Shown one piece after another: positions 1 to 35,606 of a stretch of 35,606 bases of DNA. The position numbers and the translations under genes were made by a program. The DNA lies in NCBI GenBank assembly GCA_021295755.1, contig JAGWBT010000103.1, forward strand, positions 19,967-55,572, in the 5' to 3' direction. Under the pieces are notes generated by a model, which was given only the letters and a program-made list of their open reading frames with translations, made no database searches and was not told where the DNA came from. The DNA is from Candidatus Poribacteria bacterium (GTDB lineage Bacteria > Poribacteria > WGA-4E > PCPOR2b). Within the stretch, counting starts at the first letter, position 1; every line of letters starts with the position of its first letter.

Positions 1-28
1 TGTCCTTGTTGATAGCGCAATTACCGTT

Positions 29-76
29 CCTAAAGGACGAAAGAATACTCGTCCTTTAGGGCGGGGAGTATGTCAA
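29..76 (+). mobile_element. IS200/IS605-type right end (TnpB-associated RNA 3' end)
   Basis: A perfect 12-bp stem (CCTAAAGGACGA at 29-40 with TCGTCCTTTAGG at 49-60, 8-nt loop) is followed by a G-rich stretch and a terminal TATGTCAA ending at 76. IS200/IS605 right ends are known to carry a subterminal hairpin and a TCAA-like cleavage tetranucleotide. In TnpB-encoding members the same DNA specifies the 3' part of the omega RNA, with the flanking host DNA acting as guide. No tnpA or tnpB sequence is visible because the window starts here. The assignment rests on end architecture only. Confidence 0.55.
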
Positions 77-255
77 AGAACCCAATGCTTTAGCTTTGAG
101 AGATAGACTAACTGTATTCCCGATTCCTTTGCGTTGAGATAACGTTTACAGAATCGTGGATTCATGGTTTGGTACGCATCAGTGCGATACAACCAAACCG
201 GAGGTTTCGTAAGGGCTTGCCTTCTCCCTCAAGAGCCGGAGATAGGGACAACCCA

Positions 256-290
256 ACGAAACCAACCCCTTGTATTTACAAGGGTTTCGT
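256..290. repeat. Bulged stem-loop
   Basis: ACGAAA (256-261) and CCCTTGT (267-273) pair with ACAAGGG (278-284) and TTTCGT (285-290), leaving a 5-nt bulge and an ATTT loop. It lies between the two IS200/IS605-like right ends and could be a subterminal hairpin of a non-autonomous element, but no left-end cleavage site was identified. Confidence 0.4.
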
Positions 291-482
291 GGTTAATATG
301 GTTTGTAATCACTAGGGATAAAAACCGGGATTACAATGTTTTCTTGTAAATGTGGGCAGAACACTGTCCATGGCACGCTTCTCAGTCCTAACTTTGCATC
401 GGGAAGGCGCCGTCAAACTACCTTTGAATAGCAAATGTTATTAATAACAAAATCTCACTAACGAACGGATTTGGAAGAACCT

Positions 483-510
483 GAATCCTTTAGGTCTGAG
501 AATATGTCAA
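483..510 (+). mobile_element. Second, degenerate IS200/IS605-like right end
   Basis: CCTTTAGG followed by a G-rich spacer and TATGTCAAAG matches the first right end (53-78) at about 22 of 26 positions. The preceding hairpin is not conserved (only GGATT/AATCC can pair). TCAA ends at 510, directly before the AGGAGG ribosome binding site of the LamG gene, so this transposon end appears to have landed immediately upstream of that gene. This could equally be a decayed copy or a convergent match. Confidence 0.35.
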
Positions 511-524
511 AGGAGGAATCACTG

Positions 525-1316
525 ATGTTTAACTATGTCATTGCAGCACTGTTAGTCATTGTCCTTGTGTTAATACCTATCGTGGGACACACCGCGGCAG
601 ACACTGACGGTTTGGTTATCTACCTGCCAATGGATGAGGGGAACGGAAATGTGGCAGAAGATTTGAGCCCCTTGGGGGTAAACGACGGCAAGTTAATTCA
701 GAGTGCCAAGTTTGTTGCCGACGGAAAACACGGCGGCGCAATTGAACTGGATGGTAAAAGCTTTGTAGACATGCCTTGGCATGACTCCATGGATGTTGGG
801 GCCGACGACTTCTCCACAGAGATTTGGTTCAATTATGACGAACAGGCAAATGCTGGAAGTCTAATATGGGGATTCAATGTCGGTGGTGGCGAACCGCAGT
901 TCTGGATCAGAACGCATCCCCCAAATAATATTACATGTCTCTTCTGGGATGGCGTAGAACCTAACGGTCCCATCGTCGAAACACCAAAAGCGTATAACGA
1001 TGGTCAGTGGCATCATTACGCTTTTGTCCGCAGAGGTGCCACACTCGACATATACGTTGATGGCAGGAAGGTCGGTTCAGGTAAGGGTGACGAAGCTTCT
1101 GTCACCAGAAATCAGGCTTTCGGCATCCATCTCGGACAGCGTGTTGATGGGAACAACCCATACACAGGCCTCCTCGACGAATTCCGCTTCTGGACGCGGC
1201 AGCTGAGTGAGGAGGAGATTAAGGCAAATATGGAGACAGGACAAGACGCATTCTTATCCGTCAATCCTGCCAACAGCCTTACCACAACATGGGGACAAAT
1301 TAAAGCCTCACACTAA
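525..1316 (+). CDS. Secreted LamG/concanavalin A-like domain protein
   Basis: A 263-residue protein. I chose the ATG at 525 because AGGAGG lies at 511-516 with 8-nt spacing; an in-frame TTG at 471 would add 18 residues but has no such site. Residues 1-25 form a signal peptide or signal anchor (hydrophobic run ending in a small-residue site near HTAA). The rest is one jelly-roll LamG domain: LVIYLPMDEG near the start, a DFSTEIWFNYDE strand, the WHHYAFVRRGATLDIYVDG block and LDEFRFWTRQLSEEEI near the end are hallmark LamG_3 segments. Such domains bind sugars or polymers at the cell surface. There is no catalytic module, so the substrate is unknown. A short CCACGG/CCGTGG hairpin follows the stop without a T-run. 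Confidence 0.8.
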   Translation: MFNYVIAALLVIVLVLIPIVGHTAADTDGLVIYLPMDEGNGNVAEDLSPLGVNDGKLIQSAKFVADGKHGGAIELDGKSFVDMPWHDSMDVGADDFSTEIWFNYDEQANAGSLIWGFNVGGGEPQFWIRTHPPNNITCLFWDGVEPNGPIVETPKAYNDGQWHHYAFVRRGATLDIYVDGRKVGSGKGDEASVTRNQAFGIHLGQRVDGNNPYTGLLDEFRFWTRQLSEEEIKANMETGQDAFLSVNPANSLTTTWGQIKASH

Positions 1317-1479
1317 CCACGGGATATATTCCGTGGGTGAAATCAAAGTAGAAATCTGAGAGGGTAATCTTCTTACTATTTCGGTGACAGTCCGTCACTA
1401 CACAAAGGGGATTGCCCTCTTTGTTTATCAGAACAATTCAAAAAGATTTCCCCCAGATCGCTTTGAGGAGGTAATTGAT

Positions 1480-2478
1480 ATGGCAGCCTATCGAGCAGCT
1501 GTTATCGGTTGTGGACGGATTGGGAGCACTATCGACGACGAAGACGATGTGCGCCCCCATTTTTTTTACCCAATGGCGCATGCGCCCGGCTACGTCGAAG
1601 CAAAGGGAGTGGAATTGGTCGCGGGTGTAGACCTGTTACCGGATCAGTTGGAGGATTTTAAACGCCGTTGGGGTGTCAATGCCCTCTACACCGACTACCG
1701 GCAAATGCTTGCCAACGAGAAACCCGACATTGTGAGTGTGACCACCCGGCCTGCGGAACGAGCGGGAGTTGTTATCGGAACGGCAGAAGCAGGTGGGGTA
1801 AAGGCAATCTATGCAACTAAGCCGATTGCTCCGAGTCTCGCCGAAGCCGATGCAATGATCGAGGCGTGTAGGAAGCATGGCGTCCTGCTAGTGATTGCCT
1901 GTCACCAGAACTGGAGTCCCTGGTTTTTGGCCTGCCTCGAAGCCATTCGAGCGGGAGAGATTGGTAAGCTTACATCAATGCTCTGTAGCTACATGCACGG
2001 AGGGCATACACTTTCCCTATTTCGCCTGTTTGCCGGTGCACCCGCCAAGTGGGTCGTTGGACATATCGACAGTGATAACAGGCGGAGCGGCATGATTCTC
2101 TACGAAAATGATGTCCGGGGGTTCATCACCACCGGTGGCTGGCATCAATTCGATTTCATTGGAAGCGACGGTTGGCTCTCTTCCCGCAACGAGCACGCCG
2201 ACTTTGAGATGTGGACCCGCTACCCGGATCGCTCCATAAGTACGCAGACCGGCGAACCTGTTCGCCGGCAGTTTCCAAACCCAAAGCGATTTGTCAGTTC
2301 TCAGCAAGCCGCTATTGAAGCACTCGTCAAAGATCTCGACGAAGGCACAGAGACGCTGTGTCCCGGGGAATACGGGCGTGAAGCCCTTGAAATCGGTATC
2401 GCGATGCGGGAATCACACCTTCGGGGTGGTGAGAAACTTGAACTACCCCTAGCCGATCGAAGCCTAAGCAGTGGGTAG
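1480..2478 (+). CDS. Gfo/Idh/MocA family oxidoreductase (copy 1 of tandem pair)
   Basis: A 332-residue NAD(P)-dependent sugar or polyol dehydrogenase-like protein. Start at ATG 1480, 7 nt after GAGGAGGT (1465-1472); the upstream in-frame start at 1384 has no ribosome binding site. The Rossmann dinucleotide motif GCGRIG is at residues 10-15 (AVIGCGRIGSTIDDE). The family's usual E-K-P triad appears as A-T-K-P (residues 112-115), so the lysine is kept and the glutamate is not. The C-terminal half has the alpha/beta dimer fold (GREALEIGIAMRESH near the end). The next gene is a close paralogue with the same landmarks (FKRRW, VTTRPAERA, LRLFAGAPAKWV-like), so this is a tandem duplication. Substrate unknown; inositol- or glucose-type sugars are family guesses. 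Confidence 0.88.
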   Translation: MAAYRAAVIGCGRIGSTIDDEDDVRPHFFYPMAHAPGYVEAKGVELVAGVDLLPDQLEDFKRRWGVNALYTDYRQMLANEKPDIVSVTTRPAERAGVVIGTAEAGGVKAIYATKPIAPSLAEADAMIEACRKHGVLLVIACHQNWSPWFLACLEAIRAGEIGKLTSMLCSYMHGGHTLSLFRLFAGAPAKWVVGHIDSDNRRSGMILYENDVRGFITTGGWHQFDFIGSDGWLSSRNEHADFEMWTRYPDRSISTQTGEPVRRQFPNPKRFVSSQQAAIEALVKDLDEGTETLCPGEYGREALEIGIAMRESHLRGGEKLELPLADRSLSSG

Positions 2479-2529
2479 TCACATCAAACATAATTGCTAA
2501 CCAATTTAGATCAGGAAGGGGAGAATCAG

Positions 2530-3612
2530 ATGGCTCAACCTATAGGAGAAGCATTTCGAGTTGTCAACGAAAGTGAACCCAAACGTATCTACCGTGCCGC
2601 CGTTGTTGGGTGTGGAAGGATGGGCAGCACCATTGACGATGAAGTAATCGGTAATCCACACTATCCTTGGCCCTTTGCCCACGCACCGGGGATGCTTGAA
2701 GCAAGAAACGTCGATCTGATTGCCGCTGCGGATGTCGACCAATCAAAACTCGATGATTTCAAACGGCGTTGGGAGGTCGAAGCCCTTTACACCGACTATC
2801 GGGAGATGGTCGAAAAAGAGCAACCTGATATTGTGTCCGTGACAACCCGACCCGCGGAACGGGCAGAGGTTACCATCGGCTTGGCAGAGATGGGCGTAAA
2901 AGCAATCTTTGCCACCAAGCCAATGTGTCCTAGCCTTGCTGAAGCGGACGCGATGATTGACGCGTGTCAGAAGCACGACACGATTCTGGCAATTGCCTGT
3001 CACCTCAACTGGTACAACTGGTATACCAACGCACGACAGGCGATAGCGGACGGAGCAATCGGTGAACTGCGATCGATGATCTGTCATAGCACCTCCAGTC
3101 TGTCAAACCTGCACAGCCACACCTTTGCTCTCCTCCGTCTCTTCGCCGGTGCACCCGCCAAGTGGGTTTTTGGTGTGATGGATAGCGACGAAGCAGCAGC
3201 GGCAGATCAGGATCTTTCCGGAACCGGATACATCGTTTACGAGAACGGTGTTCGGACATATATGAACAGCCGAACTGACGCTTCAAGGTTTGGGTGGACG
3301 CTGGAATTTCTCGGTGACAAAGGACGCATCGTCTCGCGCAATGCCCACGCACAGTTTGAACTCTGGAGTACGCATCCGGAAGACGGCAGCCCCATTCAGT
3401 GTCAATTCCCCAATCCTTGGCATCCACGCAGTTCACTGGTGGACGCAATGGAAGGGGTTTGCAAATCTATTGAGATCGGAGAAGAGCGGATCTGTCCGGG
3501 GGAGTTTGGCAGAGAGGCTTTAGAGATTGCCATCGGTATGCGCGAATCCCATCGACGCGGCAATGTGCGAGTAGAACTGCCGCTAGAAGACCGGAGTCTG
3601 CGGATAGGCTGA
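2530..3612 (+). CDS. Gfo/Idh/MocA family oxidoreductase (copy 2 of tandem pair)
   Basis: A 360-residue paralogue of the preceding gene. Start at ATG 2530 after the purine-rich AGGAAGGGGAG (2513-2523); the upstream in-frame start at 2494 has no site. GCGRMG (residues 27-32) binds the nucleotide. FATKP replaces the canonical E-K-P, as in copy 1. It differs by a longer N-terminus (about 20 residues before the Rossmann strand) and a short insertion after the GVMDSD segment. The gap to the upstream stop is 51 nt, so co-transcription is likely. Both copies precede a multi-spanning membrane protein, consistent with a small uptake/oxidation locus, but this is inference. Confidence 0.88.
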   Translation: MAQPIGEAFRVVNESEPKRIYRAAVVGCGRMGSTIDDEVIGNPHYPWPFAHAPGMLEARNVDLIAAADVDQSKLDDFKRRWEVEALYTDYREMVEKEQPDIVSVTTRPAERAEVTIGLAEMGVKAIFATKPMCPSLAEADAMIDACQKHDTILAIACHLNWYNWYTNARQAIADGAIGELRSMICHSTSSLSNLHSHTFALLRLFAGAPAKWVFGVMDSDEAAAADQDLSGTGYIVYENGVRTYMNSRTDASRFGWTLEFLGDKGRIVSRNAHAQFELWSTHPEDGSPIQCQFPNPWHPRSSLVDAMEGVCKSIEIGEERICPGEFGREALEIAIGMRESHRRGNVRVELPLEDRSLRIG

Positions 3613-3752
3613 AGATACAGAAAACAAGGTATAACGACCTAATACTCCGTTGAATTTGAGGATGGAGATCTGCAGTGTTGAGCAAATTGCTGTCGTGCTC
3701 ATCCGACAATCGGGGCTAAATTTTTGTCTGCCTAGCTTCTATGGAAGAAGAC

Positions 3753-5681
3753 ATGGTGACGAAGAAATCATCGGGAAATACGCTACGTGGAATCGCCATT
3801 GGGCTCATCCTGATCCCCTTAAATAGCTATTGGCTTATCCTCTCCAAACAACCCTACCAGTACCAAGCCGTTTCGACAAACATGGCGCTGTTTTTCAACG
3901 TCATTTTGTTCATTTTCATCCTCGCCGCTCTGAATCTACTGCTGAGAAAGTACCTGCCTAAAATTTCCCTCTCCCAAAGTGACCTGATTGTCGTCTACGC
4001 GATGTTGAGTATTGCATCAGCCATAAGTGCAACTGACATGATGCAGACGCTCGCCCCCATCATAGAACACGCCTTCGGATTTGCAACTATTGAGAACGAT
4101 TGGGGGACCCTTTTTCACAAATACATCCCCACTTGGATAACGGTAAGTGACAAGAGGATATTGGAACCCTACTACAAAGGTGATTCCAGTCTGTACACCC
4201 TCCGGTATATTGAGGGATGGTTTGTGCCTGCATTGTCGTGGGTCAGTTTTACAGTTGTCTTGGTTTTCGTGATGCTCTGCATCAATGTAGTCATAAGGAG
4301 GCAGTGGGTTGAGGAAGAAAAACTCAGCTATCCCATAATCCAGTTGCCACTCGAAATGACAAAGGTTGGGGAGGGCTTTTTCACTAACAAGCTGATGTGG
4401 CTTGGATTTGCAGTTGGTGGTGGTATCAGCCTTGTCAACGGACTCAGTTACCTCTATCCCGTAATACCCGACCTCGGTTTCAACCCTTACCGCCACAATA
4501 TTGGTGCCTATCTAACAGAAAAGCCGTGGAATGCCGTCGGCTGGATGCCCGTAGGGCTTGTCCCTTGTATTGCGGGGCTTGCCTTCTTTATGCCTTTGGA
4601 TATGTCCTTTTCCTGCTGGTTTTTCTATCTATTCTGGAAAACCCAGAAAGTTGTTGGAAGCATGATAGGTTTTCGTGGGGTCGCTGGACTGAGTGGCTCC
4701 TTCTATCTCGCACAACTGAACCAGCAGACCTTTGGAGGCGCTATGGGGATAGCCGTAATTGCGCTCTGGTTGAGTCGAAGGCATCTCGTGCGCGTTTTCA
4801 AGACAATCATCGGTAAAACAGGAATTGATGATTCTCATGAACCGATCCGGTACAGATGGGCACTCTGCGGAATCCTCGGTGGGATGGCTTTCATCACCCT
4901 ATTTTGCTACAGAGCTGGGATGTCGGTAGGGGTCATTCTGCTTTTCTTTCTGCTATACCTTGCCTTCTCAATAGCTATCACCCGAATACGCGTGGAATTT
5001 GGGACCCCCATACACGACTTTGCTTATGGCGATCCACCAATCATGATGGTCAATGCGCTTGGCACACGAAGTATTGGTGCCGCTAATTTAACGATACTGT
5101 CCTTTTTCTTTTACTTCAACCGAACCTACCGGCCACATCCAATGCCGCACCAACTTGAATCCTTCAAACTCGCACATGAAGCCAGACTAAATAATAGAAT
5201 TTTACTCTCCGCCATACTCATAGCGATGGTATTCAGTGCGTCTATATTCTTCTGGATCTATCTGCATATCGGATATCAGGAGGGTGGAAGTTCACTGATG
5301 CGTTTTGCTGCAGATGGTTTTCGTCGGCTTGAGCAGTGGCTCACCTTTCCTACAGAAGGTAGGACAAGTGACCTAGCTAGCATGATCACCGGGTTTGTGA
5401 GCGTCATCTTCCTCATGGCAATGCGGATAAGATTTCTGTGGTGGGGGCTTCACCCCGCAGGATACGTTATATCAGCTGGCTATGCAATAAACCCCTTCTG
5501 GTTTTCCATCTTCCTTAGCTGGTTCGCCAAATGGATTATTCTCAAGTACGGCGGATTGAAGGGACACCGCCGAGCGATATATTTTTTCCTCGGTTTAACT
5601 TTAGGAGAATTCACGCTTGCCAGTTTCTGGAGTATATTGGGTGTTATACTTAGCAGACGAATGTACGGATTCATATATTAA
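3753..5681 (+). CDS. Large polytopic membrane protein (DUF6785/DUF6784-like)
   Basis: 642 residues from the ATG at 3753, preferred because GGAAG lies 5 nt upstream; an in-frame ATG at 3741 adds four residues but has no site. I count about 14 or more hydrophobic segments, beginning with GIAIGLILIPLNSYWLI. Landmarks are a hydrophilic stretch after segment 3 (HKYIPTWITVSDKRILEPYYKGD), the charged loop RRQWVEEEKLSYPIIQLP, RIRVEFGTPIHDFAYGDPPI and the C-terminal RIRFLWWGLHPAGYVISAGY. I recognise this as the DUF6785 (N-terminal) plus DUF6784 (C-terminal) family common in Planctomycetes- and Poribacteria-type genomes. The EEEKLSYP loop recalls OPT-type transporters, so a permease role is plausible but unproven. 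It follows the Gfo/Idh/MocA pair on the same strand. Confidence 0.72.
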   Translation: MVTKKSSGNTLRGIAIGLILIPLNSYWLILSKQPYQYQAVSTNMALFFNVILFIFILAALNLLLRKYLPKISLSQSDLIVVYAMLSIASAISATDMMQTLAPIIEHAFGFATIENDWGTLFHKYIPTWITVSDKRILEPYYKGDSSLYTLRYIEGWFVPALSWVSFTVVLVFVMLCINVVIRRQWVEEEKLSYPIIQLPLEMTKVGEGFFTNKLMWLGFAVGGGISLVNGLSYLYPVIPDLGFNPYRHNIGAYLTEKPWNAVGWMPVGLVPCIAGLAFFMPLDMSFSCWFFYLFWKTQKVVGSMIGFRGVAGLSGSFYLAQLNQQTFGGAMGIAVIALWLSRRHLVRVFKTIIGKTGIDDSHEPIRYRWALCGILGGMAFITLFCYRAGMSVGVILLFFLLYLAFSIAITRIRVEFGTPIHDFAYGDPPIMMVNALGTRSIGAANLTILSFFFYFNRTYRPHPMPHQLESFKLAHEARLNNRILLSAILIAMVFSASIFFWIYLHIGYQEGGSSLMRFAADGFRRLEQWLTFPTEGRTSDLASMITGFVSVIFLMAMRIRFLWWGLHPAGYVISAGYAINPFWFSIFLSWFAKWIILKYGGLKGHRRAIYFFLGLTLGEFTLASFWSILGVILSRRMYGFIY

Positions 5682-5929
5682 TCTAACGTAAGTTGCCAGT
5701 TATTGAAAATTCATCAACCGTCTTGTAGGGGCGGGGTTTCCCCGCCCAACGGGTTGGGGAACCCAACCCCTACCGATTTTGGAGAATCGTTCAAATGTAG
5801 GGGCAGGTCTTGTACCTGCCCAAAACGCAGACAGTTCTCCGGCCATAGGGCAACCACAAGTTTCTTAATCCCGATTTCATCGGGGCACACCAAAGTTGAT
5901 TTAATCTGTCAAATGTCAACAGAGATTAG
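5682..5929. repeat. MITE-like hairpin-rich repeat patch
   Basis: The left edge TCTAACGTAAGTTGCCAG (5682-5699) matches the left edge of the element at 20249 at 16 of 18 positions. The right edge AAATGTCAACA (5911-5921) matches 11 bases of that element's right terminus. Inside are nested hairpins of the GTAGGGG type: GTAGGGG (5725-5731) pairs with CCCCTAC (5767-5773) and encloses GGCGGGG/CCCCGCC (5730-5746), and GGGCAGGT pairs with ACCTGCCC (about 5799-5820). No open frame looks real. I infer a non-autonomous element of the same family as 20249-20877. Confidence 0.5.
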
Positions 5930-5947
5930 AAATTTTTGAGAATTTTG

Positions 5948-5956
5948 TGGTATAAT
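5948..5956 (+). promoter_or_regulatory. Extended -10 promoter for the TIM-barrel isomerase gene
   Basis: TGGTATAAT at 5948-5956 is a consensus extended -10 (TGn plus TATAAT). No good -35 lies 17 nt upstream, as is usual for extended -10 promoters. The expected start of transcription is about 5963, giving a roughly 43-nt leader before the ATG at 6007. It sits just downstream of the repeat patch. Confidence 0.5.
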
Positions 5957-6006
5957 TTATCCATCAATATAGCGACGACGACAACGTAAACAGGAGATGA
6001 TAACCG

Positions 6007-6908
6007 ATGACCGACTACCGATTCAAAATTGGAATGTTCCTTCAAATGACAGGCTTACCTTTTGACCAAGAACTTGCCCTCGCGGAGGAACTCGGTGCAA
6101 AGTATGGTTGGTTCACTGACCTAGATTGGGCAATCGGCGGCAAAGTAACCGATGCCAGCGTCGATAGGCTTGGTGAGCGGGCTGCCCGGCACGGAGTCAA
6201 GCTGTTTATGATGGGTGCCGGTGGTGCTTTTGGTCATATCCACTTGGCAGATCTAGAGTTGGAAACGCTGCAGGATCATCCTGAATTTCGCAAAGATTTC
6301 AACCTCCTCACTCAGAGCATGCGAGCTGCAAACCGTCTCGGCGCAGATTCGGTGTTGGCTTACACTTTCGCTTGGCCCGGCGAATATTCAGCCGGCAAGC
6401 CGACATGGCCCATGCGTTGGCTGACGCGGGGAGGTATCATCGCCGACGTTGACATGGAAAAATTGGTCAAAATATTCACGATCGTGGCAGATCAAGCTGA
6501 AAAATACGAAATTGATGTTGTCCTCGCCAACTTGCCGTGGCACTATACTAACACCACCAGCCACTGTCGCGCTCTGGTTGAACGGGTCGGCTCCGAGCGA
6601 ATTAAAATTATGTGGCATCCGTCCGATAATCTGACCGCCGGGGAATTGGATTCGGCGACAGCAGGCTTTATGAATGTGTGCCCTTGCGCGTCAACGATGG
6701 CTTAAAACTTGATTTTGAGTACTGCCCTTTGGGCGAAGGTCATGTCAATTACCTGACAGTACTGCGCAATCTCCGCGACCACCGCTGTGATGTCGTTTTT
6801 GCAGTCGCCACACACTACCTCCCACCGAATGGCTCTGGCGCAGACGCGATGCGAATTAACTTTGCTAATCTCAAGCCGCTTATTGAACAAGTCGAGGCAG
6901 GTGGGTAA
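6007..6908 (+). pseudogene. Sugar phosphate isomerase/epimerase (TIM barrel), frameshifted
   Basis: Two pieces of one xylose-isomerase-like TIM-barrel protein. Frame 1 (6007-6705) covers about 222 genuine residues (KIGMFLQMTGLPFDQELALAEELGAKYGW at the start, then IKIMWHPSDN). The last residues before its stop are out of frame. The C-terminus continues in the -1 frame to 6908 (RVNDGLKLDFEYCPLGEGHVNY, then ending PLIEQVEAG). The switch lies at about 6670-6690. The total of 902 nt is one short of a multiple of three. In related proteins a metal-binding HVKDG-like motif sits at the junction; here it reads RVNDG, so some bases next to it may be missing. AGGAGA about 10 nt before the ATG is the ribosome binding site. 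Decayed gene or assembly error cannot be separated from sequence alone. Confidence 0.75.
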
Positions 6909-6984
6909 AGAAGACACCGTAGGCTATTATAGCGGCAAATTTGTACATTCCGGCTTATCACCAAACTGAAAGGAAACACGCTGT

Positions 6985-7998
6985 ATGAACAATGACGCAG
7001 ATCAACGAAAGATTAATTGGTATAGACCACAGATTGACCGTGAAGTGTTTAAATCTCTTAACCAACGCAGCGACTGGAAAGGAATGCTCCAAACCCTCGG
7101 TCATCTCGGATTGCTCGCGTTGACAGGAACTGGTGCTTTCTATGCCGCAGCGCACCTACCCCTGCCGGTATTACTGTTGATTCTATTCCTCCATGGAACC
7201 ATGTGGGCATTTCTCCTGAACGGGTTTCATGAACTATGCCACAACTCGGTTTTCAAGACAAGATTCCTGAATGTCTTCTTCCTGCGAATCTTCAGTTTTC
7301 TTGGTGCGTATAACCATGTTCGGTTTTGGGCGAGCCACTCCGAGCATCATAAATATACCCTGCACCCTCCGGATGATTATGAAGTCGTGTTCCCGGTAAA
7401 ATTGACATTCACCGGCTTCCTCAAAAGTGCAGTTGTGAACCCATGGGGGTTCTACGCCCGGTGGAAGTCAATTATTCGACTCAGTCTCGGCAAGTTGGAG
7501 GATCACGAAGCAACAGTTATGTTCCCTGAATCAGACATGGATAAACGACAGGAGTTATTCAACTGGGCTCGCACCCAACTCGTGGGTCATGCCCTAATTA
7601 TTGGCATCTCGCTCTACTTCGGTCTCTGGCTAGTGCCCGTCCTTATCACGCTGGCTCCGGCATACGGCGGCTGGCTCCTTTTCCTCTGCAACACCACTCA
7701 GCATGTAGGGCTTACGGACAATGTGCCGGATTTCCGGCTCTGCTGTCGGACAATTACCCTTAATCCGCTGGTTCAGTTCCTATACTGGCACATGAATTTT
7801 CACATAGAACACCATATGTATGCCGCAGTTCCATGCTACAACCTAGGGAAATTGCACAAGCTAATTAAACATGAACTTCCGCATTGTCCGACCGGTCTTT
7901 ATGAAACTTGGAAGGAGATTATTACAATCCTAAAGATACAGGAGACGGATCCGGAATATCAGTACACGCCTGAATTGCCGGCACCGTTAGAGGCTTGA
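6985..7998 (+). CDS. Membrane fatty acid desaturase
   Basis: 337 residues, ATG at 6985 with AAAGGAAA about 8 nt upstream. It is an integral-membrane di-iron desaturase or hydroxylase. The three histidine boxes are complete: HELCHN (82-87), HSEHH (118-122) and HIEHH (273-277), with an extra His in NTTQHVGL (240). Hydrophobic segments lie around 37-80, 95-107 and 199-238, the usual two-hairpin topology. The enzyme would insert a double bond or hydroxyl into an acyl chain or a related lipid using O2 and an electron donor. Length and motifs are normal. Short gaps on both sides suggest co-transcription with the neighbours, although they share no obvious pathway. Confidence 0.88.
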   Translation: MNNDADQRKINWYRPQIDREVFKSLNQRSDWKGMLQTLGHLGLLALTGTGAFYAAAHLPLPVLLLILFLHGTMWAFLLNGFHELCHNSVFKTRFLNVFFLRIFSFLGAYNHVRFWASHSEHHKYTLHPPDDYEVVFPVKLTFTGFLKSAVVNPWGFYARWKSIIRLSLGKLEDHEATVMFPESDMDKRQELFNWARTQLVGHALIIGISLYFGLWLVPVLITLAPAYGGWLLFLCNTTQHVGLTDNVPDFRLCCRTITLNPLVQFLYWHMNFHIEHHMYAAVPCYNLGKLHKLIKHELPHCPTGLYETWKEIITILKIQETDPEYQYTPELPAPLEA

Positions 7999-8020
7999 CC
8001 TAAACTTGAGAGAGGACCTA

Positions 8021-9604
8021 ATGAACAACACCCTTCAAGAATGTTACAAATACTATGTAGATCTCCGCGAAGATATGAATCAGTGGCTGAAACAGAGCAT
8101 GGCGCTAGATCCACCCGGACCAAACGGCGGCGGCGAAGATGAAGCCAATTACGCCCTAGCGTGGTTTCCGCACTACCTTGTGACCGGCGATAAAACCGTT
8201 TTGAAACATTTCGGTGACCTGAAATCCGCATTGGCGGGTTGGGTTGAGCGAGAGTGTCTGCACGGCTATGAACCAGAGGCGGAAGCACACCACGGCACGG
8301 AGCCGTTTCTGTTATTCCTACCGCGATACATAGATCTTGTGCCGGACGATCAGGAAGCGCGTTCGATGCTGATGGATGCCGCCGAACATATCGGAAATTG
8401 GGTAGAGGAGATTCCCGCTTGGTACGACTATGACCGTGACACGTTTTGCGGCTACTACATCGGCAGCCGAACAGTCCATAACGACGCAGACACAGCATAC
8501 GAGCTTGCCGAACACTTCCGATTTATCCATATCGCCCTTGCAGCATATCGGATTACGGGGGAAGAGCGTTACCTCGACTGGTCGTTGCGATACGGTCAGA
8601 AACGTGCCGAGCGGCTCATCACAGCCGAATCGCCAATGCCGCTGCTTTGGGATTTGGACGGAAATGGCTTGGGCGAAGCAGAAGTCGAAGAAAGAAATCT
8701 ACACCGGATAGCCGCTCACAGCACACATCACCTCTCAAGCGATCCGTTGGCAGGAATTGAAAATCTGCTCGCCTCCGGTGCGATCTATGCGTTGGGAGAC
8801 CTCTACCATCTGTCGGGAGAAACGGCTTTCAAAGATGCTGCAAAGCGAATTGTCGAACCACTCGTTGAATCCGTACTTGACCCGTACCACGACCCCGCTG
8901 CCGCTGCAATCAGTTACTACCGCCGGACATTTCAGGACACTACTTTTGATCAGCCTCTTCGCGCTCAGCTAGCTGCTGGGATGCCTCCTTCACCGGAACA
9001 CCTTGCGCTCATCTTTCCGCAGGAGGTCCGGCGACGGGAGCATGGTGTTGGTCGCCGGGCAGATATGGCGTATTGGGGCGAATGGTCCGACGACGGTTCG
9101 GTGCAGCCAATCCGGGAACCATCGACAGCAGCCATGACCCTCGCTTACCAACTCAGCGGTAACCCGGAGTTTGCGACGCGGGCATTCCGAAGCGCATCCA
9201 CACGCCTGAAGATAGCGAGGAGAGTGCTTCGCGGCGGCAGGGAACACGCGGATATGGGCGGCGCCGTCTGCTCGGTTGCAGTGGGACATGGACGGAATTG
9301 GGGACACGGAGTTGTTACCTCGTGCTATGGCCCGCTTCTGCTCGGTACGCGTGAAATCCAGAGCGCGGTTGTGCCGATGTTGGAAGTGCGGACGGAGGCT
9401 GGTGAGCATTGCCTACCCCAGAATCTCCTATCACTGCTACGACCACCTATGGAGGGTTACGGGGATGTGGTATTCTATAACGGAAGCGATTCAACGCTAT
9501 CCTTTTCTTGGCGACCAAAAGTGAAAACGGATGCAGATTCCGATTGGTGTGACTTACAGATTGAATCAGGAAAAATCGAGCGGGTGAGTTTGAGTCAAAC
9601 CTAG
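8021..9604 (+). CDS. Uncharacterised protein, probable alpha/alpha-barrel fold
   Basis: 527 residues from the ATG at 8021 (GAGAGAGGA at 8008-8016). A TTG at 8006 is an alternative start without a better site. I do not recognise a named family. Helical repeats rich in Trp, His and Tyr (for example [22 protein letters not shown] and [26 protein letters not shown]) resemble six-hairpin or (alpha/alpha)6 glycosidase-like toroids such as heparinase- or glucuronidase-type proteins. The last 60 residues look like a small beta domain ([18 protein letters not shown]). There is no signal peptide, so a cytoplasmic role in carbohydrate handling is a guess. It lies 22 nt after the desaturase. Confidence 0.7.
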
Positions 9605-9663
9605 CGTGCTCTTTCAAACCCACCATTCGTAAAGTAAAAGGGGCTGGTCAAGGAGATGTAGTC

Positions 9664-10683
9664 ATGGTTATCGTCATGAAGGCTGGAGCGGAACAAGGAC
9701 ATATTGACGCTGTCATCGCTCAAATCAGGGCACTCAACTACACATCCCACCCGATTCAGGGGACAGAGCGCACCGTCATTGCGGCGATTGGGGACGAACG
9801 CGGCAAGCATGAGCTGCAGCAGTTGGAGTCAATGCGTGGTGTCGATAAGGTTGTACCAATCCTAGAACCGTATAAGCTTTCAAGCAGCGAGATTCGACCC
9901 GGTGAGAGAACAAAGATACAAATCGGAGATGTTGAAATCGGCGGCGACACGTTAATCCTGATGGCTGGACCTTGCTCTGTTGAAAGTCGGGAGCAGATTT
10001 TGGAATCAGCGGAAGTCGTCAAAGAGTCTGGCGCACAGATCCTGCGGGGCGGAGCGTTCAAACCGCGCACATCACCGTATAGCTTTCAGGGACTTGGGGA
10101 GGAAGGACTGCAATACCTCGCCGAAGCGCGGGACAAAACGGGACTCTTGATTATCACAGAGCTGATGGATAGCCACGACCTCCGGCTTGTTGAGCAATAC
10201 ACCGACATTATCCAAATCGGCGCACGGAATATGCAGAACTACGGACTCCTCTCACGCCTCAGCGAAACGAAAAAGCCTGTGATGCTCAAACGGGGTATGA
10301 TGTCGGAAGTCAACGAACTCCTGCTTTCGGCAGAATATATTCTCTCCGAAGGGAATTACAGCGTCATCCTGTGTGAGCGGGGCATCCGTACCTTTGAAAC
10401 GGCGACCCGGAACACCTTTGACCTGAACGCAATTCCGGTAATCAAGAAGATGAGTCATCTGCCCATCATCGCCGATCCGAGCCACGGGACGGGACATTGG
10501 GAATATGTCAATCCAATGGCGAAAGCTGCGGTTGCCGCAGGGGCGGACGGACTGATGATCGAAGTGCATCCGGATCCTGAAAACGCATTGTCCGATGGAG
10601 CGCAATCGCTCCGCCCAGACAAATTCCGGCAATTGGTCTCGGAACTCAAACCGTTCATCGAAGCGAGTGGACGGACATTTTAG
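9664..10683 (+). CDS. aroF: 3-deoxy-7-phosphoheptulonate (DAHP) synthase
   Basis: 339 residues; ATG at 9664 with AGGAG at 9651-9655. It catalyses phosphoenolpyruvate plus erythrose 4-phosphate to DAHP, the first step of the shikimate pathway. Residues 1-70 form a small ferredoxin-like regulatory domain ([18 protein letters not shown]), as in the Thermotoga/Bacillus-type enzymes. The catalytic TIM barrel has AGPCS (101-105), the [14 protein letters not shown] block (128-141), [14 protein letters not shown] and [11 protein letters not shown]. The metal Cys of AGPCS and the PEP-binding residues are present. Length is normal. The trpE/trpG operon lies 4 kb downstream on the same strand, so this is a loose aromatic amino acid neighbourhood. 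Confidence 0.95.
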
Positions 10684-10794
10684 CCCACTTACGACTAGCC
10701 GGGCGAATTGATTTTCCTTCGCTTATGTTAGAAAATCGTACAACAGAAACTGAGTTAGTTCATCAATGAACCAATGTACTAATGAACCAATGAC

Positions 10795-10809
10795 TTTCAC
10801 GTTTCACGT
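10795..10809. repeat. 15-bp repeat TTTCACGTTTCACGT, copy 1
   Basis: The 15-mer recurs exactly at 17148-17162. Both copies lie in gaps between genes and are near ACCAATGA-like words (here two copies of GAACCAATG). I see no gene in 10684-10883; this short repeat is the only noteworthy content of that gap. Confidence 0.4.
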
Positions 10810-10883
10810 ATTTCTCTCTTGTTATTCATCCTAACTTCTGGTAACATGGTAACAACATTTCACAGATATGGAGGACTGAATCA

Positions 10884-12146
10884 ATGGCACTACCAAGAAT
10901 GGTTCGTATAAAACAACATTTTGATGCCCCCGTCGTCGCAGATCTGCCCGCAGCGGTTAAAGAGGAATTGGATCAGATCGGCACGGCGTCAATTATCGGC
11001 AAAGGGGATAGTGTTGCCATCGGTGGCGGCAGCCGCGGTGTTGCGAACATCGCCGTCGTCATTAAAGCAACAGCAGAATACCTCAAGGACATCGGTGCAA
11101 AACCGTTTGTTGTGCCAGCAATGGGGAGCCACGGCGGCGCAACCGCGGAAGGGCAGCGAGCCGTGCTAGAGCATTACGGTGTTACCGAAGAGACGGTCGG
11201 TGTACCAATCAAGGCAACGATGGAAGTCGTCGAAATTGGTCAAACCGCCGACGGGTTGCCGGTATTCCTTGATACCCACGCCGCCAACGCAGATCACATT
11301 GTTCCAGTCAATCGGATCAAAGCACACACCGATTTCAGAGGCACGGTTGAGAGCGGCACCCTGAAGATGTTAACGATCGGGTTCGGCAAGCAGCACGGTG
11401 CAAATATGTATCACCGCGCCTTCTTCCACTATGGATTTGAGCATATCATCCGGACAGTTACCGGCTTGCTCATAGATGCTGGGAAAGTTGGTTTTGGCGT
11501 TGGACTGGTCGAAAACGCACACGAACAGACCGCGAAGGTCGCTGCCATGCGCGCCGACGAAATCATGCGTCGTGAACGCGAACTCCTCGTCGAATCCAAA
11601 TCGCTGATGGGACGTCTTCCGTTTGATGCCTTTGACCTTCTAGTCGTGGATTGGATGGGCAAGAATATCAGCGGGACAGGCATGGATACAAACATCATCG
11701 GTCGTATGATGCAGATCCTTGAGCCAGAGCCAGAGAAGCCAGCGATCGTGCGCATCTTCGTCCGAGATCTGACCGACGATAGCGACGGTAACGCAACAGG
11801 CGTTGGATTGGCAGACTTCACCACGACGCGCCTCGTAGAAAAGATGGATCGGCACGCAACCTACATGAATGGCATCACCGGAATGGGACCTCAGAAATCG
11901 AAAACGCCCTTCTATTACGATACAGACCGGGAGGCTATTGAGATCGCACTGAACACAGTTGGACTGACTCCGCCTGAAGAGGCAAAAGTGGTGCGAATTG
12001 AAAGCACCCTCGGTCTAGCAGAGGTGGACATCTCCGAAGCCTTACTCGAAGATGCAAAACTCCGCACCGATCTGGAGGTCACCGGCGAACTGGAACCACT
12101 CGCATTCGATGCCAACGGTAACCTACCGCCGTTCCATGAAGAGTGA
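10884..12146 (+). CDS. LarA-like (DUF2088) nickel-pincer racemase-fold protein
   Basis: 420 residues; ATG at 10884 with GGAGGA at 10870-10875. The N-terminal part is related to lactate racemase LarA (DUF2088): VPAMGSHGGATAEG (78-90, His83) corresponds to the substrate-binding His loop. NRIKAHTDFRGTVESGTLKMLTIGFGKQHGA (143-173) holds candidate lysines (146, 161) and histidines (148, 171) for an Ni-pincer cofactor site. In LarA a lysine carries the pincer. The C-terminal half (GVGLADFTTTRLVEKMDRHATYMNG) is typical of the uncharacterised LarA homologues. A 2-hydroxyacid racemase or epimerase is likely, substrate unknown. No larB, larC or larE is visible in the window. Confidence 0.75.
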   Translation: MALPRMVRIKQHFDAPVVADLPAAVKEELDQIGTASIIGKGDSVAIGGGSRGVANIAVVIKATAEYLKDIGAKPFVVPAMGSHGGATAEGQRAVLEHYGVTEETVGVPIKATMEVVEIGQTADGLPVFLDTHAANADHIVPVNRIKAHTDFRGTVESGTLKMLTIGFGKQHGANMYHRAFFHYGFEHIIRTVTGLLIDAGKVGFGVGLVENAHEQTAKVAAMRADEIMRRERELLVESKSLMGRLPFDAFDLLVVDWMGKNISGTGMDTNIIGRMMQILEPEPEKPAIVRIFVRDLTDDSDGNATGVGLADFTTTRLVEKMDRHATYMNGITGMGPQKSKTPFYYDTDREAIEIALNTVGLTPPEEAKVVRIESTLGLAEVDISEALLEDAKLRTDLEVTGELEPLAFDANGNLPPFHEE

Positions 12147-12170
12147 TACGCCCTCTATCAGAAGGCTGTC

Positions 12171-12389
12171 ATGACCACTGCTGAAAGAATTCACGAACAA
12201 GTTCAGAGATTACCTGAACCATTACAAGCAGAAGCATTGGATTTTATTGAATTTCTAATGCAGCGCCAAAGTATGCGAAAAGAGGATTCGGATTGGACGC
12301 GTTTCTCATTAGCTACCGCGATGCGTGATATTGAAAACGAAGATGTGCCAATCTATGATGAATCCGATTTGAAGGAGAGGTGGGTGTGA
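12171..12389 (+). CDS. DUF2281-like antitoxin-type small protein
   Basis: 72 residues; ATG at 12171 after AGAAGG (12160-12165). AERIHEQVQRLPEPLQAEALDFIEFLM is the signature of DUF2281 or VapB/MazE-like small proteins, with an N-terminal helix pair and a disordered acidic tail (EDVPIYDESDLKERW) that would wrap a toxin. Its stop overlaps the start of the next gene by 4 nt (GTGA), a classic translational-coupling layout for a type II toxin-antitoxin pair. Function is inferred from family and layout. Confidence 0.7.
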   Translation: MTTAERIHEQVQRLPEPLQAEALDFIEFLMQRQSMRKEDSDWTRFSLATAMRDIENEDVPIYDESDLKERWV

Positions 12390-12646
12390 AAAGGGCAGGA
12401 CAGATTGTTCTGTTCAATTTTCCACAGACCGACTTAGGTGTTGGAAAACCACGTCCTGCACTCCTGCTGGCACAACTTCCCGGCAATTATGAAGACTCTC
12501 CAGACTTTGTCCGGTCCGGTCTAAAAACCGCGAGCGTTATCCGTACAACTCGTCTCGCTGTAGTTTCAGGAGCGATTTTGATTGGAACAATAGGCGAAAT
12601 TTCTCCGGACCGGTTGATGCTAGTGAAGAATAACTTGGGAGACTAG
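12386..12646 (+). CDS. PemK/MazF-like toxin, internally shortened
   Basis: 86 residues from the GTG at 12386, 8 nt after AAGGAG and overlapping the antitoxin stop by 4 nt. The N-terminus GQIVLFNFPQTDLGVGKPRPALLL is the MazF/PemK beta-barrel start, and DFVRSGLKTASVIRTTRLAVV through GEISPDRL is its C-terminal part. Full-length relatives are about 110-120 residues and contain a WL-C-MISSQ-type strand plus an FDE segment between PGxYxD and DF-SGLK. Here PGNYED runs straight into SPDFVRSGL, so roughly 24 residues are missing in frame. The missing part includes the conserved Ser/Thr strand of the endoribonuclease site, so this toxin is probably inactive. The count rests on remembered family consensus. 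Confidence 0.65.
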   Translation: MKRAGQIVLFNFPQTDLGVGKPRPALLLAQLPGNYEDSPDFVRSGLKTASVIRTTRLAVVSGAILIGTIGEISPDRLMLVKNNLGD

Positions 12647-12695
12647 ATAAAGAACGTTCAAAACCGGTAAAAATGGCAACAAAGAGGAGGATTGC

Positions 12696-13292
12696 TTGAA
12701 GCGTATAATTGTTGGGATAACGGGGGCGAGTGCCGTCATCTACGGTGTGCGTCTGTTGGAGATCCTCACCCGATGTGACGGCTATGAAATCCACCTGACG
12801 ATTTCCGACTCCGGCGCAAGGGCGTTGTGGGAAGAGCTACAACTCCGCGTAGATCTGGACAATTTCCGCCTTGAATCCCTAATCTCCTATTCGTCAGATC
12901 AGGTGATTTATCACCATCAGTCCGACATCGGAGCGTCGATTGCCAGCGGTTCCTTTCGCACTGTGGGGATGGTCGTTGCACCGTGCAGCATGGGGACTAT
13001 CGGCGCAATAGCGGCGGGCATTTCTCGAAACCTTATCCAGCGCGCCGCCGATGTCTGCATCAAAGAACGGCGCAAACTAGTCCTCGTGCCACGAGAAACA
13101 CCGCTCAGTCCCATCCATCTCGAAAATATGCTCAAGCTGTCCCAACTTGGTGTGGTGGTGCTGCCTGCTATGCCGGGTTTTTACCACTTCCCCAAGACGG
13201 TTGATGATATGATTAATTTCGTCATCACGAAGACCCTTGATCAGTTTGACATTGATACAGATCTCATCCAGCGGTGGAAGGAAGATCCCTAA
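12696..13292 (+). CDS. ubiX: UbiX-like flavin prenyltransferase
   Basis: 198 residues from a TTG start at 12696 with GAGGAGG at 12683-12689; no better start exists. KRIIVGITGASAVIYGVRLLEIL is the FMN-binding start of the UbiX/PadB family. VAPCSMGTIGAIAAGISRNLIQRAADVCIKERRKLVLVPRETPLSPIHLENML is its most conserved block, followed by PAMPGFYHFPKTVDDMINFV. The enzyme makes prenylated FMN for UbiD-type decarboxylases in ubiquinone or aromatic acid metabolism. No ubiD is present in the window. Length is normal (190-210). Confidence 0.9.
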   Translation: MKRIIVGITGASAVIYGVRLLEILTRCDGYEIHLTISDSGARALWEELQLRVDLDNFRLESLISYSSDQVIYHHQSDIGASIASGSFRTVGMVVAPCSMGTIGAIAAGISRNLIQRAADVCIKERRKLVLVPRETPLSPIHLENMLKLSQLGVVVLPAMPGFYHFPKTVDDMINFVITKTLDQFDIDTDLIQRWKEDP

Positions 13293-13300
13293 TTGTAGTA

Positions 13301-13317
13301 GGCACACTCTGTGTGCC
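13301..13317. repeat. Perfect hairpin GGCACAC/GTGTGCC
   Basis: GGCACAC (13301-13307) and GTGTGCC (13311-13317) with a 3-nt loop, in the gap after ubiX. It is flanked by GTA on both sides, reminiscent of the GTAGG-type hairpin repeats elsewhere in the window. There is no T-run, so it is not a clear intrinsic terminator. Confidence 0.4.
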
Positions 13318-13406
13318 GTAACTCCGCGAACAAGGTTGCTGACCTCGCTCATTCACAGCATCTAATTAATTCCAAAATCCACCATAGGTGGAATCAGGAG
13401 TTGGCC

Positions 13407-14219
13407 ATGAAACTAGCTATCTGCAACGAAATGTTTGAGGATTGGGGGGTCGAAGATGTCTTTCTGTGTGCTGCTAAACTCGGCTACGATGCGGTGGAAA
13501 TCGCCCCTTTCACGCTCGCGGAATCGGTGGTAGACATCAGCCAAACCGAAAGAGATCGCATCCGCAAAGCGGCGGATACAGCAAACGTTGAAATCGCCGG
13601 ACTGCATTGGCTGCTGGTCTCACCAAAAGGGTTGCATGTCAATCACCCCAATGGAGATATCCGCGAGAAAACACGGGACTATTTTTTTGCACTGATTTCA
13701 TGTTGCGCTGATTTGGGTGGGAAGATTATGGTCATCGGTTCACCCAACGAACGCAACGTACTGGATCCACTGACACCAGAGCAGGCGTGGGACTACGCCC
13801 AAGACACCTTCGCAGCGTGTGCAGAATTTGCTCAAGAACAGGATGTCATTTTGTGCATGGAACCGTTGGCAAGCCAACATACAAATTTTATCAGTACACC
13901 GGCGGCAGCGGTGGAGATGGTCAAAGCGGTCGATAACCCGAATTTTCAAATCATCCTTGATGTAACGAGTACAGCAGCCGAAAACTTGGACATGCCCACA
14001 CAGATCCGCAAATACGCCGAACACGTGGCACATTTTCACACCAACGACGATAACGGATATCTTCCCGGTTCCGGTAATGTGGATTATCCACCAATTATCG
14101 AGGCATTGAAGGAAATCCATTACACCGGCTATCTTTCGACCGAGGTCTTCAATTTTGAGCCGGATCCAGAGACAATTGCACGCCGAAGCATCGAGTTTTT
14201 GCAGCCGTTGGTTGGGTGA
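13407..14219 (+). CDS. Sugar phosphate isomerase/epimerase (TIM barrel)
   Basis: 270 residues from ATG 13407, 6 nt after CAGGAG (13395-13400); the 32 extra residues of the longer frame look non-coding. It is an AP-endonuclease-2 or xylose-isomerase-like barrel: KLAICNEMFEDWGVEDVFLCAAKLGYDAVEIAPF, then CMEPLA (metal Glu), QIILDVTS (Asp), HFHTNDDNGYLPGSGNVDYPP (metal His) and LSTEVFNFEPDP (metal Glu). All four expected divalent-metal ligands are visible, so it should be an active ketose epimerase or isomerase; substrate unknown. Unlike the homologous gene at 6007 it is intact. Confidence 0.87.
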   Translation: MKLAICNEMFEDWGVEDVFLCAAKLGYDAVEIAPFTLAESVVDISQTERDRIRKAADTANVEIAGLHWLLVSPKGLHVNHPNGDIREKTRDYFFALISCCADLGGKIMVIGSPNERNVLDPLTPEQAWDYAQDTFAACAEFAQEQDVILCMEPLASQHTNFISTPAAAVEMVKAVDNPNFQIILDVTSTAAENLDMPTQIRKYAEHVAHFHTNDDNGYLPGSGNVDYPPIIEALKEIHYTGYLSTEVFNFEPDPETIARRSIEFLQPLVG

Positions 14220-14240
14220 GAACACCGCATCGGAATTTTC

Positions 14241-14270
14241 TTGACACCGAAACTGGCATTATGATATGCT
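14241..14270 (+). promoter_or_regulatory. Sigma-70-type promoter of the leader-hisI-trpE-trpG operon
   Basis: Consensus -35 TTGACA (14241-14246), 18-nt spacer, -10 TATGCT (14265-14270). Transcription would start at about 14277, some 30 nt before the leader peptide ATG. It is the best-matching promoter in the window. Confidence 0.65.
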
Positions 14271-14306
14271 TTACGTAATCTGACAAGTAGGATGCTGAAA
14301 GGTACT

Positions 14307-14405
14307 ATGCAAACCCTGAACCGACAACCACAATTTCAAATCGCATCTCATCATTGGCATTGGTGGCATCGTGTTGAGGGGAGCAGTGTGCCTTTGCTGA
14401 GATAA
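14307..14405 (+). CDS. Dual His/Trp attenuator leader peptide
   Basis: A 32-codon open frame, ATG 14307 to TAA 14403-14405, preceded by GAAAGG (14297-14302). Codons 15-21 (14349-14369) read His-His-Trp-His-Trp-Trp-His (CAT CAT TGG CAT TGG TGG CAT), so seven consecutive codons are all His or Trp. It is followed within 60 nt by an intrinsic terminator and then by hisI, trpE and trpG. Known his and trp leader peptides carry runs of one of these residues; here both are interleaved and match the genes controlled. A ribosome stalled for lack of either charged tRNA would sit on this run. An in-frame ATG at 14292 would add five residues but has no properly spaced site. The frame is too short for ordinary gene callers. 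Confidence 0.85.
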   Translation: MQTLNRQPQFQIASHHWHWWHRVEGSSVPLLR

Positions 14406-14434
14406 ACCTTTGGATTCATATCTATAAAGCAAAG
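14365..14434 (+). promoter_or_regulatory. Attenuator pause (1:2) and antiterminator (2:3) hairpins
   Basis: Region 1 GGCAT (14365-14369, the last Trp-His codons) can pair with GTGCC (14388-14392) with one G-U. Region 2 CTTTGCT (14392-14398) pairs with AGCAAAG (14428-14434), and AGATA (14400-14404) extends this by pairing with TATCT (14419-14423). The 2:3 hairpin uses AAAG (14431-14434), the foot of the terminator stem, and an optional TGCC/GGCA pairing (14389-14392 with 14440-14443) would use its top. A ribosome stalled at 14349-14369 masks region 1 and favours 2:3. A ribosome at the stop codon (14403) masks region 2 and favours termination. Hand-drawn pairing; no energies computed. Confidence 0.6.
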
Positions 14435-14472
14435 CCGTAGGCATACGAACCCCGTTGTCTACGGCTTTTTTT
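14431..14472 (+). terminator. Intrinsic terminator of the His/Trp attenuator
   Basis: AAAGCCGTAG (14431-14440) pairs perfectly with CTACGGCTTT (14459-14468) around an 18-nt loop, and the transcript ends in seven Ts (14466-14472). It lies 25 nt after the leader stop codon and 31 nt before hisI. A terminator between a promoter and its structural genes, directly after a His/Trp-rich peptide, is the layout of transcription attenuation. Confidence 0.85.
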
Positions 14473-14503
14473 ATGCCTATTTTCTGTTAAGCAAGGAGCA
14501 AAA

Positions 14504-14884
14504 ATGGAAATTCTAAATCAGCTCAAAACCGATCAGAACGGTTTAATTCCTGCCATTATACAGGATGACGAAAACAAAGAGGTCCTCATGGTTGGCTATA
14601 TGAACCGTGAGGCTGTGCGGAAGACATTAGAATTAGGGCGTGTCTGCTTCTGGAGCCGCTCCCGCCAAGAATATTGGATTAAGGGGGAGACTTCGGGGCA
14701 CACGCAGACCGTGCGAACGGTCGCCTTTGATTGCGATGGTGATGCGCTACTAATCAAAGTCGAACAGAAAGGTGGGGCGTGCCACACCGGCTTCCGTTCC
14801 TGCTTCTTTCGGGAAGTCTCCCCCGATGGCAACTCTACGCGCATCGCTGGTGAAAAGGTTTTTGACCCAGATGCAGTATACTGA
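14504..14884 (+). CDS. hisI: Phosphoribosyl-AMP cyclohydrolase
   Basis: 126 residues; ATG at 14504 with AAGGAG at 14493-14498. It opens the purine ring of PR-AMP in step three of histidine synthesis. The metal and active-site residues are complete: DCDGD (76-80) and the zinc cysteines 93 and 100 in [13 protein letters not shown], together with SGHTQTVR. It is the single-domain form; the PR-ATP pyrophosphatase (HisE) is not fused. It is the first structural gene after the attenuator and lies 20 nt ahead of trpE. An isolated his gene in front of trp genes explains why the leader contains both His and Trp codons. Confidence 0.95.
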
Positions 14885-14904
14885 TAGTTTTTAAGGAGAC
14901 TTCC

Positions 14905-16364
14905 ATGTATTACCCAAACCTAGAAGATTTTAGAGAAAAAGCGCAACACGGAAATTTGATTCCTGTCTACAAAACTATACTAGCGGATATGGAAACACCT
15001 GTGTCCGCGTTTTACAAAATCGGAGGAAGTAACCACGCCTTCTTGTTGGAGAGCGTCGAAGGCGGCGAACATGTCGCTCGGTATTCGTTTCTCGGCAGTG
15101 ACCCATCAATCCTACTCAGAGGCAAGGGCAATCTGGTCCGGATTGATGACCTCCGCACCGGAGAAACCGTTGAACAGGAAACGGAAGACCCGCTAGAGGT
15201 ACTTGAAGAGTTAATGACTCGATACCAACCCGTCGAGGTCGAGGGATTGCCGCGGTTTCACGGTGGGGCAGTCGGCTACCTGAACTACGACATGGTGCGT
15301 TACGTCGAGGAACTCCCCGACACTACCGAAGATGATAGAGAACTACCCGATTGCTTTTTCATGGTCACCGATACGCTGCTTGTGTTTGACCATGTGAATC
15401 ATCAGATCAAGGTGGTCGCGAACGCTCACATCAATGGCAATGCTGACCAAGCCTATGAACAAGCACTTGATCGGATCGACGAGCTGATTGCTAAACTCAA
15501 GCAGCCGTTGTTGATGAATTATACGAACAAGCCGGCTGCAAGTCCAAGCGGTGTGCCTGTCACTTCAAACTTTACGAAGGAAGATTACCATCAGGTTGTC
15601 CTTCGGGCGAAGGAGTATATCGCTGCAGGAGACATTATTCAGGTTGTGCCATCGCAACGTTTCACTGTGCCGATATCGGTCGATACATTCGATGCGTATC
15701 GCGCTTTGCGTACCGTGAAAAGTTTGATGAACTCCAGATCGCTGGCGCCTCGCCGGAGATGATGGTGCGCGTTGAAGACGGTGTTGCGGAGATGCGACCA
15801 ATCGCAGGGACCCGTCCGCGTGGAGCGACTCCAGCCGAAGATGAGGTATTGGGGACGGAACTGCTTGCCGATCCGAAGGAACGAGCAGAGCATGTCATGC
15901 TCGTTGACCTCGGACGCAACGACTTGGGGCGTGTTTGCGAATACCACACTGTACGCGTGAGCGAGATGATGGTAATCGAACGGTACTCACATGTGATGCA
16001 CATCGTCTCACATGTTATCGGAGAATTGCGCGAGGGGCAAACCCCCTACGACGTGATTCGCGCCTGCTTGCCCGCTGGAACGCTATCCGGTGCCCCCAAG
16101 ATCCGGGCGATGGAGATTATCGATGAACTTGAACCGACGCGGCGGGGACCGTACGGCGGAGCCGTCGGCTACTTCAGTTTCTCTGGCAATGCGGATACTG
16201 CAATCACAATCCGCACACTTGTCGTCAAAAATGGTATTGCCTACGTCCAAGCGGGCGGTGGCATCGTCGCAGACTCTGTGCCTGAAACGGAGTACGAGGA
16301 AACGGTCAACAAGGCACGAGCGGTCTTAAGAGCAATTGAAATCGCTGAGGCTGGATTAGAGTAG
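14905..16364 (+). pseudogene. trpE: Anthranilate synthase component I, frameshifted by a short deletion
   Basis: Start ATG 14905 with AAGGAGA 6 nt upstream. Frame 1 (14905 to about 15718) carries the N-terminal domain including the LLES Trp-binding motif (residues 48-51) and ends properly at [10 protein letters not shown]. From about 15719 the -1 frame continues [32 protein letters not shown] and the [11 protein letters not shown] block to 16364. Between them the NPSPYM-x-x-L motif, present in essentially all TrpE proteins, is absent. Restoring family spacing requires 25 nt, which would give 494 residues, the normal TrpE length. The enzyme makes anthranilate from chorismate with TrpG. As written it cannot be functional. 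A real microdeletion or an assembly error is possible; the intact operon context argues for the latter. Confidence 0.88.
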
Positions 16365-16406
16365 ATCCGAGATAAGGACCTACGGAAACGGTTAGGAGAA
16401 GAACCC

Positions 16407-16970
16407 ATGATACTTATGATTGACAATTACGACTCATTCACCTACAACCTCGTGCAATATCTCGGTGAGTTGGGAGCGAACCTCGTTGTCCATCGCAACG
16501 ACAAAATCACACTTGACCAAATCGAAGATCTCGCACCTGAGAAGATTGTCATATCGCCGGGTCCCTGCACACCGCGGGAAGCGGGGATCTCCTGCGATCT
16601 GATCCGTCAATTTGCTGGGCGTGTACCCCTTCTCGGCGTTTGCTTGGGGCATCAGTGTATCGGTGATGTGTTTGGCGGTGATGTCGTCCGCGCCGAACGA
16701 TTGATGCACGGCAAAACGTCAATGATTCACCACAATGACGAACAGATTTTCGACAACCTCGAAAACCCGTTTGAGGCGACACGTTACCATTCCCTCATTG
16801 TGAAAAAGGAGACGCTGCCCGATTGCCTTGAACTCACCGCGTGGACAAACCAGGACGAAATTATGGGATTTCGGCACAAGGACTATCCGATCTGGGGGGT
16901 ACAGTTCCACCCAGAATCGATCTTGACCAGCGAGGGGAAAAAACTGTTGAAGAATTTCCTAGAGGGGTAG
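16407..16970 (+). CDS. trpG: Anthranilate synthase component II (glutamine amidotransferase)
   Basis: 187 residues; ATG at 16407, AGGAG at 16394-16398. It is a class I amidotransferase supplying ammonia to TrpE. Nucleophile Cys79 in GVCLGHQ, His168 and Glu170 in QFHPES, and the N-terminal [16 protein letters not shown] block are all present. It could also serve as PabA in folate synthesis, as many TrpG proteins do. It follows trpE by 42 nt and is the last gene of the leader-hisI-trpE-trpG operon. A short stem-loop begins at the stop codon (AGAGGATA 16969-16976 with TGTCCTCT 16988-16995) but has no proper T-run. Confidence 0.94.
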
Positions 16971-17050
16971 AGGATACTAATCACCACTGTCCTCTATTTG
17001 GGGTTGCTGAGTAAATCTTCTGTTCATGTCAAGAGAAAATACGGGTAGCT

Positions 17051-17090
17051 TAGAGAAACCGAGTTTTTTCGGAAAAACTCGGTTTCTCTA
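17051..17090. repeat. Perfect 18-bp palindrome (hairpin repeat)
   Basis: TAGAGAAACCGAGTTTTT (17051-17068) and its exact reverse complement (17073-17090) flank a TCGG loop. The loop sequence and perfect symmetry suggest a very stable RNA or DNA hairpin. It lies between the trpG operon and the convergent HNH gene, so it could act as a bidirectional terminator or be a REP-like mobile palindrome. Only one copy is seen in the window. Confidence 0.7.
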
Positions 17091-17147
17091 GGTGTCTTAC
17101 ACTTTTTTGTATGAGCCCCGTAGGTTGGACACCAATGAGCAAATTAT

Positions 17148-17214
17148 TTTCACGTTTCACGTTTTTAGCCTTTTGCTAAGTTTCCGCTAATAAGGCACAG
17201 TTAATAAGGCACAG
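17148..17214. repeat. 15-bp repeat copy 2 and 14-bp tandem duplication
   Basis: TTTCACGTTTCACGT (17148-17162) repeats the word at 10795-10809 exactly. Slightly downstream, (C/T)TAATAAGGCACAG occurs twice in tandem (17187-17200 and 17201-17214). The gap 16971-17279 has no gene; these repeats and the 17051 palindrome are its visible content. A TGAGCCCCGTAGGT word at 17112-17125 recurs at 24342-24355. Confidence 0.4.
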
Positions 17215-17279
17215 TGTTATTAACGTTTTTTGCGGGTTCGCGTTAAAGCGTTTGGTAACACCAAAGATATTATCCAATA

Positions 17280-17794
17280 CTAGGGGAAAGAGCTGTCTAT
17301 TGTAGTCTCGCGTTCAATTTCCTCCATCGTTTCTTGGAAAGATGAATGCAACCGCCTCATTTGTTGCTGTAAATCGCGTAGCTGTTGGCGTAGTTCATTG
17401 ACCTCATTAAGTGTTCTTTGATCGGCCTGTCTACCGAGACGCTGTTCAATAAGTTGTGGACGATTCAAATGCAACCGATGGATGTAAAATACCCCTTCAG
17501 GCGTCTGTCCAACGAGTTGACCGTTTTGCTCTTCGAGAAGATGCAAGTCCAGCGGATCATCAAGCGGGTGAAGCGAATGTGCGGCGCGTGGACTTCGTGC
17601 CAATACGCCCCTTTATGTTGGTTACATCGGGTGCAGCAATAAACGACGTTTTCATTATCATCTGTACCGCCATGTCGCCGTGGGCGATGGTGGTCAATTG
17701 TCAATGTCGAACCGACATCGACTTCGTGAACGCCACAATATCCGCAACGGGAGGCATATCGTTTGCGCACTTGCTCACGCCGTTGCTCATCCAT
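17280..17794 (-). pseudogene. HNH endonuclease with coiled-coil tail, frameshifted
   Basis: The start at 17794 has GGGAAG upstream. Frame 1 (17794 to about 17575) encodes the HNH domain: CGYC (17-20), IDHHRPRRHGG (33-43, general-base His), CCTRCNQHKG (53-62) with the second zinc Cys pair. The rest continues in the -1 frame to 17280 (LHPLDDPLDLHLLEEQNGQL, TPEGVFYIHRLHLNRPQL, then a Gln/Arg-rich coiled coil). The switch is near 17570-17575 and needs only about 1 or 4 nt to repair. HNH domains nick or cut DNA; free-standing forms occur in defence and mobile loci. It sits 3 nt after the coiled-coil gene, so the two are co-transcribed. Confidence 0.75.
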
Positions 17795-17797
17795 GTA

Positions 17798-18160
17798 TCA
17801 CTTCCCTTCAACGGTGAAGGTGAGTTCCTGTCCGGTGAGACGCCAATACTTATCAGCAAGCAATGTACGCTTTGCTCGCAACTGAGCCAGGTATGAACAA
17901 GCATCATCTAAGAGTTGTTGCTGCTCATTGATGATATCTTGTAACTGAGCGACGGTTGACTCAAGTTCCGTCTTTTCTTCAAACGCTTTGGTTTGTAACC
18001 GTTGACTCCTTTTTCGTGCCGGTTTCAATGCCTCTGCTTCCTCAGCATCCAGTTCCGCGAAAATAGCATTAAGTTCAGTCCGCTCCTGTTCTGTTAGGGT
18101 TCCCTCTGCTTCACGGATTTTTAGCGTGTCTAATCGACACTGTCGGTTTGTGTGTTTCAT
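17798..18160 (-). CDS. Coiled-coil protein of unknown function
   Basis: 120 residues on the minus strand; ATG at 18160 with AAGGAGA about 9 nt upstream. No family recognised. It is highly charged and helical: a basic N-terminus (MKHTNRQCRLDTLKIREAEG), an acidic segment (LNAIFAELDAEEAEAL), a KPARKRSQR linker and a long heptad-like stretch (ELESTVAQLQDIINEQQQLLDDACSYLAQLRAKR), ending in a short beta-like tail. The stop is 3 nt before the HNH start, so the two are probably translationally linked and may interact. No membrane segment. Confidence 0.65.
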   Translation of the reverse strand: MKHTNRQCRLDTLKIREAEGTLTEQERTELNAIFAELDAEEAEALKPARKRSQRLQTKAFEEKTELESTVAQLQDIINEQQQLLDDACSYLAQLRAKRTLLADKYWRLTGQELTFTVEGK

Positions 18161-18192
18161 CGCTGTGTTCTCCTTCCAACATATTGAGGTGT

Positions 18193-18393
18193 TTACGCCG
18201 CCAAACCCTCGTTCAACATCTCAAGAATTGTATCCAACGCATCGTCAAACACTTCATACATTTTGAATGTCCCACCCTTTGCTTGAAACGGTATGTTCTC
18301 AAAATCATCCATCTCAATACGTAGCGATGTGGCAATATGGTTTTTTATTATTTCCAGCCATGCCAGCTGTTGTGCTTTTTCTTCGGGATCCAT
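18193..18393 (-). CDS. Mini-protein resembling the C-terminus of type I restriction HsdR
   Basis: 66 residues, ATG at 18393 with a weak AAGAAG upstream. LAWLEIIKNHIATSLRIEMDDFENIPF, then KGGTFKMYEVFDDALDTILEMLNEGLAA, is very like the extreme C-terminal domain of HsdR (EcoEI type), where similar W-L-E-x-I-x-x-H-I and L-N-E-x-L-A-A ends occur. The motor and nuclease domains are absent from the window. It is either a remnant of a deleted hsdR or a free-standing interaction domain. It precedes the coiled-coil and HNH genes by 32 nt on the same strand. Confidence 0.6.
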   Translation of the reverse strand: MDPEEKAQQLAWLEIIKNHIATSLRIEMDDFENIPFQAKGGTFKMYEVFDDALDTILEMLNEGLAA

Positions 18394-18588
18394 ATCTTCT
18401 TTATCTGCGGTGAGGTGAAATTATTGTGCAAACGTTGCCGTTATTTTACCTGAAGTCTACCACTGATGTCAAATATTGCACCTACTCTATAGGTTCATTT
18501 AGTTTTCGGTTTTCTCCCCGTCTGAGTCGGGATTTGGAAATCCCTCCTGCAGAAGAGCTAAATATCCCGCACCCCTAAAAATAAACTG

Positions 18589-18617
18589 TTGATCTGCTCC
18601 CCCATCTATGGTATCTT
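18589..18617 (+). promoter_or_regulatory. Probable promoter of the amidohydrolase-Rieske operon
   Basis: TTGATC (18589-18594), 17-nt spacer, extended -10 TGGTATCTT (18609-18617), 55 nt before the ATG at 18672. The gap 18394-18671 otherwise shows only a small GGGATTT/AAATCCC hairpin (18529-18544). Confidence 0.45.
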
Positions 18618-18671
18618 ATAGCAAAATCATCAGATTTTTCAGGCGGACTTCAAGCGTAAGGAGGCATTCGT

Positions 18672-19838
18672 ATGAGTCAAGTCGGAGCCACACCGATTAC
18701 TGCCCCGGGCTGGACCGGCAAGCCCAAAAATGGCGTCGCAATTGTCGATTGCGATGTCCATCACAACTTTCGTAATCCTGAACAATTATTGCCGTACCTA
18801 TCAACATTCAATCAGGAGCATCTGCTAGACCAAGGTTTGCATCTGGGTGGGTATCCCAACATCCCAATTCGGACCAACCGCACAGATCTGAAAGGGCGCA
18901 TGGAGCCCCAAGATCTTCCGGTAAAGAAAAATACCGGCGGCGATCCACGCGATTTCAATTTCACGCTGGAATTTCTGCAAGAGGAACACCTAGATCCTTG
19001 GAATATCGACTACGGGCTGCTGACCGGACCCCCGGTGTTTTACGGATATTCGGGACTGCCCGATCCAGATTGGGCTGCCGCACTGTGCCGGGCATTCAAC
19101 GATTGGACGATCGAACATTGGCTTGACCGCGACGAGCGTATCGTCAACGCCATTCTTGTTTCACCGTCCGACCCCGCCCAAGCGGTAGAAGAAATCAATC
19201 GGTTAGCTAACCGCAAGGACACCGCTGCCGTCATGGTGCCAATGGGGACAAGTATGCCCTTCGGTAATCGCTTCTACCATCCCATCTGGGAGGCGTGCGA
19301 GCAGCACGGACTGCCGGTGGTTGCCCACATCGGTGGAGGCGGCGGTGCAACCAGAACCACTCCAACCCCAGTTGGCTATCCCACCTACTATATGGAATCG
19401 CGGATGAGCCGACCCACCGTCGCGAGTGCACATGCGACGTCATTGATCTGTGAGGGCGTGTTCGAGAAGTTCCCAGATTTCAAGTTTGCCCTCATCGAAG
19501 TCCAGCAGCTCTGGGCGGTTTCTGTGATGTGGCATCTGGATACGGACTGGAAAGCAATCCGTGATCAGACCCCATGGCTCAAACGCCTGCCAAGCGAGTA
19601 TTTCCGCGAGCACATCCGAATCGGTTCACAGCCGATGCACGAGCCGGAAAAACCGGAGCAGATGTACCAAATGTTGGAGATGCTGCACGCAGACGAAACG
19701 CTGATATTCTGCTCAGACTTCCCGCACTTCGACTGGAATGATCCGGTGACGACCTTCCCCAAGCTCAATGACGACCTGCACCACCGAATCTTTGCAGGCA
19801 ATGCACTCGATATGCTCCGGATAGACACAGGAAATTAG
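18672..19838 (+). CDS. Amidohydrolase 2 family metal-dependent hydrolase
   Basis: 388 residues; ATG at 18672 with AAGGAGG 7 nt upstream. It has the TIM-barrel hydrolase or decarboxylase fold of the amidohydrolase 2 family. The first-strand metal motif is D-x-H (VDCDVHHN, Asp28/His30). VVAHIGGGGG supplies a barrel His, and the C-terminal SDFPHFDWNDP block carries the catalytic Asp, followed by the family-typical FAGNALDMLRI end. Related enzymes decarboxylate or hydrolyse aromatic and lactone-type acids; the substrate here is unknown. The Rieske gene starts 2 nt after the stop, so the two form a tight operon. Confidence 0.85.
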   Translation: MSQVGATPITAPGWTGKPKNGVAIVDCDVHHNFRNPEQLLPYLSTFNQEHLLDQGLHLGGYPNIPIRTNRTDLKGRMEPQDLPVKKNTGGDPRDFNFTLEFLQEEHLDPWNIDYGLLTGPPVFYGYSGLPDPDWAAALCRAFNDWTIEHWLDRDERIVNAILVSPSDPAQAVEEINRLANRKDTAAVMVPMGTSMPFGNRFYHPIWEACEQHGLPVVAHIGGGGGATRTTPTPVGYPTYYMESRMSRPTVASAHATSLICEGVFEKFPDFKFALIEVQQLWAVSVMWHLDTDWKAIRDQTPWLKRLPSEYFREHIRIGSQPMHEPEKPEQMYQMLEMLHADETLIFCSDFPHFDWNDPVTTFPKLNDDLHHRIFAGNALDMLRIDTGN

Positions 19839-19840
19839 CC

Positions 19841-20218
19841 ATGGCAAGCGTTGTTATCGGTAAAGTGGCGGACATCCCACCGGGTGAACGTAAAATCGTC
19901 GTACCGTTCCGGGGCAGGGCTGGCATTGGCGTCTTTAACGTCAACGGATCATTCTACGCTGTCCGCAACATCTGTCCGCACAAGAATGGTCCCCTCTGCA
20001 CCGGCGAACTCAGCGGTCGGGTTAGTACCGATGCACCCGCCTCCACCCCCGGTTCCACAATCTCCGTCGATGGCTTAGGCGAGGTGCTGCGCTGTCCATG
20101 GCATCAGTGGGCGTTCGATATTGCGACGGGACGTTGTCTAGTAGATCCAGAGATACGCGCTAAGACCTATCCAGTTAAGATTAAGGGCAATGATGTTGTG
20201 GTCGAATATGAAGACTAA
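19841..20218 (+). CDS. Rieske [2Fe-2S] ferredoxin-like protein
   Basis: 125 residues; ATG at 19841, 2 nt after the amidohydrolase stop. Cluster ligands C-x-H (Cys45/His47 in CPHKNGPLC) and C-x2-H (Cys85/His88 in CPWHQW) are complete. A Pro/Ser/Thr-rich loop of about 30 residues (DAPASTPGSTISVDG) separates them, longer than in standard Rieske ferredoxins. No transmembrane segment or oxygenase domain is fused, so it is a soluble electron carrier or regulatory subunit. Its tight pairing with an amidohydrolase suggests it works with that enzyme or with an unlinked oxygenase. Confidence 0.88.
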   Translation: MASVVIGKVADIPPGERKIVVPFRGRAGIGVFNVNGSFYAVRNICPHKNGPLCTGELSGRVSTDAPASTPGSTISVDGLGEVLRCPWHQWAFDIATGRCLVDPEIRAKTYPVKIKGNDVVVEYED

Positions 20219-20248
20219 AGCGAGATAGAACTTGATAATTAACCGCTG

Positions 20249-20877
20249 TTCTAACCTAAGTTGCTAGGGCGTGCTGACGTTTAGATCACTAAAGCCCCAG
20301 CGGTGTGACATGTGGTATCCTAACGTACGTGGCTAATCCCGTAGGGGTTGGGTTTCCCAACCCGTCGTTTTTTAGCCCCAGCGGGGCGGCATGTTTATAG
20401 CTAGCAGAACACACCGAATATCCCAAAGCCCCAGCGGGGCGACATGTGTGTCGTCGTTTTGGTTATTTCTGATAGGTATGTAGGTTATCTAGGTTCTGTT
20501 GACATTTGAGAAATTAATGCATCTCCGCTCCGAGAATCTTCGATGGGCAGGCACAAGTTGCTTTGAATCCCGATCCCATCGGGGACCTGCCCCTACATTG
20601 GGTGGAGTCCTTGTAGGGGCAACCCTCGTGGTTGCCCTATTGTAGGTCGATTTTCCAAAATCGACATTTGAGTGTCGAGATATGAATCTCGACCTACACA
20701 AGCACAGCAAACCGACAATTACCCCGGTGGTTTAGAACAGATGGAACGGAGATCTCCGTTCCCTACGAATGACTCAGTTCTGTGTCGTGGTAGGGGTTTT
20801 CGTATGGAACAACTCTCGGAACGGAGGATCGTTGTTCCATACAACTACTGAAAAATGTCAACACGCCCTAGCAACTT
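20249..20877. mobile_element. MITE-like element with inverted termini and nested hairpins
   Basis: Left terminus AAGTTGCTAGGGCGTG-CTGACGTTT (20258-20282) and right terminus (20853-20877) are inverted repeats matching 23 of 25 positions. The left-edge homology to 5682 extends out to 20249. A third terminus-like copy in direct orientation (CTAGGTTCTGTTGACATTT, 20489-20507) suggests a nested 389-bp unit. No transposase or other gene is encoded. Inside are many hairpins: GTCGATTTT/AAAATCGAC (20646-20665), GTCGAGAT/ATCTCGAC (20674-20693), a perfect 20-bp palindrome (20743-20762) and GTATGGAACAAC/GTTGTTCCATAC (20802-20842). Target-site duplication is not clear. Non-autonomous DNA transposon is the best reading. 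Confidence 0.7.
20290..20447. repeat. Three copies of the AAAGCCCCAGCGGGGCG repeat
   Basis: AAAGCCCCAGCGG-type units followed by (G/A)CATGT occur at about 20290-20313, 20375-20400 and 20424-20447, and a fourth copy lies at 28157-28183 (AAAGCCCCAGAGGGGCG, then CTATGTGTATAG). GCCCC/GGGGC forms a short stem. Between them a GTAGGGGTTGGGTTTCCCAA hairpin (about 20332-20359) belongs to the GTAGGGG family seen at 5725. Confidence 0.6.
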
Positions 20878-20916
20878 GTGTAATTCTAAGAGAGGCAGCG
20901 GCATAAGGAGAAAATC

Positions 20917-21680
20917 ATGTCAGGAAGACTAGAAGGTAAAGTTGCAATTGTCACAGGTGGAAACAGCGGTATCGGTAAAACAACCGCTCAATTCTTTGCC
21001 CAAGAAGGCGCAAAAGTCGCCATCATGGCAAGAAGGGTAGAGGAGGGAACTCAAGTTCAGGACGCTATAAACAGCGAGGGAGGCGAAGCTACATTCATCC
21101 GTTGCGATGTCTCGGACAGTAGTGCTGTTGATTCGGCGGTCGAAGAAGCTGTTTCAAAATACGGTACAATCAATATCCTCTTCAACAATTCCCCAACGAA
21201 GGAGATGAAGGTTGGGATCGGGTAATTAACGTCAACTTGTCCGGCACCTTCTACATGTCGCGAGCGGTCTGGCCCCACATGGTGGAGGCAGGCGGCGGTG
21301 CTATAGTGAACAATTCATCTATTGCCGCTGTCATCGGATTTAGCAAGAACATGTATGATATAACTGGCGGGACACCGTCGTCCTCATATTATGTGGCAAA
21401 AGCAGGTGTTGAGGCTTTTACTCGGTACACATCGAGTATGGGCGGACAGCATAATATTCGGGTCAACTGCGTGCGTCCTGGCCAAATCCTTACCCCGGGG
21501 GCAACCGGTGGCAGAGAACATCACTACTTCAAGCCAATTTTCGATCTGTCTCAGATACTCGACGGTCCGGGTTATCCAGAAGATGTAGCAAATTTAGTGC
21601 TTTTCCTTGTTGCCGATGAATCCCGGTTCATAACGGGCGAAATCATAAACATCGATGGTGGAACTCCAAGAAAACTGTAA
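20917..21680 (+). pseudogene. Short-chain dehydrogenase/reductase, frameshifted
   Basis: ATG at 20917 with AAGGAG upstream. Frame 1 carries the NAD(P) motif TGGNSGIG (13-20), CDVSDSSAVDSAVEEAV and KYGTINILFNN, then goes out of frame at 21187-21191. The -1 frame continues PNEGDEGWDRVINVNLSGTF, SSIAAV, the YYVAKAG active-site Tyr/Lys and the C-terminal FITGEIINIDGGTPRKL to 21680. The AG of the NNAG motif and the following loop are missing. Normal NN-to-W spacing would need about eight more codons plus one base (about 25 nt), giving 262 residues. First of a run with the ThDP enzyme and PhyH genes. Confidence 0.82.
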
Positions 21681-21707
21681 AAAATCGTTCCCATAGGAGA
21701 AAACAGT

Positions 21708-23323
21708 ATGCCTCAAATGACAGGAAGTAAATTCATTGCAGATACCGTCCACGGTTACGGAATTACCCAAGCGCTGATGGAGATGGAAAAACTGGGAATC
21801 AAACGCGTCCAAACCCACGGGGAAAAAGGGGCAGCATATATGGCAGATGCCTACGCTCGCGTCAAACGCGCACCTAGTCTCTGTATGGCGCAGTCGGTGG
21901 GTGCGGTCAATCTCGCCGCTGGGTTACAAGATGCCTACCTCGCCTGCTCCCCGGTCATCGCTATCACCGGTCGGGAGAGTCAAATCAACCAGCAACGCCA
22001 CGCGTATCAGGAAGTTGATCATATCAATCCGTTTTCGGCGGTGACCAAATATAGCGCCTTTGTCGCTGCGCCGGAACAACTCCCGATCTACCTGCGTCAA
22101 GCCTTCCGTTCTGCCACATCCGGCACACCGGGACCCGTACATCTGGATTTCGAAGGTCTCGCCGGTCAGGCGGTTGTGGAACGTGAGGCAGATCTGGAAG
22201 TCATCATCGAAGAGCCCTTTACTCAACTCCCACCGTTCCGACCGGAGGCAGAGATTGAAACAGTGAGGGAAGCCCTCCAGCTGCTCGCCAACGCCAACCG
22301 TCCCATCATCGTTGCCGGTGGAGGCGTAACTGCTTCAGGAGCGCGTGCCGAACTGATTGCCCTTGCGGAGAAACTCTCCATTCCGGTTGCCACTGCTCTC
22401 AATGCTAAAGCGATGTTCCCCCACGACCATCCGTTGGCGGTCGGCGTCCCCGGTTCATACTCGCGAGATTGTGCGAACCAAGCGGTCTGTGAGGCGGATT
22501 TGGTGTTCTTCATTGGGAGCCATACCGGAGGGCAGGTGACCAACGGATACAGCATCCCGCCGCAAGGAACGCCGGTCATCCAACTCGATATCAACCCAGA
22601 GGAACTGGGCCGCAATTACTCAATTCAGTTGGGGATGCAGGGCGATATCAGAAACTCGCTGCGCCGCATGATTGATGGTGCGGAAACCGCTGAACCGCGG
22701 ACCGAATGGATCAACCGAGTCCAGGAACTGGTTCAAAACTGGAAAGAGAGCGTCAGCGATATGGCAAACTCGGAGATCGTGCCGATGCGCCCGGAACGGC
22801 TCTGCAAAGAACTGACCGACCTTCTGCCATCTGATGCAATTCTGGTCTCCGACACAGGGCATTCGGGGGTCTGGACCGGCACAATGCTCGATCTCAAACA
22901 TCCCGACCAGATATTTGGGGGCTGCCTGCGGCGATGGGTGCCAAATGTGCTCAACCCGATAGACCCGTACTCTGCTTCACCGGCGACGGCGGTATCTGGT
23001 ATCATCTGGGGGATTTGGAGACCGCGGTGAAATCCGAAATTAACGCGGTTATTCTGGTCAACAACAACCATTCCCTGAACCAAGAACAGGGCGGTGTCGA
23101 ATCTGTCTACGGCGGACGGACGAAAGGCTCCGACGAACTCTGGCTGTTCCCCGACGCCGATTTCGCTAAAATTGCCGAATCAATGGGCTGCCTCGGTATT
23201 ACGGTCAACAAACCGAGCGAACTTTCGAGCGCCCTAGATCAGGCTTTCTCTGCGGAGAGACCAGTGGTTGTCGATGTCAAAACGCACGTCGAAGGTATTG
23301 CGCCGCGAGCGTGGACACCGTGA
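21708..23323 (+). pseudogene. Thiamine diphosphate-dependent enzyme (acetolactate synthase-like), frameshifted
   Basis: ATG at 21708 with AGGAG at 21695-21699. The N-terminal PYR domain has the catalytic Glu39 (THGEKGAAYMADAYAR). The central domain is complete (RPIIVAGGGVTASGA). The frame is lost at about 22915 after HPDQIF. The -1 frame continues WGLPAAMGAK, then GDGG plus about 24 residues to NNN (ThDP/Mg motif), ending at 23323. Relatives carry an IR-x-AGSLG segment between these points, so about 25 nt are missing; repair gives 546 residues, the usual size. It would decarboxylate a 2-oxoacid and transfer the aldehyde unit; substrate not identifiable. Confidence 0.83.
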
Positions 23324-23359
23324 TAAGTGGGAATGTTATTAGGTAGCACAGAAAAACCG

Positions 23360-24271
23360 ATGTCAATAGCAATGACACCGCAGCAGGAGAAGGACTTCGA
23401 CGAGAAGGGATATATTATCCTCGAAGATTTCTTGACACAAGAGGAGCTAGACCGATTACTGTCAGCCATTGACGAAGTGAAAATTAGAGTCCGTCAAGCC
23501 GAAGGTAGTGGTCCCAATGACCCCTTCACCATCCGCAATGCGTTAGCCCAGCACGAAGCGTTCCTCGACCTGATTGATCACCCTAAAATGCTGCCGTTGG
23601 TCGTTGATGCCATCGGCTGGAACATTCAGATCCGAACCACGCATCTCGACTACCGTCCACCTTACCCAAAGGATCTGAAGCCCGGTGCTATTGGTGTCGG
23701 TGACGGAGACGATCAGAAAGCGGGCTATAACAACCTCGGCTGGCATCCGGACCTGTCCGGCAAAGAGCTCTTTGAGGGACCGTCGCTGGACGGGCGGTTG
23801 CCCTTTATGGAGATCAAGGTGTTCTATGTCTTCTCTGATTTGAGTGAATCCAATTCCGGCAATCTCTGGTTGATGCCGGGTAGCCACATGCGCCCCCTGC
23901 AAGAATGGCGCGAAGCGCGAGGTAAACTTGATCTCTCCGAGGCAGTTGAACTCAAGTTGAAACCGGGGGCCTCGGTCGTGTGGCGTACAGCGACTTGGCA
24001 CTGTGTCGGACCGAATTTGTCGGACAAAACGCGCAAGATTATGCACGTCGGCTACCATTACCGGTGGCTCCGTCCGGCGGATTACATTCAGCAATCACCG
24101 GAGTTAATCGCCAAAAGCTCACCGATACGGCAGCAATTACTCGGTGCATTGGCGTCGGAGGACAATCCGTTAGGCGCTTCTCCTGAATTTCAGCCTCACT
24201 CTCAATACTGGATTACAAAAAATTCTGACGATGTCCCATTGAAGGCTTGGGCGGAAGCACAGGAACAATAA
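23360..24271 (+). CDS. Phytanoyl-CoA dioxygenase-family Fe(II)/2-oxoglutarate oxygenase (1)
   Basis: 303 residues from ATG 23360; the start is uncertain because no strong ribosome binding site is seen (other in-frame starts at 23327 and 23372). It is a double-stranded beta-helix oxygenase: the iron motif H-x-D is His129/Asp131 in LGWHPDLSG, the distal His is His214 in ATWHCVGPN, and Arg225 would hold 2-oxoglutarate. It hydroxylates an unknown small molecule with O2 and 2-oxoglutarate. PhyH proteins are strongly expanded in Poribacteria-like genomes. It follows the ThDP gene closely, so it is probably in that operon. Confidence 0.85.
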   Translation: MSIAMTPQQEKDFDEKGYIILEDFLTQEELDRLLSAIDEVKIRVRQAEGSGPNDPFTIRNALAQHEAFLDLIDHPKMLPLVVDAIGWNIQIRTTHLDYRPPYPKDLKPGAIGVGDGDDQKAGYNNLGWHPDLSGKELFEGPSLDGRLPFMEIKVFYVFSDLSESNSGNLWLMPGSHMRPLQEWREARGKLDLSEAVELKLKPGASVVWRTATWHCVGPNLSDKTRKIMHVGYHYRWLRPADYIQQSPELIAKSSPIRQQLLGALASEDNPLGASPEFQPHSQYWITKNSDDVPLKAWAEAQEQ

Positions 24272-24467
24272 AAGCACTTACCTGCGATTGCGAATCGATA
24301 CGCAGCACAGATGGGTAAAAATAGAGGCTGCTGTCTTTTTTTGAGCCCCGTAGGTCAGGCTCCCTAGACGGGTCAAGCCAATGAAATAGTGCCCACTGCT
24401 CCTTCACGTATTACGCTTTATCCGTTTTACACTTTTTTTGACATGAGCCAAAGCAAAAGGCAAAAAT

Positions 24468-26519
24468 ATGAGTCTCGAACCGATGGATCACCATGCCCAA
24501 ACCACCAACGACATCGTCCGAGAAAACCGCCTGCCGGGAGATCCACCAACCGAATGGGACATCAACGGTTGGGGCGATCCAACCATCCAAGGCTTCGGTC
24601 ATGACATCAGCATCAATCGCGGTGAGACGATCTTCTTCAAGATCAAAACCGACTCGACCGACTATCGGATAGACATCTATCGAATGGGGTACTACGGTGG
24701 GATGGGTGCGCGTCGCGTTGACACCATCAAGCCATCGGTCAAACTGCCCCAGCATCAGCCGGAAGGTCTAAGAGACGAAGCCACCCACCTCTACGATTGT
24801 GGCAACTGGACAGTCTCAGCGTCTTGGCAAGCACCTTCAGACGCAACGTCGGGAATCTATTTTGCGCGTTTGGTACGACAAGACTCAGATCCCACAGGTT
24901 GGCGGGCGGACAACAGTCCAGAAGGCCCAGCAGAGGCACCGCTTGCTTCGCCACACGCCTACGGCGCGTTGGGATATGGACGGCTTGCCAATGCGCTGCG
25001 TGAACCGCGAGCAAGCCACATCTACTTCGTCGTGCGGAACGACGACAGTCACTCTGACATTCTCTTCCAAACTTCCGATACCACTTGGCAAGCCTACAAC
25101 CCCTACGGTGGCTACTGCACCTATGGCCGGGTTAACCCAGGTTTCCCACGTTCAATCGGCATTCCTCCCCGCGCCTACAAAGTGAGCTACAACCGTCCGC
25201 TCAAGACGCGTGATTACCGGGCAGTCAACATGGTTTTCAACGCCGAGTATCCCTGTGTCCGCTGGCTTGAGGCTAACGGCTACGACGTCGCCTACTTCAC
25301 CGGTGTCGATAGCGATCGACGTGGTGAGGAGATTCGCAAGCATCGCCTGTTTCTGTCGGTCGGTCACGACGAATACTGGTCTCTTGAGCAAAGGCGGCAT
25401 GTCGAGGCAGGGCGCGATGTAGGGGTTAATCTCGCCTTTTTCAGCGGTAACGAAGTATTTTGGAAAACCCGATGGGAGCCTTCCATCGACGACGAGGACG
25501 TTCCACATCGGACGCTGGTTACCTACAAGGAAACACACGACAACGCCAAAATTGATCCTGTCCCTGATGTGTGGACCGGGACATGGCGTGACCCACGACC
25601 GTTCAATCCGGAAGGACCACAGCCGGAAAACGCCCTAACCGGCACCATCTTCACGGTGAACGCATGGCGCAATGACCCTCTCATTGTACCAGCCAAATAC
25701 GCCAACCTACGGTTCTGGCGCAACACAGAAATCGCCAAACTCAAGCCGGGGGAAAGTGCCATTTTACCAAAGGGGCTGCTCGGTCATGAGTGGGATGAAG
25801 ATATAGACAACGGCTTTCGGCCACCCGGTCTGTTTCACCTATCGGAGACGACCATCGACAACGTTCCCTACATTCAGGACAACGGCTCGGTGTATGATTC
25901 AGGCACCGCGACGCACCACCTAACGCTCTATCGTCACGAGACACCCAAACAGTCTGCAAATAAGGTAGACGACTCCGGAAGTCCCCGCGGCGCGTTGGTC
26001 TTCGGTGCGGGCACGGTGCAGTGGTCTTGGGGCTTAGATACGCACCACGATACCGAGACGGGTATACCGCCGGAGCGTGCAAACTCTAGCTCCACCCGAG
26101 TGGGTGTAGATCTGAACGGTCCCGATAGAAATATCCAACAAGCGACCATCAATCTGTTTGCCGACATGGGTGTGCAGCCCCAGACGCTACAAGATAACCT
26201 GATACCAGCGAGCGCGTCCACCGATGTGCAACCTCCAACCTCAACGGTACTTGTGCCAGCCGATGGCGCAACGCTGCCTCTGGAAACCTTGATAATCAGT
26301 GGTACCGCTCAAGATGCTGACGGTCAAGTCGCCGGGGTCGAGGTATCAGTAGATAACGGCCTCAGTTGGCATCCGGCAAATGGTTGCGAAACCTGGAGCT
26401 ATGAATGGCTACCGACAGAACCGGGAACCGTCACCATCCTAAGCCGAGCTGTCGACGACAGTGGTAACTTGGAACGCCCAGAACAAGGTGTGACGGTCAC
26501 GATTCATTCTGTCCAGTAG
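24468..26519 (+). CDS. N,N-dimethylformamidase beta subunit-like protein
   Basis: 683 residues; ATG at 24468 with a weak AAAGG upstream. The N-terminal part is a beta-sandwich (GDPTIQGFGHDISINRGETIFFKI, DYRIDIYRMGYYGGMGARRV). The middle is the N,N-dimethylformamidase large-subunit-like domain: SYNRPL, NMVFNAEYPCVRWLEANGYD, then SVGHDEYWS and FFSGNEVFWKTRW are its most conserved blocks. The last 110 residues form an Ig-like domain (TSTVLVPADGATLPLETLIISGTAQDADG, ending TVTIHS). There is no clear signal peptide, although the Ig domain suggests surface or extracellular work. Real DMFase needs a small alpha subunit, absent here, so the substrate may be another amide or polymer. Confidence 0.8.
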   Translation: MSLEPMDHHAQTTNDIVRENRLPGDPPTEWDINGWGDPTIQGFGHDISINRGETIFFKIKTDSTDYRIDIYRMGYYGGMGARRVDTIKPSVKLPQHQPEGLRDEATHLYDCGNWTVSASWQAPSDATSGIYFARLVRQDSDPTGWRADNSPEGPAEAPLASPHAYGALGYGRLANALREPRASHIYFVVRNDDSHSDILFQTSDTTWQAYNPYGGYCTYGRVNPGFPRSIGIPPRAYKVSYNRPLKTRDYRAVNMVFNAEYPCVRWLEANGYDVAYFTGVDSDRRGEEIRKHRLFLSVGHDEYWSLEQRRHVEAGRDVGVNLAFFSGNEVFWKTRWEPSIDDEDVPHRTLVTYKETHDNAKIDPVPDVWTGTWRDPRPFNPEGPQPENALTGTIFTVNAWRNDPLIVPAKYANLRFWRNTEIAKLKPGESAILPKGLLGHEWDEDIDNGFRPPGLFHLSETTIDNVPYIQDNGSVYDSGTATHHLTLYRHETPKQSANKVDDSGSPRGALVFGAGTVQWSWGLDTHHDTETGIPPERANSSSTRVGVDLNGPDRNIQQATINLFADMGVQPQTLQDNLIPASASTDVQPPTSTVLVPADGATLPLETLIISGTAQDADGQVAGVEVSVDNGLSWHPANGCETWSYEWLPTEPGTVTILSRAVDDSGNLERPEQGVTVTIHSVQ

Positions 26520-26554
26520 ATATCGATTGCCGGAATTGATAAAGGAGAATAATC

Positions 26555-28075
26555 ATGCCGATGCTCAACATTGGATCAACCAAGCAGCTTTTCTTCGATG
26601 ATTACCTGATCGAGAGCTTGGTCAACGCAAAACAGGGACTAAACCCTGCGGTAAAGGTGGACGACAACCCTGTCATCCGACCGGAACGGCCGTGGGAAGG
26701 CAACTTCATGCGGCCCAATAAGGTGATTTTTGACCCAACCGACCAGATCTTCAAGATGTGGTATTCCTCCGCAACTATCACTGTCCATTTGGAAAATGGC
26801 AAGCCGGTTCCGGGTGGCGCCGCGGGGCTTGTCTTGGACACTCAAGGGAGTGTGATGTGCCTGGCAACCTCTGAAGACGGGATTCACTGGGAACGACCAT
26901 CGCTAGGACTCGTCCAATTCGACGGCTCGACGGACAATAACATCCTTCCCACAAAGGAGGGTCTACCCCCAGTGCCGGCATTCCAAGACCTACGCGAGCA
27001 AGATCCCGCCAAACGGTTCAAGGCGTTAATCATGATCGGCGACACACAGAAACGGGGGATGCAATACAATCTCTTCTATTCCCCGGAGGGGATCAACTGG
27101 ACTCCCTATGAAGACAACCCGGTCATAGATACCGGACAGGAGTTAGGACGTTGGGCAGGTCGTTTCCAAGGTTGGGATCCGATACGCGAAACTTACTACG
27201 TCACGATGGAAGCAAGCCACCACTGGCGAGGTCCTTACGGCAAACGGCTTATCGGCAGGGCAGAAAGCCCAGACATGATTCACTGGAGCGAGCCGGAGAT
27301 TATCCTTGTGCCGGACAAAGACGACTACCCCGACACCGAGTTCTACAGCCTGCCGGTCATCGCCTACGAGGGTATCTACGTTGGGTTGTTATGGATCTTC
27401 CGCACCACCAATGTGACCCATCATCCGGAGATTGTCTTCAGTCGAGATGGATTTCACTTTCAGCGGAACTACCGAGAGCCTTTCATCCCGCGCGGCGGTG
27501 CGCGAGCGGACTTCGACTCCAGCAGCGTCTACGCTGAAACCATGATTGTTCACGGGGATAACATCTTCACCTATTACATCGGCACGAACAGCCGATCCCC
27601 TGAAATTGCCCTAGAGTTAGGTGACAAGTCCGCGGAGGGTATTGGGCTGGCAGTCTCACGTCTGGATGGGTTCGTATCTCTCGACAGTGGGAAGGGCTGG
27701 GTGGTCAAGGATAGGTCTGAGGAGGAGCTGCGACACATCTATGGCGAGCGGCAAATCTTCGATGAACCTGAATCCTTCGGTCAGATGACGACTCGACCAT
27801 TCGGGTTCTCCGGATCGCGCTTGTATCTGAACACAAGCATGGCACCGATCGCTGCAGGTCCAAGTCCCGGCGAAGTAAAGGTAGAGATTTTAAGGGCAAA
27901 CCATAAGAAGTTGCCCGGATTCAGCTTCAACGACGCAGATTCAATCACGGTGGGTAGCACTGCCCACCCCGTATCGTGGAACGGCAATTCCGACGTGAGT
28001 GCGCTAGCTGGCAAGCCGATAAAGCTACGTTTCTACTTCAAGAACGCCAAACTCTACTCGTTCCAATTCAAGTAA
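26555..28075 (+). CDS. Five-bladed beta-propeller hydrolase-like protein (GH32/43/62 clan-like)
   Basis: 506 residues; ATG at 26555 with AAGGAGA upstream. QLFFDDYLIES at the start is the signature of an uncharacterised glycosidase-like family frequent in Planctomycetes and relatives. Repeated propeller strands follow (FKMWYSS, LATSEDGIHWERPSLGLVQFDGS, RFKALIMIGD, LFYSPEGINWTPYEDNPVI, YVGLLWIFR). The C-terminal 80 residues form a beta-sandwich (EVKVEILRANHKKLPGFSFNDADSI, then KLRFYFKNAKLYSFQF). No signal peptide. It lies 35 nt after the DMFase-like gene. Catalytic acid residues cannot be assigned with confidence. Confidence 0.75.
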   Translation: MPMLNIGSTKQLFFDDYLIESLVNAKQGLNPAVKVDDNPVIRPERPWEGNFMRPNKVIFDPTDQIFKMWYSSATITVHLENGKPVPGGAAGLVLDTQGSVMCLATSEDGIHWERPSLGLVQFDGSTDNNILPTKEGLPPVPAFQDLREQDPAKRFKALIMIGDTQKRGMQYNLFYSPEGINWTPYEDNPVIDTGQELGRWAGRFQGWDPIRETYYVTMEASHHWRGPYGKRLIGRAESPDMIHWSEPEIILVPDKDDYPDTEFYSLPVIAYEGIYVGLLWIFRTTNVTHHPEIVFSRDGFHFQRNYREPFIPRGGARADFDSSSVYAETMIVHGDNIFTYYIGTNSRSPEIALELGDKSAEGIGLAVSRLDGFVSLDSGKGWVVKDRSEEELRHIYGERQIFDEPESFGQMTTRPFGFSGSRLYLNTSMAPIAAGPSPGEVKVEILRANHKKLPGFSFNDADSITVGSTAHPVSWNGNSDVSALAGKPIKLRFYFKNAKLYSFQFK

Positions 28076-28130
28076 TATAACAAGTTGTTGGTTACGTGCG
28101 GCGTGATAAAAGCCAACATCATATATACCC

Positions 28131-28183
28131 GTAGGTCGGGCATCCTGCCCGATCTACAAAGCCCCAGAGGGGCGCTATGTGTA
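28131..28183. repeat. GTAGGTCGGG hairpin plus GCCCC repeat
   Basis: CGTAGGTCGGGCATCCTGCC forms a hairpin with the following CGATCTAC. It is directly followed by a fourth copy of the AAAGCCCCAGAGGGGCG unit ending in ATGTGTATAG. Both modules also occur inside the element at 20249-20877. The gap 28076-28239 has no gene. Confidence 0.55.
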
Positions 28184-28239
28184 TAGAAATACCGTCAGAC
28201 AAGAGTCAAAGATTCAAACGGATGAGGGAGTAGCGCACC

Positions 28240-29031
28240 ATGAAATTGACAAAGGACCAATTGGCTCATTTCGATACCGAAGGCTGGTTGCTCCTGAAAA
28301 ACTGGTTCAGCCAAGCAGAAATCGATGTCCTCAAAAATGAGCTCCCGAAGATTTTTGCCATGCGACGCGAGGAGGTCTGGCGTGAAAAGGACGGGGAAGC
28401 GGTTCGTACTGCCTTCGCTGCACATACCTACAACGAGGCGTTTAACCGCTTGGGACAGCATCCCCGCTTAATCGAGCCAGTCATGCAGCTCCTTGACGGA
28501 CCGGTGTACATGCACCAGTACAAAATTAATGGGAAAGCCGCTTTCAACGGCGATGTCTGGCAGTGGCACCAAGACTACGGCACATGGTCCCGCGATGACC
28601 AGATGCCACAACCACGGGCGATGAATATTGCAGTGTTCCTTGATGAGGTGACCGAATTCAACGGTCCTCTCTACCTGATTCCGCGTAGCCACAAGCAGGG
28701 GGTAATAGAAGCGGGGCATGACACATTGACGACCTCCTATCCGCTGTGGACGCTCGACAAGGACAGGATCCGCCATCTGGCAAACGAGGGTGGGATTGTC
28801 GCACCCAAGGGCGGGCCGGGCACCGTGCTGATGTTCCACTCAAATATGGTGCACGCCTCAGCGCCCAACATCAGTCCGTGGGACCGGGTGATCGCATATC
28901 TGAGTCTCTGTCATGTGGATAACCACATCCGTCAATTCAAGCGCCCGGAGTGGATTGCCCACCGCGATTTCACGCCGATTGAGCCGTTGGACGATAACTG
29001 CCTGTTAGCACTTTCACAACCCAAAAGATGA
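28240..29031 (+). CDS. Phytanoyl-CoA dioxygenase-family Fe(II)/2-oxoglutarate oxygenase (2)
   Basis: 263 residues; ATG at 28240 with GAGGGAG at 28224-28230. Closer to the ectoine-hydroxylase-like branch: the iron motif sits in WQWHQDYGTW (His110/Asp112) and the distal His in NMVHASAPN (His205), with Arg216 as the likely 2-oxoglutarate anchor. LDEVTEFNGPLYLIPRSHKQG is the standard mid-barrel strand. It differs clearly from the PhyH at 23360, so this is not a recent duplication. Substrate unknown; no ectoine genes are nearby. It converges on the dehydrogenase gene. Confidence 0.87.
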   Translation: MKLTKDQLAHFDTEGWLLLKNWFSQAEIDVLKNELPKIFAMRREEVWREKDGEAVRTAFAAHTYNEAFNRLGQHPRLIEPVMQLLDGPVYMHQYKINGKAAFNGDVWQWHQDYGTWSRDDQMPQPRAMNIAVFLDEVTEFNGPLYLIPRSHKQGVIEAGHDTLTTSYPLWTLDKDRIRHLANEGGIVAPKGGPGTVLMFHSNMVHASAPNISPWDRVIAYLSLCHVDNHIRQFKRPEWIAHRDFTPIEPLDDNCLLALSQPKR

Positions 29032-29066
29032 ATCCACGTTGCGGCGTGAGTCCCTGAGTCATTGTA

Positions 29067-30008
29067 TCAGTATCCTTTGGTCTGGTCGAAACGGCTGAGC
29101 AGATCGTCCTCCCCCATCATGAATCGTTTCAGATTCTCACAGAATGTGTCCAGCCACCGAGGACCCCGCATCGGCGAGTTGCCGGCCATATGGGGGGTAA
29201 TAATCACATTCTCCATCCTCCACAAGGGATGATCATCCGCCACCGGTTCCACCGGCAGCACATCCAAACCGGCACCGGCGATAAGCCCCTGTTCCAGCGC
29301 CTCCATCAGTGCTGCTTCGTTGACAATCCTACCACGACTGACATTGATTAATAACGCGTGGGACTGCATATGGCGAAACGCCTCCTGATTGAACATCTCC
29401 TCCGTCTCCGGCGTGAGCGGCGCGCAGATCACAACAACGTCGGCAACCTCAAGCAGATCATGGAAACGGTCTAAGTCCCAGCACGCTTCCACATAGTCGG
29501 GAACCGTCGCAGGCATCGGATCTACGGCAAGCACCCGCATACCAAAAGCGTGTGCACGTTTTGCTGTCTCACGCCCGGCACCACCTAGTCCGATTATCCC
29601 CATGGTACTATCGATTAGTTCCCGCGCCATCAAGCGGTTGTTGCTCCAACTGGCGTTGCGAGTTACCAGCGCGATATCCCGCGTGAGACCCAAAATAAGC
29701 GCGAATGCGTGCTCTGCTAAGTGTATCCCGACAAAGCCCTTCGCGGTCGTGACAATAACGTCACTCTTTTCAATCTCCGGGCTCATCAGGAAGTCAATCC
29801 CTGCGGAATAGTACGCCATCCAACGCACCCGCTTCGCTTTTGGGAAATATTTTGGTCGCACATCACCAATCAGGATGTCTGCGCTGGGGAGTTCTGCCTC
29901 AAATTTATCTTCAGAGCCGGCCACTATGAGCTCAACCTGATCGGAAACAGCACGGATCCGTTCGGCGGACGCATCGTCCATGTTCATTGTCAGTATTTTG
30001 GTCGCCAT
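29067..30008 (-). CDS. D-2-hydroxyacid dehydrogenase, NAD-dependent
   Basis: 313 residues on the minus strand, ATG at 30008; the AAGGAA upstream is rather distant (about 14 nt). The NAD-binding G-x-G-x-x-G is GLGGAG (140-145). The catalytic trio is Arg225 (NVSRGRIVN), Glu254 (LPVEPVADDHPLW) and His273 (ITPHMAGN). The N-terminal lid domain starts KILTMNMDDASAERI. It reduces a 2-oxoacid or oxidises a D-2-hydroxyacid. It lies directly downstream of the HpcH/HpaI aldolase, so it may act on that enzyme's 2-oxoacid product (inference). Confidence 0.88.
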   Translation of the reverse strand: MATKILTMNMDDASAERIRAVSDQVELIVAGSEDKFEAELPSADILIGDVRPKYFPKAKRVRWMAYYSAGIDFLMSPEIEKSDVIVTTAKGFVGIHLAEHAFALILGLTRDIALVTRNASWSNNRLMARELIDSTMGIIGLGGAGRETAKRAHAFGMRVLAVDPMPATVPDYVEACWDLDRFHDLLEVADVVVICAPLTPETEEMFNQEAFRHMQSHALLINVSRGRIVNEAALMEALEQGLIAGAGLDVLPVEPVADDHPLWRMENVIITPHMAGNSPMRGPRWLDTFCENLKRFMMGEDDLLSRFDQTKGY

Positions 30009-30067
30009 AAACTCAGATTAAATTCCTTCCTCGTTAGGTTCAGCCAGCGATCATTCGCGAAAGGACG

Positions 30068-30906
30068 CTATGCCGGCATGGTTCGCTTGGTGTACTCCCG
30101 GCATAGTGCTGCGATTTCGGGACCGCCCCCGCAGATCAAGATGTCGTTGTCGATCTGCTCCTTGTAGTTATCAACATTAATCGAATCAGGGCAGCATTCA
30201 CTCGCGCTCGCGCCCCAGCCATCTCAGGGCTATACGGTGGATCATGCGCGTCCGGGTCACCGAACGAATACCCCATGTCACCGGGACCCCACTCGACGTA
30301 GGTGAGCCCCGGCACTTTACAGGTCGCTTCACAATTCTCAAGGGCACGGCGGTTCTCGATTTTCAGCCCCACGATTAGTTCGCCCTCCGGATTCAGGGGC
30401 CAGACATCCGCTTTTCGCAGGTACTCCGAGTGATCCATTCCCCAGATATGCCCCGGACCGCCACCGCTGCCTCGCCGTCCCTCATCCAGCCCGTCCCCTA
30501 CACCAATATCATTAAAGGGAAACCGCATGGATTCGATCAGTACCTTTACCGCCCCCGGCGTCTCGGCGTGACAGAGTACGAAACCGTGAACACCACAATC
30601 AAGGTAGTGCGTCACCATCCAAGCGTTTGCTCGCATCACGCGTTCGTCGGTGCCCTGCACGGGCAGCGTTACCAACACGGTTGGCGTCGGATGTCCGCTC
30701 TTTGTGGGTCCTGCCGCTGCCAGTCCCCTCATGAATTCCCGCACACCCAGTATGTTCAGTGCGACATGCTCTTGTTCGAGCAGGAGGAAATCGTTATCCG
30801 TATGACAGGCGTTAACGCCGCCCTCGAATGACAAATCTCCGCTGCCCCCATAAATGAGAGTGTGCCTTCCCTCAAGAAGCTCGATAGCACGATTGACTCT
30901 ACCCAT
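30068..30906 (-). pseudogene. HpcH/HpaI-family aldolase, frameshifted near the C-terminus
   Basis: ATG at 30906 with GGAGTAAA upstream. Frame 1 encodes a class II pyruvate aldolase-like protein: DNDFLLLEQEHVALN (metal or active site), IGVGDGLDEGRRGSGGG, IVGLKIENRRALENCE and YVEWGPGDMGYSFGDPDAHDPPY. After GARARVNAALI the frame is lost (about 30178-30183). The -1 frame continues NVDNYKEQIDNDILICGGGP to a stop at 30068-30070 (ending TKRTMPA), which is a sensible C-terminus. About 8 residues plus one base seem to be missing between ALI and NVDNY. With that restored the protein is about 287 residues. It splits or forms 2-oxo-4-hydroxy acids; neighbour to a 2-hydroxyacid dehydrogenase. Confidence 0.8.
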
Positions 30907-30927
30907 GAGATTTACTCCATTTCTTTT

Positions 30928-31008
30928 TTAATAATCGCGTCTCCGCTTTTTTAGCACGATAATAATGATAACGATGAGAACAATCGCAATCCACCAGTTA
31001 TTTATCAC
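30928..31008 (-). CDS. Tiny single-span membrane peptide (26 residues)
   Basis: Minus-strand GTG at 31008 to TAA at 30928. It reads NWWIAIVLIVIIIIVLKKRRR: one very hydrophobic helix followed by a basic cluster, the usual N-out/C-in pattern. The start overlaps the end of the 59-residue gene at 30998. No clear ribosome binding site, so translation would depend on coupling. The strongly biased composition is the only support. Confidence 0.35.
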   Translation of the reverse strand: MINNWWIAIVLIVIIIIVLKKRRRDY

Positions 31009-31177
31009 CCACTAACACTTCAATTCCGAGAATAATCACCGCTTTATTCCACGGAAATTCTGCATACCGTTCACGATATTTGACAGATAGCCACCACGAG
31101 ATTCCTGCCGTACCCAATATAATAACTACAAATAGCAAATTCACGAGTGATTGAGCCGCGCCTAAAATCGCTTCCAT
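30998..31177 (-). CDS. Small membrane protein (59 residues)
   Basis: Minus-strand ATG at 31177 with AAGGAGG about 10 nt upstream, stop at 30998-31000. Residues 11-31 form a transmembrane helix (LVNLLFVVIILGTAGISWWL), followed by a charged stretch (KYRERYAEFPWNKA) and a second weak hydrophobic stretch. No family recognised. It lies between FdhD and the aldolase on the same strand, with the tiny 26-residue peptide directly after it. Too short for most gene finders; the strong ribosome binding site supports translation. Confidence 0.6.
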   Translation of the reverse strand: MEAILGAAQSLVNLLFVVIILGTAGISWWLSVKYRERYAEFPWNKAVIILGIEVLVGDK

Positions 31178-31262
31178 TTGGAATGATCCTCCTTCACCAT
31201 ATATGTTAAGTTTTTTGCGCGTTCCAGACTTGATTATAACGTTATTGCCATTCTGCGGCGAT

Positions 31263-32078
31263 TTACCGAATCCTGTCCGGATGACTATAGACAGTCATGC
31301 CTTTGCCACGCATAAACCCAACCAACGTAATTTCACCCTCTTGCGCCATTTCGACAGCAAGACTTGATGCCGCAGAAACCGCTACAATCACTGGTATTCG
31401 GGCGAATAATGCTTTCTGGATAATCTCGAAACTGGCTCGCCCACTCACCATCAAAATGTGCCGATCTAACGGCAGTTGCTCAACCAACAGTGCCTGTCCA
31501 ATCACCTTATCCACTGCATTGTGTCGTCCAACATCCTCGCGTACAATTTGCAGTCTTCCCCGTTCATCAAATAACCCAGCGGCGTGCAATCCGCCCGTTG
31601 CTTCAAAGACCGATTGTGCCGATCGCAGCGTATCATTGAGCCGGTACAAAACAGCTGGATCTATCTGAATCTCCGATTTTATCGGCGGAATCTCCTGTTT
31701 AACCGATTCGATAGTCATTTTGCCGCACAACCCACAACTAGCGTTCGCGTGGAAGTTCCGCTGCCACCCCTCCTGCTCTTCGAGAACTTGCCCATTCGTA
31801 AGGTGAACGTTTATGATATTTTGCAGGTCTGGTTCCTCTATATCCTCATCCTCACAGTAGGCAATTGCTCCGATATCATCAGACGATGTTATCAACCCTT
31901 CCGTGTAAAGAAATCCTGCAGCAAGATCAAAGTCATGCCCCGGTGTTCGCATCACAACTATCAGGCTCTGTCCACCCACCCGAATTTCGAGCGGCTCCTC
32001 GACCACGAGGGAGTCCTCAGTCGGGGATGGATGCGAATTACGCCAGCGGACGACCTGTTTCGTCAATATCGATTTCAT
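31263..32078 (-). CDS. fdhD: Formate dehydrogenase accessory sulfurtransferase FdhD
   Basis: 271 residues from ATG 32078; a GTG at 32108 would add ten residues, and neither has a clear ribosome binding site. It transfers sulfur to the molybdenum or tungsten cofactor of formate dehydrogenase. The sulfur-relay C-x-x-C is Cys115/Cys118 in SCGLCGK. EEPLEIRVGG, TPGHDFDLAAGFLYTEGLI, TGGLHAAGLF, REDVGRHNAVDKVIG and VSGRASFEIIQKAL are all family blocks. No formate dehydrogenase or molybdenum cofactor genes are in the window, so the client enzyme must be elsewhere. Confidence 0.93.
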   Translation of the reverse strand: MKSILTKQVVRWRNSHPSPTEDSLVVEEPLEIRVGGQSLIVVMRTPGHDFDLAAGFLYTEGLITSSDDIGAIAYCEDEDIEEPDLQNIINVHLTNGQVLEEQEGWQRNFHANASCGLCGKMTIESVKQEIPPIKSEIQIDPAVLYRLNDTLRSAQSVFEATGGLHAAGLFDERGRLQIVREDVGRHNAVDKVIGQALLVEQLPLDRHILMVSGRASFEIIQKALFARIPVIVAVSAASSLAVEMAQEGEITLVGFMRGKGMTVYSHPDRIR

Positions 32079-32338
32079 AGTGAATTGGAAAACCGAGAGG
32101 TTAGGCACACCATTTCAAGGAAAAATAAGAGTAACAGACCCCAACACCGGATAATTTCAAGAGGTTCGTCAATTTTTGACATTGTATCACAGAGGTAGCA
32201 CCTTGTATAGCGAAAAATGCCTTGACAAAACACCGAGAAATCAGCGAAAATTCAGTATTGTGATTGTCCACGAAAATTCTTTACAAGAGTTATACCATTT
32301 AGCCGAACAATTAATAATAGCGCGGCTTGGAGGGATAA

Positions 32339-33244
32339 ATGATTCGGCTCGGAATTGTTGATTTTGATACATCCCACGTGGTTGAATTTACAAAACGACT
32401 CAACCACATTGATGTAGATGAGGAGCAGTGGGTTGAAGGGGCAGAAATTGTGGTCGGTTGTCCTGGGGAATCGCTACTATCACCTGAACGCATCCCCGGC
32501 TATACAAAACAGATGCAGGAGTACGGTGTGCCGTTGGTGGAGAAACCGGAGGAGATGATTGGACAAATCGATGCCGTGCTCATTGAGTCGGTCGAAGGTA
32601 GTTTCCACTATAAGCGTACAGCACCGTTCTTGGAAGCTGGATTGCCCGCATTTGTGGATAAGCCCTTCACCTGTGACCTATCGGAAGCGAAAGCCTTAGC
32701 AGCGCTCACCCAATCAAAAAATGTCCCAATTTTCACCTCCTCATCGTTGCGTTACGGTCTAGAGGTTGTCGAAATCAGGAGCAAAGAGGCAGAAACGGGA
32801 AAGATTCTCGGGGCAGAAGTTAGCTCGCCAGCGCCGCTCCACCCGCGCAATCCGGGGTTATTCCATTACGGACTCCACGGCGTGGAAATGCTATATGCGC
32901 TGATGGGACCTGGGTGTGAAGCGGTTTGGTCGGTCTCGAACGATGACGCAGATGTCGTGACCGGGCGTTGGAAAGATGGACGAATTGGCACAATGCGCGG
33001 CATACGGAAGGGAACTCAGGGGTACGGTTTCACAGCATATTGTGAAAAATCCATCGTGCGAACTTCAATAAATGCAAGTTATATCTACCGTGAGCTTCTC
33101 AAGCAGATTGTCCAGATGTTTGAAACCGGAAAGCCGCCGATTGACATCTCCGAGAGCATAGAAATTGTTGCCTTCATTGAGGCGGCGGCCAAATCCGCCA
33201 TAAACGATGGAGCGAAGATGGCGTTGGCATATACTGTGGAATGA
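32339..33244 (+). CDS. Gfo/Idh/MocA-like oxidoreductase (divergent)
   Basis: 301 residues; ATG at 32339 with GGAGGG at 32329-32334. Rossmann-like start RLGIVDFDTSHVVEF: the usual G-x-G-x-x-G is replaced by V-D-F-D-T-S-H, a known divergent subgroup. The E-K-P motif is V-D-K-P (FVDKPFTCDLSEA), with the lysine kept. The C-terminal half has HYGLHGVEMLYALMG (active-site His region). Sugar-acid or inositol-type dehydrogenase activity is possible but uncertain. A second family member starts 53 nt downstream. The divergent gap 32079-32338 to fdhD contains TTGACA (32222-32227) without a well-spaced -10. Confidence 0.82.
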   Translation: MIRLGIVDFDTSHVVEFTKRLNHIDVDEEQWVEGAEIVVGCPGESLLSPERIPGYTKQMQEYGVPLVEKPEEMIGQIDAVLIESVEGSFHYKRTAPFLEAGLPAFVDKPFTCDLSEAKALAALTQSKNVPIFTSSSLRYGLEVVEIRSKEAETGKILGAEVSSPAPLHPRNPGLFHYGLHGVEMLYALMGPGCEAVWSVSNDDADVVTGRWKDGRIGTMRGIRKGTQGYGFTAYCEKSIVRTSINASYIYRELLKQIVQMFETGKPPIDISESIEIVAFIEAAAKSAINDGAKMALAYTVE

Positions 33245-33297
33245 GACCTCTCCAAGGAGGGCGAAAAAAGGCGTTTGAAGGTATAGGTGAGATTGTC

Positions 33298-34280
33298 ATG
33301 GCACAGATTAAATTGGGTTTTATCGGGTGTGGGTCGCATGCGACCCGGAATTTGCAACCATGTGTTCGGTTGGTCCCCGAAATTGATTTTGTTGCAACGT
33401 GTGATATATCAGCTGCGAAGGCTGAAAGCAACGCCAAACGCTTTGGCGCCAAACAGTGGTATACAGATTACCGGGCGATGATTGAGACAGAGGAACTAGA
33501 TGTCGTTGCGATTGTTGGACACCCTAAGACCATGCACACTGATATGGCGATCGCTTGTATGGAACTAGGAAAACACGTTTTCATTGAAAAGCCACCTGCA
33601 ATCAATGTGGAAGATGCTGAACGCCTCTCCGAAACCTCGGCGAGAACGGGAAAATTCGGTATGGTCGCAACGATGTGGCGCCATGCACCCGCACACCGGA
33701 TGGCAAGACGAATTATCACGCAGGCAGAATTTGGAGAGCCCATCCTATTTGAGGGACGTTACCTAGCACCGAGTCCGAGAGGGGCCCATGAAACACTAGA
33801 GTTGTGGATTGCATGCGATATCTTATGAGTGATGTGACAAGACTCCGCGCTTTTGAACATTTCGGTGAAGGTGGTAGAATGGCGTTTGCTGTCTCTCTAC
33901 AGTTTGACAACGGTGCAGTGGGCACGCTGAACATGGTTGCGGGTGCACCAGCACTAGAGACGGCGGTCATGGTTACTGGCGATGGTGGACATGCAGTCAA
34001 TGTGCACAACATGCAGCGGGTACAGTATCTGAAGCCAGATGCGTGGCGAGGTGTCGGCGGTTATCGGGATTTCCCGACCCTGGAATGGAATCAAGGAACC
34101 CACTACCGTGGCTACGGACGCCACGGTTACCTCGAACAGATGGAGCATTTTGCCCAGTCCATCCTCGCTGGCAGACAACCTCGGGCAAGCCTTGACGATG
34201 CTTGCGAAGTGATGCGGATCTGTCAAGCGATTGCCGACAGCCATGGACAGAGTGCCTCAGTTCAAATCAAAAGAGACTGA
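33298..34280 (+). pseudogene. Gfo/Idh/MocA family oxidoreductase, frameshifted
   Basis: ATG at 33298 with AGGTGA at 33285-33290; the 19 extra residues of the longer frame look non-coding. Frame 1 has IKLGFIGCGSHATRNL (GCG-x-H-A Rossmann variant), YTDYRAMIETEELDVVAIVG and the classical FIEKPPAINVEDAE (E-K-P intact). It is lost after GAHETLEL at about 33802-33808. The -1 frame resumes VDCMRYLMSDVTRLRAFEHFG and runs to 34280 (HGYLEQMEHFAQSILAGRQP). The typical Q-G-x-H segment between these points is absent. GTGG at the junction could be a microhomology. Repair by about 25 nt would give about 335 residues. Confidence 0.82.
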
Positions 34281-34300
34281 ACGGGAAAGGGGAAATAACC

Positions 34301-34696
34301 GTGCCACAGATTAACGTTACAACCAAACCCAACGGTGCAGGGCGCAGTTGGCTGGAAGTGGGATATTATGAAACGGATTCGTTTGGGCGCAAACAGTGGA
34401 TTAAGCGGGAGGTACCCCATCAAGATCGACGGCTGACAACAGATCGTCAATATTCAGATCGAGGCGAGACCGTCGACTGGATTATATTGGTGCCGGATAA
34501 TTACCCTCTCACCATTGTCAAAGTTAACTACGATCGTCTCAACCCTAGGCAATTGGAGGTCATCTGGGAGCCAGATAGTGGAATGTCCGAGGCCGACCGC
34601 AAAGATAAAATAAAACGTGTATTTGAACTAACATCAGAAAATGAAGAGCTGACCAATTTATTGAAAGAATTGCTGCCTGAAAAGGAGAATTCATGA
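34301..34696 (+). CDS. Uncharacterised 131-residue protein coupled to the PLP enzyme gene
   Basis: Start GTG 34301, 8 nt after AAGGGGA (34286-34292). No family recognised. The N-terminal half is rich in aromatic and charged residues with beta-like alternation (GAGRSWLEVGYYETDSFGRKQWIKREV). The middle has TVDWIILVPDNYPLTIVKVNYDRLNPRQLEVIWEPD. The C-terminus is a helical acidic/basic segment (DRKDKIKRVFELTSENEELTNLLKELLPEKENS). Its stop overlaps the next ATG by 4 nt (ATGA at 34693), so the two proteins are translated together and probably act together. Confidence 0.65.
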   Translation: MPQINVTTKPNGAGRSWLEVGYYETDSFGRKQWIKREVPHQDRRLTTDRQYSDRGETVDWIILVPDNYPLTIVKVNYDRLNPRQLEVIWEPDSGMSEADRKDKIKRVFELTSENEELTNLLKELLPEKENS

Positions 34697-35606
34697 GTTC
34701 ATCAAACGCTATAGTCACCAGAGAACAACTTTGCGAAAAAATACAACAACTCCCACAGGTCGATATCGGACATTTTCCAACACCTTTGGAAGAGTGTCCG
34801 CGCTTATCACAGGCGTTGGGCGGTCCCCGCATCTTCATCAAACGTGAGGACTGTTCAGGGCTTGCGTTCGGCGGGAACAAGGTGCGCCAATTAACCTTTA
34901 CAATCGGTGATGGAGTAAATCAGGGAGCGGACACAATCATTCAAGGTGCTGCCTCGCAATCAAACCATTGCCGGCAAGCTGCCGCCGCTTCGGCAAAGTT
35001 GGGGTTGAAGTGTTACCTTCGGCTCTCTCGGGATAACAAAAGCGTGAGGCAGGGGAATGTACTGCTGGACGATTTGGCTGGTGCGGACGTTGAATTTGTT
35101 GACGCATCTATGGGCACCGAACTTGACGCTGTTAAATATGCTCTCGCCGAAGAATTGAAGGAAAAGGGGCTAAAACCCCATGTCCTTGCTGCCCCCAGAT
35201 CAACAGCTCTCGCCGCCGTTGCCTTTTCGTGGTGCATCGCCGAAATCCACGAACAACAAGAAGCGATGGGGATTGATGCCGATTGGATTTACGCGGCTTC
35301 GGCGGGCGGAACGCAGGGAGGATTGATTCTCGGAACCAAGGCACTGGACATGAAATTGAAACCCTTTGGGATTGCACCAATTAGTTGGCCTGATCGAACA
35401 GAGCGCATCCGAAACGCTGCAAACGATGCAGCAGCAATTTTGGGGCTTGATCTCGTTATCAACGATGACGATGTACGTAACTCCGACGATTACGTCGGGG
35501 AAGATTACGGTATCCTCACACCCGAATGTGTTGATGCCCTGAAACTGATGGCGCAGACTGAAGGAATCTTCCTCGACCCCTCGTACACAAGCAAGGCGTT
35601 CTCAGG
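34693..35606 (+). CDS. PLP-dependent D-cysteine desulfhydrase/ACC deaminase-like enzyme (3' truncated)
   Basis: ATG at 34693 with AAGGAG at 34682-34687; the frame runs open to the window end (at least 304 residues). Tryptophan-synthase-beta fold: IGHFPTPLEECPRLSQALGGPRIFIKREDCSGLAFGGNKVRQL holds the PLP lysine (FGGNK). QGAASQSNHCRQAAAASAKLGLKCYL is the SNH substrate-binding loop of the ACC deaminase/D-cysteine desulfhydrase group. WIYAASAGGTQGGLILG is the phosphate-binding glycine loop. It would deaminate or desulfhydrate a D-amino acid or cyclopropane amino acid. The C-terminal part is beyond the window. Confidence 0.88.
   Translation, partial: MSSSNAIVTREQLCEKIQQLPQVDIGHFPTPLEECPRLSQALGGPRIFIKREDCSGLAFGGNKVRQLTFTIGDGVNQGADTIIQGAASQSNHCRQAAAASAKLGLKCYLRLSRDNKSVRQGNVLLDDLAGADVEFVDASMGTELDAVKYALAEELKEKGLKPHVLAAPRSTALAAVAFSWCIAEIHEQQEAMGIDADWIYAASAGGTQGGLILGTKALDMKLKPFGIAPISWPDRTERIRNAANDAAAILGLDLVINDDDVRNSDDYVGEDYGILTPECVDALKLMAQTEGIFLDPSYTSKAFS

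Follow-up and report, generated by a model that had tools for sequence, protein, structure and literature searches.

A putative leader attenuator with interleaved histidine and tryptophan codons upstream of hisI-trpE-trpG in Poribacteria

Leader attenuators of trp genes that use Trp codons have been described in Corynebacterium and Streptomyces (PMC1262725). The hisL leader of E. coli contains seven contiguous His codons (PMC10989985), and His leaders that read this single amino acid have been described in Firmicutes (PMC9413887). The thr operon leader, as PMC10989985 cites it from Gardner (1979), carries tandem Thr and Ile codons. A 2010 paper named Proteobacteria and Actinobacteria as the only groups in which leader peptide systems had been shown, and added a His example from Firmicutes as new (PMC2965389).

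We analyzed a 35,606-nucleotide stretch of DNA (the window), belonging to genome G000, in which a short frame with interleaved His and Trp codons precedes hisI, trpE and trpG. The genome is from the Poribacteria, which are often sponge-associated. The leader resembles the trpL-type trp leaders of E. coli in its Trp codons within a short frame and in its competing antiterminator and terminator ahead of trpE, but it differs from trp leaders by the interleaved His codons, by hisI as the first gene, by the lack of an Rfam match and by its occurrence in another phylum. With the leaders of his operons it shares His codons, a terminator and an antiterminator before an operon that holds a his gene; unlike them, it would control one his gene only and has few His codons at most, mixed with Trp. 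The ilv leaders are another two-amino-acid kind besides thr; in both, a single leader reads several amino acids and opens its operon when any of them is short, as is proposed for the Poribacteria leader. The amino acids of the thr and ilv systems share a biosynthetic branch, whereas His and Trp are made by separate pathways with PRPP as a common precursor. In keeping with the original prediction, which knew of no interleaved His/Trp leader, our literature search, with most subscription papers outside its reach, found no described His/Trp leader; the phrase occurred in one paper only, a comparison of the his operon with the trp operon (PMC1183508). The same search found no described leader attenuator in the Poribacteria phylum.

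Organization of the leader locus and its competing helices

The promoter, the ribosome binding site and the 32-codon frame with its HHWHWWH run were all present as described in the original prediction, by sequence and translation (Table 1), and the terminator with seven Ts, followed by hisI, trpE and trpG, was confirmed by folding and domain matches. Apart from HHWHWWH, no run of His/Trp codons in the six frames of the window reached five, and the longest His/Trp codon run in 6 Mb of first-order Markov sequence was five; the run far exceeds chance expectation. TTGACA boxes of a similar kind also lie 5' of the leader in relatives, and the GAAAGG of the leader frame is unchanged in close relatives.

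Table 1. Coordinates of the leader locus and operon features in the window
Feature	Position	Strand	Details
Sigma-70-like promoter	14241-14270	+	TTGACA at 14241, TATGCT at 14265-14270, spacer of 18, TG preceding the -10 box
Shine-Dalgarno-like GAAAGG of the leader frame	14297-14302	+	Sequence
Segment 1, AAAGGUAC	14298-14305	+	Predicted partner, ribosome absent: GUGCCUUU of segment 2 (minimum-energy fold)
Leader peptide frame	14307-14405	+	32 codons; translation MQTLNRQPQFQIASHHWHWWHRVEGSSVPLLR
Control codons HHWHWWH	14349-14369	+	Codons 15-21; four His and three Trp
Segment 2 of the antiterminator, GUGUGCCUUUGCU	14386-14398	+	GUGUGCC portion conserved
Segment 3, AGCAAAG-CCGUA-GGCAUAC	14428-14446	+	Partner: segment 2 (antiterminator) or segment 4 (terminator)
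Intrinsic terminator	14434-14472	+	Stem-loop 14434-14465 (extendable to 14431-14468); seven Ts 14466-14472
hisI, phosphoribosyl-AMP cyclohydrolase	14504-14884	+	PF01502, E 5.6e-36
trpE, anthranilate synthase component I	14905-16364	+	PF04715 and PF00425; two frames in this assembly
trpG, anthranilate synthase glutamine amidotransferase	16407-16970	+	PF00117, E 2.3e-63

A point missed by the original prediction is that trpE of the window is split into two overlapping frames (14905-15762 and 15759-16364), with the interruption at 15690-15800. The trpE of relatives is one frame, about 25 nt longer than that of the window, and the split could represent either a true frameshift or an assembly error.

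The locus combines a leader frame with control codons, a terminator before hisI and an antiterminator that uses the 5' arm of the terminator, as expected of an attenuator. The GUGUGCC of segment 2, at the end of the leader frame, is complementary to the GGCAUAC of segment 3, which lies in the terminator's 5' arm and loop. Both helices were examined for covariation in 29 distinct sequences. The terminator helix was paired in 98% of cells, with eight of nine pairs changed on both sides; the antiterminator helix was paired in 95% of cells, with four of seven pairs changed on both sides, in an alignment anchored by hand on the segments and thus somewhat in their favor. The covariation scores of both helices exceeded those of all 500 shuffles, a comparison inflated by the relatedness of the sequences, and of all slid registers. 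The hairpin between segments 1 and 2 was clear in the minimum-energy fold of the window and was not predicted in many relatives. Rfam covariance models gave nothing at the gathering score and no leader family at E values up to 10.

In our folding model, the transcript ended at the terminator loop, and the ribosome occluded 15 nt counted from the first A-site base. The predicted antiterminator probability was 0.99 for A-site codons up to 22, 0.50 at codon 23 and 0.00 from codon 24; it was 0.01 without a ribosome, since segment 2 is then bound by the leader's 5' half. The predicted switch at codons 22-24 compares with control codons at 15-21, placing it at the codons expected for attenuation. 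The control codons would be the last stretch in which stalling leaves segment 2 free, and all seven should therefore give the same output. Among relatives with a recognized core, the last open codon lay 3' of the core, and in 50 of the 72 tallied it lay 3-5 codons after it. The terminator always prevailed in equilibrium folding of the full-length leader; the model therefore depends on kinetic competition and on the order of transcription. Such dependence on transcription order is as in known attenuators.

Conservation of the leader across the phylum

The search of orthologous hisI-trpE operons for a His/Trp-rich frame, which had been suggested as a check, recovered such a frame widely. Some 70 genomes of the phylum have a related leader, with an HWHWW core, ahead of hisI-trpE-trpG. 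In our sample of 85 genomes, the pattern CAYTGGCAYTGGTGG was matched in 53, almost always 5' of hisI, and the reversed control pattern in four. In genomes with the leader, hisI is followed almost throughout by trpE and then, where the contig permits, by trpG; in two genomes (G012 and G064) the leader and hisI lie on different contig ends. Second matches of the pattern in five genomes (G028, G079, G075, G081 and G016) were rejected as chance, since they lie inside coding genes in another frame. G037 has a hisI gene on each of two contigs (C3 and C149); the two genes differ, with 85% and 74% identity to the hisI of the window, each has an upstream His/Trp pattern, and the pair of loci is likely due to assembly contamination. 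In two related genomes (loci L173 of G075 and L179 of G081), an in-frame insertion of about 13-15 codons (EHWQCEAKTNSARVGRIWWHSN) interrupts the HW..WW core 5' of hisI.

An alignment of 64 distinct leaders by their cores bore out the conservation of the frame among relatives. The core's three Trp codons are retained in 62, 64 and 61 leaders, the central His in 63 (CAT in 58 and CAC in five) and the first His in 53, and the residues flanking the core differ from family to family. Distant members of the class use other orders of His and Trp, namely HHHWCWWHEG (G051), RWWWHWRG (G045) and WRHWHWRS (G047), and further reordered mixes are GHWHWGWCVW (G050) and YHRHWRR (G048). The hisI-linked leader of G042 reads HICWWPWWS, with one His only, three codons ahead of the Trp cluster. 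Every linked leader found has at least one His within or close to its Trp cluster; at five linked loci (in G016, G043, G052 and G053, and L012), a leader was sought and none was recognizable.

That the arrangement of His and Trp is constant in one taxonomic order is no evidence for an order-specific mechanism because a change from His to Trp needs three base changes. The interleaved arrangement is conserved, yet judging from these three changes and from the distant leaders it is probably not required.

Leaders of trpE-trpG without hisI

Four genomes (G040, G041, G014 and G011) have trpE-trpG without a preceding hisI, and their leaders read FWRWWWRSVLVCPRQE, NWCWWWRNEVRVCPTPD, KRWWYTSWGRSVPV and SRWRHIDRSGSVPV, respectively. 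These leaders are homologous to the linked ones, with similar terminators and GUGUGCC or GUGUGUC as segment 2. Three contain no His (NWCWWWR, FWRWWWR and RWWYTSW); the fourth, SRWRHI of G011, retains a single His beside its Trp. In the trpE tree, G040 and G041 lie near the linked G051 (support 89/85), and the leader HHHWCWWH of G051 shares W-C-W-W with NWCWWWR of the G040/G041 lineage. G011 and G014 adjoin the linked G016 (support 98/95), which has no recognizable leader. Three linkage changes have to be placed on this tree, whose midpoint root is uncertain, and well-supported branches force two or more of them. No other observation points as strongly to control of hisI as the reason for the His codons as the contrast between linked and unlinked leaders, which comes from four unlinked genomes in two lineages.

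Linked hisI also occurs on deep branches and in L012, whose genome was not placed in the set, and loss of linkage together with loss of the His codons would therefore be the simpler course in both lineages. A possible reverse route is that hisI was inserted into a Trp-only operon and the His codons were gained later. The unlinked hisI genes of G011, G014 and G041 are only 47-49% identical to that of the window, which suggests replacement by a different hisI.

The main alternative, which we consider rather unlikely, is an attenuator that senses Trp only, with the His codons as passengers or as elements of RNA structure, for example CAUUGG repeats that pair elsewhere in the leader. The Trp codons are indeed the constant, being present even without hisI; the central His is mostly spelled CAT, and conservation extends to some adjacent codons for other residues, TCC among them, chiefly in one family. 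Against this, the central His is as conserved as the Trp codons and tolerates synonymous change, distant leaders of other order and spelling still contain His, and His is mostly missing where hisI is unlinked.

Very unlikely, in our assessment, is a TnaC-like nascent-peptide arrest, in which HWHWW in the exit tunnel would stall the ribosome on a small-molecule signal. It would account for the conservation of the HWHWW order and adjacent residues within the taxonomic order, but in the other families of the class order and residues change while the His/Trp composition stays, and outside one family no residues are conserved at a fixed distance past the run. Pairing by segment 2 already accounts for the 3' end of the frame, and arrest would not predict that His tracks the linkage of hisI. 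A chance His/Trp-rich frame before an ordinary terminator, with no regulatory role, has a negligible probability, being contradicted by the chance expectation, the phylum-wide conservation and the covariation of the helices.

Leaders were also sought elsewhere. No His/Trp leader was found near the hisD and trpF of relatives, the only other his and trp genes sampled, and between hisI and trpE nothing leader-like was consistent among genomes. We rejected the idea that a missing trpF couples the pathways through a HisA/TrpF enzyme, as trpF is present in 12 of 13 genomes. G010, which is 95% complete, has no match to the trpF family PF00697, which might mean that one enzyme serves as both HisA and TrpF or that a stretch of sequence is missing.

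Proposed mechanism and significance

We consider it likely, from sequence and folding models, that the leader is a ribosome-mediated transcription attenuator sensing charged tRNA-His and tRNA-Trp as an OR gate. When His and Trp are plentiful, the ribosome would pass the run to the stop codon and mask segment 2, segments 3 and 4 would pair, and RNA polymerase would terminate ahead of hisI. When charged tRNA-His or tRNA-Trp is scarce, the ribosome would pause within the run and leave segment 2 unmasked, and the free segment would pair with GGCAUAC of segment 3 once this is transcribed, pre-empting the terminator. Expression of hisI-trpE-trpG would follow, with either shortage being sufficient. 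We infer the ribosome stalling, the kinetic competition and the response to both amino acids from these parts and their predicted geometry. The proposal that one leader serves both His and Trp gains support from the conserved codons, the covarying helices and the unlinked trpEG leaders. As in a two-amino-acid leader, the His and Trp codons are both conserved and tied to the genes under control, albeit with few unlinked cases.

Across the phylum, the best explanation of these comparisons would be a Trp attenuator with His codons in those operons that have hisI between the leader and trpE. We also find it reasonably probable, with less confidence than in the OR gate itself, that the two-pathway input evolves with operon content, the His codons being kept with hisI and lost or not gained without it.

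If true, joint reading of His and Trp by one leader would be described here for the first time, so far as the literature search showed. It would represent a regulatory logic that shifts codon by codon with the content of the operon, with sister lineages as ready-made controls, and it offers a testable reason why two pathways supplied by PRPP would be controlled together.
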